Shown: in pieces, positions 1 to 64,000 of the stretch
Layout: each line of letters opens with the position of its first letter
How positions within the stretch are numbered: the first letter of the stretch is position 1
Assembly (NCBI RefSeq): GCF_015140455.1
Contig: NZ_AP024094.1
Location: 992,001 to 1,056,000 of the forward strand
DNA: 64,000 nucleotides
Direction: 5' to 3'
From: Jeongeupia sp. HS-3
Lineage (GTDB): Bacteria; Pseudomonadota; Gammaproteobacteria; Burkholderiales; Chitinibacteraceae
Notes under the pieces: model-generated
The model's input: the letters and a program-made list of their open reading frames with translations, nothing else
What the model was told of the DNA's origin: nothing
Database searches by the model: none
Made by a program: the position numbers and the translations under genes

Positions 1-207
1 CGCGGCATTAATACCGAAGGACTAAAGCGCCGCGGTTTCAGTGCAGAGGCTATTTCCCGGGTCAAGCAAGCCTACCGGCAGTTGTACCGGCTGGGGCTGA
101 CCTATGATGATGCGCGTGCACGGATCGAAGCCGACGCTGCCGGCGCACCCGAGCTGCAAGCCTTTGTCGATTTCTTTGCCGTGAGTCAACGCGGCATCCT
201 TCGCTAA
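1..207 (+). CDS. lpxA: UDP-N-acetylglucosamine acyltransferase LpxA, C-terminal fragment
   Basis: Only the last 68 codons lie in the window; the gene begins upstream. The reading frame is open from base 1 and ends at TAA 205-207. The visible residues (RGINTEGLKRRGFS..., then YRQLYRLGLTYDDARARIEADA) match the helical C-terminal domain that follows the left-handed beta-helix in LpxA. LpxA is the cytoplasmic enzyme that puts the first 3-hydroxyacyl chain on UDP-GlcNAc in lipid A synthesis. Its position 19 nt before lpxB is the usual proteobacterial order and supports the call. Confidence 0.9.
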   Translation, partial: RGINTEGLKRRGFSAEAISRVKQAYRQLYRLGLTYDDARARIEADAAGAPELQAFVDFFAVSQRGILR

Positions 208-226
208 CCCAAAAGACGACGAGCCG

Positions 227-1411
227 ATGAATGATCGACTCTTTGAACCAGGGAGTCGCGGGCCCCGCATCGCCATCGTGGTGGGTGAGGCATCCGGCGA
301 CTTGCTCGGTTCCCAGCTGATTCTCGCGCTGAAGGCGCGCCTGCCCGGCGCGCAATTTTCCGGCATCGCCGGCCCCAAAATGATGGCCGCTGGTGCGCGT
401 TCCGTGGTGCCGATGGAAAGTCTCGCCGTGCGTGGCTATCTCGAAGTGCTTAAGCACCTGCCCCGGCTGATTGGCATTCGCCGTCGGCTCAAGAAGGCCA
501 TCCTCGCCGAGCGTCCCGATCTGGTGATTGGTGTCGACGCCCCCGATTTCAACCTCGGTCTCGAAGCCGCGGCCAAGGCTGCAGGCATTCCGACCGTTCA
601 CTATGTCGGCCCATCGGTCTGGGCATGGCGACCTGAACGGCTGAAGAAAATCGGCGCGGCCGTGTCGCATATCCTGTTGCTGTTTCCGTTTGAAGAAGAG
701 ATCTACCGCGAGGCGAAGATTCCGGCGACCTATGTCGGCCACCCGCTCGCCGATCTGATGCCGGTTGTGCCGGATCAGGCCGCCTTGCGCGAACAGCTTG
801 ATATCAGTTCGGGCGGGCCGGTGTTCGCCTTACTGCCGGGGAGCCGGCAGAACGAGCTGGAAATGCTCGGCGCTTTGTTTGTCGAAACGGCCAAGCGCTT
901 GTACGAGCGCTTTCCGGACGCAACTTTCCTGGTTCCCTTCATTACCCGTGAAACCCGCCAGTATTTCGAAAGCGAGATGTGGCGGCAGGGTGCACAAGAG
1001 TTGCCCTTCCGGCTGTTGTTCGGTCATGCGCACGAAGCCATGCAGGCTGCCGACGCGATCCTCGTCGCTTCGGGTACCGCCGCGCTTGAAGCCATGCTCG
1101 CCAAGCGTCCGACGGTGGTGACCTACCGGATCACCGATTTCACTTACCGGATGGTCAAACGCAAGCTGCGTCTGCCCTATGTGAGTTTGCCGAACGTGCT
1201 TGAAGGGCGTTTCGTTTTGCCCGAGCTGATCCAGCACGAAGCGACGGCCGAGAACATCAGTCAGGCGCTGGCCAATCTGGTGCTCGACAAGCGCTTGGCC
1301 AGCAAGTTGGCGGCGTGCTTTACCGAACACCACGAAGCGCTGCGCTGCAATGCGGCTGACCGGGCTGCCGAGGCGGTAATCCGTTTGCTGGGGGCGCGTG
1401 CATGGGCCTGA
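227..1411 (+). CDS. lpxB: Lipid-A-disaccharide synthase LpxB
   Basis: A 394-residue GT19 glycosyltransferase that joins UDP-2,3-diacylglucosamine and lipid X to form the lipid A disaccharide on the inner face of the cytoplasmic membrane. After a 13-residue extension the conserved start [18 protein letters not shown] is visible, followed by the family signatures [32 protein letters not shown] and [14 protein letters not shown]. Length is normal for the family. ATG at 227 was chosen because it is the first in-frame ATG and leaves a short gap to lpxA. The 3' end overlaps rnhB by 10 nt, indicating one operon. Confidence 0.97.
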
Positions 1412-1983
1412 TTTGTGGCGTCGACGAAGCCGGACGCGGCCCGCTTGCGGGTTCCGTGTATGCGGCGGCGGTGATTCTGCCTGCCGATCACGGCATCGTC
1501 GGCCTGAATGACTCGAAAAAGCTCTCCGAGAAAAAGCGTGAGCATTTGTTTCCGTTGATCCAGGAAAAGGCGATTGCCTGGGCGATTGCCAGCGCCAGCG
1601 CGGCCGAGATCGACGAAATCAATATCCTGCAGGCGACCTTCCTGGCGATGTGCCGGGCGATCGAGTCGCTGCCGGTTGCGGCGGCGTCGGCGCAAATTGA
1701 TGGCAATCGCGTGCCGCCACGTTTAGCGATACCGGCCGAAGCCATTGTTCAGGGTGATGCCAAGGTTGAATCGATCGCCGCTGCGTCGATCCTTGCCAAG
1801 GTTGCGCGTGATCGTGAAGCGGTGCTGCTGGATGCGCGCTACCCAGGATACGGCCTGGCCAAACACAAGGGCTATCCGACTGCTGCGCACCTTGAGGCGC
1901 TGCAGCGGCTGGGGCCGACACCCGAGCATCGCCGCAGTTTTGCGCCGGTACGGCTGGTGCTCGCGCAGAGCGAACTGTTCTGA
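1402..1983 (+). CDS. rnhB: Ribonuclease HII
   Basis: A 193-residue RNase HII that cuts RNA in RNA-DNA hybrids and single ribonucleotides in DNA. The N-terminal block [20 protein letters not shown] carries the first catalytic Asp and Glu. [19 protein letters not shown] holds the conserved helix, and [11 protein letters not shown] is the family C-terminal motif. The start overlaps the end of lpxB by 10 nt, the same lpxA-lpxB-rnhB order seen in many proteobacteria. All key acidic residues appear present. Confidence 0.97.
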
Positions 1984-2090
1984 CTGTTGCAAAAACCGGG
2001 GCGGTGCATGCTGCGCTGCGCGATAAGCGTTGCCGCACAATGAACGCATCGCCGACAATGAACCGATAAAAATAGCTCAGGAACCGGACG

Positions 2091-2951
2091 ATGTTTGTTG
2101 TCATCGGCTACATCTTTATGTGCGTCTGCATTTTCGGCGCTTACGCGGCCAATGGCGGCCATTTGGCCGTGCTGTGGCAGCCAGTAGAAATTGTCATCAT
2201 CCTTGGTGGCGCCGTCGGCGCAATGATCGTTGGCTACGGCGGCAAACCGCTCAAAGCAACGATGAAAGCCTTGCCGAGTCTCTTCAAGGGCAGTGCCTAT
2301 AACAAAGCGTTCTACATGGATTTGTTTGCGCTGATGTTTGAGCTTTTGAGCAAGGTGCGCAAAGAAGGCCTGATGTCGATCGAGGCCGATGTCGAGGATC
2401 CGCATAGCAGCCCGGTCTTTGCCAAGTACGAGAAAATCGCCAAGGATCATCATCTGGTCGAATTCATCACCGACTACTTGCGCCTGATGGTCGGCGGCAA
2501 TCTGAATGCCTTCGAGATCGAAAACCTGATGGATGTCGAAATCGATACGCATCATCACGAAGCGGGGATTCCGGCTGAGGCGATCACCAAACTGGCCGAC
2601 GGTCTGCCGGCTTTCGGTATCGTGGCCGCGGTGATGGGCGTGGTGCATACCATGGGTTCGCTGCATCTGCCGCCTTCCGAGCTGGGCGGGCTGATTGGCG
2701 CTGCGCTGGTCGGCACCTTTCTGGGTATTTTGCTTGCCTACGGTTTTGTTGGTCCGCTGGCGCAGATTCTCGAGCGCAAGGTGGCGGAGTCGAGCCAGAC
2801 CTTCAATGTGGTCAAGGTGACGTTGCTCGCCAGTCTCAACGGTTACGCGCCGCAAGTGGCCGTCGAGTTTGGCCGCAAGGCATTGAACTCCACCGAGCGT
2901 CCGTCGTTCAAGGAGCTTGAGGACTTCATCAAGAATGCCAAGGCCAAATAA
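2091..2951 (+). CDS. motA: Flagellar motor stator protein MotA
   Basis: A 286-residue inner-membrane protein. The N-terminal hydrophobic segments (about residues 1-20 and 32-50) and a second pair (about 170-225, DGLPAFGIVAAVMGVVHTMG and IGAALVGTFLGILLAYGFVG) give the four-helix MotA topology, with a cytoplasmic loop between them. With MotB it forms the proton channel that turns the flagellar rotor. It lies 27 nt upstream of motB, and no other flagellar genes are in the window. The 107-base gap upstream contains no promoter I can defend, including no clear sigma-28 site. Confidence 0.96.
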   Translation: MFVVIGYIFMCVCIFGAYAANGGHLAVLWQPVEIVIILGGAVGAMIVGYGGKPLKATMKALPSLFKGSAYNKAFYMDLFALMFELLSKVRKEGLMSIEADVEDPHSSPVFAKYEKIAKDHHLVEFITDYLRLMVGGNLNAFEIENLMDVEIDTHHHEAGIPAEAITKLADGLPAFGIVAAVMGVVHTMGSLHLPPSELGGLIGAALVGTFLGILLAYGFVGPLAQILERKVAESSQTFNVVKVTLLASLNGYAPQVAVEFGRKALNSTERPSFKELEDFIKNAKAK

Positions 2952-2978
2952 GCATGTCCAAGCGCGCGGAGTGGCGTT

Positions 2979-3869
2979 ATGAGTGATGAATCGCAACGGC
3001 CCATCGTCGTCAAGCGCATCAAGAAGGGCGGGCACGGTCATCACGGTGGCGCCTGGAAGATTGCCTACGCCGACTTCGTGACCGCGATGATGGCGTTCTT
3101 TTTGCTGATGTGGCTGCTCGGTTCGGTCTCCAAAGGCAATCTCAAAGGGATTTCCGACTATTTCTCGAATCCGCTCAAGGTGGCCAGTCGCGGTGGCGAG
3201 GGTGCGGGCGATGCCGATTCGCTGATCAAGGGCGGGGGCAAGGACTTGTCCCAAAAAGCCGGTCAGCTGAAAAAGGGTACGCCGATGGTCGAGGATCAGC
3301 AAAAAGACAAGAGTCGGCTTTCTGCGCTGAAGAAAAAATTCGAAGCGCTGATGAATGACAAGGCGAAAAAGAACAGCAAACTCGCCCAATTCAAGGATCA
3401 GCTGCGGCTGGACATGGTTGCCGAGGGTTTGCGCATCCAGATCGTCGATAAACAGAACCGGCCGATGTTCAAATCCGGCGTGAGCGAGCTGGAGCCTTAC
3501 GCGGCCGAGATACTCGATGAAATTGCGCAGTTGTTGAATGAGGTGCCGAACTCGGTGTCGATTTCCGGGCATACCGATGCACAGCAGTATGCCAGCGGCC
3601 AGCGCGGCTTCAGCAACTGGGAGCTCTCTGCCGATCGAGCCAACGCCGCCCGACGCGAGTTGATTCACGGCAGCCTGTCCGAGCAAAAAATCCTGCGCGT
3701 GAACGGCTTTGCCGATGAAGTGCCGCTGGATGCAAGCAATCGGGTCAATCCGGTGAACCGGCGCATCAGTATCGTCGTGCTCAACAAGGATGCCGAAGGC
3801 AATATCCGCCAGCAAGCGGGTATCGGTGCCGACGCAGCGAGCGAGCCACAGCAAGCCGCCGGAACATGA
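2979..3869 (+). CDS. motB: Flagellar motor stator protein MotB
   Basis: A 296-residue protein with a basic cytoplasmic N-terminus, one membrane helix (about 31-50) containing the proton-binding Asp at residue 32 (YADFVTAMMAFF), a periplasmic plug/linker rich in charged residues, and a C-terminal OmpA-like peptidoglycan-binding domain (SISGHTDAQ; NWELSADRANAARREL). Asp32 is at the same position as in E. coli MotB. It anchors the MotA/MotB stator to the cell wall. The stop codon overlaps the start of the next gene (ATGA at 3866-3869), so the methyltransferase is translationally coupled to motB. Confidence 0.97.
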   Translation: MSDESQRPIVVKRIKKGGHGHHGGAWKIAYADFVTAMMAFFLLMWLLGSVSKGNLKGISDYFSNPLKVASRGGEGAGDADSLIKGGGKDLSQKAGQLKKGTPMVEDQQKDKSRLSALKKKFEALMNDKAKKNSKLAQFKDQLRLDMVAEGLRIQIVDKQNRPMFKSGVSELEPYAAEILDEIAQLLNEVPNSVSISGHTDAQQYASGQRGFSNWELSADRANAARRELIHGSLSEQKILRVNGFADEVPLDASNRVNPVNRRISIVVLNKDAEGNIRQQAGIGADAASEPQQAAGT

Positions 3870-4615
3870 TCGCGGTCTTGCGCATGCTGCTGCTGCAATG
3901 TGCGGCATGGGCGGCGGCGTTGTTGCTGGCTACCTTGTGGCCCTTGAGCCTAGGCGGGTTGGCTGTTGTCGCCGCGTCATGTGCGGCCGTGCTCGCTGCA
4001 TGTTGCTTCCGGCGACCAGGTGCGATCGCCATGCATGCGGCCATGCCGCTGTTGTGCGCGCTGGCCTTGCAAGGTGCCGTGCCACCGTGGGTATGGCTGC
4101 TTCCTGCTGTAGTGACCTGGGCCATTGGCGCTGGCGCCTTCCGCTATCGGGTGCCCTTGTATTTGTCGAATGCCAAGGCGTTGCAGCGGCTGGAGTCGCT
4201 GATTCCGCTTGGTGCAAAGGTCATTGATCTTGGTGCCGGTACCGGCACCGCGCTGGCGTGGCTGGCACGCCGGCGCGCCGATTTGGTGCTGACCGGGGTC
4301 GAGCTTGCCTGGCTGCCATGGCTGTTGGGACGGCTGCGTTTTCGGTCGACAGCGGTCAGCTGGCGCCGTGCGGACGCATTTGATGTCGATCTCTCGGGCT
4401 ACGACGTGATCTATGCCTACCTTTCCCCTGCGCCGATGCCGGCACTGTGGCGCAAGGTCTGTGCGGAAATGAACGATGGCGCGCGGCTGATCAGCAACAG
4501 CTTCGGGATCGAGGGTGTTCCTGCTGACGCGCGGTATCCGGTCGGGGACTGGAAACAGAGCGAGTTGCTGCTATGGCATCGCCCCCCGCAATCCACCTTT
4601 CGGGTGAACCCATGA
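3866..4615 (+). CDS. Membrane-anchored class I SAM-dependent methyltransferase
   Basis: A 249-residue protein with a strongly hydrophobic N-terminal third (about residues 1-90, probably three or four membrane segments) followed by a Rossmann methyltransferase domain. Motif I is VIDLGAGTGTALAWLA at about residues 118-133, with acidic residues following at GVELAW. The substrate is not evident. It overlaps motB by 4 nt upstream and the HDOD gene by 4 nt downstream, so it sits inside a motB-linked operon. Similar small membrane methyltransferases occur in beta- and gammaproteobacteria without an assigned role; a link to motility is inference from position only. Confidence 0.75.
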   Translation: MIAVLRMLLLQCAAWAAALLLATLWPLSLGGLAVVAASCAAVLAACCFRRPGAIAMHAAMPLLCALALQGAVPPWVWLLPAVVTWAIGAGAFRYRVPLYLSNAKALQRLESLIPLGAKVIDLGAGTGTALAWLARRRADLVLTGVELAWLPWLLGRLRFRSTAVSWRRADAFDVDLSGYDVIYAYLSPAPMPALWRKVCAEMNDGARLISNSFGIEGVPADARYPVGDWKQSELLLWHRPPQSTFRVNP

Positions 4616-5928
4616 GTGCCGGTTTCTCTGCCTTGACGAGTGATTGGGGTGAACGGCCGATCCCGGCGCTGCGGATGACGCGTGATCGTCTGGCGGGGTT
4701 GTTGCGCCGTGCCGAAAGACTGAAACCGGCCGAGGTGGCCGAGATTGTGCTCACCGATCCCTTGTTGACGGCTGCGGTGATGCGCGAAGCCAGCCGGCGC
4801 GCCAGAACCAGCATGAGTGTCGACATCGTCTCGGTCGAAGCGGCGGTGATGCTGTTCGGCGTGCTGCCGTTTCTGGAGCGGCATGCGCGCGGCGTGGCGC
4901 TTGAAGTCGCGCTGGCCGGAGACGACCAGCGCTTGGCATCCTGTCTTGCGCTGATTTCGAGGGCGCAATTGTCGGCGCGAATTGCGCGCAAGCTGGGCAG
5001 CGAACGCATGGACGCGCGCCCGGACGAGCTGCAGGTGGCGGCCTTGTTGAGCCCGCTCGCCGAGCTGATGTCATTGCTGGACGGCACGAATGCCATTGCC
5101 GTCCCTGCGCTTGAAACGGTACTTCGGCACTGGCGGTTTCCGGAGACGCTCTGCCAATTGTGTGCCGATGGCGAACCCGCATCGCAGCGTCAGCGCTTGC
5201 AGCAATCGGCGCTGGCGCTGGCACTTGCGCTGGAGTCGGGCTGGTGGGGGGACGGCGTGAGCGCCGCCTTGCAAGATGTTGCCGAGGTGCTTGATGTGGC
5301 CGAGGAGGCTGCGTGGCGGATGGTGCACGAGCCTTTGCTGGCGCACGCGCGCTCGGCGCTGGGGTCGGGGGTGATCCCCGCGGCAACGTGGCTGCCGATG
5401 CAGCCGGGCGAGTGGCCACGCGTCGCGCCAGGCCGGGATGTGCTCGCGGTTCGGATGCAGGCGCTGCATCTGGGCGGGTTGCAGGGTTTGCCGGCCAATC
5501 AGGTCATGCGTTTGGCGGTGAAGGCCTTGCTGGATGGCTTGCAGATGCGGCGGGTTCTGTTTGCGATGCCGCAGAATGGACTGCTGACTGCACGCTTTTG
5601 CGTTGGTGCCGCCGAAAACGATCCGCTTCGCAATTTGTCGCTGCCGCTAACGGAGTCGCACCTTTTTTCACAGTTGCTGCAAAAGCCGCAAGCGGTTTGG
5701 CTGAGTGGCGAAAGTCGAGCCAAATTGACGCCGCAGTTGCCGGCCAGTGTGCTGGCGCAGGTCGGGGACGAAGATTTCTGCGCCATGTCGCTTTTCGTTG
5801 GTGACAAGGCCGTCGGCATGCTGTTCGCAGATCGTGCGCCGGCGAGCCCGATCGATGCGCAAACCTACCAATATTTCAAACAAATCTGCCAGCTGACGAG
5901 TCGCGCGCTGGCCAGTCGGACGGCCTAG
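4612..5928 (+). CDS. HDOD domain protein with C-terminal GAF-like domain
   Basis: A 438-residue protein. The N-terminal half (about residues 15-210) matches the HDOD fold (MTRDRLAGLLRRAERLKPAEVAEIVLTDPLLTAAVM, then VEAAVMLFGVLPFLE). The last 150 residues look like a GAF sensor domain (VMRLAVKALLDGLQMRRVLF ... MSLFVGDKAVGMLFADR). HDOD proteins act in bacterial signalling, often in chemotaxis, cyclic-di-GMP or stress control, and lack the HD catalytic pair. ATG 4612 was chosen because it forms an ATGA overlap with the upstream stop; an earlier in-frame ATG exists at 4573. The ligand of the GAF-like domain is unknown. Confidence 0.7.
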   Translation: MSAGFSALTSDWGERPIPALRMTRDRLAGLLRRAERLKPAEVAEIVLTDPLLTAAVMREASRRARTSMSVDIVSVEAAVMLFGVLPFLERHARGVALEVALAGDDQRLASCLALISRAQLSARIARKLGSERMDARPDELQVAALLSPLAELMSLLDGTNAIAVPALETVLRHWRFPETLCQLCADGEPASQRQRLQQSALALALALESGWWGDGVSAALQDVAEVLDVAEEAAWRMVHEPLLAHARSALGSGVIPAATWLPMQPGEWPRVAPGRDVLAVRMQALHLGGLQGLPANQVMRLAVKALLDGLQMRRVLFAMPQNGLLTARFCVGAAENDPLRNLSLPLTESHLFSQLLQKPQAVWLSGESRAKLTPQLPASVLAQVGDEDFCAMSLFVGDKAVGMLFADRAPASPIDAQTYQYFKQICQLTSRALASRTA

Positions 5929-5930
5929 TA

Positions 5931-6722
5931 ATGCTGCAAGATGCTATTCAATCGGCACAAAACCCGCTGTACAAACAGCTGCACAAACTCGCCACGCAGC
6001 GGCGCGAGCGCCTCAAGCAGTCGCTGACGCTGCTCGATGGCCCGCACCTGATCGACGCGGCCCTCTCCGCCGACTGGTCCTTGCAACGCCTGATCGTGAC
6101 CGAAGCCGGTTTGGCTCGGCCCGAGGTGAAGCAATTGCTGGCCCGTGCCGGTGTGCCGGTGCATCCGCTTGCGGACATGCTGTTTGCCACGCTGACCGAG
6201 TTGCCGAGTCAGACCGGCGTGCTGGCGCTGTCGGCGATCCCCGATGCGCCGGCTGCGCGCAATGATGGCTTTGTCTTGCTGCTCGATGGCGTTCAAGACC
6301 CGGGTAACGTCGGCACCTTGTTGCGCACGGCCGCTGCAGCGGGTGTCGATCAGGTCTGGCTGTCGCCGGGTTGCGCCGATATCTGGTCGCCGCGGGTATT
6401 GCGTGCTGGCATGGGCGCCCACTTCGTGCTGCCTTTGATCGAACGCGCACCATTGCTTGAACTGCTGGACGCGTTTCGCGGGCCGCTGGCCGCGACCTTG
6501 CTCGATGGCGCCGTCGATCTGTATCAGGCCGATCTGACCGGCGATCTGGCCTTGGTGCTCGGTGCCGAGGGGCAGGGCGTGTCCGCCGAGATTGCCGCAC
6601 GCGCCAGCCGGCGCCTGCGCATTCCGATGGCGCCGGGGATCGAGTCGCTGAACGTGGGCGCGGCTGCGGCCATTTGCCTGTATGAACGGGTGCGCCAGCT
6701 TGGCGGCACGGCACGGGTATAA
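5931..6722 (+). CDS. TrmH/SpoU-family RNA 2'-O-methyltransferase
   Basis: A 263-residue SPOUT enzyme. The N-terminal substrate-binding region (NPLYKQLHKLATQRRER) resembles SpoU_sub_bind. The C-terminal knot domain shows the three SpoU motifs: LLLDGVQDPGNVGTLLRTA, LALVLGAEGQGVS and LRIPMAPGIESLNVGAAAAI. It transfers a methyl group from SAM to a ribose 2'-OH in rRNA or tRNA; which nucleotide cannot be read from sequence. The start lies 2 nt after the HDOD stop, so it belongs to the same transcript. RlmB-like or TsnR-like names would be guesses. Confidence 0.9.
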   Translation: MLQDAIQSAQNPLYKQLHKLATQRRERLKQSLTLLDGPHLIDAALSADWSLQRLIVTEAGLARPEVKQLLARAGVPVHPLADMLFATLTELPSQTGVLALSAIPDAPAARNDGFVLLLDGVQDPGNVGTLLRTAAAAGVDQVWLSPGCADIWSPRVLRAGMGAHFVLPLIERAPLLELLDAFRGPLAATLLDGAVDLYQADLTGDLALVLGAEGQGVSAEIAARASRRLRIPMAPGIESLNVGAAAAICLYERVRQLGGTARV

Positions 6723-6723
6723 T
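6718..6723 (+). promoter_or_regulatory. Possible -10 box
   Basis: A perfect TATAAT lies at the end of the RNA methyltransferase gene, 24 nt before the ATG at 6748. The region 17 nt upstream has no good -35 match, so this is only a candidate promoter for the PilZ-like gene and ung. Confidence 0.35.
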
Positions 6724-6747
6724 CCGGCTTTTGCGTCGGGGGCTGTG

Positions 6748-7239
6748 ATGAGCACTTTTCCTGACGGCGTTTTTTTTGACGCCGTATTGCCCCTGCAGTG
6801 GCAACAAGAAACCGACTGGCAGCCGCTGGAAGTGGCGCGCTATCTGGATGTGTTGGCTGATTTCGAAGTCACCGAGCGCCCGGATATCGTTGCCGCGCAT
6901 GAAGCCAAGCTTGATCTGCAGCTGGTCTGGCTGGCGCGCTTGATGACGCCGGTATTGCCGTCGCCCGCTCACGTCACTATCGGCATCGAATCGGTGCGCT
7001 GGCAGGGCGTGGATGGTCGCGTAGGCGAGCGGGGTTGTCTGGCGATTGCGCCGGGCACTGCCCTGATCCATCTGTTGCGGTTGCCCGCCGAGATCGTTGC
7101 CGTCGAGCCATCACCGCAAGGCAGCATCGTGACCGCGCGCTGGTGCTTTGATCACCTCGGCGCACGCGATGCCTTCGAACGCTATGTGTTCCGGCGCCAT
7201 CGCGAACAAATTCGTCAGGAAAAGGGAGATCAGCCATGA
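6748..7239 (+). CDS. Probable atypical PilZ (cyclic-di-GMP receptor-like) protein
   Basis: A 163-residue soluble protein. It begins FDAVLPLQWQ and ends FDHLGARDAFERYVFRRHREQIR, a pattern I associate with the atypical PilZ family that binds or has lost binding to cyclic di-GMP; the central charged helix (AAHEAKLDLQLVWLARLM) fits that family. The canonical RxxxR motif is not clear, so ligand binding is uncertain. ATG 6748 is preferred over an upstream in-frame ATG at 6682 because the latter lies inside the preceding gene. The 3' end overlaps ung by 4 nt. It could equally be annotated as hypothetical. Confidence 0.5.
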   Translation: MSTFPDGVFFDAVLPLQWQQETDWQPLEVARYLDVLADFEVTERPDIVAAHEAKLDLQLVWLARLMTPVLPSPAHVTIGIESVRWQGVDGRVGERGCLAIAPGTALIHLLRLPAEIVAVEPSPQGSIVTARWCFDHLGARDAFERYVFRRHREQIRQEKGDQP

Positions 7240-7922
7240 ACGCGCTGGCACGGCAAATTCCCGCGGCTTGGCAGGGCGCACTCGCATCGGTGACTGCGGA
7301 TGTCCGGTTCGAGACGCTGGCCGGGTTTCTCGATGCGGAGCTTGCCGCAAGCAAAGTGGTCTACCCGGCGCGAGAACACTGGTTTGCCGCGCTTGCCGAG
7401 ATGGCGCCAAACGATGTCCGCGTGGTGATTCTCGGGCAAGATCCGTATCACGGTGAAGGCGAAGCGCACGGGCTGAGTTTTTCGGTGCCGCATGGCGTAC
7501 GTACACCGCCGAGTCTGCGCAATATCTGGCAGGAGATCGCCCGAGATCTGGGTGTGACACCGCCACAGCACGGCAATCTGCAAGGTTGGGCGAAGCAGGG
7601 CGTGCTGCTGCTTAACAGCGTGCTGACGGTCGAAGCGGATAAAGCCGGATCGCATGCCAAACGCGGCTGGGAGGCATTGACCGATGCGGTGATTGGCGAA
7701 CTGGCCGCGCGACATGAGCATCTGGTCTTCATGCTTTGGGGCGCATATGCCCAGAAAAAGGCCGTGCATGTCGATGTCAAACGCCATTGTGTGCTGACCT
7801 CGGCGCACCCGTCGCCGCTGTCGGCATATCGCGGCTTCCTTGGTAACGGCCATTTTTCGGCGGCCAATGCCTACCTCGAACAACATCAAAAAACACCCAT
7901 CGATTGGGCGCGGGTCGAATGA
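7236..7922 (+). CDS. ung: Uracil-DNA glycosylase
   Basis: A 228-residue family-1 uracil-DNA glycosylase that removes uracil from DNA in base excision repair. The water-activating loop GQDPYHGEGEAHGLSFSVP and the minor-groove loop HPSPLSAYRGFLG are both intact, and length is normal. The ATG overlaps the preceding stop (ATGA) and the stop overlaps the ROK kinase start at 7919, so it is in the middle of a coupled operon. Confidence 0.98.
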   Translation: MNALARQIPAAWQGALASVTADVRFETLAGFLDAELAASKVVYPAREHWFAALAEMAPNDVRVVILGQDPYHGEGEAHGLSFSVPHGVRTPPSLRNIWQEIARDLGVTPPQHGNLQGWAKQGVLLLNSVLTVEADKAGSHAKRGWEALTDAVIGELAARHEHLVFMLWGAYAQKKAVHVDVKRHCVLTSAHPSPLSAYRGFLGNGHFSAANAYLEQHQKTPIDWARVE

Positions 7923-8806
7923 GTCAAAAGCTACTGAGTTTCGATATCGGGGGAACCCAGATCAAGTACGGCATCGTCAGCGACAGTGGCGAAGTGCTGC
8001 TGGCGCACACGGTGCCAACGCAGGCGCAGGACGGCGCCCGTGCCTTGCTGGATCGGCTGGTCGAACTGGCCAGGCCGATCATCGCGCAACACGCGATTTG
8101 CGGCATTGCCATCAGCACGCTGGGGCTGGTCGAGGCCGGTAGCGGCCGTATTGTCGGCGCAGCCGAGGCGGTGCCGGATTACGTTGGCGTCTCGCCCAAG
8201 CAGGCGCTGGAAGAAGCCTTCAGCCTGCCGGTGACGATAGAAAACGACGTCAACTGCGTGGCGCTGGCCGAAGGCTGGCAGGGCTCGGCCAAAGGCGCGC
8301 AGCATTACATCGCGCTGGCGGTGGGGACCGGTATCGGTGGCGGCATCGTCATCAATGGCGAACTTTATCGCGGCGCGCGTTCGGCGGCCGGTGAGTGGGG
8401 CTATATGCGTATCGCCGATCGATGCTGGGAAAATCATGCGTCGATGCGCGGGCTGGTGACCGAAGCGATCCGCGTCAGCGGCCGTAGCGACTGGGATGGA
8501 CGTGCCGTGTTTGCCGCCAGCGATGCCGGTGACGAACAGATGCGCCGGGTCGTCGATGAATGGCTTGATCTGCTCGCGACCGGCATCGTCAACCTGATTT
8601 ATGTGCTCAATCCGCAGCGCGTGGTGATCGGCGGCGGCATCAGTGGTCGTGGCGAGCGTTTCCTGGCCGAATTGCATTCGGCGATCAGCGCGCGGATCGA
8701 GCCGGATTTTCGCGAGATGAGCGAAGTGGTGCTGGCCAGCGCCGGCAACAACGCCGGCATGATCGGCGCGGCGCGTAACTGGTTTTTGAGCAAGCGACTC
8801 TTCTGA
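7919..8806 (+). CDS. ROK-family sugar kinase
   Basis: A 295-residue kinase of the ROK family. The phosphate-binding motif FDIGGTQIKYGIV is at the N-terminus, and VTIENDVNCVALAEGW and VGTGIGGGIVINGELYRGA follow. The cysteine-rich zinc motif of typical NagK/Mlc-like ROK proteins is missing; the same place reads RCWENHASMRGLV, as in zinc-less ROK enzymes such as beta-glucoside or glucosamine kinases. The substrate is therefore a hexose or amino-hexose, not determined further. ATG 7919 makes a 4-nt overlap with ung. The next gene, 29 nt on, is a cytoplasmic GH9 glycosidase, which suggests that the kinase phosphorylates the sugar it releases. Confidence 0.85.
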   Translation: MSQKLLSFDIGGTQIKYGIVSDSGEVLLAHTVPTQAQDGARALLDRLVELARPIIAQHAICGIAISTLGLVEAGSGRIVGAAEAVPDYVGVSPKQALEEAFSLPVTIENDVNCVALAEGWQGSAKGAQHYIALAVGTGIGGGIVINGELYRGARSAAGEWGYMRIADRCWENHASMRGLVTEAIRVSGRSDWDGRAVFAASDAGDEQMRRVVDEWLDLLATGIVNLIYVLNPQRVVIGGGISGRGERFLAELHSAISARIEPDFREMSEVVLASAGNNAGMIGAARNWFLSKRLF

Positions 8807-8835
8807 ACAGCCAACAATAACGAGAGACACTGACC

Positions 8836-10527
8836 GTGCAGATTCTGTTTAATCATCTGGGCTTTGAGCCGCAAACCCGCAAGCAGACGCTGATCGAAGC
8901 GCCGGCCAATGCCGCGCTGACAACCTTTGGCGTTTACCGTGCCGATACGCGCGAATGCGTGCATCAGGGCACGATAGCCGCACAGGGTGGCGTGGCGCGC
9001 TGGAAGGACTGGCATTTCTGGTCGGCAGATTTTTCCGTGCTGACCGCCGCGGGCGAGTATTTCGTCGTGGTCGATGGCGTATCGCCGCCACTGGTGTCTC
9101 ATACGTTCACGATCGCCGAGGACGTGTTCGGCGATTTGCTGCTGTCGGATATCGTCCACTACATCAAGGGTCAGCGCTGTACCGGTATTTACGATATCGC
9201 CGACCGCTCGCGTCCAAAGTGGGGGTCGGACGAGCGCCGCGATGTGCACGGTGGCTGGTACGACGCATCGGGCGACTGCTCCAAGTATCTGTCGCACCTG
9301 TCGGTCGCGCAGTTCATGAATCCGCAGCAAACGCCGCAAGTGGTGTGGAATCTGCTCGACGGCCTGGCGCAACTGCCTGAGCAATCAAAGTGGTTCAACG
9401 AACGCATCGTTGACGAAGCCTTGCACGGCGCCGATTTCCTCGCGCGAATGCAGGATCCGGCCGGTTATTTCTACATGACGGTGTTCGATCAGTGGAGTAA
9501 GGACGAAAACCGTCGCGATATCTGCGAATACAAAACCCAGCAGGGTACGAAGTACGACACCTATCAGGCGGCATATCGTCAGGGCGGCGGCATGGCGATT
9601 GCCGCGCTGGCACGCGCGTCACAACTGGGGCGAGATGGTGAAGGTTTCAGTCGTGCCGATTACCTGAATGCAGCACGGACGGGCTTTGCGCATCTGGAAG
9701 CGCACAACCTCGAGTACCTGGAGGACGGTACCGAAAACATCATCGACGATTATTGCGCGCTGCTTGCCGCAACCGATTTGCTGGCGGTGACCGGTGACGG
9801 TGTGTACGCCGATGCCGCAGCGCGGCGGGTGCTGAATCTGCTGGATCGCCAGCAGCCAGATGGCTGGTTCCGTGCCGACGCGGCCGGCGAGCGCAGCTAT
9901 TTCCATGCCGCCGAAGCAGGGCTGCCGTATATCGCGCTGATGCGTTATCTCGACGTCGTGCCGCAAAGCCCCTTGGCCGGCCGGATTCGCGAAGCATTGC
10001 GTCTGGCCTATGAGTACGAGCTGCGCATCACCTTTGAGACCGCCAATCCCTTCGGCTACCCGCGTCAGTTCGTCAAGCAGCCGGGCCTGGCGGGGCGGAG
10101 CCAGTTCTTCATTCCGCACGACAATGGTACCGGCTACTGGTGGCAGGGCGAGAATGCCCGGCTTGGCTCGATTGCCGCATCGGCAAGCCGCGCTGCGGCC
10201 TTGTTTGCCGGCGAGCCGGACTTTGCCGCGCAGATCGCCAGCTACGGCCAGAACGCGCTCGACTGGGTGCTTGGCGCCAATCCGTACGATGCCTGCATGC
10301 TGCAAGGCTGGGGCCGCAACAACCCGCGCTACGAGCCGGGCTTTTATAATGCCCCGGGTGGTGTATGCAATGGCATTACCGGCGGCTTCGACGATGATGA
10401 AAACATCGACTTCAAGAAATCCGCCGATGCCACCATGGCGCATAGCTGGCGCTGGACCGAACAATGGATGCCGCACGGCGCGTGGCTGTTCCTCGCGCTG
10501 AGCACCCGACTGAAAAAGGACAACTGA
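8836..10527 (+). CDS. Cytoplasmic glycoside hydrolase family 9 protein
   Basis: A 563-residue GH9 enzyme starting at GTG 8836. Residues about 1-100 form the Ig-like cellulase N-terminal domain ([20 protein letters not shown]). The (alpha/alpha)6 catalytic domain follows, with the catalytic-base region [17 protein letters not shown] and the late GH9 block [20 protein letters not shown]. No signal peptide is seen, so it acts inside the cell. Signal-less GH9 proteins of this size paired with a ROK kinase are known from Vibrio chitin regions, where they cleave glucosamine disaccharides; cellobiose-type substrates are the alternative. The pairing here is seen in sequence; the substrate is inference. 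Confidence 0.85.
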
Positions 10528-10528
10528 T

Positions 10529-11524
10529 ATGGCAATCGTGGTGACCGGCGCTGCCGGCTTTATCGGCTCGAACATCGTCAAGGCGCTGAACGCGCGCGGC
10601 GAAACCGACATCATCGCCGTCGACAACCTCACCCGCGGTGACAAGTTCCGTAATCTGGCCGATTGTCAGATCAGCCACTTTGTCGACAAGAACGAATTCA
10701 TCGCCGAGCTGGCTAGCGGTCGCTATGACGGTGAAGTTACCGCGATCCTGCATCAGGGCGCGTGCTCGGACACGATGGAGCACAACGGCAAGTACATGAT
10801 GGAGAACAACTATCAGTACACGCTGGGTTTGTTCGAGTGGTGTCAGGCCGAAGAGGCGCAGTTCCTGTATGCGTCGTCTGCTGCGACCTATGGCAACGGC
10901 GATAACGGTTTTCGCGAAGAGCCCGAGTGCGAAGGTCCGCTGAATGTGTACGGTTACTCCAAGCTGCTGTTCGATCAGTCGCTGCGCCGTCGCTGGGAAG
11001 ATCTGAGCGCGCAGGCCGTGGGTTTCCGTTACTTCAACGTTTACGGTTCGCGTGAATGGCACAAGGGCCGGATGGCCTCGGTGGCCTTCCACAATTTCAA
11101 CCAGTACCGCGAGTCGGGCAAGGTCAAGCTGTTTGGCGAGTACGGTGGCTATGTGCCGGGCGGCCACATGCGCGATTTCGTCTCGGTCGAGGATGTGGTC
11201 AAGGCCAATCTGTGGTTCCTCGATAACGACGAAGTCTGCGGCATCTACAATCTCGGTTCCGGCCGGGCGCAGCCGTTCAACGACGTCGCATCGACCGTGG
11301 TCAATACCTGCCGCGCCGCCGAGGGCAAGTCGATCCTGACGCTTGATGAGATGCTCGCCGAAGGCGTGCTTGAATACATCGACTTCCCCGATGCGCTCAA
11401 GGGTAAATATCAGTGCCACACCGAGGCCGATCTGACCTTGCTGCGCGAAGCCGGTTACACCGAGGAATTCCTCACGGTGCAGCAGGGCGTGTCACGCTAT
11501 GTCGAGTCGCTGCTGCAAGGCTGA
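10529..11524 (+). CDS. hldD: ADP-L-glycero-D-manno-heptose 6-epimerase
   Basis: A 331-residue short-chain dehydrogenase/reductase epimerase that makes the heptose donor for inner-core LPS. The nucleotide-binding motif [20 protein letters not shown] is N-terminal; [11 protein letters not shown] and [10 protein letters not shown] give the catalytic Ser/Thr-Tyr-Lys set; [20 protein letters not shown] is typical of HldD. It starts 1 nt after the GH9 stop codon and is followed directly by a strong terminator, so it is the last gene of the operon. Confidence 0.97.
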
Positions 11525-11538
11525 TGACCATCCTGAGC

Positions 11539-11565
11539 AAAAAAGCCGGCATTGCCGGCTTTTTT
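11539..11565 (+). terminator. Rho-independent terminator after hldD
   Basis: An A-run leads into a perfect hairpin AGCCGGC-ATT-GCCGGCT followed by a T-run, 14 nt after the hldD stop. The A-run on the left side also makes it usable from the opposite strand. Confidence 0.9.
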
Positions 11566-11655
11566 ATTGTCTGTGACTTTCCTGTTGAGGTGGTTGGCGA
11601 AAATTCTGTGTAAGAATGTAGGCTCGCCTTTGGGTTGTCTTGCAGGAAGCGCCGT

Positions 11656-14600
11656 ATGCCCTCGTTCCGAATCTTTGCTGGCGTCGTTTTGGCGTTGACC
11701 TTGCCGATGGCCGACGCCGCCGTAACGGTGTCGACCTTCTCGCCGCAGAACGAAGTGCGCCGTGTCGAGCAGATCCGCGCGACGTTCTCGGCGCCGATGG
11801 TGAAAATGGGCGATGTCTCCGCCGCCGCGCCGTTTACGGTGTCGTGCACGCTGCCCGGCAAGGGGCGCTGGATCGACGATCGCAGCTGGGTGATCGATCT
11901 CAGTGGCGATTTGCCGGCCGCAACCAGCTGCCGCTTTACACTCAAGCCCGGACTCAAAAGCGTCGACGGTGCGCCGGTTGAGGGCAAAAAAACGTTCCAG
12001 TTTTCGACCGGTGCCCTGGCGATCAGCGAGAGCTGGCCCGATCGCGGCGAAACGGTCGAGGAGGATCAGGCCTTCGTGCTGCGCTACAACGGCGCGCTTG
12101 CCGGCAAGCAACCGGCGCTGTTCTGCAAGATCGAAGGTTTGCCCGAGCGCGTGCCGGTGGCGCGTCTGCCGGCCGCCGATACCGCGAAGCTGGTTAAGCA
12201 TCTGGGCGAAGAAAAGAATGCGTCGGCGATCGAGGCGGTGCGTTGCGCACAACGCCTGCCCGCCGGTAAAAAGGTGGTGCTGGTGCAGCCGCGCGCCGAC
12301 AAGGCTGAAACCCGCGAATTCTCGGTGCGACCCGAATTCACCGCTTCATTTAGCTGTGCCCGCGAAAAAGCCAAGGCAGCGTGCATTCCGTTCAAGCCGG
12401 TGACGCTGTCGTTCAGCTCACCGGTGCCGCGCAAACTCGCCGACAAGATCCGCCTGGTGACTGCGGAGGGCGAGCGTGTGCCCGATCCTGATCGAGATGC
12501 ACGCGGCGATACCGTCGACTCGGTGCAGTTCAAACCGCCGTTTGCCGCGCTGGCTTCCTTGCAGCTTAAGTTGCCCGGTGGTTTCGAGGATGAGGCTGGG
12601 CGCAAGCTCGTCAATGCATCATCGTTTCCGCTGGCGTTCAAAATGGCCGATTATCCGCCGCTCGCCAAATTCGCCGCGGCGCCGTTTGGCATCATCGAGC
12701 TGGGAGACGATGCGGCGCTGCCGGTGACGCTGCGCAATGTCGAATCCGACCTCAAGGTCAGTGAGGTCAAGGTCGGCGTCGAGGCACTGAACGTGACCGA
12801 CGACAAGGGCATGATGCAGTGGCTGGGCAAGGTGCTGCGCTACGACGACTGGTCGATACCGCTGCCGCGTGGCGGCAAGACCGAGCAGGTGGAAACGCGC
12901 CGCTTGAGTCTGCTCAAGGGTGAGAAGGGTGCTAGCACGCTGCAACTGCCGGGCAAGCCCGACGCCAAGGGAAAATGGCCGTTCGAGGTGGTGGGGATTC
13001 CGCTGAAGGAGCCGGGCCTGCACGTGGTCGAGATCGAATCGCGGCTGCTGGGCAAGGCACTGCTCGGCGGCAGCAAGCCGATGTACGTGCGCACCGCGGT
13101 GCTGGTGACCAATCTGGCCGTACATTTCAAGCAAGGGCGCGACACTGCCGCCGTGTGGGTGACGACGCTCGATCGCGGTCAGCCTGTGCCGCAGGCCGAG
13201 GTCAGCGTTTACGACTGCAAGGGCGTTGCGCGCTGGCACGGCAAGACCGGCGCCAATGGCGTGGCGGCGATTCCGCAAGCACTGACCGAGCCCGAATGCG
13301 GCAATGCGCCGTTGTCGGGATTCTTCGTGACCGCGCGCAAGGTCGACGGCAAGGGGCGCACCGATGTGTCCTTCGTGCGTTCGAGCTGGAATCGCGGCAT
13401 TGAGTCGTGGCGCTTCCCGGTGCCGACCAACACCAGCGCCAGACCGTCGGTGCAGGCGCACTCGGTGCTCGACCGCATGTTGTTCCGCGCCGGCGAGACC
13501 GTCTCGATGAAGCACTACCTGCGGGTGGAAAGCTCGCAAGGCTTTGCCTTGCCCAAGCAAGCGCAGCTGCCTGACCAGCTGCGCATCGTCCACGAAGGCA
13601 GCGGCCAGGAATACCGGCAGGCGCTGACGTGGCGGCAGGGCCGCTACGCCGATTCGAGCTTCAAACTGCCCAAGGACGCCAAGCTTGGCGAATATTCGAT
13701 CGTGCTTGAAAAGGCCGCGAACAGTAGCGACGAGTACGGCAGCAACGGTTCGACCTATTACTCGGGCACGTTTCGGGTCGAGGAATTCCGCCTGCCGGTG
13801 ATGACCGGGGCGCTCTCTGTACCGGCCAAGGCCGGTATCGCGCCGAAGGATGTGCCGGTGAACGTGTCGCTGAGCTACGTCAACGGTGGCGCGGCCAAGG
13901 GTTTGCCGGTGCAGGTGTCGGCGATGCTGCGCGAGCGTTATGGCCGGCCCGATGGCTACGATGCTTATTCGTTCAGTCCGCCCGAGCGCAAACGCAGCGA
14001 GGCGCAGGCCTCGCTGGACGGCAAAATCGTGCTCGACAAGGCGGCGCTGACGCTCGACGCCAATGGCGGCGGCAAGGCGCAGGTCAAGGCGCTGCCGGCG
14101 ATCGATCGTGCCTACGATATGGTCACCGAGGCGACCTATCCCGATCCGAACGGCGAGATCCAGACGCTGTCACGAACGATCCCACTCTGGCCTGCGGCGG
14201 TGCAGGTCGGCGTGACGGTCGACGATTGGGTTTCGGTCGGGCGCGATGCCAAGCTCAAGGCGGTGGTGCTCGACACCGCCGGCAAGCCGGTCGCCGGTCG
14301 CAAAGTTGTGGTCAATGCGGTGCGTCATAGCTATCAATCGACGCGCAAGCGCCTCGTCGGTGGCTTCTACGCCTACGATCACGACGAGGAAATCGACGAT
14401 CTTGGCAAGGTTTGCAGTGGCAAAACCGACGCGCACGGGCTGGTGTTCTGCGATATCGCGCTCAAGGACGCCGGCAGCATCGAACTCATCGCCACTGCCG
14501 ACGACGGTATCGGCCATGAGGCGAGGGCGGCGCAAACGGTCTGGGTCAGCAAGCACGACGAGATGTGGTTCGACGTCGATAACAACGATCGCATCGACGT

Positions 14601-17334
14601 GCTCGCCGAAAAGGACAGCTACAAGCCCGGCGAGACGGCGCGTTTTCAGGTGCGCATGCCGTTCCGCAAGGCGACGGCCTGGGTGGCAATCGAGCGCGAA
14701 GGCGTGATCGAAACGCGGGTGGTCGAGCTTGAAGGCAAGTCGCCGATGATTGAGGTGCCGGTCAAGGCCGCGTGGGCGCCGAATGTGTATGTCTCGGTGC
14801 TCGCAGTACGCGGCCGCGTGCGCGATGTGCCGTGGTATTCGTTCTTCAGCTGGGGCTGGAAGACGCCGGGGCAATGGTGGGATGCATACTGGCACGAGGG
14901 CAAGGATTACCAGGCGCCGACGGCGATGGTCGATCTGGCCAAGCCGGCATTCAAGTATGGGCTGGCCGAAATCCGCGTCAACGAGGCCGGCCACAAGCTG
15001 GCGGTGACGGTTACGCCGGACAAGCCCGGCTACGGCGTGCGTGATACCGCGCATGTCAGCGTGCAGGTGAAGCTGCCCGACGGCAAGCCGGCGCCCGCCG
15101 GCACCGAGGTCGCATTCGCGGCAGTCGACGAGGCCTTGCTTGAGCTGCAGCCCAATTCGAGCTGGAATCTGCTCGAGGCAATGCTGCAACGGCGCAGCTA
15201 CGGCGTCGAAACGTCGACCGCGCAGCTTGAAGTCGTCGGCAAGCGTCATTACGGCCGCAAGGCCTTGCCTCCGGGCGGTGGTGGCGGTTTTGCGCCGACA
15301 CGAGAACTGTTCGACACCCTGCTGGTGTGGAATCCGAAGCTGGTACTCGGCGCCAACGGCACCGCAAAAATCGACGTGCCGATCAACGATGCGTTGACCA
15401 AGTTCCGCTTCGTTGCGATTGCCGACGTCGGTAGCGGCTATTTCGGCACCGGCAGCGCCAGCGTTGCGGTGACGCAGGATCTGCAGCTGACCTCCGGCTT
15501 TGCGCCGCTGGCGCGCGAGGGCGATCAGCTGCGCGCCTTGGCGACGCTGCGCAACGGCAGTACGCGGGCAATGACCGTGCAGGTCAGCGCGCAGGCCGAA
15601 GGCTTGCCGGCGTTGCCGGTTTCCAAGCTGGCGCTGCCTGCCGGCGAGTCGCGCGAGATCGTCTGGCCGATGACGGTGCCCGACGGCATCAAGGCGCTGC
15701 AATGGACACTGAGTGCGACCGAGGTCGGTGGCAAGGCGGTCGATAGGTTGAGCTTCGCGCAGCAGATCGAGCCGGCCGTGCCGGTGACGGTGCAGCAGGC
15801 GACGCTGCGTCGGCTTGATCCCGAGGCGAGCATTCCGATGGGGCTGCCGGCCGGTGCGCTGGCCGGGCGCGGCGGGGTCTCGGTGCAGTTGCAGGCCAGG
15901 CTCTCGGCCGAGCTGCCCGCGGTGCGGCGCTGGTTCAGCGAGTATCCGTACGCGTGCCTGGAGCAAAAGGCGTCGGTCGCGATTGGCCTGAGTGACAAGG
16001 CGCGCTGGGATACGCTGATGGCCGAGCTGCCGGTGTACCTCGATGCCGACGGGCTGGCCAATTACTTCCCGCCGCGTGAAGGCGATGCGGCTAGCGGCAG
16101 CGATACGCTCACCAGCTATCTGTTGGCGGTGTCGTCCGAGGCTGGCTGGGTGATTCCGGATGCGAGTCGCGAGAAGATGCTGCAGGGGCTGAGCCGCTTT
16201 GTCGAAGGCAAGCTCAAGCGCGATGCGTGGGCGCCGAAGTCCGACCTCGATGCTCGCCGGCTGACTGCGCTGGACAGTCTGGCGCGCTACGGTCGCGCCG
16301 AGCCACGGCAGTTGGCGGTGATGACGATACAGCCCAATACCTGGCCGACGGCGATGCTGATCGACTGGTTGTCGCTGCTTGAGCGACTGCCTAGCCTGCC
16401 CGAACGCAGCGCCAAAATCGCCGAGGCCGAGCAGTTGCTGCGCGGACGCCTGAGTTACCAGGGCACGCGACTGCAGTTCTCGACCGAGAAAGACGACGAC
16501 TGGTGGTGGATGATGCGCAGCGCCGACGTCAACGCCGCGCGCTTGCTGCTGGTGACGCGCAGCCTGCCGGGCTGGAAGGACGATATGCCGCGACTGCTGA
16601 ACGGACTTATCGGCCGGCAGACTCAGGGTACGTGGCGCACCACCACGGCCAACGTCTGGGGCTCGCTCGCGGTGGCGGCGTTTGCCAAGCAGTTCGATGC
16701 GACGCCGGTCGCCGGTGCGACCAAGGTCGCACTCGGTGATGCCAAGCGCGAACAGGCCTGGCCCGCCGCCGCGCCAGCGAAAATCGAACTGCCGTGGCCG
16801 GCTGGCGGCAAGGGCGTTCTGGCGCTGAAACACGATGGCGCCGGCTCGCCGTGGGCGACGGTGCAAGTCTCGGCCGCAGTGCCGCTCAAAACGCCGCTGG
16901 GTGCGGGGTACAAGGTCAAAAAAACCGTGACGGTGATCGAGCAAAAAATCGCCGGCCAGTACACCCGCGGGGATGTGCTGCGGGTACGGCTGGAGGTCGA
17001 CGCGCAAAGCGATATGACCTGGGTTGTGGTCGATGATCCGGTGCCGGCCGGGGCGAGCCTGTTCGGCGGTGGCCTGGGGCGCGATTCGGCCATTGCAGCG
17101 CAAGGTGAGCGCCGCGAGGGTGACGCATGGCCGGCGTACGAAGAGCGTCGCTTTGCCGGCTACCGTGCTTATTACGCCTACGTGCCGCGCGGCAGGTTGG
17201 CGGTCGAATACACCATGCGGCTCAATAGCGCCGGCAGTTTCAAACTGCCGCCGACGCGGGTCGAGGCGATGTATGCGCCCGATGTCTTCGGCGTGTTTTC
17301 GAATGCATCAATGAAGGTGACTGATGCGAAGTAG
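11656..17334 (+). CDS. Bacterial alpha-2-macroglobulin with thioester motif
   Basis: A 1,892-residue periplasmic protease-trapping protein. After a Sec signal peptide (hydrophobic FAGVVLALTLPMADAA) come macroglobulin-type beta domains. An alpha-2-macroglobulin block (FAPTRELFDTLLVWNPKL) is followed by the thioester site PYACLEQKASVAIGL, with the reactive Cys at about residue 1434, then the helical thioester domain and a receptor-like C-terminal domain. CLEQ is intact, so covalent trapping of proteases is expected, as in E. coli YfhM. Unlike YfhM no lipobox Cys follows the signal peptide, suggesting a soluble form. ATG 11656 has GGAAG upstream; a TTG at 11635 is less likely. It pairs with the PBP1C gene downstream. 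Confidence 0.93.
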   Translation: MPSFRIFAGVVLALTLPMADAAVTVSTFSPQNEVRRVEQIRATFSAPMVKMGDVSAAAPFTVSCTLPGKGRWIDDRSWVIDLSGDLPAATSCRFTLKPGLKSVDGAPVEGKKTFQFSTGALAISESWPDRGETVEEDQAFVLRYNGALAGKQPALFCKIEGLPERVPVARLPAADTAKLVKHLGEEKNASAIEAVRCAQRLPAGKKVVLVQPRADKAETREFSVRPEFTASFSCAREKAKAACIPFKPVTLSFSSPVPRKLADKIRLVTAEGERVPDPDRDARGDTVDSVQFKPPFAALASLQLKLPGGFEDEAGRKLVNASSFPLAFKMADYPPLAKFAAAPFGIIELGDDAALPVTLRNVESDLKVSEVKVGVEALNVTDDKGMMQWLGKVLRYDDWSIPLPRGGKTEQVETRRLSLLKGEKGASTLQLPGKPDAKGKWPFEVVGIPLKEPGLHVVEIESRLLGKALLGGSKPMYVRTAVLVTNLAVHFKQGRDTAAVWVTTLDRGQPVPQAEVSVYDCKGVARWHGKTGANGVAAIPQALTEPECGNAPLSGFFVTARKVDGKGRTDVSFVRSSWNRGIESWRFPVPTNTSARPSVQAHSVLDRMLFRAGETVSMKHYLRVESSQGFALPKQAQLPDQLRIVHEGSGQEYRQALTWRQGRYADSSFKLPKDAKLGEYSIVLEKAANSSDEYGSNGSTYYSGTFRVEEFRLPVMTGALSVPAKAGIAPKDVPVNVSLSYVNGGAAKGLPVQVSAMLRERYGRPDGYDAYSFSPPERKRSEAQASLDGKIVLDKAALTLDANGGGKAQVKALPAIDRAYDMVTEATYPDPNGEIQTLSRTIPLWPAAVQVGVTVDDWVSVGRDAKLKAVVLDTAGKPVAGRKVVVNAVRHSYQSTRKRLVGGFYAYDHDEEIDDLGKVCSGKTDAHGLVFCDIALKDAGSIELIATADDGIGHEARAAQTVWVSKHDEMWFDVDNNDRIDVLAEKDSYKPGETARFQVRMPFRKATAWVAIEREGVIETRVVELEGKSPMIEVPVKAAWAPNVYVSVLAVRGRVRDVPWYSFFSWGWKTPGQWWDAYWHEGKDYQAPTAMVDLAKPAFKYGLAEIRVNEAGHKLAVTVTPDKPGYGVRDTAHVSVQVKLPDGKPAPAGTEVAFAAVDEALLELQPNSSWNLLEAMLQRRSYGVETSTAQLEVVGKRHYGRKALPPGGGGGFAPTRELFDTLLVWNPKLVLGANGTAKIDVPINDALTKFRFVAIADVGSGYFGTGSASVAVTQDLQLTSGFAPLAREGDQLRALATLRNGSTRAMTVQVSAQAEGLPALPVSKLALPAGESREIVWPMTVPDGIKALQWTLSATEVGGKAVDRLSFAQQIEPAVPVTVQQATLRRLDPEASIPMGLPAGALAGRGGVSVQLQARLSAELPAVRRWFSEYPYACLEQKASVAIGLSDKARWDTLMAELPVYLDADGLANYFPPREGDAASGSDTLTSYLLAVSSEAGWVIPDASREKMLQGLSRFVEGKLKRDAWAPKSDLDARRLTALDSLARYGRAEPRQLAVMTIQPNTWPTAMLIDWLSLLERLPSLPERSAKIAEAEQLLRGRLSYQGTRLQFSTEKDDDWWWMMRSADVNAARLLLVTRSLPGWKDDMPRLLNGLIGRQTQGTWRTTTANVWGSLAVAAFAKQFDATPVAGATKVALGDAKREQAWPAAAPAKIELPWPAGGKGVLALKHDGAGSPWATVQVSAAVPLKTPLGAGYKVKKTVTVIEQKIAGQYTRGDVLRVRLEVDAQSDMTWVVVDDPVPAGASLFGGGLGRDSAIAAQGERREGDAWPAYEERRFAGYRAYYAYVPRGRLAVEYTMRLNSAGSFKLPPTRVEAMYAPDVFGVFSNASMKVTDAK

Positions 17335-17477
17335 AACCTATCCCACTAGGTGGCTATGCCTTCGCATTTTCCCCCCGTCCGATGCTCGGAGTCCTCATGG
17401 ACTTTATGTCCATTCCGGCTCCTGTGCTTCGGGCGGGAGCAAACTGCTTTGGCTCGCTCACCTATTGAGACAGGTTC
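17334..17477 (+). mobile_element. MITE-like palindromic element
   Basis: About 144 bp between the alpha-2-macroglobulin gene and pbpC. The two ends are imperfect inverted repeats: GAACCTATCCCACTAGGTGG on the left and, reverse-complemented, GAACCTGTCTCAATAGGTGA on the right (16 of 20 identical). The similarity continues inward, so the whole element folds as one long imperfect hairpin with a central ATGGAC-TTTAT-GTCCAT. Base composition is lower in GC than its surroundings. It encodes no protein of its own. I saw no obvious target duplication. It is a non-autonomous repeat by structure; its family is unknown to me. Confidence 0.7.
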
Positions 17478-17482
17478 GGTGG

Positions 17483-19606
17483 ATGGCGATGCTGGCAGCG
17501 ATGCCGGCGTGGGCCTTGCCGACGTTTAATGAAGTCAAGGCCGATTGGCGCTCGTCCGATGTGATGTTGCTGGATCGGCATGGCGTGCCGGTGCAGCGGG
17601 TTCGTGTCGATATGGCGCAGCGCTGCGGCGACTGGGTGACGCTGGGCGAAACGTCGCCAGCCTTGCGTCATGCGCTGGTGGTATCGGAAGACAAGCGCTT
17701 CTATGCGCACAGCGGCGTTGATTGGTCGGGCGTTGCGGCGGCGGCGTGGAGCAATGTATGGAACCGCCGTACCCGTGGCGCGTCGACGTTGACGATGCAG
17801 CTGGTCGGGCTGATCGACGAGGATCTGCGCCGTGATCAAGGCCGGCGCAGCTTTTGGCAAAAGGCCGGACAAAGCGTGTCGGCGCAGGTGCTGGAGAGGA
17901 GCTGGAGCAAGGCGCAGATTCTTGAGGCGTATCTGAATCTCGTCAGCTTTCGCGGTGAGCTGGTCGGCTTGAGTGCGATGTCGGCGGCCCTGTTCGGCAA
18001 ATTGCCTTCGGGGCTTGACGCGCGCGAGTCGGCGATTGCCGCGGCGTTGATCCGTGCGCCGAACGCCTCGCCTGATCGCGTTGCTGAGCGCGCCTGCGTC
18101 ATCCTCAAGGACATGAACGCGCGCGACAGCTGCGGCGGTCTGCGCGGCGAAACGCAGCTGGCGCTGGCGCGCAAGGGCGTCTCGGAGGCGCAGGCCGACT
18201 CGCTGGCGCCACATTTTGCCCGGCAAGTGCTGGCCGGCGCCAAGCCGGGGCAACGTGTCACCACGACGCTCGACGCTGGTTTGCAACGCTTTGCCACCCA
18301 AACGCTACGTCGGCACCTGCTTGAGCTGTCGCAGCGCAATGTGCAGGACGGTGCGGTGATCGTGTTCGATAACGCCAGCGGCGATGTGCTGGCATGGGTC
18401 GGGTCGAGCGGCGGGCTGTCGCGGGCGCGCGATGTCGATGCGGTCACCGCGCCGCGCCAGGCCGGCTCGACGCTGAAGCCTTTCCTGTTTCAGCTGGCGC
18501 TGGAAGGGCGCTGGTTGACCGCAGCATCGCTGCTCGACGATACGCCGATCGATCTGCAGACCGCCAGTGGCCTTTATGCACCGCAGAATTACGCGAAGGA
18601 TTTCAAGGGCCCGGTTTCGGTACGTACGGCGCTGGCGTCGTCGCTGAACGTGCCGGCGGTGCGCGCGGTCGAGATCGTTACACCGAACCGGCTGCGCGAA
18701 CGGCTGTACGCGCTCGGGCTGACGACGTTGTCCGAAAGCGGCGACTATTACGGTTACTCGCTGGCGCTGGGTGCCGCCGACGTGCGGCTGGTCGATCTGG
18801 CCAATGCCTATCGTGCGCTGGCCGACGGTGGCGCGTACTCGCCGGTTCGTTATCGCCCCGCTGCCAAGCCGCCCGTTTTGAAGGCCATCGCCGATCCGGC
18901 CAGCAGTTTTATCGTTGCGGATATATTGTCCGACCGCACCGCCAGATCGCGCACCTTCGGGCTGGAAAGCGCGCTGGCGACGCGCTACTGGAGTGCGGTG
19001 AAAACCGGTACCAGCAAGGATATGCGCGATAACTGGACGGTCGGCTTTTCGCGCCGTTACACCGTCGGCGTCTGGGTCGGCAATGCCAGCGGCGAGCCGA
19101 TGTGGGACATCTCCGGCATGCACGGCGCCGCGCCGGTGTGGCTGGCGGTGATGAATCGCGCGCAGCAACTGGGTGGCGTGCCGCAGGCGCCAAGAGCACC
19201 GCTTGGTGTCGTGGGCAAGCAAGTGGTTTTCGAGCGTGGGGTCGAGGCCACACGGCACGAGTGGTTCATCAAGGGAACCGTGCGCACCCAGGTTCGCGTC
19301 GCAGACGCATCGGATGCCCGTGTCATGCCGTCGCGCATCGTCAATCCGGTCGATGGCGCCATCTATGCGCTCGATCCGGATATTCCGCCGGCGAGTCAGC
19401 GTATTGTGTTCCGTGCCGAAGGCGTGACTGGTGCGACTTGGTGGCTGGATGGCCGCAAGCTCGGTGGTGGCGCCTCGCTCGGCTGGTTTCCATGGCCGGG
19501 CCGGCACGTTCTACAGTTGCGTGACGGCAAGGGTGCGGCCGTCGGCGAGGTGCGCTTTGAGGTTCGTGGCGCCACGGCCAAACAGGGTAGCAAACCACCG
19601 GCCTGA
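17483..19606 (+). CDS. pbpC: Penicillin-binding protein 1C
   Basis: A bifunctional peptidoglycan synthase of about 707 residues. The glycosyltransferase domain has EDKRFYAHSGVD and RGASTLTMQLVGL; the transpeptidase domain has the active serine in AGSTLKPFLFQ, SSLNVP and KTGTSKDMRDNW; a PBP1C-type C-terminal domain follows. The frame stays open upstream to 17324 through the inserted palindromic element, so the true start is uncertain: ATG 17483 gives MAMLAAMPAWALPTFNEV, a short hydrophobic leader, while TTG 17465 would add six residues. No good ribosome-binding site precedes either. The order alpha-2-macroglobulin then pbpC is conserved and links wall repair with protease defence. Confidence 0.93.
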   Translation: MAMLAAMPAWALPTFNEVKADWRSSDVMLLDRHGVPVQRVRVDMAQRCGDWVTLGETSPALRHALVVSEDKRFYAHSGVDWSGVAAAAWSNVWNRRTRGASTLTMQLVGLIDEDLRRDQGRRSFWQKAGQSVSAQVLERSWSKAQILEAYLNLVSFRGELVGLSAMSAALFGKLPSGLDARESAIAAALIRAPNASPDRVAERACVILKDMNARDSCGGLRGETQLALARKGVSEAQADSLAPHFARQVLAGAKPGQRVTTTLDAGLQRFATQTLRRHLLELSQRNVQDGAVIVFDNASGDVLAWVGSSGGLSRARDVDAVTAPRQAGSTLKPFLFQLALEGRWLTAASLLDDTPIDLQTASGLYAPQNYAKDFKGPVSVRTALASSLNVPAVRAVEIVTPNRLRERLYALGLTTLSESGDYYGYSLALGAADVRLVDLANAYRALADGGAYSPVRYRPAAKPPVLKAIADPASSFIVADILSDRTARSRTFGLESALATRYWSAVKTGTSKDMRDNWTVGFSRRYTVGVWVGNASGEPMWDISGMHGAAPVWLAVMNRAQQLGGVPQAPRAPLGVVGKQVVFERGVEATRHEWFIKGTVRTQVRVADASDARVMPSRIVNPVDGAIYALDPDIPPASQRIVFRAEGVTGATWWLDGRKLGGGASLGWFPWPGRHVLQLRDGKGAAVGEVRFEVRGATAKQGSKPPA

Positions 19607-19707
19607 CGATTTACCCCTCGGAGCTGAAGGATTATCGTTACATGTTTTTCTAGGCTGCTGACATATGCTGTGGCTCCTTACTCATGATTTTAACCGGGAG
19701 TACTTTC

Positions 19708-20277
19708 GTGAAATTTCTCTCCAAATTGCTGCTGGCCATGATGATGTCGGCTGCTATCCCCGTCTGGGCTGCTGACGATGTGGTCACCCCGTTGCTCGCA
19801 TTCCAGGAAGCCGACAAGGTGAGCGTGCAGATCGCCGCGATCGATGCCGCCAAGCGTAAGCTGACCGTTCGTTTGCCTGGTGGCGAGCTTGCCGATGTCG
19901 ACGTCGGCCCTATGGTGCGCAACTTTGAACAGCTGAAGGTCGGTGACAAGGTGGTTACGCAGATCAGTGCCGCCATTGCCTATGAAGTGATCAAGGGGGC
20001 GGCCGGTATTCGCGGCACCACCGAGACGACGGGCTCTGCTCGCAACGAGCCGGGTCAGGAGCCGGGTGGTTCATGGGTCAAGACCGAAACGCTGACGGCC
20101 GATGTGATCGCGGTGGATCGCAAGGCATCGAAGATCAAGCTGAAGACGCCGGATCACAAGATCGTTGAAGCCAACGTCAAGAACCCGGCTGCGCTGGAAC
20201 AAATCGCCGTTGGCGACCAGATCAGCGTGCGCCTGCGCCGCTCGATCGCAATGTGGGTCGAACAGCCGGCTCAATAA
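19708..20277 (+). CDS. Secreted protein with two repeated beta-rich domains, function unknown
   Basis: A 189-residue protein starting at GTG 19708 with GGGAG seven bases upstream. A signal peptide (FLSKLLLAMMMSAAIPVWAA) is followed by two similar halves. The first reads VSVQIAAIDAAKRKLTVRLP and later FEQLKVGDKVVTQIS; the second reads LTADVIAVDRKASKIKLKTP and later LEQIAVGDQISVRLR. Each looks like a small OB- or SH3-like barrel of about 60 residues. The halves are joined by a Gly/Thr/Glu-rich linker. It is probably periplasmic. I do not recognise a named function; similar duplicated secreted proteins are usually listed as hypothetical. Confidence 0.6.
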   Translation: MKFLSKLLLAMMMSAAIPVWAADDVVTPLLAFQEADKVSVQIAAIDAAKRKLTVRLPGGELADVDVGPMVRNFEQLKVGDKVVTQISAAIAYEVIKGAAGIRGTTETTGSARNEPGQEPGGSWVKTETLTADVIAVDRKASKIKLKTPDHKIVEANVKNPAALEQIAVGDQISVRLRRSIAMWVEQPAQ

Positions 20278-20331
20278 GCTGGTTTGATGAAAACGGGGCA
20301 GCACGCTGCGCGTGGCTGTCATGCGGCAAGG

Positions 20332-20337
20332 TATAAT
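20332..20337 (+). promoter_or_regulatory. Likely -10 box for cysM
   Basis: A perfect TATAAT ends 7 nt before the cysM ATG at 20345. If used, the transcript would start at or very near the start codon (near-leaderless). No good -35 element is seen 16-18 nt upstream. Confidence 0.4.
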
Positions 20338-20344
20338 CGCCCGC

Positions 20345-21235
20345 ATGACTACGCCCCGATTCAAGACCCTCGAGGACTTCGTCGGCAATACGCCGCTCGT
20401 TCGCCTCAAGCGCCTGCCTGGCGCTACGACCAACACCATCCTCGTCAAGCTCGAAGGCAATAATCCGGCCGGTTCGGTCAAGGACAGGCCGGCGCTGTCG
20501 ATGATTCGCCATGCCGAAGCGCGCGGCACCATCCGCCCTGGCGATACGCTGATCGAAGCCACCAGCGGCAATACCGGCATCGCGCTGGCGATGGCCGCCG
20601 CGATGATGGGCTACCGCATGGTGCTGGTCATGCCGGCCAACTCCAGTGTCGAGCGCGTCCAGACCATGAAGGCCTACGGCGCCGAGGTGATCCTTGTCGA
20701 TGGCATGGAGACCGCGCGTGATCTCGCCGCGCAGATGGTGGCTGAGGGCAAGGGGCTGGTGCTGGATCAGTTTGCCAATCCGGATAACCCGCTCGCGCAT
20801 TACGAGACCACCGGGCCGGAAATCTGGCGCGACACCGAAGGCACGATCACTCATTTTGTTTCGAGCATGGGCACCACCGGCACCATCATGGGCGCCGGCC
20901 GCTATTTGAAGGAAGTGGCGCCGCAGGTGCAGATCGTCGGTGTGCAGCCCACCGATGGCGCGTCGATTCCCGGTATCCGCAAGTGGCCGCTTGAATACGT
21001 GCCGGCAATCTGCGACTTTTCGCAGATTGATCGCGTCATGGAAGTGAGCCAGCTGGAAGCCGAAGAAATGACCCGCAGGCTGGCGCGCGAAGAAGGCATT
21101 TTCGCCGGTATTTCGTCGGGTGGTGCGCTCGTGGCGGCCTTGCAGCTGTCCAAGCAGTTAGAGAACGCGGTGATCGTTTCCATCGTGTGTGACCGCGGCG
21201 ACCGTTATCTCTCGACCGGCGTTTTCCCAGCGTGA
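20345..21235 (+). CDS. cysM: Cysteine synthase B
   Basis: A 296-residue PLP-dependent O-acetylserine sulfhydrylase. The PLP lysine is in NNPAGSVKDRPALSMI, the phosphate-binding loop in EATSGNTGIALAM, and SSMGTTGTIMGAGRYLKE follows. The lysine context and short length favour CysM over CysK; CysM can use thiosulfate as well as sulfide. The stop overlaps the next start (GTGA at 21232), so the SemiSWEET and RNase AM genes are translated with it. Confidence 0.93.
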   Translation: MTTPRFKTLEDFVGNTPLVRLKRLPGATTNTILVKLEGNNPAGSVKDRPALSMIRHAEARGTIRPGDTLIEATSGNTGIALAMAAAMMGYRMVLVMPANSSVERVQTMKAYGAEVILVDGMETARDLAAQMVAEGKGLVLDQFANPDNPLAHYETTGPEIWRDTEGTITHFVSSMGTTGTIMGAGRYLKEVAPQVQIVGVQPTDGASIPGIRKWPLEYVPAICDFSQIDRVMEVSQLEAEEMTRRLAREEGIFAGISSGGALVAALQLSKQLENAVIVSIVCDRGDRYLSTGVFPA

Positions 21236-21504
21236 ACCCGCTCGACTGGATCGGCCACCTCGCTGGCGTTTGCACGACCTTCTCGTTTCTGCCGCAAGTG
21301 CTGAAGGTGTGGCGAACCCGCTCGGTCGAGGATATTTCGCTCGGCATGTATTCGCTGTTCGTGTTCGGTGTGGCCTTGTGGCTGCTTTACGGCGTGGTGA
21401 TCACGTCGTGGCCCTTGATCATTCCCAACACGATCACCCTGATACTGGCCGGCTCGGTACTGGCGATGAAGCTGCGTTACACCACCGCGAAGGACAAGTC
21501 ATGA
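21232..21504 (+). CDS. SemiSWEET-type sugar transporter
   Basis: A 90-residue membrane protein with three hydrophobic helices (about 5-22, 36-55 and 62-80). The PQ-loop motif FLPQVLKVWRTRSVEDIS and the later IIPNTITLILAG match the SemiSWEET/MtN3 family, whose members dimerise to form a sugar uniporter. GTG 21232 overlaps the cysM stop, and the stop overlaps the RNase AM start. The sugar is not predictable. Confidence 0.88.
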   Translation: MNPLDWIGHLAGVCTTFSFLPQVLKVWRTRSVEDISLGMYSLFVFGVALWLLYGVVITSWPLIIPNTITLILAGSVLAMKLRYTTAKDKS

Positions 21505-22367
21505 CCCCGGTCGATCTGCACTGCCATTCGAACGTGTCCGACGGTCTGTTGCCGCCGCGCGAGGTCGTGCGCAAGGCGCACGCGCGTGGCTGTCAGCTGT
21601 TCGCGCTGACCGATCACGACGACACCCGTGGTCTGGCCGCAGCTGCCGACGAAGCGGCGCAATTGGGCATGTGTTTCATCAGCGGGGTCGAAATTTCGGT
21701 CAGTTGGGGCAAGCACACACTGCATATTGTCGGCCTCGGTTTTGATCCGGACCACCCGGCCATGGTCGCCGGTTTGGCAAGCGTACGCGCTGGTCGGGCC
21801 GAGCGCGGCGAGCGCATGGCGGCCTCGCTGGCGGCGGTCGGCATCGAGGGTGTGCTCGAGGGCGCGCGCAAGTACGCGGACAATCCGGAAATGATCAGCC
21901 GCACCCATTTCGCCCGCTATCTGGTCGAGGCCGGCAAGGCCAAGGATGCGCGCAGCGTGTTCAAGAAGTATCTGGTGCGTGGTAAGCCCGGTTACGTCGA
22001 GCACGAATGGGCGCGGCTGCACGAAGCCATCGACTGGATACGCGATGCCGGCGGCGTCGCGGTGCTGGCGCATCCGGGGCGCTACGAGCTTGGCAATGAA
22101 ACGCTGCGCGTGTTGTTGACCGAGTACCGTCGTCTCGGTGGTGAGGGGATTGAAGTCGTCTCGGGCTGCCACGGCGCGGCCGATGTCGGTCGTTTCTCCC
22201 GCCTGGCGCAGGAATTCGGTTTTCTTGCCTCGTGCGGTACCGACTATCACGCAACCGGCGAGGGTGCGCGTGAACCGGGTCTGAATGTCGATTTGCCGAT
22301 CGGCTGTGAGCCGGTCTGGACGCGCTGGTGGTCGCCTGAAGTGCCATTGCAGGAAAACTTACCCTGA
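21501..22367 (+). CDS. PHP-domain 5'-3' exoribonuclease, RNase AM (YciV/TrpH) family
   Basis: A 288-residue PHP phosphoesterase. Metal ligands are visible in DLHCHSNVSDGLLPP, LTDHDDTRGLAAA, FISGVEIS, TLHIVGLGFD and late in CGTDYHATGEG. This family in E. coli (Rnm, formerly YciV) trims 5' ends of rRNA and also hydrolyses small phosphoadenosine nucleotides. ATG 21501 overlaps the SemiSWEET stop (ATGA). Physical coupling to cysM is notable because 3'-phosphoadenosine 5'-phosphate is a by-product of sulfate assimilation; that link is inference. Confidence 0.85.
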   Translation: MTPVDLHCHSNVSDGLLPPREVVRKAHARGCQLFALTDHDDTRGLAAAADEAAQLGMCFISGVEISVSWGKHTLHIVGLGFDPDHPAMVAGLASVRAGRAERGERMAASLAAVGIEGVLEGARKYADNPEMISRTHFARYLVEAGKAKDARSVFKKYLVRGKPGYVEHEWARLHEAIDWIRDAGGVAVLAHPGRYELGNETLRVLLTEYRRLGGEGIEVVSGCHGAADVGRFSRLAQEFGFLASCGTDYHATGEGAREPGLNVDLPIGCEPVWTRWWSPEVPLQENLP

Positions 22368-22375
22368 CGTCAGGG
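22362..22375. repeat. Perfect 14-bp palindrome
   Basis: CCCTGACGTCAGGG spans the RNase AM stop codon and the gap before the YciO-like gene. It is a perfect inverted repeat with no spacer. It could be a protein-binding site; no T-run follows, so it is not a terminator. Confidence 0.35.
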
Positions 22376-22419
22376 GTGTAGTCCGCTACATTCGCAGCAG
22401 AACAAGCCAAGGCGAGCCC

Positions 22420-23046
22420 ATGTCCCAATTTTTCTCCATCCACGCCGAAACACCGCAGCTGCGCCTGATCAAGCAGGCGGTCGAGATCGTCCGCAAGGGC
22501 GGCTTGATCGTTTATCCGACCGACTCGTGCTACGCGCTCGGTTGTGCGTTGGATAACAAGGATGCGCTTGAACGCATCCGCCGTATTCGCCAGCTGAGCG
22601 ACAAACATCATTTCACGCTGGCGTGCCACGATCTGTCGCAGCTGGGCAATTACGCCCGCGTCGACAACCGCACCTATCGGCTGCTCAAAAGCGCCACGCC
22701 GGGCAACTATACCTTCATCCTGCTGGCGACCAAGGAAGTGCCGCGACGGGTCTGGCACCCGAAGAAGCAGACCGTCGGCCTGCGCGTGCCGGATCACCCG
22801 GTGGCGCTGGCTTTGCTGGAAGAGCTGGGCGAGCCGATGTTGTCGAGCTCGCTCTTGTTGCCGGGCGAGGATGACCCGATGTCCGATGCATGGGAAATCC
22901 GCGATCGGCTTGAGCGCGATGTCGATCTGGTGATCGAGGGGGGCTATTGCGGTGTCGAACCGACGACCGTGATTGATCTCTCCGGCGATGAACCGGTGTT
23001 GATGCGCGCGGGCAAGGGCCCGCTGGCGCCGTTTGGCCTCGAATAA
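22420..23046 (+). CDS. L-threonylcarbamoyladenylate synthase-type protein (YciO/Sua5 family)
   Basis: A 208-residue single-domain protein of the Sua5/YciO/YrdC family. The substrate-binding start GGLIVYPTDSCYALGC and the central QLSDKHHFTLACHDLSQ, TPGNYTFILLAT and VGLRVPDHPV blocks are present. The longer length and start context (IHAETPQLRLIKQAVEIVRKG) fit the YciO branch rather than TsaC/YrdC. The tRNA t6A role is established for YrdC/Sua5; for YciO it is less certain. It follows RNase AM, as yciO often neighbours yciV/trpH in proteobacteria. Confidence 0.88.
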   Translation: MSQFFSIHAETPQLRLIKQAVEIVRKGGLIVYPTDSCYALGCALDNKDALERIRRIRQLSDKHHFTLACHDLSQLGNYARVDNRTYRLLKSATPGNYTFILLATKEVPRRVWHPKKQTVGLRVPDHPVALALLEELGEPMLSSSLLLPGEDDPMSDAWEIRDRLERDVDLVIEGGYCGVEPTTVIDLSGDEPVLMRAGKGPLAPFGLE

Positions 23047-23052
23047 GGGAAA

Positions 23053-23709
23053 ATGATGGGCGGCTTTGATCTTGCAAATTTTGTCCAGACGGTCTGCATC
23101 TGGGCGATTCCGGTGCTGTTCGCAATTACCGTGCACGAGGCGGCGCATGGTTATGTCGCGCGCCACTTCGGTGACGATACCGCTGCCAGATTGGGGCGGA
23201 TTACGCTGAATCCGCTCCGCCATATCGATCCGATTGGCACCGTGGTATTGCCGCTGGCGCTGCTGGCGCTCGGCGGTTTTCTGTTCGGTTGGGCCAAGCC
23301 GGTGCCGGTGGATTTCGGCAAGCTGCGCAATCCCAAACGCGACATGCTCTGGGTCGCCGCGGCCGGGCCGGCATCGAACTTCGTGATGGCAATCGGCTGG
23401 GCCTTGCTGATGAAAGTGGCGCTCGGGCTTGAAGGCGCCAGCCTGCAAGAACCGATGTTCCTGATGGGGCAGGCCGGTGTGTCGATCAATCTGTCGCTGA
23501 TGGTGCTGAACCTGCTGCCACTACCACCGCTCGACGGCGGCCGTATTCTGGTATCACTGCTGCCTTATCGCCAGGCGATGTGGGTATCGCGGATCGAGCC
23601 CTATGGTTTCTTCATCCTCATCGGCCTGCTGGCGACCAATCTGCTCGGCGCCATCATGTCGCCGCTGATGCGCATCGCGGCTATGCCCATCATGTTCATT
23701 CTGCATTAA
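23053..23709 (+). CDS. Site-2 protease family (M50) membrane metalloprotease
   Basis: A 218-residue polytopic membrane protein. The zinc motif is in AITVHEAAHGYVARHFGDD, the third zinc ligand in LPLPPLDGGRILVSLLP, and a third conserved block reads MLWVAAAGPASNFVMAIGWA. There are about five hydrophobic segments and no PDZ domain, so it belongs to the short Rip-like/YwhC group. It is predicted to cut membrane proteins within the bilayer; the substrate is unknown. ATG 23053 is followed at once by a second ATG at 23056. It begins 6 nt after the YciO-like gene. Confidence 0.9.
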   Translation: MMGGFDLANFVQTVCIWAIPVLFAITVHEAAHGYVARHFGDDTAARLGRITLNPLRHIDPIGTVVLPLALLALGGFLFGWAKPVPVDFGKLRNPKRDMLWVAAAGPASNFVMAIGWALLMKVALGLEGASLQEPMFLMGQAGVSINLSLMVLNLLPLPPLDGGRILVSLLPYRQAMWVSRIEPYGFFILIGLLATNLLGAIMSPLMRIAAMPIMFILH

Positions 23710-23740
23710 CGCATTGAAAAATAACAAGGATTTGTAATAC

Positions 23741-24943
23741 ATGTTTCCCGATCGCGTCCTCTCCGGCATGCGCCCGACCGGCAAGTTACATCTTGGTCAT
23801 TATCATGGTGTTCTGAAAAACTGGGTCAAGCTGCAGAGCGAGTACGAGTGCCTGTTCATGGCCGCCGACTGGCATGCGCTGACTACGAGCTATGACGATG
23901 TCAGCATCATTGAAAAGAGCGTCTGGGACATGGTCATCGACTGGATCGCCGCCGGCGTTGATCCGTCGCAGGCAACCATCTTCATCCAGAGCCGGGTGCC
24001 GGAGCACGCCGAGCTGCATTTGCTGCTGTCGATGGTGACGCCGCTGTCGTGGCTGGAACGGGTGCCGACGTACAAGGATCAGATCGACAAAATGAGCCAC
24101 AAGGACCTCGGCACCTATGGCTTCCTTGGCTACCCGCTGTTGCAGGCGGCCGACATTCTGCTGTATCGCGGCAATCTGGTGCCGGTCGGCGAGGATCAGG
24201 TGCCGCACGTCGAAATCACTCGCGAAATTGCCCGCCGCTTCAATCATGTGTTCGGCAAGGAAACCGGTTTTGCCGAAAAGGCCGAAGCGGCGATCAAGAA
24301 AATTGGCGGCAAGAAGGGCAGGCTGTACGAAGAGCTGCGCACCCGTTATCAGCAGGATGGCGACGTCGAGGCGCTGGAGTCGGCGCGCGCATTGTTGGCC
24401 GAGGCGCAGAACATCTCGCATGGCGATCGCGAGCGGCTGTTTGGTTATCTCGAGGGCGGTGGCAAGATGATCCTGCCTGAGTCGCAGCCGCTGCTGACTA
24501 CGGCAAGCAAGATGCCGGGGCTGGACGGTAACAAGATGTCCAAGTCCTACGGCAACACCATCAGCCTGCGCGAAGACGCCGATTCGGTGGCGAAGAAGGT
24601 CAAGCAGATGCCGACCGACCCGGCACGGGTGCGCCGCACCGATCCGGGTGATCCGGACAAGTGTCCGGTGTGGCAGCTGCATCAGGTGTACTCGAATGAC
24701 ACGACCAGGGCATGGGTCATCGAAGGCTGTAGGAGCGCCGGTATCGGCTGTATCCAGTGCAAGCAACCGGTGATCGACGGCATTCTGGCCGAGCAGGCGC
24801 CGATGTTCGAGCGCGCGCAGCCCTATCTGGAAGACCCGACGCTGGTGAAGAAAATTGTGGCCGACGGCTGTGAGCGCGCGCGCGAACTGGCGCGCGAAAC
24901 CATGCGCGATGTGCGTGAATCCATGGGGTTAGCGTACGGCTAG
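23741..24943 (+). CDS. trpS: Tryptophan-tRNA ligase
   Basis: A 400-residue class I aminoacyl-tRNA synthetase. The HIGH-type motif is in MRPTGKLHLGHYHGVLKNW, and KMSKS is intact in LDGNKMSKSYGNTISL. An AAGGA ribosome-binding site at 23726-23730 supports ATG 23741. The protein is longer than E. coli TrpS, with an extra helical insertion around EAAIKKIGGKKGRLYEELRTR, a form seen in betaproteobacteria. Confidence 0.97.
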   Translation: MFPDRVLSGMRPTGKLHLGHYHGVLKNWVKLQSEYECLFMAADWHALTTSYDDVSIIEKSVWDMVIDWIAAGVDPSQATIFIQSRVPEHAELHLLLSMVTPLSWLERVPTYKDQIDKMSHKDLGTYGFLGYPLLQAADILLYRGNLVPVGEDQVPHVEITREIARRFNHVFGKETGFAEKAEAAIKKIGGKKGRLYEELRTRYQQDGDVEALESARALLAEAQNISHGDRERLFGYLEGGGKMILPESQPLLTTASKMPGLDGNKMSKSYGNTISLREDADSVAKKVKQMPTDPARVRRTDPGDPDKCPVWQLHQVYSNDTTRAWVIEGCRSAGIGCIQCKQPVIDGILAEQAPMFERAQPYLEDPTLVKKIVADGCERARELARETMRDVRESMGLAYG

Positions 24944-24950
24944 GACGACG

Positions 24951-25451
24951 ATGACGATACATATCCGTTCCGCCTGCGTTGCCGATGCCATTCGCGAACT
25001 GGTTACGGCGGCCTTCGGTCAGCCTGACGAGGCTGGGCTCGTCGATGCGCTGAATGATGCCGGCCGGGTGAGCTTGGCGCTGATCGCCGAGGCAGACGGT
25101 CTTGTCGTTGGTCACCTGCTGTTCTCGCCGGTCAGCGTCGCTGGCGTAGCCGGCGAAGTCGTAGGCCTCGCGCCGCTGGCGGTCGCGGCTGATTGGCGCC
25201 GCCAGGGGATCGGCAAGGCGCTGGTTGAAGCCGGACTCGCTGCGTTGAAGGCGCGGGGTGCCGCCGCGGTCGTCGTGCTCGGCGACCCGGCCTATTACGG
25301 CCGTTTCGGTTTCGAGTCGGCGGCGCGCTTTGGCCTCGCTTGCGAGTACGAGGTGCCGGCCGAGTACTTCATGGCGCTGGAACTCTGGCCCGACGCACTG
25401 GCATTCGCTGCCGGCACCGTGGCCTACGCGCCCGAGTTTGCTGCGCTTTGA
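24951..25451 (+). CDS. GNAT-family N-acetyltransferase (YhbS-like)
   Basis: A 166-residue acetyltransferase. The acetyl-CoA loop appears as LAVAADWRRQGIGKALVEAGL, preceded by a beta strand region (VGHLLFSPVSVAGV) and followed by VVVLGDPAYYGRFGFESA, the signature of the YhbS-like branch. The acceptor is unknown. It starts 7 nt after trpS and runs into scpA, whose likely start overlaps or follows its stop by a few bases. Confidence 0.85.
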   Translation: MTIHIRSACVADAIRELVTAAFGQPDEAGLVDALNDAGRVSLALIAEADGLVVGHLLFSPVSVAGVAGEVVGLAPLAVAADWRRQGIGKALVEAGLAALKARGAAAVVVLGDPAYYGRFGFESAARFGLACEYEVPAEYFMALELWPDALAFAAGTVAYAPEFAAL

Positions 25452-25453
25452 TC

Positions 25454-26293
25454 GTGGGTGCGCCGGCCGAAGTCGTCGAACCTCTGGCGCATGTGCTGGG
25501 CGAGCCTGTGCACCAGTTGCCTGCCGATCTGTACATCCCGCCCGATGCGCTGCGGGTCTTGCTCGAATCGTTCGAGGGGCCGCTCGATCTGCTGCTCTAC
25601 CTGATACGCAAACAGAACCTCGATGTTCTGGATATACCGCTCGCCGAGGTCACCGCCCAGTACATGCGCTACGTCGAGGCGATGCAGACGAGCCGGCTGG
25701 AGCTGGCCGCCGAATACCTGTTGATGGCGGCGGTGCTGATCGAGATCAAGTCACGGCTGTTGCTGCCGAAACGCGAAGCGCATTTCGACGAACTCGGCCC
25801 GGATTTTGAGCCGGAAGATCCACGCGCCGAGCTGGTGCGGCGCCTGCTCGAATACGAGCAGATCAAGCAGGCCGCCTACGAGCTGGAGCGGTTGCCGCAG
25901 GCCGGGCGGGATTTTCAGTTCGTCGCGGTGCTGTTCGAGCGCGAGCTGGTGCAGCGGCTGCCCGACGTTGGTGCCGCGGATCTGCGCGCCGCGTGGCAGG
26001 GCATTCTGGCGCGCGCCAAGCGCAATCAGCATCATCAGATCACCCCGGATACATTGTCGGTGCGCGAACAGATGAGCCGTGTCCTCAGGCTATTGCAGGA
26101 TGGTCGGCACCATCCGTTCACCGCGCTGTTCGATCTTGAGGCGGGCGTGCCGCTGCTGGTCGTCACCTTTCTGGCCGTGCTTGAGCTGGTGAAGGAGGAG
26201 CACATCATGGTCAGTCAGGATGATGGCTTTGCGACCATTTATGCCTGTCTTGCGCGATCGATTCCCGCTGTGGGAGTGGTGAGCGAATCATGA
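25454..26293 (+). CDS. scpA: Segregation and condensation protein A
   Basis: About 279 residues. ScpA is the kleisin that bridges the SMC heads in chromosome condensation. The family core [28 protein letters not shown] and [21 protein letters not shown] is clear, and a winged-helix C-terminus ([19 protein letters not shown]) follows. The start is uncertain: GTG 25454 gives [22 protein letters not shown] 25448 would overlap the GNAT stop, and no ATG is available nearby. The stop overlaps scpB (ATGA at 26290). Confidence 0.93.
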
Positions 26294-26844
26294 ATACATC
26301 CTCGCCGGGCGCATCGATTACACCGAAAACGGTACTGGAAACCGCCTTGTTGGTCGCGCAGGAGCCGTTGGCCATGCCGGCGTTGCGGCAACTGTTCGCC
26401 GACGCGCTCTCCAGCAAGGATATCGAACTGCTGTTGACTGCCTTGCAGCAGGACTGGGCGGACAAAGGCGTCGAGTTGGTACGGTTGGCATCCGGTTGGC
26501 GTTTTCGTGCCCGCCCGGCGATGCAACCCTATCTGGATCGGCTCAGTCTGGAAAAGCCGCCGCGCTATTCGCGGGCGGTCATGGAGACGCTGGCGATCAT
26601 CGCCTATCGCCAGCCGGTAACCCGGGGTGAAATCGAGGATGTCCGCGGTGTGGCCGTGTCGAGTGCGATCATCCTCACCTTGAAAGAGCGTGGCTGGGTC
26701 GATGTGGTCGGCCACAAGGAGGTGCCCGGCCGCCCCGAACTACTGGCGACGAACAAGCAGTTTCTCGATGATCTGGGTTTGGCTTCGCTGGCCGGTTTGC
26801 CGCCGTTGACCGAACTGGCCGGTCTGGTGTTGCCGGACGAATAA
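26290..26844 (+). CDS. scpB: Segregation and condensation protein B
   Basis: A 184-residue double winged-helix protein that binds ScpA in the SMC complex. Conserved text includes [66 protein letters not shown] and [25 protein letters not shown] 26290 overlaps the scpA stop by 4 nt. Length is normal for the family. Confidence 0.95.
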
Positions 26845-26987
26845 TCTTTGGCGGCGCTTGCTTGTGTGAGCCTTGCGCATCCCCGTGCCGCCGATTGGCG
26901 TCGATCAAGTTCGCCCGCTTTGCCCATCGGCGCCAGTGCGTGGCGCGGTAAACTGAGCGCTGACATCAAACTCAGGCAAACCCGGAT

Positions 26988-27215
26988 ATGAGCGAAACGA
27001 CTGCAGTAGGTATTGGCGCCGTAGCGATGTTTTTGGTCTGGACATGGGTTGCGGCCCAATTGGCAAAGCGTGGCATGGGGCGCGTGGTTCAGCTCTTGGT
27101 TGGCGGTGTGGTTGGCATTCTGGTTTTGGCTGCGATCGTCGGTGCCCTCGTGCCATCCCGTGTGCCCGCAGGTGGTGTCACCCCGAGTACGCCGGCCGCC
27201 AGCGCGCCGCAGTAA
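26988..27215 (+). CDS. Small membrane protein of unknown function
   Basis: A 75-residue protein with two hydrophobic helices (about 6-24 and 33-53) separated by a short basic loop (QLAKRGMGR), and a Pro/Ser/Thr-rich tail. No family is recognised. The 143-bp gap after scpB contains no clear terminator. Codon use is like the neighbours, which supports a real gene, but it could be non-coding. Confidence 0.45.
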   Translation: MSETTAVGIGAVAMFLVWTWVAAQLAKRGMGRVVQLLVGGVVGILVLAAIVGALVPSRVPAGGVTPSTPAASAPQ

Positions 27216-27255
27216 GGCCGGCAATCCGGAGTCGATGCTCCCAGGTCGGGTCAGA

Positions 27256-27921
27256 TTAGAACAAGACGCCGCTGTTGCTGATTTTTCTGGTGGTCATGCG
27301 TGGCTCGGGCTGGGCGCGCATCGTATCGGCCGGAAAGGGGCGCAGCAAGGACAGGACCGCTTCGGGCGTGCAGTTTAGCCAATCGGCGTAATCGCTTTCG
27401 GGAACAACGACCAGACTGCGCTTTTCGTCCTGCGGTTTGTGCATGCGGCGCATCAGCGGATGGGCGTCGGCATTGATGGTGATCTGGCTGAAAGAGAATG
27501 TATAAGCGCCATCGCTTTCTCTCCATGGGCGCCAGATGCCGGCCACGGCAAAGGGCTCGCCATCCTGGCGCCCGATGCGCCAGCGCTCCGCTTTGCCACT
27601 TTCGTAACAAGGCTCGAAAAATGCCAGCATCGGCACCAGGCAGCGATAGGCCTTGGCCCATGCGGTTCGATACGACTTGAGCTGCCCCAGCGTTTCCGCT
27701 CGCGCATTCATGGTGCTAAACGGCTTGATGTCTGGTGGCATTTTCCGCTTCGGTACCATGCCATAGCTGGCAAGTAGCGTTTCGTGACCTTGCTCGCCGG
27801 CAATCATGATCGGAGCCGCATAGTCCTGCCAGACTTCATCAGGCCAGTCACCAAGTGGGGCAGGCATCTGAAAGTGCGGCATGAAGGTCGGGCGGGGAGC
27901 GGGAATGAAGTTGACACACAT
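27256..27921 (-). CDS. SRAP-family (YedK/HMCES-like) abasic-site processing protein
   Basis: A 221-residue SOS-response-associated protein. ATG 27921 places Cys at position 2 (MCVNFIPAP); this Cys, after Met removal, links covalently to abasic sites in single-stranded DNA. Further family features are NARAETLGQL, AYRCLVPMLAFFEPCYE, SFSQITINADAHPLMRRMHKP and a late LVVVPESDYADWL. Longer starts at 27975 would bury the catalytic Cys and are rejected. It is convergent with the small membrane protein gene. Confidence 0.92.
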   Translation of the reverse strand: MCVNFIPAPRPTFMPHFQMPAPLGDWPDEVWQDYAAPIMIAGEQGHETLLASYGMVPKRKMPPDIKPFSTMNARAETLGQLKSYRTAWAKAYRCLVPMLAFFEPCYESGKAERWRIGRQDGEPFAVAGIWRPWRESDGAYTFSFSQITINADAHPLMRRMHKPQDEKRSLVVVPESDYADWLNCTPEAVLSLLRPFPADTMRAQPEPRMTTRKISNSGVLF

Positions 27922-28058
27922 GCCCAGCATTTTAACGGACCAGCGCCTTCGTGCCGAAGGGAGAGAGACCAGCAAAACGTCATCAGGGATGAGGCGTAGT
28001 CATTTGTCACAAAATCAGGGTAAGCTAAGTCTTCAGTCAGAACCCGATGGGCGACGAT

Positions 28059-28250
28059 ATGAACGAAAAATCTACTTGGAATTCGGGCTCCCTCTATGAC
28101 CCGAACACACGCAATGATCGCGCGCTGAGCGACGAGGATCGTGCGAAAGGCCAATTGCGCAAAGGCGCCGTCGACAGGATGCGTTTGCAGCGGAGCGCGC
28201 ATGAAGACCGGCGACTTGCCAAAGGGCCGCAAGAGGTCTGGGAGGAGTAG
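28059..28250 (+). CDS. Small hydrophilic protein of unknown function
   Basis: A 63-residue highly charged protein with no hydrophobic segment; the C-terminal half (LSDEDRAKGQLRKGAVDRMR) is probably helical. ATG 28059 or an in-frame ATG 28047 could be the start; neither has a strong ribosome-binding site. A terminator 36 nt downstream fits a real short gene. No family recognised. Confidence 0.4.
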   Translation: MNEKSTWNSGSLYDPNTRNDRALSDEDRAKGQLRKGAVDRMRLQRSAHEDRRLAKGPQEVWEE

Positions 28251-28286
28251 TGCCGGGCGAAGCTGTGCCCGGGGTAACTGTTTGCG

Positions 28287-28328
28287 AAAAAATGCCCGGC
28301 GCCATGTGATGGCGGCCGGGCATTTTTA
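28287..28328. terminator. Bidirectional terminator between small ORF and tRNA-Gly
   Basis: A long hairpin: AAAAATGCCCGG pairs with CCGGGCATTTTT, with an inner GCCAT-GTG-ATGGC stem. The A-run on one side and T-run on the other let it end transcripts from the small gene (plus) and from tRNA-Gly (minus). Confidence 0.85.
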
Positions 28329-28332
28329 TATC

Positions 28333-28406
28333 TGGAGCGGGCGACGGGAATCGAACCCGTGTTCCGAGCTTGGGAAGCTAGTGTCTTACCATTAGACGAC
28401 GCCCGC
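28333..28406 (-). tRNA. tRNA-Gly (anticodon CCC)
   Basis: A 74-nt cloverleaf read on the minus strand including an encoded CCA. The acceptor stem GCGGGCG pairs with CGCCCGC; the T arm is ACGGG-TTCGATT-CCCGT; the anticodon loop TTCCCAA gives CCC, decoding GGG. The anticodon stem has one U-C mismatch at its second pair. The sequence closely resembles E. coli glyU. Confidence 0.93.
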
Positions 28407-28417
28407 AGAAGCAACGC

Positions 28418-28446
28418 ATTCTAGCCGATTGCCGTACGTCGGGCAA
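28418..28446 (-). promoter_or_regulatory. Promoter of tRNA-Gly(CCC)
   Basis: On the minus strand TTGCCC (28446-28441) and TAGAAT (28423-28418) are separated by 17 nt and end 11 nt before the mature tRNA 5' end. This is a good sigma-70 promoter in the right place. Confidence 0.75.
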
Positions 28447-28511
28447 TCAATCGCGCTAAGGTGCACCCGCATGCCGGGTGCCTTAGACCTGAAGCATCCC
28501 TTGGAGGGCTT

Positions 28512-30122
28512 ATGGTCGATGCGTTGCTGTCCAATCAGGTGCCAAGGCTGGCATCGATCGATCTGTACGGCGGCGATCTGGCGCTCAAGGCCGCCGTTCG
28601 GATTTTTGGCGCGCAGTGGGCGCAGGCGGAGTTACATCGGCGGGGGCGGCAGCTTTACTGCCCGGCTTGGCTGGATATCGCCGATGCGGCAAATCGCAAC
28701 CCGCCACAGTTGCGGCAATATGACCCGCATGGCCTGCGGGTTGATGATGTCGTTGTTGATCCGGCCTGGCACGCCTTACTGCAAGATATGACGTCGGCGC
28801 GATTGCACAATGCAGCATGGGCCATCCCGCGCGCGGGTGCACAGGTGGCGCGGGGAGCAGGGTTTTATCTGCAGGCGCAACTGGAAGCCGGCAGCCTTTG
28901 CCCTGTCACGATGACCTTTGCGGCCACTCCCTTGCTGCTGCGGGAGTCAGCATTGGCGGGCTGGCATTCGCCGCTGCTGTCAAAGCGATACGATCCGCGA
29001 CCGCTACCGGGGCCGGCTAAACACGGCGTGTTGATCGGCATGGGCATGACCGAGAAGCAGGGCGGTTCTGACCTGCGCAGCAACCAGACTCGTGCCGAGG
29101 CTGACGGTGACGTAGCACGAATTTACGGCCACAAATGGTTTTTTTCGGTGCCGCAGGCAGATGCCCACTTGGTGCTGGCGCAGTCGAACGCCGGACCAAG
29201 CTGCTATTTCATGCCACGTCGCTACGACGATGGCGGTCTCAATGCCATCAGCCTGTTGCGGTTGAAAGACAAACTCGGCAACTGGTCCAACGCGAGCGCC
29301 GAGGTCGAATTCGATGGAGCCCTGGCTTACCCGGTTGGCGAGCCCGGTCGCGGTATTGCGACCTTGCTGGAGATGGCGGCGCGAACCCGGCTCGACTGTG
29401 CGATTGCTTCGGCCGGTTTGATGCGCATGGGCTTGCTGGAGGCCATGCACTATGCGCGCCATCGTCGGGCGTTTGGTGTCCGGCTGGTCGAGGCGCCGCT
29501 GATGCAGGTGGTGCTGGCCGAGCTCGCCGTCGAGTCCGAAGCGGCGATGTGGTTTGCAATGCGGTTGGCGCATGCGGCGGATGGGGCGGACGAAGCCGAA
29601 TCCTTGCTCTATCGCGTGTTGACGCCGGTGGCGAAATTCTGGATTTGCAAGCGCGCCGAGGCTTATCTCGGCGAGGTAATGGAGGTGCTGGGCGGCAATG
29701 GTTATTGCGAGGATTTCCGCCTCGCGCGTGCTTACCGCGAGGCACCGGTGAACGCGATCTGGGAAGGCGCGGGCAATGTGATGTGTCTGGATGTGCTGCG
29801 CACCTTGCGCCGCTTGCCTGGAGCCGCCGATGCGTTGCTGGGCGAGCTCGGCACGGCTGCAGGTTTGGATCGCGATTACGATCGGCTACTCCTTGCGTTG
29901 CCGGATCAACTGCGCAGTACCGACGAGGCTGGTGCCAGGCGCTTGACTGGCTTGCTCGCGCGCTTGATGCAGGCCAGTCTGTTGCTGCGTTACGGCGGCA
30001 AAGTGATGAGCGACGCTTACTGTGGCAGCCGCTTGAGCGATTGGCGGAACGATGCCGTGATTGGTGAGTCGCCGTTTGTTGGCCATGCCGCAGCGGTGCT
30101 GAAACGGGCGTGGCCGGAATAG
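28512..30122 (+). CDS. aidB: AidB-like acyl-CoA dehydrogenase family protein
   Basis: A 536-residue flavoprotein of the AidB branch of acyl-CoA dehydrogenases. Diagnostic blocks are GMGMTEKQGGSDLRSNQTRA, LKDKLGNWSNASAEVEF, HRRAFGVRLVEAPLM and EVLGGNGYCEDFRLARAYRE. E. coli AidB is part of the adaptive response to alkylation damage and binds DNA and FAD, though its reaction is unclear. A perfect GGAGG (28503-28507) sets ATG 28512. It is a single gene ended by a terminator that it shares with the convergent efflux operon. Confidence 0.92.
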   Translation: MVDALLSNQVPRLASIDLYGGDLALKAAVRIFGAQWAQAELHRRGRQLYCPAWLDIADAANRNPPQLRQYDPHGLRVDDVVVDPAWHALLQDMTSARLHNAAWAIPRAGAQVARGAGFYLQAQLEAGSLCPVTMTFAATPLLLRESALAGWHSPLLSKRYDPRPLPGPAKHGVLIGMGMTEKQGGSDLRSNQTRAEADGDVARIYGHKWFFSVPQADAHLVLAQSNAGPSCYFMPRRYDDGGLNAISLLRLKDKLGNWSNASAEVEFDGALAYPVGEPGRGIATLLEMAARTRLDCAIASAGLMRMGLLEAMHYARHRRAFGVRLVEAPLMQVVLAELAVESEAAMWFAMRLAHAADGADEAESLLYRVLTPVAKFWICKRAEAYLGEVMEVLGGNGYCEDFRLARAYREAPVNAIWEGAGNVMCLDVLRTLRRLPGAADALLGELGTAAGLDRDYDRLLLALPDQLRSTDEAGARRLTGLLARLMQASLLLRYGGKVMSDAYCGSRLSDWRNDAVIGESPFVGHAAAVLKRAWPE

Positions 30123-30123
30123 C

Positions 30124-30148
30124 AAAGGCCCGGCGGTGCCGGGCCTTT
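30124..30148. terminator. Bidirectional terminator between aidB and efflux operon 1
   Basis: AAAGGCCCGGC-GGT-GCCGGGCCTTT, an 11-bp perfect stem starting 2 nt after the aidB stop and lying just past the end of the convergent outer-membrane channel gene. Confidence 0.88.
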
Positions 30149-30167
30149 GAGTCGACGCATTGATGGC

Positions 30168-31583
30168 TTACTTGGCCTGTGCAGTAGCCTCCGACATGCG
30201 CCAGCCGCCGCCGACGGCCTTGTACAGCGCGACGCGGCTATTGACCTCGCCGAGCTGGGCATCGACCAGTGCCAGACGCGCGTTGAACAGATTGCGTTCG
30301 GTGTCGAGCACTTCCAGATAGCTGGAATAGCCGTTGTCGTAACGCAGGCTGGCAAGCCGGTACTGGCGTTGCAGCGCGACAACCCGCTCGGCCTGTGCCT
30401 TGGTCTTTTTGTTCGATTCGGCGTTGGACACCAGGGCACCGCGCACATCGGCAAAGGCCTGTTGCACCGTGAGTCGGTAGTTGGCTAGTGCCTGTTTCTC
30501 GACCGCGCGTGCCTGGTCGATCTGGGATGCAGTCAAGCCGCCATCGAAGAGCGGCATCGCCAGATTGCCTGCGTATGACCACGTTTTGGCTGCGCCGGTG
30601 AACAGGTCGCCAAACGACAGGCTTTGCAGCCCCAAGAGGCCGGTCAGCGAAATCGTCGGGAAATAGGCCGCGCGGGCGGCTTCGACGCGGGCACGGGTGC
30701 CGATCAGCCGGGCTTCGGCCGACTGGATGTCCGGGCGGCGCAGTAGTAGATCCGACGGCAGGCCGGCCGGGATCGCCGGTGGGTTTCCTAATTGGTTGAT
30801 CGACTTGCCGCGAGGCGGCAGTGCATCGATGATCGTTTTCGGATCGGCGCCCACCAGCACGCCCAGCGCACCTTCGGTCGTCGCAATGCCACTGACCAAG
30901 TCCGGCACAGCGGCACGGGCGATATCGAGTTCCGACTCGGCTTGGCGCACATCGAGTTCGGAAATCAAGCCGCCCTTGAAACGCTTGGTTTGCAGCGAAT
31001 AGGTTTCCTCTCGCGACTTGACGGTGTCGTTGGCAATAGCGAGCTGGGCGTCGAGGGCACGCAGGTTGAAGTAGGTCTGTGCGACCTCGGCATCCAGCGC
31101 GATCTCAACGCCGTCACGGTTGTACGCGGCACCGAGGTAATCGCGCCGGGCCGCTTCGGTCAGGTTGGCCAACTTGCCCCACAGGTCGATTTCCCAGCTT
31201 GCCGAACCGGCGAGCTGGTAGTCGCTATAGGTACCCAGTGCGGCCGACGAGCCCTTTTCAGATGCCTTTTGCCGGGAGCCTGCGGCACCGAGGTCGACGC
31301 GTGGCAGTTGTGCCGCCGAGTTGATGCCGAGCACCGCACGCGCCTGGTCAACGCGGGCGCTGGCGATCGCCAGGTTCTGGTTGTTGCTACGCGCGGTCTC
31401 GATCAACTGGTCTAGCGTCGGATCCCCGAACTGCTTCCACCAGCCGTCGCCTATCCATTCCGGCTGCGTTTGCAGCACGTTTGGCAACGGCATCTGTGGC
31501 GGCTTGGTGTCTGGCTGAAATAGCGCGCAGCCGGACAGCAGGGCGAGCGCGATGGAAGCGGACAGAAGTTTCAACTTAGGCAT
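30168..31583 (-). CDS. RND efflux outer-membrane lipoprotein (NodT/OprM family), pump 1
   Basis: A 471-residue TolC-like channel. The lipoprotein signal [13 protein letters not shown] gives a lipobox with Cys at about residue 19. Two OEP repeats are visible, including [31 protein letters not shown]-type hinge text and [21 protein letters not shown] near the end. It is the outer-membrane exit duct for the pump. Its start overlaps the end of the permease gene by 8 nt, so MFP, permease and channel form one operon read leftward. Confidence 0.93.
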
Positions 31584-34500
31584 GGTGATCTCCCGCGGTC
31601 GGCGCGGCTTCTTTCTTCTTGCCCAAGCCCATGATCAGTCGGAAGAAGAGCGGAACGAAGAAGGTGGCAAGGCAGGTTGCAGCGAGCATGCCGCCGATCA
31701 CGCCGGTGCCGATCGAGTGGCGGCTGGCGGCGCCGGCACCGCTCGAGGTGACAAGCGGGACGCAACCGAGGATGAAGGCGAGTGACGTCATCACGATCGG
31801 CCGGAAGCGCAGTCGGGATGCTTCCAGCGCAGCATCGAGCAAGGTCATGCCTTCGTGGTGTTTCTCGACGGCAAATTCGACGATCAGAATCGCGTTTTTC
31901 GCCGCCAGACCGATCAGTGTCACCAGCCCGATCTGGAAGTACACGTCGTTGTTGAGGTCGCGTAGCCAGACCGCGAGCAGCGCGCCGAACAGGCCGAACG
32001 GTACTGCGGTCACCACCGCGATCGGCAAGGTCCAGCGTTCGTACTGTGCGGCCAGGATCAGGAACACCATGATGATCCCGAACACGAATGCCTGCGTCGA
32101 CGTGCTGCCGGCGAGTTTCTGCTGGTAAGCGCTGCCCATCCACGCGAGCGTGTAGTCCGAGCCGAGATCCTGGGTGGCGATTTCTTCGGCGGCGGTGATC
32201 GCCTGGCCGGTCGAGTAGCCGGCGGCCGGCTGCAGCATTACCTTGCCGGCGGCGAACACGTTGAAGCGTTCGACCAGTTCCGGGCCGGTGACCGGCTTGA
32301 CCGTAACGAGCGAGTCGAGCGGAATCATCTGGCCACTGGCCGAGCGCACGAACACGTTGCGGATGTCGCTGGGGCGCGAGCGGAAGTCGGCTTCGGACTG
32401 CAGCTCGACCTTGTAGGTGCGACCGAACTTGTTGAAGTCGTTGACGTAGAGCGAGCCGAACGTCGCCGACAGCGTCTGGAAGACCTGGTCGACCGGCACG
32501 CCGAGCGTCTTGGCCTTCTCGCGATCAAGGTCGAAGTACATCTGCGGCACGTTGGCGCGATACGTCGTCGTTACGCTGGAGAACTCCGGCCGCTTCTTTG
32601 CCGCTTCGATGAACGACTGGATCGCCGCCTCGATCTGCTTAGGATCGGTCGTGCCACGGCTCTGGATGTAGGCTTCCAGGCCCCCGGTCGTCGACATGCC
32701 GGTAATGGGTGGCGGGTTGAACGCCAGCACCACGGCATCCTTGACCGAGTGGGCACCAAAGCCCATCACCTGCTTGGCGAGCGAGAATGAGTCCTGGCCT
32801 TCGCCCTCGCGCTCTTTCCAGTCCTTCAACGTCACGAAGGTCGCGGCCGCATTGGAGCGGTAGGAACTCGACAGCAGGTCAAAGCCGGAGAAGGTGAGAA
32901 CCTGATCGATATCCTTGTTCTTGACGAAGCCTGCATCCAGCGTGCTGGTGACGGCCTGGGTACGGGTCAGCGATGCGGCATCCGGTAGCACCGGTACGAC
33001 CATCAGATAGCCCTGGTCTTCGTCCGGCACCAGACCACCCGGGACGCGGTAGAACAGCACCACGAGCAGCACGATCATCGTGCCGAACAGGGTGAACGCG
33101 ACCAGTACCCGGCGGTTCAGAAACGAGACACCCGCCACGTAGCCATTGGTCATCTTGTCGAAGCTGCGGTTGAACCAGCGGAAGAAGCGGTTCGGTTCCG
33201 AATGCGTCGGTTTGAGGATCAGTGCGCACAAGGCCGGGGTCAGCGTCAGTGCGACCAGGCCTGAAATCACCACCGAAACGGCAATGGTGACGGCGAACTG
33301 TTTGTACATCTGGCCGGTCATGCCGCCCATGAAGGCCACGGGCAGGAAGACCGAGCACAGCACCAGCACGATCGCGACGACCGGGCCGGACACTTCTTCC
33401 ATCGCCTTGATTGCCGCGTCCTTGGGTGAGCATTTCTCGGTGCGCATGATCCGCTCGACGTTCTCGAGCACGACGATCGCGTCGTCGACGACGATACCGA
33501 TCGCCAGCACCATGCCGAACAGCGTCAGCAGGTTGATCGAGAATCCGAGCACATACATGCCGGCAAAGGTGCCGATCAGCGAGACCGGAACGGCCAGGCA
33601 GGGGATCAGTGTGGCGCGGGCGTTCTGCAGGAAGATATAGACGACGATGAAAACGAGAATGATGGCTTCGAACAGCGTATGGACGACTTCCTCGATCGAA
33701 ATCTTGACGAACTTGGTTGTGTCATACGGGATGCTGTATTCCATGCCCTTGGGGAAGCGTGTTTTCATCCCGTCCATGGTGGTGCGCACGGAATCCAGCA
33801 CCTTGAGCGCGTTGGCGCCCGGCTGCAGATAGACCGCGATACCGACGGTATCCTTGCCGTTGTGCTTGGCAACCATGTCGTAGTTGTCGGCACCGAGCTG
33901 GATGCGTGCGACGTCCTTGAGCTTGGTCTGCGAGCCGTCGGAATTCGAGCGCAGGATGATGTTGCCGAATTCCTCGGTCGTCTCGAGCCGGCCTTTGGCG
34001 GAGGCGGTGTAGGTGAACTCGAGCGGTTCCTTGGTCGGTGCGGCGCCCACCTTGCCGGCGGCGAACTGCTGGTTCTGCTCGTTGATCGCGTTGACGACGT
34101 CGGCCGTGCTCAGGCCGAGCTGGGCGAGCTTGTCCGGGCGCAGCCAGACGCGCATCGAGTAGTCGCCGGCGCCCATCACCATGATGTCGCCGACGCCGTT
34201 CAACCGCTTGAGTGCATCGACAACGTTGAGGTTGGCGTAGTTGGCGAGGAACAGCGAATCAAGACTGCCGTCGGGTGAGTCGAGCGTGACGAAGGCGAGA
34301 ATCGACGATGATTTCTTCTGTACCGTCACGCCTTGCTTCTTCACCGTGTCCGGCAATTGCGCCATGGCGGCCTGGACCCGGTTGTTGACGTTGATGGTCG
34401 CCAGGTCGGGGTCGGTACCGATATTGAAGTAGACGTTGAGGTTCATCGCGCCGTTCGATGCACCGGACGACTGCATGTAGATCATGTTCTCGACGCCGTT

Positions 34501-34710
34501 GACCTGCTGTTCGATCGGTGCGGCAACGGTTTCGGCAATCACCTCCGGCGAGGCGCCCGGATACGCCGTGGTGACGGACACCACCGGCGGGACGATGTTC
34601 GGATACTGCTCGACCGGCAGCGCCTTCATCGACACCAGCCCGGCAAGGGTGATGATGATCGAGATGACGCTGGCGAAGATCGGCCGTTCGATAAAGAATT
34701 TGGAAAACAT
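31576..34710 (-). CDS. RND multidrug efflux permease (HAE1/AcrB family), pump 1
   Basis: A 1,044-residue inner-membrane proton/drug antiporter with the RND duplication: helix 1 ([19 protein letters not shown]), a large periplasmic loop, helices 2-6 with the proton-relay Asp pair in [20 protein letters not shown], then a second half ending in [19 protein letters not shown] and [20 protein letters not shown]. The sequence [12 protein letters not shown] and the periplasmic text resemble AcrB/MexB/MexD-type pumps for hydrophobic compounds. No truncation. It starts 9 nt after the fusion-protein stop. Confidence 0.96.
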
Positions 34711-34719
34711 GCCGGCTCC

Positions 34720-35877
34720 TTACTTGGCCGCGGCCGGGGCGCTGGCCCCTGCCTGAACCGGGTTCACCGGCTGACCCGGACGCGCCTTGAGTACGCCGTC
34801 GACGATGACGCGGTCACCGTCCTTGAGACCCGAAATCACGACGAATTCATTGCCGCGCTCCTGCCCCAGCTGCACCACGCGCGGCGCAACGATGTTCTTG
34901 TCGTTCAGCACCATCACGGCTTTGTCGGCCTGGAACTGGACGACGGCGCGTTGCGGAATCAGCATGGCATTGTTGAGCTGTGCACCGTCGATCACGACGC
35001 GGACGAACTGGCCCGGCAGCAGATCGCCCTCGGGGTTCGGAATCACCGCACGTGCCTTGATCGTGCCGGTAGCCGGATCGACCTTGCTATCGGAGAAGTC
35101 GATGCGGCCGCTGTGCTTGAAGGTCGAGCCGTCCGCAAGCTTGAGCGAGACCTGGTAACTGCGACCTTCAGGTAGCGTGATGCTGCCGCGCTGGGCGGCT
35201 TTATCCAGTGCCAGCTTTTCGGCCTCGGAGAACGAGAAATTGGCATACAGCGGGTCGAGCTGGACGATGGTCGTCAGCAGGCCGCCGTTGGTGGTCGGCG
35301 ATACCAGGCTGCCCTCGGAGAAGTTGATCTTGCTGGCCATGCCGGAAATGGGCGCCACGACGGTGGTGTAGCCGAGGTTGATGCGCGCCTCGTCGGTCTT
35401 GGCGGTCGCGGCGGCAAGGTTGGCCACCGCGGCGTCGTAGGCGGCATTGGCGTCGTCGAAATCCTTCTTCGAGACGGCGTTTTCCTTGAATAGTGGCACG
35501 ATGCGGTCGCGATCGGCGGTGGCCTTGGTCAGTGATGCCTTGGCTTGCGCCTGTACGCCGAGCGCCTGATCGAGTGCAGCCTTGAACGGCGCCGGATCGA
35601 TCTGGAACAGCGTTTGACCTTCCTTGACCGGTTTGCCTTCGGTGTACACCCGCTTGAGCAAGATGCCGTCTACCCGCGCGCGCACGTCGATTTCGCGATA
35701 CCCCGCCGTCTGGCCAACCGCTTCGTAAGTGTACGGCACGGTCAGCTTCTTCATGGTGATGACGCCCACTTGCGGCGGCGGTGCTTGAGGTGGGGCTTTC
35801 TGTTCGCAACCGGCCAGACCAATGATCAATGCGGCGGTAATAAGAGTGGGGATCGCTTTAAATCTGCGGCTAGGCAC
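34720..35877 (-). CDS. RND efflux periplasmic adaptor (AcrA/MexA-type), pump 1
   Basis: A 385-residue membrane fusion lipoprotein. GTG 35877 is preferred: AGGAG lies six bases upstream, and it yields the lipoprotein signal TLITAALIIGLAGCEQ. A longer ATG start at 35934 would add 19 residues before the signal. The barrel-sandwich and hairpin regions are seen in VRARVDGILLKRVYTEGKPV and FQIDPAPFKAALDQA, followed by TVVAPISGMASKINFSEGSL. It joins permease and channel. Divergent from tetR with a 297-bp promoter region. Confidence 0.94.
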   Translation of the reverse strand: MPSRRFKAIPTLITAALIIGLAGCEQKAPPQAPPPQVGVITMKKLTVPYTYEAVGQTAGYREIDVRARVDGILLKRVYTEGKPVKEGQTLFQIDPAPFKAALDQALGVQAQAKASLTKATADRDRIVPLFKENAVSKKDFDDANAAYDAAVANLAAATAKTDEARINLGYTTVVAPISGMASKINFSEGSLVSPTTNGGLLTTIVQLDPLYANFSFSEAEKLALDKAAQRGSITLPEGRSYQVSLKLADGSTFKHSGRIDFSDSKVDPATGTIKARAVIPNPEGDLLPGQFVRVVIDGAQLNNAMLIPQRAVVQFQADKAVMVLNDKNIVAPRVVQLGQERGNEFVVISGLKDGDRVIVDGVLKARPGQPVNPVQAGASAPAAAK

Positions 35878-36174
35878 GGGAGTCTCCTGATGCGATTTTG
35901 GTGACGTATTTGAAACGCCTTTTTTGAGCGGCAATGCAAAGCACGCTTTTTCTGGCTGGGGCTGAATATCAGTTTACCCAAGATTGAATCAATTTTATGA
36001 CGATCTGACATGGAGGCGCTGGCTTCGGGCGCTTGGATGTCTTTTGCAACAATGTGCGGACGTGCATCGTAAACAAAGCCGACCAATGGTGCTTGAGGAA
36101 ACGATGTAGATATTTACGATCCGTCGGGCGACATTTAGACTGGACAGTCCAATCCAGTGTTACGGTGAAGTCTG
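35878..36174. promoter_or_regulatory. Divergent promoter region between pump 1 and tetR
   Basis: A 297-bp AT-richer gap. Toward pump 1 (minus strand) a weak TTGATT...GATATT pair with about 16 nt spacing lies near 35965-35995. Toward tetR the palindromic operator candidate described separately lies 17 nt before the GTG. No gene is seen in it. Confidence 0.5.
36139..36158 (+). promoter_or_regulatory. Candidate TetR operator
   Basis: ACTGGACAGTCCAATCCAGT contains a perfect TGGAC-A-GTCCA (36141-36151) and outer ACTGGA...TCCAGT arms. It ends 16 nt before the tetR start, where an autoregulating TetR repressor would sit. Confidence 0.55.
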
Positions 36175-36780
36175 GTGTCAGAACAAGAGTTGCAAGCGTC
36201 AGGTTGCAGGCAGCGCATCGTCGCCGCAGCGCTCGAAGTTTTCCGCGAGTGCGGTTATCGAGCCAGTGTCGATCGCGTGGCGCAACGCGCCGGCGTCGCC
36301 CGGCAGACGATCTACAACCACTTCGTTTCCAAGCCTGCGCTGTTCTCGGCCGTTTTGCAGGAAGGCTGCGCCGAACACCGGGCCAGACTGATTGCCGGGG
36401 AAGGGGGGCTGGCCGAGCGGCTGCTGCATTTTGCCGTCGCCATGCAGGCCAATCTACTGACGCCAGCATCGATCAATCTGCATCGTTTGCTGACGCACGA
36501 AGCGGGGCGATTTCCTGAGCTTGCGGCGCAGGTTTATGTCAATGGCGTTCAGGCGACGGCCGAGCAGCTCGCAAGCTTGCTGACAAAAGCCATGCGGGAT
36601 GGCGAGCTGCGCGACGATGATCCGCAGCTGGCCGCCGATATATTCCTCGACATCATCGTCAGTCACGACCGTCAGCGGTTGCTGTTTTGCATGCCTTTGC
36701 CCGATGCGGACGAGCAATTGCAACTGTTGCGTCGGCGCATCGGTGTGTTCCTGCGCGCCTATCAACCAGATTGCGCCTGA
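36175..36780 (+). CDS. TetR-family transcriptional regulator
   Basis: A 201-residue repressor starting at GTG 36175 with GTGAAG upstream. The N-terminal helix-turn-helix is clear (RQRIVAAALEVFRECGYRAS, then VDRVAQRAGVARQTIYNHFVSK). The C-terminal ligand domain (FAVAMQANLLTPASINLHRLLTHEA) fits the TetR_C group found with AcrAB-type pumps. It lies between two complete RND operons, 84 nt before the second adaptor gene and divergent from the first, so it probably controls one or both. The ligand is unknown. Confidence 0.9.
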   Translation: MSEQELQASGCRQRIVAAALEVFRECGYRASVDRVAQRAGVARQTIYNHFVSKPALFSAVLQEGCAEHRARLIAGEGGLAERLLHFAVAMQANLLTPASINLHRLLTHEAGRFPELAAQVYVNGVQATAEQLASLLTKAMRDGELRDDDPQLAADIFLDIIVSHDRQRLLFCMPLPDADEQLQLLRRRIGVFLRAYQPDCA

Positions 36781-36864
36781 CCTTGGCCGTACACGTAGTT
36801 GCAGCGCCGTTGTCGTGAAATAGAAAAACAGAACAATCAGCTCGTTACCACAAGGATATTCACC

Positions 36865-38079
36865 ATGCAGCAACGACTTGCCGTGCTGTGCGCCGCGATG
36901 GCGCTTGCCCTGACTGCCTGCAGCAAACAGGATGCCGCTGCCAAACCGGGGGCAGGCGGGCCGCCGCCGGCCGAAGTGGCGGTGGTGACTGCTACCCGTG
37001 GCGATAGCGCCGTGACGCGTGAGTTCCCCGGTCAGGTCACCGCTTTTCGCACCGCCGAGGTGCGTGCTCAGGTCGATGGCATTCTGCAGAAACGTTTATA
37101 TGCTGAGGGCGGTGAAGTGCGCGCCGGCCAGCAGCTGTTCCAGATCGATCCGCGCACGTTGCGCGCCAATCTGGCGTCGGCCAAGGCCGAGCTGGCACGC
37201 ACCCAAGCCAGCGCCGAGATCGCGCGGGCAACGTTGAAGCGCTACGGGCAGCTGGTTGGTGATCAGGGCGTGTCGCGACAGGAATACGATCAAGCGCAAT
37301 CGGCGCTGAAACAGGCGGAGGCGCAGGTGCTGGCATCCGCCGCGGCGGTCGATCGTGCGCAGATCGATCTTGAGCATGCCGCGGTATCGGCACCGATCTC
37401 CGGCCGCATCGGCCGTGCGCTGGTGTCCGAAGGCGCGCTGGTCGGCAAGGGCGAGGCGACGCATCTGGCGACGATCGAACAGCTTGATCCGGTTTATGTC
37501 GATTTCGCCCAGTCGGCCAACGACATCCTGCGTTTCCGCCAGCAGCTCAAGTCGGGCAAGTTGAATGCGGCTGACGGCTTGCCGGTGGAGATCATCCTGC
37601 CCGATGGCAGCGTCTATCAGCACGCAGGCAAATTGCTGTTTTCCGAGCAGACGGTCGATCCGGCCACCGGCACCATCGTCGTTCGGGCGCAGTTCCCCAA
37701 TCCGGATCGGCTGCTGATGCCCGGCGTGTTCGTGACCGCGCGCTCGGCGCAAGGCGTGCTGAGTGGCGCGGTACGCGTGCCGCAACGGGCGGTGCAAAGC
37801 TCGCCGCAAGGGCAGTTCGTCTACATCGTCGACAAGGACAGCAAGGTGGGGCCGCAGCCGGTGAAGACCGCCGGCTTCTCGGGCAAGGACTGGTTGATCG
37901 GCGAAGGCCTCAAGGGCGGTGAAACGGTGATCGTCGAGGGCATTCAGAAGATTCGCCCCGGCGCGTCGGTCAAACCGGTGCCCTTTGGCGCTAGCCATTC
38001 AGCCAGCCAGAGTGCCAGTGCGCCGGCAGCCAGTGCAGTCGCGGCCAAACCTGCGGCCAGCGCCGCAGCTGCCAAGTAA
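36865..38079 (+). CDS. RND efflux periplasmic adaptor (AcrA/MexA-type), pump 2
   Basis: A 404-residue membrane fusion lipoprotein. ATG 36865 has AAGGA nine bases upstream and gives a lipoprotein signal VLCAAMALALTACSKQD. Domains follow the AcrA order: VRAQVDGILQKRLYAEGGEV, the alpha-hairpin (ASAEIARATLKRYGQLVGDQ), AAVSAPISGRIGRALVSEGA, and a C-terminal alanine/serine-rich tail. That tail (SASQSASAPAASAVAAKPAA) is low-complexity and unusual in length. It is 84 nt downstream of tetR and 12 nt before the permease. Confidence 0.94.
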   Translation: MQQRLAVLCAAMALALTACSKQDAAAKPGAGGPPPAEVAVVTATRGDSAVTREFPGQVTAFRTAEVRAQVDGILQKRLYAEGGEVRAGQQLFQIDPRTLRANLASAKAELARTQASAEIARATLKRYGQLVGDQGVSRQEYDQAQSALKQAEAQVLASAAAVDRAQIDLEHAAVSAPISGRIGRALVSEGALVGKGEATHLATIEQLDPVYVDFAQSANDILRFRQQLKSGKLNAADGLPVEIILPDGSVYQHAGKLLFSEQTVDPATGTIVVRAQFPNPDRLLMPGVFVTARSAQGVLSGAVRVPQRAVQSSPQGQFVYIVDKDSKVGPQPVKTAGFSGKDWLIGEGLKGGETVIVEGIQKIRPGASVKPVPFGASHSASQSASAPAASAVAAKPAASAAAAK

Positions 38080-38091
38080 AGAGGGGCGACC

Positions 38092-41000
38092 ATGTCACGC
38101 TTCTTTATTGACCGCCCGGTGTTCGCCTGGGTGATCGCACTGATTATCATTCTGGCCGGTCTGCTCGCCCTGCGCGGGCTGCCGGTGTCGCAGTATCCGG
38201 AGGTTGCGCCGCCGGGCCTGACGATTTCCGCCACCTATCCCGGCGCCAGCGCCAAGCTGGTCGAGGAAACGGTTACGGCGCTGATCGAGCAGGAAATGAA
38301 CGGGCTCGAGAACCTGCTGTACTTCGATTCGGCCAGCGACAGCAACGGCTCGGCGACGATCACGCTGACGTTTGCGTCGGGCACCGACATCGACATCGCG
38401 TCGGTCGAGGCGCAGAACCGCATCAAGCGGGTCGAGGCACGCCTGCCGGCCGAAGTGCGCCAGCAGGGTGTGCAGGTCGCCAAGTCCCGCCGCAACTACC
38501 TGCTGTTCATGACGCTGTATTCGCCGGACGGCGCGCTTGATAGCGTCGCGCTCGGCAGCTATGCCAGCTCGGCGGTGCTCGACAGCATCCGCCGGGTCAA
38601 AGGGGTCGGCGAGGCAACGTTGTTCGGCACCGAGTACGCGATGCGGGTGTGGCTTGATCCGCAGAAGCTCGCCGGTTACAAAATGACGCCGGCCGAGGCC
38701 CTGGCCGCGGTGCGGGCGCAGAACGTCCAGGTGGCTACCGGCGAACTCGGCCAGCTGCCGTCGATTCCGGGGCAGGAAGTCAACGCCACGGTGGTGACGC
38801 AAGGGCGTTTCGTGACGCCGGAGCAGTTCGGCAACGTCGTGCTGCGTGACGGCGGCAAGGGGGGGCAAGTCCGGCTGAAGGATGTGGCGCGCGTCGAACT
38901 CGGCGCGCAGGATTACTCGGTGGTGGCGCGGCTGAACGGCAAGCAGACGGCGGCGATCGGCGTGAAGTTGTCGCCGGACGGCAATGCGGTCGAGACCGCC
39001 GCACTGGTGCGCGAGAAGATGAACGAGCTGTCGCGCTACTTCCCGCAGGGCGTGGCGTGGGATATTCCGTACGACACGTCCAAGTTCGTCGATATCTCGA
39101 TTAAGGAAGTGCTGAAAACACTGGCCGAGGCGATCGTGCTGGTGTTCCTGGTGATGTACCTCTTCCTCGGCAACCTGCGGGCGACGCTGATTCCGACCAT
39201 CGTGGTGCCGATTGCCTTGATCGGCTCGCTGGTCGGTCTGTATCTGCTCGGCTACTCGATCAACGTGCTGACCCTGTTCGCGATGGTGCTGGCGATCGGG
39301 ATTCTCGTCGACGATGCGATCGTGGTGGTCGAGAACGTCGAGCGGATCATGTCCGAAGAAGGGCTGGCGCCACGCGAGGCGACGCAGAAGGCGATGGGCC
39401 AGATCGTCGGCGCGATCGTCGCGATCACACTGGTGCTGTCGGCGGTGTTCGTGCCGATGGCGTTTTTCACCGGCTCGGTGGGGGCGATCTACCGGCAGTT
39501 CTCGGTGACGCTGGTGCTGACGATGGGCTTCTCGGCGCTGCTGGCGCTGACGCTGACGCCGGCGCTGTGCGCGACGATGCTCAAGCCGATCCACAAGGGC
39601 GAGCTGCATGCGCAGACCGGCTTCTTCGGCTGGTTCAACCGCAAGTTCCATAACACCACGGTCGGCTACGTCGGCTGGGTGACGCGCATCCTGCGTCGCT
39701 CGGGTCTGGCCTTGCTGTTCTTCGCGCTGATCCTGGCGGCGACCGGCTGGCTGATGAGCCGCCTGCCGACGTCGTTCCTGCCCGACGAAGATCAGGGCTA
39801 CTTTGTCAGCATGGTGCAGTTGCCGGCCGGCGCGACGCGCGAGCGCACGCTGGTGGTGATGAACGAAGTCGAGCAGTACTACATGAAGCAGCCCGAGGTC
39901 GAGAAGGTGATCGGCGTGGTCGGCTTCAGCTTCTTCGGTCGCGGTCAGAATGCCGCGCTGGCGTTCATTACGCTCAAGGACTGGAAGAATCGCCCCAAGA
40001 AGGAAGAAGGCGTGTCGACGCTGGTGCAGAACGCCAACATGACGCTGTTCCGCATCAAGCAGGCTTTCGTGTTCGCGCTGAACGTGCCGCCGATTCCCGA
40101 ACTGGCATCGGTGGGCGGTTTCGATTTCCGTCTGCAAGACCGTGCCGGCCTTGGTCGAGAAAAACTGCTCGAAGCACGCAATACGCTGCTCGGGATGGCG
40201 GGGCAAAATCCGGCCTTGGCCGGTGTGCGTCCCGAAGGCCAGGAGCCGGGCCCGCAGGTTTATCTCGACGTCGATCGCGTTCGCGCCAGCCAGCTCGGCA
40301 TTCCGCTGGCCGACCTGAACGACACGCTGTCGATTGCACTCGGTTCGGCCTACGCCAACGACTTCGTTCGCGATGGCCGCATCCTGCGCGTGCTGATCCA
40401 GGCCGATGCGGCGTCGCGCTCGTCGCCGGACGGCATCCTCAACTTGCAGTTGCGCAACCGTCAGGGCGGACTGGTGCCGCTGTCCGAGATCGCGACCGCA
40501 AGCTGGGTCATCGGTGCGCCCAAGCTCGACCGCTACAACGGCTTGCCGTCGTACAAGATCAGCGGCGGGCCGGCGCCGGGCAAGAGCTCGGGCGATGCAA
40601 TGAGCGCGATGGAGGAAATGGCCGCCAAGCTGCCGCAAGGCATCGGCTTTGAATGGTCCGGCACCTCGTACGAGGAGAGATTGTCGGGCTCGCAGGCACC
40701 GTTCCTGTTCGGGCTGTCGGTGCTGGTGGTGTTCTTCTGCCTTGCGGCGCTGTACGAAAGCTGGTCGATTCCGTTTGCGGTGCTTCTGGTGGTGCCGCTG
40801 GGGCTCTTTGGCGCGGTGATGGCGATGACGATGCGGGGGCTGCCGAACGACGTGTACTTCAAGGTCGGCCTGATTGCGATCATCGGTTTGTCGTCCAAAA
40901 ACGCCATCCTGATCATCGAGTTCGCCAAGGATCTGCAGCGCCACGGCATGGACTTGACCGAGGCGACGCTCGAGGCCTGCCGGCTGCGCTTCCGGCCGAT

Positions 41001-41229
41001 CCTGATGACGTCGATCGCCTTCATCGCCGGGGTGCTGCCGCTGGTGATCAGCACCGGCGCCGGCGCAGCGAGCCGGCACGCGATCGGCACAGGCGTGATG
41101 GGCGGAATGATCGCCGCGACGGTGCTGGCCGTGTTCCTCGTGCCGGTGTTCTTCGTGGTGACCCGCAAGCTGTTCCCGGACAAGGCGCACAAGGCTTTGA
41201 GCGAGGCAGCCAGTGACGATCACCGCTAA
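38092..41229 (+). CDS. RND multidrug efflux permease (HAE1/AcrB family), pump 2
   Basis: A 1,045-residue RND antiporter. It shows FFIDRPVFAWVIALIIILAG, the proton-relay Asp pair in LAIGILVDDAIVVVENVERI, and LRFRPILMTSIAFIAGVLPL near the end. It differs clearly from pump 1 (for example PGLTISATYPGASAKLVEETV versus [21 protein letters not shown]), so the two are not a recent duplication. The long open frame on the opposite strand is a by-product of GC-rich codon use. It overlaps the start region of the channel gene. Confidence 0.96.
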   Translation: MSRFFIDRPVFAWVIALIIILAGLLALRGLPVSQYPEVAPPGLTISATYPGASAKLVEETVTALIEQEMNGLENLLYFDSASDSNGSATITLTFASGTDIDIASVEAQNRIKRVEARLPAEVRQQGVQVAKSRRNYLLFMTLYSPDGALDSVALGSYASSAVLDSIRRVKGVGEATLFGTEYAMRVWLDPQKLAGYKMTPAEALAAVRAQNVQVATGELGQLPSIPGQEVNATVVTQGRFVTPEQFGNVVLRDGGKGGQVRLKDVARVELGAQDYSVVARLNGKQTAAIGVKLSPDGNAVETAALVREKMNELSRYFPQGVAWDIPYDTSKFVDISIKEVLKTLAEAIVLVFLVMYLFLGNLRATLIPTIVVPIALIGSLVGLYLLGYSINVLTLFAMVLAIGILVDDAIVVVENVERIMSEEGLAPREATQKAMGQIVGAIVAITLVLSAVFVPMAFFTGSVGAIYRQFSVTLVLTMGFSALLALTLTPALCATMLKPIHKGELHAQTGFFGWFNRKFHNTTVGYVGWVTRILRRSGLALLFFALILAATGWLMSRLPTSFLPDEDQGYFVSMVQLPAGATRERTLVVMNEVEQYYMKQPEVEKVIGVVGFSFFGRGQNAALAFITLKDWKNRPKKEEGVSTLVQNANMTLFRIKQAFVFALNVPPIPELASVGGFDFRLQDRAGLGREKLLEARNTLLGMAGQNPALAGVRPEGQEPGPQVYLDVDRVRASQLGIPLADLNDTLSIALGSAYANDFVRDGRILRVLIQADAASRSSPDGILNLQLRNRQGGLVPLSEIATASWVIGAPKLDRYNGLPSYKISGGPAPGKSSGDAMSAMEEMAAKLPQGIGFEWSGTSYEERLSGSQAPFLFGLSVLVVFFCLAALYESWSIPFAVLLVVPLGLFGAVMAMTMRGLPNDVYFKVGLIAIIGLSSKNAILIIEFAKDLQRHGMDLTEATLEACRLRFRPILMTSIAFIAGVLPLVISTGAGAASRHAIGTGVMGGMIAATVLAVFLVPVFFVVTRKLFPDKAHKALSEAASDDHR

Positions 41230-41239
41230 GGAGCTGACG

Positions 41240-42625
41240 ATGAAAACAACGATACTTTCGTTCGCGATTGCCTCCTTGCTCGGCGGCTGCGCGATGGAGC
41301 CGGATTACCAGCGCCCGGTGCTGGAGATGCCGAAACAGGTCGGCACCGCCAGCCAGCCGGCTACCTTGCCGGCGATCAAGTGGCAAGACTACTTCACCGA
41401 TCCGGCGCTGACGCCGCTGATCCGCGATGCGCTGGCGAACAACCGCGATTTGCGCGTTGCGATGGCGCGGGTCGAGGAAGCCCGGGCGCTGTACGGCATT
41501 CAGCGCGCCGATACGTTGCCGTCGTTCAGCGCGGTCGGTGCCGAGGCGGTCAGCCGTGTGCCGGCAACGGTCAACGGCGGGCGCGAGGCGACGATTTCGC
41601 GCCGCTACGACGCCAACCTCGGGCTGCTGTCGTACGAGCTCGACTTCTGGGGGCGAGTGCGGCGCTTGAACGAGGCGGCGCAGGCCAACTATCTGGCGAG
41701 CGAGGCGGCGCAAAAGAGCTTTCGCGCCGGGCTGATCGCCGACGTTGTCAGTGGTTATTACGGCGCGCAGGCACTGTCCGAGCAACTGGCGTTCTCGCGC
41801 AAGACCGAAGTCGCCCGCAGCGAGACCTTGCGGCTGGTGCAGCGCCGGCTCGACGTCGGCCTCGCCGATCGGCTGGAGTTGCTTGAGGCGCAGACGGCGT
41901 TCGAGTCGGCGCAGGCGATCTCGGCACAACTGGCCAAGCAAAAGGACAACGCGCGCCATGCGCTCGGCGTGCTGATCGGCCGGGTGGTTGCGGACGACGA
42001 AATCATTTCCGGCGATGCCACCCTGCTGGAAAAACGGCCCCTGCCGTTGGCGATCCCGGCCGGTGTGTCGTCGGAAGTGCTGCTGAGCCGTCCGGATGTC
42101 GAGCAGGCCGAACAGCAACTGGTGGCGGCCAATGCGAATATAGGCGCGGCGCGGGCGGCGTTCTTTCCCAAGGTGACGCTGGTCGGCTCGGCCGGGACGG
42201 CGAGTGCCGAGCTGGGCGATCTGTTCGGCAGCGGCAGCGGAGCGTGGAGCTTCCTGCCGACGGTGTCGATACCGATCTTCGACGGCGGCCGTACGCGTTC
42301 GGGGCTGGATCTGGCCGAGGCGCGCAAGGTCGGGGCGGTGGCATCGTACGAGAAAACCATCCAGGTGGCCTTCAGGGAAGTCGCCGATGTGCTCTCCGAT
42401 CAGCAGTGGCTCGAAGCGCAGCTGGATGCGCAGCAGCGATTGATCCGCAGCCAGACCGCTAGGATGAATCTGGCCGAGCGTCGCTACAAGGACGGCCTGA
42501 CCAACTATCTGGCATTCCTGATTGCCCAGCGCGATTACTTCGCGTCGCAACAGACGTTGATCGAGGCGCGGCGTGCGCGGCTGACGGTGGCGGCGCAGGC
42601 GTACAAGGCGCTCGGCGGCGAGTAG
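41240..42625 (+). CDS. RND efflux outer-membrane lipoprotein (NodT/OprM family), pump 2
   Basis: A 461-residue TolC-like channel lipoprotein. ATG 41240 has AAGGAG seven bases upstream and gives the lipobox SLLGGCAMEPDY. OEP repeats include SYELDFWGRVRRLNEAAQANYL, PIFDGGRTRSGLDLAEARK and RRYKDGLTNYLAFLIAQRDYF. An in-frame ATG at 41213 overlaps the permease end and is less likely. It closes the tetR-adaptor-permease-channel operon; the terminator expected after it has been invaded by two mobile elements. Confidence 0.93.
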   Translation: MKTTILSFAIASLLGGCAMEPDYQRPVLEMPKQVGTASQPATLPAIKWQDYFTDPALTPLIRDALANNRDLRVAMARVEEARALYGIQRADTLPSFSAVGAEAVSRVPATVNGGREATISRRYDANLGLLSYELDFWGRVRRLNEAAQANYLASEAAQKSFRAGLIADVVSGYYGAQALSEQLAFSRKTEVARSETLRLVQRRLDVGLADRLELLEAQTAFESAQAISAQLAKQKDNARHALGVLIGRVVADDEIISGDATLLEKRPLPLAIPAGVSSEVLLSRPDVEQAEQQLVAANANIGAARAAFFPKVTLVGSAGTASAELGDLFGSGSGAWSFLPTVSIPIFDGGRTRSGLDLAEARKVGAVASYEKTIQVAFREVADVLSDQQWLEAQLDAQQRLIRSQTARMNLAERRYKDGLTNYLAFLIAQRDYFASQQTLIEARRARLTVAAQAYKALGGE

Positions 42626-42651
42626 GGGTTGTGGGCGACGCATAAAAAAAA

Positions 42652-42800
42652 GGCTATGTATCCGCTAACTGTTGTGGATCACTGCGCTACGCCTGCTAGC
42701 CCAAGCAACAAGCCGTATTCCAGCGTGCCGTTGGCGTCACTGGTATCGCAAGGGTTCACGCCACTTACGTGAGGTTGCAACAGTTAACGTCGACAGAGCC
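42652..42800 (+). mobile_element. MITE related to the adjacent IS1595-type element
   Basis: A 149-bp non-coding element with imperfect terminal inverted repeats: GGCTATGTATCCGCTAACTG on the left and, reverse-complemented, GGCTCTGTCGACGTTAACTG on the right, both continuing TTG. The left end matches the left end of the IS next door in 20 of the first 24 bases. It is flanked by AAAAAAAA on the left (42644-42651) and TAAAAAAA on the right, a near-identical 8-bp pair as IS1595 elements make. It is probably mobilised by an IS1595-type transposase. Confidence 0.72.
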
Positions 42801-42808
42801 TAAAAAAA

Positions 42809-43826
42809 GGCTATGTATTCATTAGCTGTTGTACCCCCAATGCCTCGGCCAAACACAGCTGCGGCGTGATGCCCGAGCGGTAACGCTCCAGCATCCGCCG
42901 CCAGCCCAAATAATTCACCAAGTATCGCGTCGCCACACCGTGAAACCGCCGCATCCACTGCTTCAGCCTGCTGTCGTAGGCGTTAACGTTCTGGATATGA
43001 AACACCCCATCGACCCGCTGGCCGCGGCGCACATTGATCGCGCGGTGACGCAATCCGCTCGCCTTGGCGAAGGCGGCATACACCCCGGCACTGTCGGTGC
43101 ACAGCATCGCGTCGGCATCGACCAACGGGCCGAGCACGGCGGCGATGTGTGCCGTATCCAATCGTGCCAGCTGGAAGTCGGCCGTCTGGCCACTGCGATC
43201 CCGCACCACCAACACCGGAATCTGCTCGGCAATTGATGCCGCGCTTTTGCGCTACACCGCCACGTTGACGGCTGGGGCGATTGAGGTGGCGCTGGCCCTT
43301 GAACGATTCGAGGAAGAAGGTTTCGTCGGCTTCGACAATGCCGCCAAGATGCTCGGCTCGATGGTCAGCGACGGTGGCCAGGAAGCGCTGGCGCCAGCGC
43401 CAGGCGATGTTCTTGCCGATAGCGCATTGTGCTGCCGCCGCCTGCACTGACAGGCCATCGATTAGCGTTTGCGCGAAGCGCGCCCATTGTTCGCGCTGGC
43501 GCAGCCGCGCCAGCGGCGTGCCGGTGAGTGCATTGCAGGTCTTGCCACAGTGGCGGCAGCGAGAACGGGGCAAGCCATCGCTACTGCCCCAAGGGCGCAG
43601 TTCGGGCTGGTGGCAATGCGGACAATCGGACTGCGGATGCAGTTGTTGGATCAGGTTGGCCATGGCCTGGCGCGGGTCGCCGTGCTCGAGCTGCTGCTGC
43701 AACTGCTGGCGTTGGTACGGGTTTAGCCGAGCAAGCTTGGCTATCGATGGTACGCATGGCGTCGCCCTCAAACACGCTACAGTGCTTGGGCTACGAGGGG
43801 TCGCAATAGTTTATGAATACAGAGCC
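42809..43826 (-). mobile_element. IS1595-family insertion sequence
   Basis: A 1,018-bp element with terminal inverted repeats GGCTATGTATTCATTAGCTG (left) and, reverse-complemented, GGCTCTGTATTCATAAACTA (right). The flanks TAAAAAAA (42801-42808) and TAAAAAAC (43827-43834) form a near-perfect 8-bp target duplication. It carries one transposase gene, interrupted by a frameshift. It sits at the 5' A-tract of the bidirectional terminator at 43828-43858. Confidence 0.85.
42811..43771 (-). pseudogene. Frameshifted IS1595-family transposase
   Basis: The N-terminal part (from about 43771, TTG) has the zinc ribbon CPHCHQPELRPWGSS...CRHCGKTCNAL and the first catalytic Asp in GGIVEADETFFLES. After KRGIN near 43230 the frame is lost; the rest continues one base on, as EQIPVLVVRDRSGQ, with the second Asp in CTDSAGVYAAF and an Asn-Lys pair in NAYDSRLKQW, the DDNK type of this family. 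Rejoining needs a +1 shift, not the usual -1 programmed shift, so a single extra base has probably killed the gene. The stop (TAG) lies in the left terminal repeat. Confidence 0.8.
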
Positions 43827-43827
43827 T

Positions 43828-43858
43828 AAAAAACGCCAAGGCAAGCCTTGGCGTTTTT
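43828..43858. terminator. Bidirectional terminator between pump 2 and phaB
   Basis: An A-run, ACGCCAAGGC-AA-GCCTTGGCGT, then a T-run: a 10-bp perfect stem. It serves phaB (minus strand, stop at 43875) and originally also the pump 2 operon. The mobile elements lie directly beside its A-tract. Confidence 0.9.
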
Positions 43859-43874
43859 ATTGCGCTGACGCGAA

Positions 43875-44609
43875 TCAACACATGTGCTGGCCGCCATTGA
43901 TGGCGAGATTGGTGCCGGTCATGAAACCGGAAACATCCGAGGCCAGGTAGCTGATCAGTCCGGCGATTTCTTCCGGTTTGCCAAGGCGGTTGACCGGAAT
44001 GTGCGCAATGATCTTGTTGCGAACATCCTCGGGTACGGCCATGACCATGTCGGTGGCGATGTAGCCCGGCGAAATGGTGTTGACCGTCACGCCCTTGCGC
44101 GCCACTTCCTGTGCCAGGGCCATGGTGAAGCCGTGCATGCCGGCTTTGGCCGCCGAGTAATTGGTCTGGCCGAACTGGCCCTTCTGACCGTTGATCGACG
44201 AGATGTTGATCACGCGACCCCAGCCGCGCTCGGCCATGCTGTCCACGAATTGCTTGCAGACGTTGAAAACCGAATCGAGGTTGGTCTTGATCACCGAATC
44301 CCAGCTGATCTTGTCGAGCTTTTTGAACGTTGCATCACGGGTGATGCCGGCGTTGTTGATCAGAACGTCAACCGGGCCGAGTTCCGCGGTCACTTTCGCG
44401 GCCATGGCGACGCAGGCATCATAATCGCTGACATCACACTGGTAGGCGTGAACGGTGTAACCCACTTCCTTCATGTCGGCGAGCCAGTGTTGCTCTTTGC
44501 CCGGGCGTGAATAGGTCGTGACGACAGTGAAGCCATCGTCCGCTAGCCGTTTGCAGATGGCCGTGCCGATGCCGCCCATGCCGCCTGTGATCAGTGCGAT
44601 CTTTGTCAT
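43875..44609 (-). CDS. phaB: Acetoacetyl-CoA reductase
   Basis: A 244-residue short-chain dehydrogenase that reduces acetoacetyl-CoA to (R)-3-hydroxybutyryl-CoA with NADPH for polyhydroxybutyrate synthesis. The cofactor motif is ALITGGMGGIGTAICKRL, the catalytic Tyr-Lys set NYSAAKAGMHGF after INISSINGQKGQ, and the PhaB-type end FMTGTNLAINGGQHMC. FabG is the alternative but the TGGMGGIG motif and C-terminus favour PhaB. No phaA or phaC is in the window. Confidence 0.93.
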   Translation of the reverse strand: MTKIALITGGMGGIGTAICKRLADDGFTVVTTYSRPGKEQHWLADMKEVGYTVHAYQCDVSDYDACVAMAAKVTAELGPVDVLINNAGITRDATFKKLDKISWDSVIKTNLDSVFNVCKQFVDSMAERGWGRVINISSINGQKGQFGQTNYSAAKAGMHGFTMALAQEVARKGVTVNTISPGYIATDMVMAVPEDVRNKIIAHIPVNRLGKPEEIAGLISYLASDVSGFMTGTNLAINGGQHMC

Positions 44610-44673
44610 GATTCTGTCCTTGTATTTGTAGATTTTGTCGTTTTGGCTGTGGTGTTTGCCGTAGTAATCTTAC

Positions 44674-44698
44674 TATTTACATTCTTTGGATGTAAATA
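44674..44698. promoter_or_regulatory. 25-bp palindromic operator candidate
   Basis: TATTTACAT-N7-ATGTAAATA, a perfect inverted repeat with 9-bp arms, in the AT-rich gap between phaB and the divergent SDR gene. It is 64 nt from the phaB start and 60 nt from the SDR start, a typical place for a repressor controlling both. Confidence 0.6.
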
Positions 44699-44758
44699 TT
44701 TGTGGTGCACCGGTTGTGTGTATCAGCAACACCTGTTGTTTTACTAGAAGATGCCACA

Positions 44759-47400
<2,642 letters not shown>

Positions 47401-47409
47401 TTCAGTCTT

Positions 47410-47433
47410 GGGTTGGCCCGCAAGGGCTAACCC
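47410..47433 (+). other. Hairpin between pyrG and kdsA
   Basis: GGGTTGGCCC-GCAA-GGGCTAACCC forms a 10-bp stem with one G-U pair and a GNRA tetraloop, 9 nt after the pyrG stop. No T-run follows, so it is not a standard terminator; it may protect the pyrG mRNA end or partly attenuate. Confidence 0.45.
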
Positions 47434-47491
47434 GCCAGCCATTCGAGAGGGTGGGTTGCGGCTATGCCGGGCTCGCCGAGAGGAAGACACC

Positions 47492-48343
47492 ATGAAACTT
47501 TGCGGATTCGAAGTCGGGCTCGATCACCCGTTTTTCCTGATTGCCGGCCCATGCGTGATCGAGGGTGAGCAGTTCTCGATCGATGTGGCGGGCCAGCTCA
47601 AGGAAATCACCACCGAGCTGGGTATTCCGTTTATTTTCAAATCCAGCTTCGACAAGGCCAACCGCTCTAGTGGCAAGTCGTTTCGTGGCTTTGGCATGGA
47701 CGAGGGGCTGAGGATTCTCGCCAAGGTCAAGGAGCAGATTGGCGTACCGGTGTTGACCGACATCCACGAAATCGGTCAAATCGAACAGGTTTCGGCCGTG
47801 GTCGACGTCTTGCAAACCCCCGCCTTTCTGTGCCGTCAGACCGACTTTATCCGCGCCTGTGCCCAGTCGGGCCGGCCGGTGAATATCAAGAAGGGCCAGT
47901 TTCTCGCACCGGGCGACATGAAGAATGTCATCGACAAGGCGCGTGAAGCCGCCCGCGATGCCGGTCTGCCGGACGACGTATTCATGGCATGTGAACGTGG
48001 CGCCAGCTTCGGCTATAACAATCTGGTCTCGGATATGCGCTCACTGGCGATCATGCGCGAAACCGGCGCGCCGGTCGTCTTTGACGCGACCCATTCGGTG
48101 CAATTGCCTGGCGGTCAGGGTGATCGCTCCGGCGGTCAGCGCGAATTCGTACCGGTGCTGGCGCGCGCGGCGATGGCCGTGGGCGTGGCAGGGCTGTTTG
48201 CCGAAACGCATCCCGATCCGGCGTGCGCGATGTCCGATGGCCCGAATGCCTGGCCGCTACCGAAAATGAAGGAGTTGCTGACCGTGCTCAAAGCAATCGA
48301 TGCCACGGTTAAAGCAAACTCTCTGGCTGAACAAACGCTGTAA
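47492..48343 (+). CDS. kdsA: 3-deoxy-8-phosphooctulonate synthase
   Basis: A 283-residue enzyme that condenses phosphoenolpyruvate and arabinose 5-phosphate in Kdo synthesis for LPS. Conserved blocks are [59 protein letters not shown] and [29 protein letters not shown] upstream fixes ATG 47492. Confidence 0.98.
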
Positions 48344-48362
48344 TCCGGGGCGAGCAGGATAG

Positions 48363-49706
<1,344 letters not shown>

Positions 49707-49746
49707 TCACTGAGCCGGTACATGCCGCAAACTTGTAGTAAGATGG

Positions 49747-49777
49747 AAAACCGGGGTTTAGGCCCCGGTTTTCTTTT
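49747..49777 (+). terminator. Terminator after eno
   Basis: AAAACCGGGG-TTTAGG-CCCCGGTTTT followed by CTTTT, 40 nt after the eno stop and before ftsB. Confidence 0.85.
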
Positions 49778-49816
49778 GGATTTTCAACGGGTTTTCGCCC
49801 GCACACACTCATTCCC

Positions 49817-50140
49817 ATGCGCCTGCTTGCCATTATTCTTGCCCTATTGATTGCCCTGTTGCAGTGGCCGTTATGGATCGGCAAGGGGAGCTGGTTGCGC
49901 GTGTGGCAGCTGGATAACGAGCTGGTTGCCAAGCGCGGACAAAACGAGCGCTTGAAAGAGCGCAATGCCGCACTCGATGCCGAAGTCGCCGATCTCAAAT
50001 CGGGAACCGATGCGATCGAAGAGCGTGCCCGCAACGAACTGGGCATGATTCGCCAGGATGAAGTGTTCTTCCAGGTGCTGGATCGGCGCAAGCCGGCGAG
50101 TGCGCCGAGCATCGCAGGCCGCATTGCCTCCTCGCCCTGA
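49817..50140 (+). CDS. ftsB: Cell division protein FtsB
   Basis: A 107-residue bitopic protein: one N-terminal membrane helix ([20 protein letters not shown]) and a periplasmic coiled coil ([29 protein letters not shown]), then the conserved [19 protein letters not shown]. FtsB works with FtsL and FtsQ in the divisome. Its place after eno is conserved in proteobacteria. Confidence 0.95.
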
Positions 50141-50145
50141 CGTGC

Positions 50146-50209
50146 AACTGTACTGTTGTATTGCTCAATAAAACAAATATTCACAACTGTTGTACCGTGA
50201 CTGTATATT
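50146..50209 (+). promoter_or_regulatory. MocR promoter and repeated operator-like sites
   Basis: ACTGTTGTA occurs twice (50152-50160 and 50186-50194), flanked by AACTGTA (50146-50152) and GACTGTA (50199-50205). The second group overlaps a possible promoter TTCACA (50180-50185), 18 nt, TATATT (50204-50209), 26 nt before the regulator start. Direct repeats over the promoter fit the dimeric MocR regulators. Confidence 0.55.
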
Positions 50210-50234
50210 GGTATCTCATCTGAAATGAGGTGCC

Positions 50235-51716
50235 ATGATGGCGACGTCGGTCTCCCCTGCCGCAAGGCGCAAGTCGGATACGCTGTATTTCCAGTTGGCT
50301 GAGGAAATGGCGCAGGCGATTGCCGCTGGTGTGCTCAAGGCCGGCGAGCGTTTGCCATCGATCCGGAAGCTGTCGGCACAGCGGCAAATCAGTCTCTCCA
50401 CCGTGATGGAGGCGTATCGCGAGCTGGAAGCCCGTGGTTTGATCGAGGCGCGGCCGCAGAGCGGTTTTTACGTTCGTGCGATGCATACCGCCTTTGTGGC
50501 GCCGGCGTTGACCCAGCCACCGACCGAGCCTCGCGAGGTTGTCACCGCACCGGTACTCTGGCCTTATCAGATCAACGAAAACCAATCGATACGCGTCGAT
50601 TTCGGTCTGGCGATTCTCTCTCCCGAACTTTATCCGACCCAGCAATTGCAGCGCTTGCTGGCGCAAACCACGCGTTATCAGCCGCGCATCCTGGCCGATT
50701 ATGGCAAGCCGGCTGGCGATATCGAACTGCGGCGACACATCGCCCGGCGCTCGCTGGCCTGGGGTGGCCAGTTCGAGGCCGATGATGTTTTGATCACGCA
50801 CGGTTGCCTCGAGGCGATCAATCTGTGTTTGCGTGCCGTCACCGAGCCCGGTGATGTGGTGGCGATCGAATCGCCGGCGTATTTCGGGCTGTTGCAGATT
50901 CTGGAGAGCTTCAAGCTCAAGGCGCTGGAAATCCCGACGCATCCGCAAACGGGGATTTCGATCGAGGCGCTGGAACTGGCTACACGCGACGGCCGGGTGA
51001 AGGCCTGTCTGCTGATTCCCAATTTCTCCAACCCGCTCGGCAGCGTGATGCCGGACGAGAACAAGAAGCGTCTGGTCGAGATGTTGTCGAGCCGGAATAT
51101 TCCGCTGATCGAGGATGACCTGTATGGCGAGTTTTTCCACCACGGCAGCCGTCCCCGTCCGGCCAAGGCCTTCGATCGCGACGGCAATGTGATGCTGTGC
51201 TCGTCGTTCACCAAGGCACTGGCTCCGGGGATGCGTGTGGGCTGGGTGGTGGCCGGGCGCTGGCGGCGCGAGCTCGAGAAGCTCAAGTTCATCAACACCT
51301 ATTCGACGCCGCTGGCGCTGCAGCAGACGATCGCACGCTTTCTCGAAAATGGCGGCTACGATCACCATTTGCGCCGTTTGCGGCGTGCCGTGGCCGAGCA
51401 GGTGGATGGTGCGGTATCGGCAATCCGGCGTTTTTTCCCCAAGGACACCCGCTTGAATGTGCCAAGCGGCGGCTATGTGCTGTGGGTTGAGCTACCAGAG
51501 TGTATCGATACGCGAGCACTGCTCAGGCTGGCGCTGAACGAGGGCATCAGCTTTGCGCCGGGCGAGCTGTTTTCGCCCAGCCAGAGCTACCGCAACTGCT
51601 TGCGTATTTGCTGCGTCGAGCCGTGGACAACCCGGCACGAGCGGGCCATCCAGCGTTTGGGCGAGATCTGCCAGTCGCTTTTGCAGCCGGTGCCGCAAGA
51701 TACGGCCACGGTCTGA
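50235..51716 (+). CDS. MocR-type regulator (GntR winged helix fused to aminotransferase fold)
   Basis: A 493-residue fusion. Residues about 14-80 are a GntR-type winged helix (LYFQLAEEMAQAIAAGVLKAGERLPSIR, then QISLSTVMEAYRELEARGLIEA). The rest is a class I aminotransferase fold with the PLP lysine in CSSFTKALAPGMRVGWVV. Such MocR proteins are PLP-sensing regulators, not enzymes. GAGGTG precedes the ATG; ATG 50238 is an alternative. The next gene is convergent. Target genes are unknown, but similar promoter text occurs before the DUF2917 gene. Confidence 0.9.
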   Translation: MMATSVSPAARRKSDTLYFQLAEEMAQAIAAGVLKAGERLPSIRKLSAQRQISLSTVMEAYRELEARGLIEARPQSGFYVRAMHTAFVAPALTQPPTEPREVVTAPVLWPYQINENQSIRVDFGLAILSPELYPTQQLQRLLAQTTRYQPRILADYGKPAGDIELRRHIARRSLAWGGQFEADDVLITHGCLEAINLCLRAVTEPGDVVAIESPAYFGLLQILESFKLKALEIPTHPQTGISIEALELATRDGRVKACLLIPNFSNPLGSVMPDENKKRLVEMLSSRNIPLIEDDLYGEFFHHGSRPRPAKAFDRDGNVMLCSSFTKALAPGMRVGWVVAGRWRRELEKLKFINTYSTPLALQQTIARFLENGGYDHHLRRLRRAVAEQVDGAVSAIRRFFPKDTRLNVPSGGYVLWVELPECIDTRALLRLALNEGISFAPGELFSPSQSYRNCLRICCVEPWTTRHERAIQRLGEICQSLLQPVPQDTATV

Positions 51717-51726
51717 GTCAGGCTAG

Positions 51727-52005
51727 CTAGCGGCTGTCGTCGCCGCCCTCATCGGTGATGTTCATCACCATCATGCAGCTGGTCGGGCCGCTATATTGCA
51801 CCTCGTCGCAAAAGGGCGAGTACGACATCAGGCAGGGCTGGTTGGTGCGTGTTTCATCGACCCAGATTACGTCAAAGCGCTGCCCGCAGACGGAATCCAG
51901 CACCGTGCGCAGCATGCTGATGTTTTCGACCAGGCCGGCGGTCGCTACCGAGCTGAATATGCTCACGGCGAGGGCTAACGAGGCGAGGAGGGAGGGGTGA
52001 GCCAT
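51727..52005 (-). CDS. Small secreted cysteine-containing protein, function unknown
   Basis: A 92-residue protein with a perfect AAGGAGG before ATG 52005. A signal peptide (LLASLALAVSIFSSVATAG) is followed by a short domain containing four Cys (SVCGQ, QPCLM, FCDE, SCMM), enough for two disulfides, and an acidic C-terminus (NITDEGGDDSR). No family recognised. It is convergent with the MocR gene and upstream of nothing else on its strand except the DUF2917 gene 83 nt before it. Confidence 0.7.
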   Translation of the reverse strand: MAHPSLLASLALAVSIFSSVATAGLVENISMLRTVLDSVCGQRFDVIWVDETRTNQPCLMSYSPFCDEVQYSGPTSCMMVMNITDEGGDDSR

Positions 52006-52088
52006 GGTGAACCTCCTTGCAGTCTGCCAGCACGGCGTGCTGGCCTGATAAATCGACTGCATGGGTTCACTCTAGTTTCTTACAGCGG

Positions 52089-52373
52089 TCACTTCAGTGC
52101 CGTGATGCCACCGAATATCGGCTGGGGTGTTGCCGAAAAACGAAAATGCATACTGCGCGGCGGCTCGGGGTCAAGTACGAGGCACGCCGGAATGCCGCTG
52201 GATTCGATCAATGCGATGCCACTTGCGGGCGCATGCCAGTGCTCGCCTTGCGACAAAATGATGTCTACGCCATTGAATGTGAGCCAGGCGCTGCCGTGTT
52301 TGCAATACAGCTGCCGCCCCGATGTGAGTGTCAGTTTGAGCAGCCGATCCGCTTGAAGTGTCAGGGTTTGCAT
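52089..52373 (-). CDS. DUF2917-type small cupin-like protein
   Basis: A 94-residue protein without signal peptide. The pattern SGRQLYCKHGSAWLTFNGVDIILSQGEHW matches the DUF2917 family, small beta-rich proteins of unknown role in proteobacteria. A perfect AGGAGG precedes ATG 52373. It may be co-transcribed with the small secreted protein gene downstream. Its promoter region carries a sequence related to the MocR operator-like repeats. Confidence 0.75.
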   Translation of the reverse strand: MQTLTLQADRLLKLTLTSGRQLYCKHGSAWLTFNGVDIILSQGEHWHAPASGIALIESSGIPACLVLDPEPPRSMHFRFSATPQPIFGGITALK

Positions 52374-52436
52374 CGTCGCCTCCTGTTTGGGCCGATATGA
52401 CGATGCTACGACGTGCGGTGTTGGCTCGACAGGCGC

Positions 52437-52452
52437 AACTGTACCGGTTCAG
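52437..52452 (-). promoter_or_regulatory. MocR-like site upstream of the DUF2917 gene
   Basis: AACTGTACCGGTTCAG shares AACTGT and TGTACCG with the repeats before the MocR gene (TGTACCG also at 50191-50197). It lies 64 nt before the DUF2917 start and contains a near-palindromic GTACCGGTTC core. A shared regulator is inference. Confidence 0.4.
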
Positions 52453-52569
52453 GGTGATGCAGTGCTTCAGGCAAGGCTGATTGTATTGCTTATGCCGTTG
52501 GCAAACTGTTTGGGTTCCCCGTCCACCGGATAGCCAGATTGCGGCCGACCTTCCATTCGGGCCAGGGTT

Positions 52570-54507
52570 TTAGTCGTCATCATCGCCGGGGCTGGGTGCC
52601 TGATAGGCCTCGCCACGGCGCAGGGCGCGCAGCAGGAAACGCGCCGGGTCGATCGCCCGAATCAGCGCCGTTTCAACGGGTAATGGTTCGCCGTTGAGCT
52701 GGCAGGCGAGGATTTCTCCCGTCAGCACCGACCACGATAATCCGCGTGCGCCAAAGCCGAGCGCGCCGTAGAGGCCGGGCTGGCACGGGATCTGCGCGGG
52801 TTGATGGCAACGTGGATAGCCTTCAAACCAGGGCTGCGGCAACGCGCCGACGAGGGGCAGACGATCCGGCGAGGCCGGGCGATGACAAAGGCGGTTCGTC
52901 ATCGGCAACGCATCGGAGATAACCTGTTCGGGCAGTAGCGCGGCCAGCGCGGCGCGGTTTTCCGCTTCAGCTGCGGTGATGTCGCCGTTATAGCTGGCCG
53001 CCCCGACGATGCGCTCGCCGTTGTGGCTGCCGGTCAGGTAACCGGCGCCGGCGATGCCGGCCGCCGGTAGCGCTATGGCGTCGGCGGCGATGTGGCTGGC
53101 GACGCGGGCGACACGCCAGAGCGGCAAGTCGCTGGCTTGCGGCAGCGCCCGTGCGGCGCTGGCGTTGGCAAGGATGACGATAGGCGCGCGACCGATCAGG
53201 GCCGCGTCGGCATCGAACGCCAGCCAGTGACCGGTCGGTTCATCGTATTCGAGTCGGGCGACGGTGGTCTCGCCGCGAAAGCGCACCAAGGCGCCGTGCC
53301 GCGCCAGCAGTGCGCGACAAAAGCCTGGCGGATTGATCCATGCGCCGCGCTCAAACCACCAGCCGCCGCGCGCGGGACGAAGCCGGAGCTTTGCCTTGGC
53401 CTCGTCACGAGACCAGAACTGCAAACCGGGCCAGTCACCGCTGCTGGCGATGCTTTGTTGGAGTGTCTCTTGTTCGGCGCTGCGGGCGACCTGCAGGATG
53501 CCGTCGATGCCGTGCGGGACGTCGAGGCCGGCGTTGCCGAGTTCATTCAGTAATGCCAGTGTCGCCGCATTGCCGGCACGGCTGAGTCGGGCGAGGTGGT
53601 TGTCGTCCTGGGACACATAGGCGTGCATCAAGCCGGCCAGATTACCCGATGATTGCGTGGCCGCTTCGGCTTCGGCATCGACGATGTCGATCTGCCAGCC
53701 GCGGGCCGCCAGTCTTTCTGCGGTGGCGCAGCCGGCGAGGCCGGCGCCGATGATCAATGCGTGTCTGGCGGTGGCGTGCGGATCGGGTCGCCGTGGTGCA
53801 CGGGCCACGCCGCCGCGCAGCATCTGCCATTTGCTGCCATAACCCTTGGATTTGGCGACGGCAAAACCGCATTCGTTCAGGCTGCGCCGCACCGCGCCGG
53901 CGGCGGTATAGGTGGCCAGCGTGGTTTGGGCATGGCTGAGCCGCCAGAGTTGCTTGAAGACCGCCGGCGACCAGAGTTCGGGGTTTTTCGACGGTGAAAA
54001 GCCATCGAGATAAATGGCATCGGCGCGCGCCTCAAGCTGCGGCAGTACCTCGAGCACATCGCCGAACAGCAGCGTCAGCGTGACCCGGCCCTGAGCCAGC
54101 CGCAGGCGATGAAAGCCCGGGGTGAGTTCGGGCCATTGCGCCAGCAGTTCAGCGGCCATGTCGGCAAATTGCGGGTAGCGTGCCAGCAGGGTGGCCAGAT
54201 CATCCCGGCCGAACGGATGGCGTTCGACCGAGACGAAATGCAGCCGGGCACAGGCTTGCGGATCGGCCCGCCAGGCCGCCCAGGTCACCAGAAAGCTCAG
54301 TCCCTGGCCAAAGCCGGTCTCGACGATGGTAAAGACCTCGCGGCCTTGCCAGCGACCGGGCAAACCGTTGCCGCCAAGGAAGACATGCTCCGCCTGGCCG
54401 ATGCCGCCGTCGGGCGAATGGTAGGCATCGTCATACTGGCTCGAATACGGCACGCCGTGATCGTTCAGCTCGAGGCGGGCGGGCGTGAGGCGGGCAGAGT
54501 GAGCCAA
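52570..54507 (-). CDS. mnmC: Bifunctional tRNA 5-methylaminomethyl-2-thiouridine biosynthesis protein MnmC
   Basis: A 645-residue fusion of two enzymes that finish mnm5s2U at tRNA wobble position 34. Residues about 1-240 are the SAM methyltransferase (ETGFGQGLSFLVTWAAW; DAIYLDGFSPSKNPELW); the rest is an FAD oxidase (ALIIGAGLAGCATAERLAAR; FGARGLSWSVLTGEILA). The start is TTG 54507, as no ATG gives the conserved LTPARLELNDHGVPYS. The short gap to the next gene upstream (27 nt) suggests they may share a transcript. Confidence 0.95.
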   Translation of the reverse strand: MAHSARLTPARLELNDHGVPYSSQYDDAYHSPDGGIGQAEHVFLGGNGLPGRWQGREVFTIVETGFGQGLSFLVTWAAWRADPQACARLHFVSVERHPFGRDDLATLLARYPQFADMAAELLAQWPELTPGFHRLRLAQGRVTLTLLFGDVLEVLPQLEARADAIYLDGFSPSKNPELWSPAVFKQLWRLSHAQTTLATYTAAGAVRRSLNECGFAVAKSKGYGSKWQMLRGGVARAPRRPDPHATARHALIIGAGLAGCATAERLAARGWQIDIVDAEAEAATQSSGNLAGLMHAYVSQDDNHLARLSRAGNAATLALLNELGNAGLDVPHGIDGILQVARSAEQETLQQSIASSGDWPGLQFWSRDEAKAKLRLRPARGGWWFERGAWINPPGFCRALLARHGALVRFRGETTVARLEYDEPTGHWLAFDADAALIGRAPIVILANASAARALPQASDLPLWRVARVASHIAADAIALPAAGIAGAGYLTGSHNGERIVGAASYNGDITAAEAENRAALAALLPEQVISDALPMTNRLCHRPASPDRLPLVGALPQPWFEGYPRCHQPAQIPCQPGLYGALGFGARGLSWSVLTGEILACQLNGEPLPVETALIRAIDPARFLLRALRRGEAYQAPSPGDDDD

Positions 54508-54534
54508 GGGGGCTTTCCGGGCAAAGGCGCGATT

Positions 54535-55758
54535 TTACGCGCCGACGGCCGGCGTGTCGTGGTTGGAGAGGAAGCGGCGTACCAGCAGGCAGAAGCCGAT
54601 GCCGGTGGCCAGGTTGGCGCAGGCAAACCAGAGGTTGCCGCCGCTGCCATAGCCCCAGCGGACGATTTCGATCCCGACGGTAAACAGCATCATGGTGATC
54701 ATGCCCAGCGATGCGGCCACGGTGCCCTTGCTGACGGTGCTCGAGAACAGCGTCAGCCGGTACAGCGCGGCGTTGGCAAGACCGGTGCCGAAGGCGCAGA
54801 GGCTGATGCCGGCAACGAGCCAGGCCACGGCGTTGCTGTCGATCAGCATCGCCACTGCGGCCAGTGTCAGGCCGGCCATGACCGGAACGAGGCCGATGGC
54901 GATCACCCGGTGAATCGGTACGCGGTCGGCCAGGCGGGCCAGCGTCAGATTGCCGGCGATCAGTGCGGCGAACACCGGGATCTGCCACAGACCGTAGCTC
55001 AGCGGCGTCATCTGGGCGCGTTCCATCAGGATCACCGGCGCCTGGCCGATCCACGTCAGCAGCGGCAGGCTGGCCGCGCCGATGGCCAGCGCGCCGCAGA
55101 CGAAGCGGCGGTTGCCGAACACCTTGCGGTAATCGCCGACGATCTCGCGCGCATTGAACGGTGTGCCGCGCAGCTTGGCGGTCTCGGGCATGGTGCGCCA
55201 GAGGCCGAACAGCGAAATCGTCGTCGTCACGGCGATGATGACGAAGATGCTGCGCCAGGGGGCCACCTCGATCAGCGCCGCGCCGGCCACCGGGCCGATC
55301 AGCGGCGCCAGCAGGGCGACGTTGGCCATCAGTGCCATCACCTTGATCGCCGCAGTCTCGGAAAACGCCTCCTGGATCGAGGCATAGCCGATCGCGGTGA
55401 CAAAGCACAGGCTCATGCCCTGAAAGAAGCGCAGCACCATGAACTGGCCGATCGAGCTGGTCGGCAGCGTCAGCAGTAGCAGGACGATGAAGGCGGCGAC
55501 ACCGAACAGCATCACCGGGCGCCGGCCGACGCGGTCGGACAGCGGCCCCAGCAGCCACTGCAGTGCCGCACCGCCGGCGAGATAGGCCGCCAGCGCGGTC
55601 GGCACCAGCGAAGACGGCGCATTGAATTCGTGCACCACCTGCAGCATGCCGGGCAGGATCATGTCGTTGGCGATGTAGGTGGAGAACTCGAACAGAACCA
55701 GCGAGAGCGGAAACAGCATGGCTCGCCAGCTCAGCCGGGAAATGGGCTGACTGATCAT
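54535..55758 (-). CDS. MFS multidrug transporter, MdfA-like
   Basis: A 407-residue 12-helix major facilitator. The MdfA hallmark in helix 1, FEFSTYIANDMILPGM, keeps the acidic Glu and Asp used for drug/proton exchange. LLGPLSDRVGRRPVMLFG is the motif A loop and LAPLIGPVAGAALIE the motif C. Length is like MdfA (410). It exports cationic and neutral drugs in the known relatives; the substrate here is not tested. It is 27 nt upstream of mnmC on the same strand. Confidence 0.88.
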   Translation of the reverse strand: MISQPISRLSWRAMLFPLSLVLFEFSTYIANDMILPGMLQVVHEFNAPSSLVPTALAAYLAGGAALQWLLGPLSDRVGRRPVMLFGVAAFIVLLLLTLPTSSIGQFMVLRFFQGMSLCFVTAIGYASIQEAFSETAAIKVMALMANVALLAPLIGPVAGAALIEVAPWRSIFVIIAVTTTISLFGLWRTMPETAKLRGTPFNAREIVGDYRKVFGNRRFVCGALAIGAASLPLLTWIGQAPVILMERAQMTPLSYGLWQIPVFAALIAGNLTLARLADRVPIHRVIAIGLVPVMAGLTLAAVAMLIDSNAVAWLVAGISLCAFGTGLANAALYRLTLFSSTVSKGTVAASLGMITMMLFTVGIEIVRWGYGSGGNLWFACANLATGIGFCLLVRRFLSNHDTPAVGA

Positions 55759-56132
55759 GGACGTGCTTTGGAGAGGTGGCCCGGCAGTGTGAAGGATGAC
55801 GTGGGGATGTGCGATGAACGATTACCAATTCCGACAAGCTGGATCAAATCGCGTGCTCGCTGTGGCTAATCCGGCCCGGTTTCCAGACTGTTCCGGCCCG
55901 AATCGGGGGAGGCCGGCACCGGCCGGCACGAGAAAGCTGACTGCCGGTGTTGCGCCTGTCGGGGGCTGAACCCAGTCCGGGGGCGGGTTGAACAAGAGCG
56001 GGCTGAGGGTGGTGGCACAGGCTGACGCATGCTGTTCCTGGCTGGAATATCGTTCGCTTTATTAATTCTTTCCGGGTCTATGTGGCGTCTCACTAACCTT
56101 GCTGAGTATTTACAAACAAGGAGGAATGTTGA
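55759..56132. other. 374-bp gene-free interval
   Basis: Lies between the divergent MdfA-like and DUF1214-like genes. It holds GC-rich runs with a short inverted GGCCGGC-ACC-GGCCGGC-type motif near 55910-55927 and an AT-richer stretch at 56050-56115. I see no protein gene and no clear -35/-10 pair. Confidence 0.5.
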
Positions 56133-57494
56133 ATGACGTCACCCCGCGCCGTATCGAATCTCCCCCGGTCGAGCCGTTTTCGCGGCCAGTTGCTGCTGCT
56201 GGCGTTGAGCAGCTTGCTGGCCACCGCCGCCGCACCCGCCGCATCGGTGCTGGCCACGCCCGAGCAGCAGCTGCTCGATGCCAAGGCGATCCAGATCAAG
56301 AAGAGCAATATCTTCATCGTGCAGCGGGCCCAGCTTGCTGCGGCCTATGCCGCGGCGCATGGTGCGCCGATCAGTTCGGAAGCATCGTCGCGGCTGAACG
56401 GCGCGCTTGATGAGCTGATTTTCAGCGCGATCCAGAAGGCGGTGAACAACGATCCGGTCTACCCGAAGGTGTATTGGCTGAATGCGCCGCCGCGCAACTG
56501 GTTCGGCCTGAAAGTGCCCGGCGGCCGTTATTCCTACGACAACCCGGACAATATCTACCGCACCATTCCGATCGATGGCGATTCCAGCTATGTGATCCAC
56601 GGCAAGCGCACCGGCAGCGGCCCGAGCGACGTGACCTTTTCGCTGATCAGCAATCCGAACTATCAGCAGAGTATTGCGGTGCTGAACGGCCCGGATTTGG
56701 TGGTGGACGCCGATGGCAATTTCACGATCACGATCGACAATCAACCGGCCAATGGTCGTCCCAACCACATCCGGTCGACGTCGGAGGCGAAGCAACTGTT
56801 CGTGCGTAACAACTTCGGCAACTGGAACACTGAAACGGCCGATGCGCTGAGCGTGACGCGGCTGGGGACGCCGTGGCGCAGCGGCAAGAGTGACGCCGCT
56901 ATCGTCGCCGATGTGGTGACCAATCTGAACGAATCGACGCTGGCGTACGGCGTCGGCACGCTGGGGGTGAAAACCTACGCCAACCCGGTCAATACGCTGC
57001 CGCAGCCGAGCTCGTCGAGCACGCTGGGGACGCTGGTGACCCAGGCGAGCACCTTCGGTCACTTCAGGCTGGCCGACGACGAGGCGCTGATTGCCTCGGT
57101 GAGCATCGGAGGCGCGGGCTACTTCGTGCTGCCGGTGACCGATCCGTGGACGGTGACGGTCGATCCGGTCAATCGTCAGCTCAGCCTGAACAACACGCAG
57201 GCGGTGGCCGACGCTGACGGCAACTACACCTTCGTGGTGTCGTTGCGCGATCCGGGCGTGCACAACTGGGTGGAGACCGTCGGCCTGCACGAAGGCACGA
57301 TCATGCCGCGCTGGCAAAACCTGCCGGCCACGGCACCGGCGAGCGGTGGCCCGGCGATTTCGGCGCGCGTCGTCAAACTGGCGGACCTGCCGCATTACCT
57401 GCCGGTGGGAACGCGCTATGTCAGCGCCGCCGAGCGCCAGCAACAGTTGCAGTCGCGGGCGGCCGCCTATGCACAACGGCTGGTGACGGACTGA
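56133..57494 (+). CDS. Secreted DUF1214-like protein, function unknown
   Basis: A 453-residue protein with a perfect AAGGAGG eight bases before ATG 56133. A long basic N-region and hydrophobic stretch (LLLLALSSLLATAAAPAAS) give a signal peptide. The middle (NPDNIYRTIPIDGDSSYVIHGKRTG) and the later IDNQPANGRPNHIRSTSEAK resemble DUF1214 proteins, found near DUF1254 and lipid- or steroid-handling genes. No catalytic motif is recognised. A terminator follows. Confidence 0.7.
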   Translation: MTSPRAVSNLPRSSRFRGQLLLLALSSLLATAAAPAASVLATPEQQLLDAKAIQIKKSNIFIVQRAQLAAAYAAAHGAPISSEASSRLNGALDELIFSAIQKAVNNDPVYPKVYWLNAPPRNWFGLKVPGGRYSYDNPDNIYRTIPIDGDSSYVIHGKRTGSGPSDVTFSLISNPNYQQSIAVLNGPDLVVDADGNFTITIDNQPANGRPNHIRSTSEAKQLFVRNNFGNWNTETADALSVTRLGTPWRSGKSDAAIVADVVTNLNESTLAYGVGTLGVKTYANPVNTLPQPSSSSTLGTLVTQASTFGHFRLADDEALIASVSIGGAGYFVLPVTDPWTVTVDPVNRQLSLNNTQAVADADGNYTFVVSLRDPGVHNWVETVGLHEGTIMPRWQNLPATAPASGGPAISARVVKLADLPHYLPVGTRYVSAAERQQQLQSRAAAYAQRLVTD

Positions 57495-57521
57495 ACGCGG
57501 CGCGGATCTCGCGTCGGCGAC

Positions 57522-57543
57522 AAAGCACCTGCGGGTGCTTTTG
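57522..57543 (+). terminator. Terminator after the DUF1214-like gene
   Basis: AAAGCACC-TGCG-GGTGCTTT followed by TG and a T-rich stretch, 28 nt after the stop. Confidence 0.75.
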
Positions 57544-57648
57544 TCCTTTGTGCGCTTGAGTGCGGACGTTGGCCGGGGCTGGCCGGGGCTGGCCGGGCGA
57601 GCTGCTTTGCGGCATGCTCGCCGGCTTCCGTCTGACCTGGTTTTAGCG

Positions 57649-58122
57649 ATGAAACAGATTGATATCGATGCCTTGAATAGCTTGTCGGCGCAGGCCGCCG
57701 GATCGCCGCGCCAGCGCGCCAACCTCAACCTGCATCCGGAACTCGCCGATCCGATCCAGCGACTGGCGATCGCGATGGAGCCGGGCACCTATGTGCGCCC
57801 GCACCGGCATCCACATACCTGGGAGTTGCTGTATCCGCTGCGCGGCCGGTTTGTGGTGCTGCATTTCGACGACAAGGGCACGGTGATCGACCGTGCGGTG
57901 CTTGGCGAAGATAGCGCGGTACTGGAAACGCCGGCCGGCGTCTGGCATGCGGTGTTGTCGCTCGACGAGGGCGGGGTGATCTTTGAAGTCAAGCACGGGC
58001 CGTACACCGCCATCGCGGCCGAGGACTACACGCGCTGGTCGCCGGCCGAGGGCGATGCGGCCACTGCCGCGCTGATGGCCCGCTATGCAACGGCGCAGCC
58101 GGGTGATGTGCTGGCGAACTAA
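57649..58122 (+). CDS. WbuC-like cupin metalloprotein
   Basis: A 157-residue cupin. Metal ligands appear in YVRPHRHPHTWELLYPLRGR and later GVWHAVLSLDEGG. The fold and N-terminal helix (DALNSLSAQAAGSPRQRANL) fit the WbuC family, often near O-antigen genes but also isolated. The substrate is unknown. Upstream, a GGGGCTGGCC unit is repeated in tandem at about 57573-57600. Confidence 0.78.
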   Translation: MKQIDIDALNSLSAQAAGSPRQRANLNLHPELADPIQRLAIAMEPGTYVRPHRHPHTWELLYPLRGRFVVLHFDDKGTVIDRAVLGEDSAVLETPAGVWHAVLSLDEGGVIFEVKHGPYTAIAAEDYTRWSPAEGDAATAALMARYATAQPGDVLAN

Positions 58123-58146
58123 AAACCGCCGCCTAAAACCTGCGCG

Positions 58147-59553
58147 CTATCGAGTACCGACCTGTTTCGGGCTTTCGCTCACATCTCGGCCGAACCAGAT
58201 GGCGATCAGCGTCAGCAGCGCCAGAACGGCGAATGTCCAGTGAAACGCGGGCAACAGCGCGACACCGGTCAAGCCGACAGGGGCGAGCGCTGCGAGCAGC
58301 AGGCTGCCGAATGCCAAACCGAAGGCAATGGAGAGCTGCATGGCGGTGATCCAGCCGGTATTGCCCATATTGGTGAGGTCGGTTGGCAGTTCGGTGACCG
58401 TGGCGGCGTTGAGTACCGTGTACTGGGTCGAGTTGAGTGCGCCGTTGAGCAGTAGCAAGACAATGAGCCATGCGCCCGCGCTATCCGGCGTGAACCAGCC
58501 GAAGGCCCAGGTGGTGAAGGCGAGCAGCACATTGGTGGCCGTCAGCAGCCGGGCACGGCCGAAGTGGCGGATCAGCATCGGCAGCAGCGGTTTGGCACCG
58601 ATAGCGCCAATCGAGGCAATGCCGACACAGGCACCCGCCTTGATCGGGCTGAAACCCAGTGCCAGTTGCAGAAACAGCGGCACCAGTAGCGGGATAGCAC
58701 CGGTGCCGAGTCGGCCGAGTAGCGTGGCCAGAATGCCGGCACGGAAACCCTTTAGTCGCCATAGTGCGGGCGAAAACAGCGGTGCCTCGTGCCGGCCGAA
58801 GTGACGGGTGCACCAGAACAGCGGGAGCAGGGCCAGTGCCGCAAGTGGCAGCGCAATGGCGGCCGGCCATGCCTGCTGGCCCAGTGCATCCAGCGCGGTG
58901 GTCAGCACCGCAATGCCGCCGGCAAACAGCAGGAAGCCGTAGGTGTCGAAACGTCGGGCTTGCGGGTTGCGGTAATCGGGCATGCAGCGCTTGATCAGCA
59001 TCAGCCCGATCAGGCCGATCGGCACATTGATGAAAAAGATCCAGCGCCATGATGCGTATTCGGTCAGCCAGCCGCCCAGCAATGGCCCAAGCAGCGGGCC
59101 GACCAGACCAGGAATGGTGACGTAATTCATTACTTTCAGATATCGATCCCGCGGGTAGTGATGCAGGATCGCGGCAAGGCCTACCGGCACCATCAGCGCC
59201 GCGCCAGCCCCTTGCAACACGCGTACGAGCACCAGAAACCACAGACTCTGCGACAAACCCGCCGCGAGCGAGCTGACCGTAAACAGCGCTACCGACGCGG
59301 CAAAAATCGCGCGGCTGCCGAAGCGGTCGGCCAACCAGCCCGACGCCGGCGTGCAGACGGCAACGGCCAAGCCATAGGCGAGGATGACCGCGTGCAGCGA
59401 GAACGGGCTGGTGCCGAGATGCTCCGCCATCGATGGAATCGCGGTATTGAGGATGGTGACGTCCAGCATCTGCATGAACATCGCGATGGCAACCAGCCAA
59501 GGCAGACCACGGAAGCGGCGGGTGACGTGAGGGCGTGTATCTGTCTGGGGCAT
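58147..59553 (-). CDS. MFS exporter of the DHA2/MdtD type
   Basis: A 468-residue 14-helix major facilitator. Motifs: FMQMLDVTILNTAIPSMAEH, GWLADRFGSRAIFAAS, VRVLQGAGAALMVPVGLA and PGLVGPLLGPLLGGWLTE. Length equals E. coli MdtD. ATG 59553 overlaps the preceding GIY-YIG stop (ATGA), so it is the last gene of a four-gene operon running from 60759. Confidence 0.88.
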   Translation of the reverse strand: MPQTDTRPHVTRRFRGLPWLVAIAMFMQMLDVTILNTAIPSMAEHLGTSPFSLHAVILAYGLAVAVCTPASGWLADRFGSRAIFAASVALFTVSSLAAGLSQSLWFLVLVRVLQGAGAALMVPVGLAAILHHYPRDRYLKVMNYVTIPGLVGPLLGPLLGGWLTEYASWRWIFFINVPIGLIGLMLIKRCMPDYRNPQARRFDTYGFLLFAGGIAVLTTALDALGQQAWPAAIALPLAALALLPLFWCTRHFGRHEAPLFSPALWRLKGFRAGILATLLGRLGTGAIPLLVPLFLQLALGFSPIKAGACVGIASIGAIGAKPLLPMLIRHFGRARLLTATNVLLAFTTWAFGWFTPDSAGAWLIVLLLLNGALNSTQYTVLNAATVTELPTDLTNMGNTGWITAMQLSIAFGLAFGSLLLAALAPVGLTGVALLPAFHWTFAVLALLTLIAIWFGRDVSESPKQVGTR

Positions 59554-59858
59554 CAAGGGGTGGTGGTCTCGGGCGGCGGGGTGATCAGCTCGGCCAGAAG
59601 GGCTGGTGAGACCGGATATTGCGCGCACAGCCCGCGCTTTTGCACCGCAGATAGTTGCTTGACTGCGTACTCGGCGCGGCTGGCGCTGGCGCGGTCCGGG
59701 TGTGGCATCACCGCGGCGAGCCGGCGCGGCGGGTTGGCACGGGTGTAGCGCGCGCCCTTGCCGGCGAGGTGGGTGCGATAGCGCGCGGCGACGTCATTGC
59801 TGATGCCGGTGTAGAAGCTGCCGTTAACGCATTCGATCAGGTAGACGAACCAGGCCAT
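59553..59858 (-). CDS. GIY-YIG nuclease-fold protein (YhbQ/UPF0213)
   Basis: A 101-residue single-domain GIY-YIG protein: VYLIECVNGSFYTGISNDVAARYRTH keeps the two tyrosines and the Arg; a Glu is late in the sequence. Members of this small group have weak or no proven nuclease activity. It sits between the frameshifted VOC gene and the MdtD-like gene and overlaps the latter by 1 nt of start/stop. Confidence 0.85.
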   Translation of the reverse strand: MAWFVYLIECVNGSFYTGISNDVAARYRTHLAGKGARYTRANPPRRLAAVMPHPDRASASRAEYAVKQLSAVQKRGLCAQYPVSPALLAELITPPPETTTP

Positions 59859-59882
59859 GGATCATGCCCGGCGTGCGGGCAT

Positions 59883-60282
59883 TCAAACGTGTGGGAACTG
59901 CGGATTGTACGCGACCTCCCAGAGGACACCGTCCGGGTCGGCAAAATAGCCGGAGTAACCGCCCCAGTCGGCGCGCTGCGCCGGCTTGACGATGCGCCCG
60001 CCGCCAGCGGCGACCTCGGCCAGCAATGCGTCGACCTCGGTTTCGCTCTTTACATTGTGCGCCAGCGTGAACCCGGGAAAGCCGCTGCCCTGCGCCGGTA
60101 CGCCCGCATCGGCGGCGAGCTCGTCGCGTGGAAATAGCGACAGCCAGGTTTTGCCGAGCTCGAAAAAAAACGATCGCCGGACTCGATGGCTGGCGGGGTA
60201 GCTTGAGCACGTCTTCGTAAAAACGGGCACTGATGGCGAGATCGGCGACGCCAAGGGTAACGAAACTCAACCGTGCTTCCAT
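59883..60282 (-). pseudogene. VOC-family protein, frameshifted at an A8 tract
   Basis: The first frame (ATG 60282) reads MEARLSFVTLGVADLAISARFYEDVL and runs to AIVFF; the glyoxalase/bleomycin-resistance fold continues in the next frame as FFELGKTWLSLFPRDELAAD...GYFADPDGVLWEVAYNPQF. The switch is at eight A's (60163-60170, T8 on the coding strand); seven would restore one frame. It could be a real phase change, a mutation or a sequencing error. An intact protein would be about 132 residues, normal for VOC. Confidence 0.8.
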
Positions 60283-60285
60283 CGC

Positions 60286-60759
60286 TTACTCCCAGCCCGC
60301 CGTCTTGGCGCGGGCGTGCAGCTCGGTTTCGCTGAGCGCCTCGATCCGCGAGGCAATATGCCAGGTGTGGCCGAAAGGGTCGACCAGCGAACCGGTCCGG
60401 TCACCGTAGAACTGATTGTCGACCGGGCCCCGCGCCGTCGCCCCAAGCTCGACCGCCTGGGCAAAGGTGGCGTCGACATCGTCGACGTAGAGCATCAGCC
60501 CGACCGGGCTGCCACCCAGTTGCGTCGGGCTCTGCGCCTGGCACTCCGGGGAGGGGCTGGCCAGCATCAGCGGCTGGCCGCGAATGCGCATCTCCGCGTG
60601 GCCGATGCGGCCGTCCGGCGCCGCGATGCGCAGCGTTTCGACGGCGCCGAATGCCTTGCTGTAATACGCGATCGCAGCGGCAGCGTCATCGACGATCAAA
60701 TAGGGGGTGATGCCGAGGTAGTCGGCGGGAATGGCTTGGACGGCAGGCATGGTCATCAT
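60286..60759 (-). CDS. VOC-family (PhnB-like) protein
   Basis: A 157-residue vicinal-oxygen-chelate protein. The typical PhnB/YcgJ-like start GITPYLIVDDAAAAIAYYSKAFGA, RIGHAEMRIRGQPLMLAS and TGSLVDPFGHTWHIAS are visible. Metal ligands (His and Glu) are present, but the reaction is unknown. Starts at ATG 60759 or ATG 60750. It heads the operon with the frameshifted VOC, GIY-YIG and MFS genes. Confidence 0.85.
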   Translation of the reverse strand: MMTMPAVQAIPADYLGITPYLIVDDAAAAIAYYSKAFGAVETLRIAAPDGRIGHAEMRIRGQPLMLASPSPECQAQSPTQLGGSPVGLMLYVDDVDATFAQAVELGATARGPVDNQFYGDRTGSLVDPFGHTWHIASRIEALSETELHARAKTAGWE

Positions 60760-60828
60760 CGCTTCCAGAGCAATCGAGCTTCAGCTTAGGTCTGCGCGCC
60801 AGCGTGGCCAATACGTACCGGCAAGCGG

Positions 60829-62004
60829 TCAACGCGGTACCAGTTTGAGAATGGCGCCATCCTCCTCGTCGCTCAGCAGGTAGAGCCAGCCGTCCGGTCC
60901 CTGGCGAACGTCGCGGATGCGCCGCTTTTCGTTCTGCAGCAGCCGCTCTTCGGCAACGACCTTGTCGCCGGACAGCGTCAGCCGGACCAGCATCGTGTCC
61001 TTGAGTGCGCCGATAAAGACGCTGCCGGCCCAGCCCGGATAGCGCGTGCCGGTATGGAACGCCATCCCCGATGGCGCGATCGACGGATCCCAATGGTAGA
61101 CGGGTTGTTCCATCCCGGCCTTGGCCGTACCTTCGCCGATCTTGAAACCGCTGTAGTCGCGACCGTAGGTGATCACCGGCCAGCCGAAATTACCGCTCGC
61201 TTGCGGGATGTTGATCTCGTCGCCACCGCGCGCGCCGTGTTCGACCGTCCACAGCCGGCCGCTGGCGGGATTGATCGCCGCGCCCTGCGGGTTGCGATGG
61301 CCGTAGCTCCAGATTTCCGCTAGCGCATCCTTGCGGTCGCGAAACGGGTTGTCGATGGGAACGCTGCCGTCGGTATTGATGCGAACGACCTTGCCCAGAT
61401 GGCTGCCGAGATCCTGCGCGCGGTCGCGTTGGTAGCGTTCGCCCAGCGTAATGAACAGCGTGCCGTCTCGGGCGAAGACCAGGCGCGAACCGAAATGCGC
61501 GCCACCGTGGACCTTGGGTCGCTGGCGGAAAACCACCCGCAGTTCGTCCAGCCTGGCCTTGCCGCCGGCTTCGACCAGCTTGCCTCGCGCGACCGCCGTG
61601 CCGGCCTTGCCTTCGCGGTCGGCCTCGGCATAGCTCAGGTAGACGAGGCGGTTGTCGGCGAACTTCGGATCGAGAACGACATCGAGCAACCCGCCTTGGC
61701 CAGACGCATAGACGCCGGGGACGCCGGCGACGGGGGCCGAGAGTTCGCCGGCGGCCGAGACGATGCGCAAGCGCCCCGGGCGTTCGGTCACGAGCATCCG
61801 GCCGTCGGGCAGGAAGGCGAGCCCCCACGGGTGGTCGAGTCCGCGGGCGACGGTCGTCGTGGCCCAGGCGTCGGATACGCCGACCGGTACCGCGGCCCGG
61901 ATGCCGCCGGTCAGCGCCGCCAGCGTGACGCCGAGCGCGAACAGAAGGTTGCGAGCGCGGCGCGGACAGGACTGGCACAGCGGCGCTCGATGTACGGCCG
62001 TCAT
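60829..62004 (-). CDS. PQQ-dependent aldose sugar dehydrogenase-type protein
   Basis: A beta-propeller protein of the soluble aldose dehydrogenase (YliI/Asd) family, about 391 residues from ATG 62004. The signal region ([20 protein letters not shown]) follows a possible twin-Arg. Family blocks are [68 protein letters not shown] and [18 protein letters not shown]. It oxidises aldoses in the periplasm with PQQ and calcium. An earlier ATG at 62064 gives an over-long n-region; neither start has a strong Shine-Dalgarno site. Confidence 0.9.
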
Positions 62005-62183
62005 CTCGCGTTTGACGTTCGGGCGGGATGTCGTCGCCGGGGCCGGTGGGGCTGACTGGACCATGCTGGATTCCGGAGGTTGAACGCCCCAGCATAGCCG
62101 GTGGCGCTGCGATGCAGACTTCGTTACTCACCGTTCCGTCGACCGGCGCTGCGACGGAGCAGGCCGGATGCAATACTTGCGGC

Positions 62184-62921
62184 ATGAATACGGTGACCTT
62201 CCGCTTCTACGAGGAGCTCAACGACTTTATCGCGCCCGAGCGGCGCAGGCACGATTTCGCCTGCACGCTGGCGCGGGCGGCGACGGCCAAGCACATGATC
62301 GAGGCGCTCGGCGTGCCGCATACCGAGGTCGAACTGGTGCTGGTCAACGGCGAGTCGGTCGGCTTCGAGCGGGTGCTCGACGACGGTGACCGGGTCGCGG
62401 TCTACCCGAAGTTCGAGTCGCTCGACGTCTCGCCGCTGCTGCGCGTGCGCGAGCGCCCGTTGCGGACGATGCGCTTCGTCGCCGACGCGCATCTCGGCGG
62501 GCTGGCGCGGCTGCTGCGCATGGCCGGTTTCGATACGCTATACGACAACCACTTTGCCGACGACGAAATAGAGCGGCTTGCCGCAGTCGAACAACGCATC
62601 GTGCTGACGCGGGACCGGGAACTGCTCAAGCGGCGCACGATCACCCACGGCTGTTACGTGCATGCGCTCAAGCCGCCGCAGCAGCTGCGCGAGATCGTCG
62701 ATCGACTTGATCTGGCCGGCAGCGTCCGGCCGTTTACGCGGTGCATGCACTGTAACGCACCGCTGCACCGGATTGCCAAGGATCTGGTGTTTGAGCGCCT
62801 GCCGCCGGCGGTGCGCGAACAGCACACGCGCTTCAGTACCTGCGACGTGTGCCGGCGCGTTTACTGGGAGGGCTCGCACTGGCAGCGGATGCGAGCGCTG
62901 CTTGAAACGCTGGTGCACTGA
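62184..62921 (+). CDS. Mut7-C RNase-domain protein with ubiquitin-like N-terminus
   Basis: A 245-residue protein. The first 85 residues look like the Mut7-C ubiquitin-like beta-grasp (VTFRFYEELNDFIAPERR ... VELVLVNGESVGFERVLDD). The rest is a Mut7-C PIN-like RNase (FVADAHLGGLARLLRMAGF, VLTRDRELLKR) with a zinc ribbon (CMHCNAPL ... CDVCRRVYWEGSHWQRM). Found in many bacteria without experimental role; RNA cleavage is inferred from the fold. ATG 62184 fits the domain start. Confidence 0.88.
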   Translation: MNTVTFRFYEELNDFIAPERRRHDFACTLARAATAKHMIEALGVPHTEVELVLVNGESVGFERVLDDGDRVAVYPKFESLDVSPLLRVRERPLRTMRFVADAHLGGLARLLRMAGFDTLYDNHFADDEIERLAAVEQRIVLTRDRELLKRRTITHGCYVHALKPPQQLREIVDRLDLAGSVRPFTRCMHCNAPLHRIAKDLVFERLPPAVREQHTRFSTCDVCRRVYWEGSHWQRMRALLETLVH

Positions 62922-62922
62922 T

Positions 62923-63750
62923 ATGGCGGGCCGGGTTGCCGCCCTGACCGCACTGGCGATGCTGGCCTTCGCCGGCAACTCGATCCTGTGTCGGCTGGCG
63001 CTGCGCGCCACCTCGATCGACGCGGCCAGCTTCACCATGATCCGTCTTGTGTCCGGCGCGCTGGTGCTCTGGCTGATCGTCGTGATTCGCGGCGGCAGGG
63101 CGGCGGGTAACTGGCGATCGGCGCTGGCGCTGCTGGCCTACGCGGCCATGTTCTCGTTCGCGTATCTGGGTCTGGCCGCGGCCACCGGTGCATTGCTGCT
63201 GTTTGCTACGGTGCAGGCGACGATGGTCGGCGTCGGCGTGTGGGGTGGTGAGCGGATGAACGGCGGACAGTGTGCCGGGCTCGCCATTGCGATGGGCGGG
63301 CTCGTCGTGCTGCTGTTGCCGGGGCTGTCGGCGCCGCCGCCGCTGAGTGCGGCGCTGATGGTTGGCGCTGGCATGGCTTGGGGCGTTTACTCGCTGCGCG
63401 GTCGGGGTTCGACCGATCCGCTCGGCGAGACTGCCGGCAACTTTGCGCGTGCCGTGCCGCTGGCCTTGCCCCTGTTGGCGTGGGCTGTACAGCCGCCGAC
63501 CGTTGACGGCGTCGTCTACGCGATATTGTCGGGGGCGTTCACCTCGGGTTGCGGTTACGCGATCTGGTATGCGGCGCTGCGCGGCCTGAGCGCCGCCGGC
63601 GCCGCGACGGTGCAGCTGAGCGTACCGGTGATCGTCGCCATTGCCGGCGTATTGCTGCTTGGCGAACCGCTGTCGCCGAGGCTGATGCTGGCCTCTGCGG
63701 CGATACTCGGCGGCATCGCATTGGTGCTGCGGGCGAAGCGCGCCACCTGA
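62923..63750 (+). CDS. EamA/DMT-family transporter
   Basis: A 275-residue membrane protein with about ten hydrophobic segments in two EamA halves (first start LTALAMLAFAGNSILCRLAL; second half GAGMAWGVYSLRG onward and LSVPVIVAIAGVLLLGEPLS). The substrate is unknown; the family exports metabolites or amino acids. It begins 1 nt after the Mut7-C stop, so the two form an operon. Confidence 0.88.
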   Translation: MAGRVAALTALAMLAFAGNSILCRLALRATSIDAASFTMIRLVSGALVLWLIVVIRGGRAAGNWRSALALLAYAAMFSFAYLGLAAATGALLLFATVQATMVGVGVWGGERMNGGQCAGLAIAMGGLVVLLLPGLSAPPPLSAALMVGAGMAWGVYSLRGRGSTDPLGETAGNFARAVPLALPLLAWAVQPPTVDGVVYAILSGAFTSGCGYAIWYAALRGLSAAGAATVQLSVPVIVAIAGVLLLGEPLSPRLMLASAAILGGIALVLRAKRAT

Positions 63751-63752
63751 GC

Positions 63753-64000
63753 TCAGCGCGTCCCCGCCAGCAATTCGCGCAACACATAAGGCAATATCCC
63801 GCCGTGCCGGTAGTAATCGACCTCGATCGGCGTGTCGATGCGGCAGCGCGCGGCGACGTCGCGCACCCTGCCGTCGGCGGCGGTGATGCGCAGGGTCAGA
63901 TCCTGTTGCGGCTTCAGCGCATCGTTCACGCCCAGTACGTCAAAGGTTTCGTCGCCGACGAGCTGCAGTGTTACGGCGCTGTCGTCACCGATGAATTGCA
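63753..64000 (-). CDS. acnA: Aconitate hydratase A, C-terminal fragment
   Basis: The last 82 codons, read on the minus strand, run to the window edge. The end CRIDTPIEVDYYRHGGILPY followed by VLRELLAGTR matches the C-terminal swivelling domain of AcnA, the TCA-cycle [4Fe-4S] enzyme interconverting citrate and isocitrate. The cluster-binding Cys residues are outside the window. It is convergent with the EamA gene, with only 2 nt between them. Confidence 0.9.
   Translation of the reverse strand, partial: QFIGDDSAVTLQLVGDETFDVLGVNDALKPQQDLTLRITAADGRVRDVAARCRIDTPIEVDYYRHGGILPYVLRELLAGTR

Follow-up and report, generated by a model that had tools for sequence, protein, structure and literature searches.

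The A2M-pbpC junction and its insert

The window, a stretch of 64,000 nucleotides from Jeongeupia sp. HS-3 (G000), carries on its forward strand an alpha-2-macroglobulin (A2M) gene with a putative start (open reading frame as listed, 11635..17334) that ends in a TAG stop codon at 17332..17334. Pfam searches placed A2M domains upstream of the junction studied here and Transgly, Transpeptidase and BiPBP_C domains, which identify PbpC, downstream of it. The junction is occupied by a 144-bp near-palindromic dispersed repeat (17334..17477, + strand like all its parts) of a short type with a 114-nt core. Its left outer arm (AACCTATCCCACTA, 17335..17348) starts at the first base past the A2M stop codon and leads into the core, which is conserved in alignment A1 described below (GGTGGCTATGCC...GGCTCGCTCACC, 17349..17462). 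Within the core lies a central hairpin (GGAGTCCTCATGGAC...GTCCATTCCGGCTCC, 17388..17422), the portion common to distant families, and the right outer arm (TATTGAGACAGGTT, 17463..17476) is the partner strand of the left arm.

A sequence-only reading had described inverted-repeat ends and one long RNA hairpin at 17334-17477, and both descriptions held with these coordinates. The outer 20 bases are identical at 16 of 20 positions, and the predicted RNA fold reaches -72.5 kcal/mol compared to -50.2 for shuffled sequences (z -5.17; 0 of 200 shuffles equal). A TIR-like pattern of this kind has 2 matches in the 64-kb window against 0.01 expected. An Rfam scan of the element gave nothing at gathering score; its best match, sX9, scored 19 bits against a cut-off of 44, and we rejected this identity as a weak match only. 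Elsewhere in the window, a tRNA gene at 28336-28406 (- strand) was the sole Rfam match.

The same reading took the element for a separator between the A2M stop codon and a pbpC start at 17483. Position 17334 is indeed the last base of the TAG codon, and 17477 lies 5 nt before the ATG at 17483..17485 (+), but this ATG is probably not the pbpC start. In Jeongeupia naejangsanensis (G002), a congener of the source genome, the insert is absent and A2M and pbpC overlap tightly, as had been supposed for relatives without it; the pbpC ATG there starts 11 nt ahead of where the A2M stop codon ends. This comparison places the native pbpC start at the ATG at 17324, before the element, which argues against a simple separator ahead of pbpC. 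From that ATG, which overlaps the A2M stop codon, the frame is open across the element into PbpC (17324..19606, +), and it is likewise open in G001. The predicted PbpC N-termini are MRS RTYPTRW...LLRQV RWMAMLAAMPAWALP in G000, MRS KTRPIRR...LLRQV FIGGALLAISPAWALP in G001, and MRSKWGVAVFALATLPAWALP in G002, where the element is missing. An open frame is by itself unremarkable, since the corresponding sense frame is open in 60 of 94 Jeongeupia elements. Nevertheless, pbpC probably still starts at 17324, with the element inside its reading frame, because a start at 17483 would give a very short signal peptide that would lack a charged head. The junction would then exemplify an insert that turns into the 5' coding sequence of an overlapping gene: PbpC would have acquired about 45 element-coded residues before its signal peptide, and its translation would still be coupled to the A2M stop codon while having to cross the hairpin. 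An effect of this hairpin on A2M and PbpC expression, as first proposed, is possible.

The A2M-pbpC junction is occupied at the same point, by a longer version, in G001. The A2M stop codon is TAG in G000 compared to TAA in two congeners, which fits an element that brings a leading G; judging from these sequences, the final G of 17332..17334 may have arrived with the insert. In a more distant genome (G024, L195), a divergent element of the superfamily occupies this junction too, immediately after the A2M stop codon and apparently as an independent insertion; by inspection, there is no element at the other 15 of 18 junctions.

Copies directly behind host stop codons in sense orientation

Further copies had been predicted for an inserted element, and these were present. 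We built alignment A1 from 56 copies and made model R1 from it. BLAST within the source genome returned 40 rows at E<=10, with other full-length copies 68-87% identical, and R1 returned 45 rows at E<1e-3, which correspond to 42 distinct places (three rows were the opposite strand of the same place). Neither of the two outcomes named beforehand as contrary to an insertion, a conserved single-copy spacer in all relatives or the lack of any further copy, occurred. R1 matched 37 of 40 family genomes (E<=1e-6), covering all 11 genera, and among 274 class genomes searched under stricter filters it matched 38, from 33 of 222 genera; at E<=0.001 there were 89 rows in G001 and 19 in G002. A 19-mer of the right arm occurred in 70 stretches of named genomes, mainly of Pseudogulbenkiania, Formivibrio, Jeongeupia, Andreprevotia and Silvimonas. 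Six viral contigs carried the 19-mer as well, and the anchor search listed no element in them; the phages and plasmids searched gave no match to the element. Distant members have the central hairpin in common and differ at their ends. Among them is the branch f46 (G068 and G214), whose copies are near-identical. Two arrangements of several copies were noticed: a tandem of two complete copies plus the right half of a third in Formivibrio citricus (L110:1193-1720), two of them trailed by a near-identical spacer, and a head-to-tail pair with common arm sequence in G001 (C1:2660273-2660560, L208).

The main regularity, overlooked in the sequence-only reading, is the position of the element directly behind stop codons. 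For the copy sets, about 60 of the roughly 85 places in G001 were retrieved, and short partial hits (L166, L169, L171) were excluded from the distant set. The stop-position count passed over copies flanked by <260 nt and used all 113 Jeongeupia, 59 of 62 other Neisseriales and 43 of 46 distant copies. At least four G002 copies were counted in both the Jeongeupia and Neisseriales sets (L053, L069, L071 and L091, the same as L258, L260, L259 and L268), and this touches the stop-position, flank-pairing, stop-usage/right-repeat and off-stop counts given here. Counted by open frames, the element started directly behind a sense stop codon in 95 of 113 Jeongeupia copies, 42 of 59 in other Neisseriales and 28 of 43 in distant genomes, compared to 8-10% in control windows. 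A separate dicodon gene caller also yielded 95 of 113 for Jeongeupia. The opposite element end fell at stops in 36, 25 and 20 copies of the three sets, with no comparable peak. About a dozen Jeongeupia copies stand at no stop, and 15 of 19 off-stop copies have no stop trinucleotide at the corresponding place; some copies (L219, L244, L270, L033, L050) are reversed and abut a stop by their right end. By inspection, the off-stop copy L212 and the f46 copy L374 each lie within another palindrome.

The stop codons abutted were TGA, TAA and TAG in 34, 31 and 11 of 76 long-arm copies and in 36, 36 and 8 of 80 Jeongeupia copies, whereas genome usage is 64%, 21% and 15%. Thus, TAA is enriched at elements, and TAG (8 of 80 compared to 15%) shows no significant depletion (p 0.25). 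The gene after the 95 stop-abutting elements was on the same strand in 72 cases and convergent in 23; genome-wide, these arrangements number 683 and 380. Finally, we placed 36 Jeongeupia copies on about 1.19 Mb of G002, where 19 loci read as empty and 18 of these 19 carry the host stop codon at the same place. The presence of the stop in element-free loci implies that it belongs to the host and that the element arrived behind it.

Covariation of the stem and its limit at the stop codon

The 50 pairs of the structure were paired in 88.1% of the cells of A1, compared to 76.6 in shuffled alignments; 36 of the 50 had changed on both sides (24.9 shuffled), and the covariation score was 0.336 (0.136 shuffled). 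None of 500 shuffles reached the paired share, the two-sided changes or the covariation score, and slid structures paired at 30-41%. Pairing continued through the flanks at 59-90% (n over 40), starting at the core and reaching the base next to the stop codon. From the stop codon onward it stayed near the level seen with shuffled partners, in 96 long-arm copies and, less smoothly, in 22 short-arm copies.

These stems could belong to a functional 3'UTR RNA, spread at random and retained solely at places where a sense hairpin comes right after a stop codon and would act on the terminating ribosome, mRNA decay or coupling to the next gene. Such selection would account for the sense orientation and exact stop position, for the strong covariation and for stems that finish exactly at the stop codon in long-arm and short-arm copies alike. 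The smaller stop-adjacent share in f46, whose copies are near-identical, than in Jeongeupia is consistent with it, and so is the stop-to-core spacing of 11-16 nt, which roughly matches the footprint of a terminating ribosome. However, the mismatches speak against a hairpin kept as sense RNA, which should favour G-U. At mostly Watson-Crick positions, G-T occurred 18 times in the arms and 16 times in the core, and A-C 28 and 34 times, so that A-C (62) exceeds G-U (34). Many other positions are fixed as non-Watson-Crick, such as T-C in 81 of 96 copies in the third pair beyond the core, and two exceptional positions have G-T in 52 and 25 of 56 copies. To these two we tentatively attribute the G-T surplus of Jeongeupia (G-T:A-C, 402:239) and Neisseriales (204:87) in a cruder whole-element tally, which gave 92:96 in other distant copies and 21:30 in f46; a tRNA control, too small to lean on, had 152 Watson-Crick, 9 G-T and 4 A-C pairs. 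Moreover, nearly every copy with an empty counterpart site in G002 already stands at a stop, and the neighbouring genes (72 of 95 on the same strand, 23 convergent) indicate no special gene context. We therefore regard retention as a 3'UTR RNA as unlikely.

A substrate of the integron attC or HUH (REP/IS200-type) kind, in which a folded single strand is recombined one way behind genes without target duplication, is still less probable. The fixed orientation of the Jeongeupia copies and their lack of duplication (below) fit such a substrate, as do the conserved mismatches and a slight bottom-strand tolerance of G-T. Against it, inspection of 76 copies found no GTTRRRY/RYYYAAC core sites at their ends, copies are scattered behind core genes and not in arrays, and f46 has 3-bp duplications. 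Nor do Y1_Tnp hits track copies (G001, 73 copies and 1 hit; G002, 19 and 0; G006, 26 and 0; G012, 15 and 0), and the carriers G002, G006, G007 and G012 gave no Y1_Tnp hit at E<=0.001. A weak Y1_Tnp-like frame of about 194 aa is present in the source genome (G000:C1:1804413-1804745, L367), and weak hits of 166-209 aa in several family genomes may represent a divergent group of RAYTs. A transcription terminator or ordinary conserved spacer, suggested by a hairpin at gene 3' ends, is very improbable and contradicted as a full account, since the element is multicopy, sits within an operon of overlapping genes and is missing from close relatives, most of 76 right flanks inspected have no T tract past the right arm, and the 72 same-strand and 23 convergent neighbours contradict an operon-end terminator.

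Targets, mobilization and known systems

The stop codon was repeated on the right side in only 1 of 76 long-arm copies of Jeongeupia and Neisseriales. A transposase with matching ends, which had been proposed as a check, was not found in 43 own-family genomes at <=3 mismatches, where the scan yielded nothing beyond element ends and isolated single matches; a transposon-like candidate partner was found in the distant branch f46 alone, in G068. In f46, an exact 3-nt duplication flanks 16 of 27 copies, compared to 27% of mismatched pairs. TNA stands at the left of 24 and at the right of 23 of 27 copies, with C before it in 21 and G after it in 24, giving a CTNAG target; TNA targeting is a habit of part of the IS5 family. 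Orientation is looser in this branch (of 29 copies, 15 at a sense stop and 4 at an antisense stop), and by reading, the middle base of the left TNA is a purine in about two thirds of its copies.

The candidate partner is a multicopy sequence (L402-L431) whose end, AGAGGCTGTGAAAAAATTG, nearly matches the element ends, AGAG[TCG]TTGTGAAAAAA. It contains an ATG-led frame with first codons MSKEPSLFPD and is broken at contig ends, its interior being absent from the assembly. The left end is preceded by TCA in 23 of 23 copies, and the right end by TGA in 7 of 7 rows, which implies one target (CTCAG/CTGAG) and one orientation relative to TGA. Miniature elements following this rule, if they do, would come to lie in sense orientation at TGA stops, and the f46 copies comply only partly. 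A 1.28-kb TIR pair in G068 (C49) was rejected as an IS, as what it encloses is an ordinary gene, flanked by a solo end on one side and an element on the other. In G068 and G214, the size of element-end pairs rises stepwise (about 145, 190, 210 and 255 bp), as though further segments had been added to one element, with about 64-86 element ends per strand and genome.

We consider it probable that the element is a MITE-like imperfect DNA palindrome, non-autonomous and moved in trans by a transposase, that was inserted behind the A2M stop codon. The data establish the insertion itself and its site; the kind of element is ordinary and its habit unusual. It is short and multicopy, has terminal inverted repeats and no transposase gene, and relatives have empty sites. 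A gene-less element of about 144 bp would have inserted in an ancestor of the present Jeongeupia species, through a transposase with a TNA or CTNAG target that takes a stop codon (TAA, TGA) as its target. The middle purine of TRA would set the orientation, the gene would be spared since its stop survives, and the stems would be conserved through a folded DNA strand and not through mRNA.

Several observations weaken the MITE-like reading. Duplication (16 of 27 copies in f46, 1 of 76 in Jeongeupia/Neisseriales) and a partner (a candidate in G068 for f46, none among the 43 own-family genomes) are missing in Jeongeupia, and TAG stops are used although TAG is not TNA. Intergenic TNA sites outnumber TAA/TGA stops by about 6 to 1, so that target choice alone predicts about 14% of copies at stops, half of them in sense if orientation is free; pure TNA targeting thus explains neither the share at stops nor the use of TAG. 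In addition, f46 orientation is less strict, and of the 6 distinct right ends of the candidate IS, just 2 coincide with the stop of a long frame. A bolder account, which we hold only tentatively and judge rather unlikely, is a family across much of the Gammaproteobacteria that is aimed in sense at the stops of genes through translation termination or a gene-end feature, and not just through TNA, with a DNA hairpin stem re-matched to host sequence as far as the stop codon and no further.

Small palindromic repeats are common at gene ends, and whether selection or targeting puts them there is an old question. This family is a sharp case, combining an exact stop position, a single orientation, empty sites in a sister species and arms that covary up to the stop codon, and its distant branch adds a partner-like IS with fixed orientation on CTCAG/CTGAG. 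Targeting and retention are separable by experiment here, and the stop-codon habit is unusual and worth testing. Our literature search, mostly at abstract level, found no description of the family, and prior publication is possible.

The integron attC site is likewise an imperfect palindrome behind a stop codon, with pairing conserved more than sequence. Its core sites, R'' RYYYAAC and R' GTTRRRY, did not appear at the 76 ends inspected, and the element lacks a cassette array and was inserted alone. ERIC/IRU resembles the element as a multicopy, non-coding, imperfect palindrome of about 127 bp that is open in several frames, and in E. coli (L177, L432-L437) it lies near behind stops at 3 of 4 distinct loci (ybhI, 0 nt; cusC, 5 nt; a racemase gene, 10 nt). 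In contrast to the element, either end of ERIC is used at the four E. coli loci and its position relative to the stop is not exact, and ERIC makes TA duplications according to PMC2759123. Homology with ERIC, suggested by eye, found no support from R1 (best overlap 1.8 bits, one ERIC locus tested).

GTAG/CGTC REPs and REPINs (PMC3733652, PMC3116915) are also palindromic and near 3' ends, and according to PMC3733652 GTAG REP ends often provide a TAG stop. Unlike the element, they are 20-40 bp units served by a Y1/RAYT enzyme, which does not track copy number here. Prokaryotic MITEs such as Correia/NEMIS, Nezha and, in 3' UTRs, QMITE2 (reviewed in PMC10969869) are short, gene-less and multicopy like the element, with inverted ends and an RNA hairpin. 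The element differs from known MITEs in its exact stop position, its fixed orientation, its arms that vary freely yet stay complementary, and its lack of duplication in Jeongeupia, whereas in f46 the likeness extends to target duplication and a partner-like IS.

Follow-up and report, generated by a model that had tools for sequence, protein, structure and literature searches.

An IS1595 subgroup that appears to insert preferentially at intrinsic terminators, with two insertions stacked in one terminator A-tract of Jeongeupia sp. HS-3

A MITE and an insertion sequence at one terminator

The window analysed here, a 64,000-nt stretch of the 3.4 Mb genome of Jeongeupia sp. HS-3, holds two mobile elements one behind the other at a single transcription terminator, which raises the question of whether such sites are a preferred target. 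In our reading it is highly probable that a subgroup of the IS1595 family inserts preferentially at intrinsic terminators, and that the window shows two such insertions in one terminator A-tract.

Upstream of the stack lies an open reading frame for a NodT-type outer-membrane efflux protein (41213..42625, plus strand). Beyond it, read on the plus strand, are a T and 8 A forming the left duplicate of the terminator A-tract (42643–42651; T at 42643, A8 at 42644–42651), a 149-bp MITE (42652–42800, ends GGCTATGTATCC... and ...GTCGACAGAGCC), the 8-bp target duplication common to both elements (42801–42808; TAAAAAAA, T plus 7 A), a 1,018-bp IS1595-family IS on the minus strand (42809–43826), and a T and 6 A forming the right duplicate of the tract (43827–43833). 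The last of these abuts a bidirectional intrinsic terminator, CGCCAAGG-CAAG-CCTTGGCG followed by TTTTT (43834–43858), with the stem-loop at 43834–43853, the T5 at 43854–43858 and a folding energy of -19.3 kcal/mol. The downstream open reading frame, acetoacetyl-CoA reductase-like as judged from its sequence (43875..44609, minus strand), is transcribed towards the hairpin, so that it and the efflux gene converge there, and on the minus strand the T and 6 A at 43827–43833 constitute the T-tract of its terminator. A simple terminator scan called no terminator at this hairpin, although the hairpin itself is perfect, apparently because the stem was extended through A/T pairs, leaving no T-run.

Read directly, the MITE at 42652–42800 runs from GGCTATGT to ACAGAGCC. 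Taken as 8-bp duplications, its flanks AAAAAAAA/TAAAAAAA match at 7/8 positions, as do the flanks TAAAAAAA/TAAAAAAC of the IS, and both pairs would fit a TAAAAAAA target if each outer A-run (8 A and 6 A) had since changed by one base. The preliminary description had given these lengths in this order, with near-perfect 8-bp A-rich flanks and both elements inserted in the A-tract of one bidirectional terminator; the lengths and order proved exact on rereading, and the placement was confirmed from the sequence. Further copies of both elements, flanked by clean duplications, exist elsewhere, and a chance arrangement is thereby excluded.

The transposase gene of the window IS is frameshifted by one extra A near 43231. 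Its 5' part (42983..43771, minus strand) encodes a putative zinc ribbon, the helix-turn-helix and the start of the DDE-type domain, and its 3' part (42811..43215, minus strand) continues in a different frame, where it matches PF12762 and NF033547. The only other full copy in the genome, at C1:880158, differs by that single base and carries an intact 319-aa transposase (P0001), which matches the IS1595-family profile NF033547 at 187.9 bits (cut-off 75) and PF12762 at 49.7 bits (cut-off 27), while the N-terminal zinc ribbon profile NF050000 reached 26.9 bits against a cut-off of 28. In an alignment of 26 rows the cysteines C50, C53, C72 and C75 are conserved, as are the catalytic residues D149, D226 and N263, which we take to be the DDN variant of the IS1595 family. 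The best-scoring named genome for the transposase is a Rhodocyclaceae MAG.

Insertion sites within the source genome and element-free sites in relatives

The source genome contains four copies of the MITE (in the window and at C1:2044582, C1:275451 and C1:1336785), the window copy being identical to that at C1:2044582 and 88% identical to the other two. No copy was found beyond this genome in a search of 150 genomes. The MITE has no coding capacity and is flanked by 8-bp duplications (AATAAAAA, AAAAAAAA and TTAAAATA). The C1:880158 IS has the duplication TTTTTTAT on both sides and terminal inverted repeats GGCTATGT/ACAGAGCC. The MITE resembles the IS at both ends, with 83% agreement across the left 24 bp and 74% across the right 35 bp, so that it is likely to be a passenger of the IS; related ends and equal duplication length suggest that it would be moved in trans by an IS1595-type transposase. 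The relatedness of the ends had been noted from the window alone, and the ends of the 149-bp unit are conserved in four copies.

Five of the six MITE and IS insertions in this genome fall within A/T tracts of intrinsic terminators. Counted as distinct sites these are four of five, with p from 0.01 to 0.0003 depending on the assumed background rate. The MITE at C1:2044582 (AATAAAAA-MITE-AATAAAAAAGCCGCCTCAGGGCGGCTTTTT) and that at C1:1336785 (AAAAAAAA-MITE-AAAAAAAACGCCCTCCGACCGGGAGGGCG) each have a duplication with an adjoining hairpin, and at C1:880158 the hairpin is on the left, followed by the T-tract (GCGCCACTTTCGAGTGGCGCTTTTTTAT-IS-TTTTTTAT). The MITE at C1:275451, with TTAAAATA on both sides, is the sole insertion of the genome without an adjoining hairpin.

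Comparison with an empty site, as had been proposed, was possible in two genomes of the same genus, G001 and G002, both of which carry the gene pair and a terminator and no elements. In G002, which has a counterpart of the window terminator, the efflux stop codon is followed by AAAAAACGCCAGGAGAGTATCCTGGCGTTTTC; G001 has a different hairpin, AACGCCAAGGTTTCACCTTGGCGTT. As the efflux gene leads straight into the terminator in both genomes, the element-free state is likely the older one and the insertions would have come later.

Insertion sites of related IS1595 elements

Transposases related to that of the IS were sampled across the order and in one family where they are abundant; when the sampling was widened to the whole class, few matches resulted. 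Element ends were set by inverted repeats (at least 13/22) and duplications (at least 7/8), a procedure blind to hairpins. About thirty genomes yielded 110 insertions with clear ends and 8-bp duplications, a count that leaves out 58 loci without detectable ends, and merging of orthologous sites reduced these to 105 distinct sites.

The duplications are A/T-rich at 94 sites and, in terminator orientation, 77–91% T at positions 1–5. With hairpins scored by a home-made rule whose threshold was chosen after viewing the first sites, 63 of the 94 have a strong hairpin no more than 4 nt from the duplication on the side where it would form a terminator, and 10 have one on the wrong side. The distance between hairpin and duplication peaks at 0 nt (57/94, against 3/94 on the wrong side), and correct-side counts drop to 0–3 at 7 to 20 nt, while those on the wrong side are flat at 0–8. 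Typical sites are L014 (GGGGGCTCAGGCCCCC-TTTTTTTT-IS-TTTTTTTT) and L029 (CCGCCCTCGCAGGGCGG-TTTTTTTT-IS-TTTTTTTT). With respect to the hairpin, the transposase showed no orientation bias at these sites (39 vs 28, p 0.22), and for the strand orientation of the tract (hairpin then T vs hairpin then A) the sample was small, with 4 wrong-side cases vs 1.6 expected. Around 40% of sites have no such hairpin, some being in A/T-poor sequence or in genes, and terminator insertion is therefore a preference, not a rule.

The preliminary description had named target preference for terminator A/T tracts as one explanation of the stack and suggested collecting further copies and examining their flanks. The flanks are enriched in terminators across the 105 distinct sites when set against several controls, most copies lie in such tracts rather than away from them, and the preference is thereby strongly supported.

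Target choice and alternative explanations

The statistics of the 105 sites show that the duplicated 8 bp usually are the T-tract immediately beside the hairpin, on which the staggered cut would fall. The feature recognised is most likely the A-tract with its adjoining palindrome in DNA, possibly as exposed during transcription termination. In a more specific version, the terminating transcription complex itself would guide the transposase: the 8 bp between the two cuts would correspond to the RNA-DNA hybrid that the U-tract forms directly behind the hairpin, and transposition would be coupled to transcription termination; we regard this version as unlikely.

It is quite unlikely that the transposase reads homopolymer A/T tracts only, terminators being hit since many long tracts of GC-rich genomes are found in them. 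The T-rich duplications would agree with this, and some 30% of control runs of 7–8 bases do adjoin hairpins. When flanking 8-mers of equal A/T content and run length served as the comparison, however, 60 sites were observed at terminators vs 17.6 expected (n=92). The excess remains at matched run length in intergenic DNA, where gene calls are rough: for runs of up to 5, 21 were observed vs 3.7 expected (n=46; binomial p 8e-12), and for runs of at least 6, 30 of 36 vs 14.5. Shuffling of the hairpin-side flanks gave 6.8 expected against the 63 observed, with a maximum of 19 in 20,000 simulations. Poor tracts are also used as targets where they stand beside strong hairpins (TTTTTCAT, AAAGCAAA, TTTCATTT).

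Survivorship alone, with insertion anywhere in A/T-rich DNA and terminator copies seen because they are harmless, is very unlikely. Terminators are situated in intergenic DNA, and the IS1595 family is known to make A/T-rich duplications (ISApl4, PMC12561309), but survival alone would predict insertions scattered across intergenic DNA, whereas the insertions line up with the edge of the hairpin to a precision of a few nt. Against run-matched intergenic sequence, defined by the same rough gene calls, 51 sites were at terminators vs 18.1 expected (n=82; binomial p 7e-15). Counts by site category are unreliable, as the quick gene caller puts spurious ORFs over intergenic DNA. Among elements of other IS families with detectable ends in the same genomes, only 1 of 19 was at a terminator (Fisher p 6e-6), a set including four IS4-family copies that sit inside hairpins in another way and hence score negative; with these removed the figure is 1 of 15 (p 1e-4). 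As further controls, IS256-type transposases were too rare in the surveyed genomes, and other IS1595 subgroups offered only about a dozen copies with detectable ends, too few to judge the family as a whole. Taken together, the run-matched, intergenic, shuffled and other-IS controls speak against an explanation of the pattern by A/T tracts alone or by survival alone.

The IS4-family element of G888 is 1,419 bp long with ends TAATGCCG and a 441-aa transposase. All four copies examined (L269, L280, L288 and L292) are inside terminator hairpins, and the 11–12-bp duplication corresponds to the stem-loop core, for example gcgCCCCGCGGGGC-IS-CCCCGCGGGGCgctttttt.

Distribution of the preference among relatives

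In a tree of 121 transposases, of which only the broad shape was used since some rows have long branches and are probably wrong-strand ORFs, terminator sites are found across most of the sublineages that make up a large clade. The small clade to which the window's IS belongs also has them, at L022, L014 and L241. The preference extends to Candidatus Dactylopiibacterium (L014) and to Aeromonas plasmids (L241 and L298), the L298 site being GGCAGTGCATTGCACTGCC-TTTTTTAT-IS and recurring in L299. Among the nearest relatives (60–67% identity), L014 is at a strong hairpin, and four of the five end-defined sites are away from strong hairpins (L012, L023, L238 and L239), L238 and L239 being ISAchd1-like copies that are not at terminators. 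The case for the window's own IS lineage is accordingly based mainly on the source genome itself and a few others. No MITEs of other related elements were found in their flanks.

Another IS1595 subgroup is represented in G084 by an 832-bp element with ends GGTAATACCT, two of whose four copies (L260, L261, L262 and L263) abut terminators, so that the terminator preference may extend beyond the subgroup analysed here. In Uliginosibacterium gangwonense (L016, 1300–2200) there is a 597-bp shortened IS1595 derivative, flanked by palindromes resembling ParB binding sites (TGTTCCACGTGGAACA, TGTTCCACGTGAAACA).

Stacking of insertions at one hairpin

Because the MITE and the IS each occur separately elsewhere in the source genome, the stack in the window is, on sequence comparison, the outcome of two independent insertions. 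A second stack was found in G908 (C1:3272345–3274261), where two IS1595 copies in the same orientation (L091 and L148) share one hairpin, with TTTTTTAT present three times around them. Their transposases have unequal tree branches (0 and 0.057), so this stack is not a fresh duplication.

Such stacks are to be expected from the mode of insertion, as an 8-bp duplication of the tract re-creates a T-tract beside the hairpin and the target can be hit again; they were seen twice, in the window and in G908. The earlier suggestion that the MITE had been left in place and its site re-targeted thus follows from the tract duplication. If the hairpin-side tract is the preferred target, the element adjoining the hairpin should be the younger, and in the window the MITE would have inserted first and the IS second. 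An origin of the window stack through recombination, or as a single compound unit, is extremely unlikely, for although the MITE and IS have related ends and tracts in common, their sequences differ and each stands alone elsewhere with its own duplication; in G908 the unequal branches speak against a fresh duplication.

Comparison with known systems

The window's IS resembles the IS1595 family in its length of about 1 kb, in its putative zinc ribbon, its helix-turn-helix and DDE-type domain, and in its GGCTNTGT-type ends and 8-bp A/T-rich duplications. The nearest named element is ISAchd1, of which a plasmid ISAchd1-like copy is 66.5% identical. Group IIC introns also insert just downstream of intrinsic terminator hairpins, as the window elements do; they are retrohoming RNA elements, with no DDE-type transposase and no target duplication. 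For ISApl4, of the IS1016 group, the only preference described is one for A/T-rich 8-bp repeats (PMC12561309). In the open literature, which excludes the family's founding papers, no report of terminator-directed insertion by the IS1595 family was found, and prior notice in those papers is possible.

IS1272 and TnSha1, of the IS1182 family, insert at terminator hairpins and have hit one terminator repeatedly; IS1272 cuts within the hairpin, part of which is lost, and no target duplication results (PMC4923244). The window elements, in contrast, leave the hairpin intact and duplicate the adjoining T-tract, and an IS1182-like mode, with insertion inside the hairpin and no duplication, is ruled out by the intact hairpin and the 8-bp duplication. 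Reports on IS elements in REP palindromes describe palindrome-directed insertion outside genes (PMC1525189, PMC8450116); as presented there, those elements target one repeat family, while the window-type IS targets terminators in general.

Implications for host and element

As the duplicated 8 bp usually constitute the T-tract next to the hairpin, one copy of that tract stays in place beside the stem, and a gene reading through the spared hairpin should still terminate. The element would in turn be shielded from transcription of that gene. For the convergent gene the terminator now lies farther off by the length of the insertions, about 1.2 kb in the window. The proposal that terminator insertion serves as a survival strategy fits this geometry.

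The subgroup would represent a simple, single-gene DDE-type transposon that prefers intrinsic terminators, where the terminator should survive and the target be renewed. Terminator targeting of this kind would let a selfish element spread cleanly while doing the host little harm, and it offers a case in which target choice directed by structure or by transcription can be tested. A terminator-targeting transposon might also serve to place DNA at gene ends.
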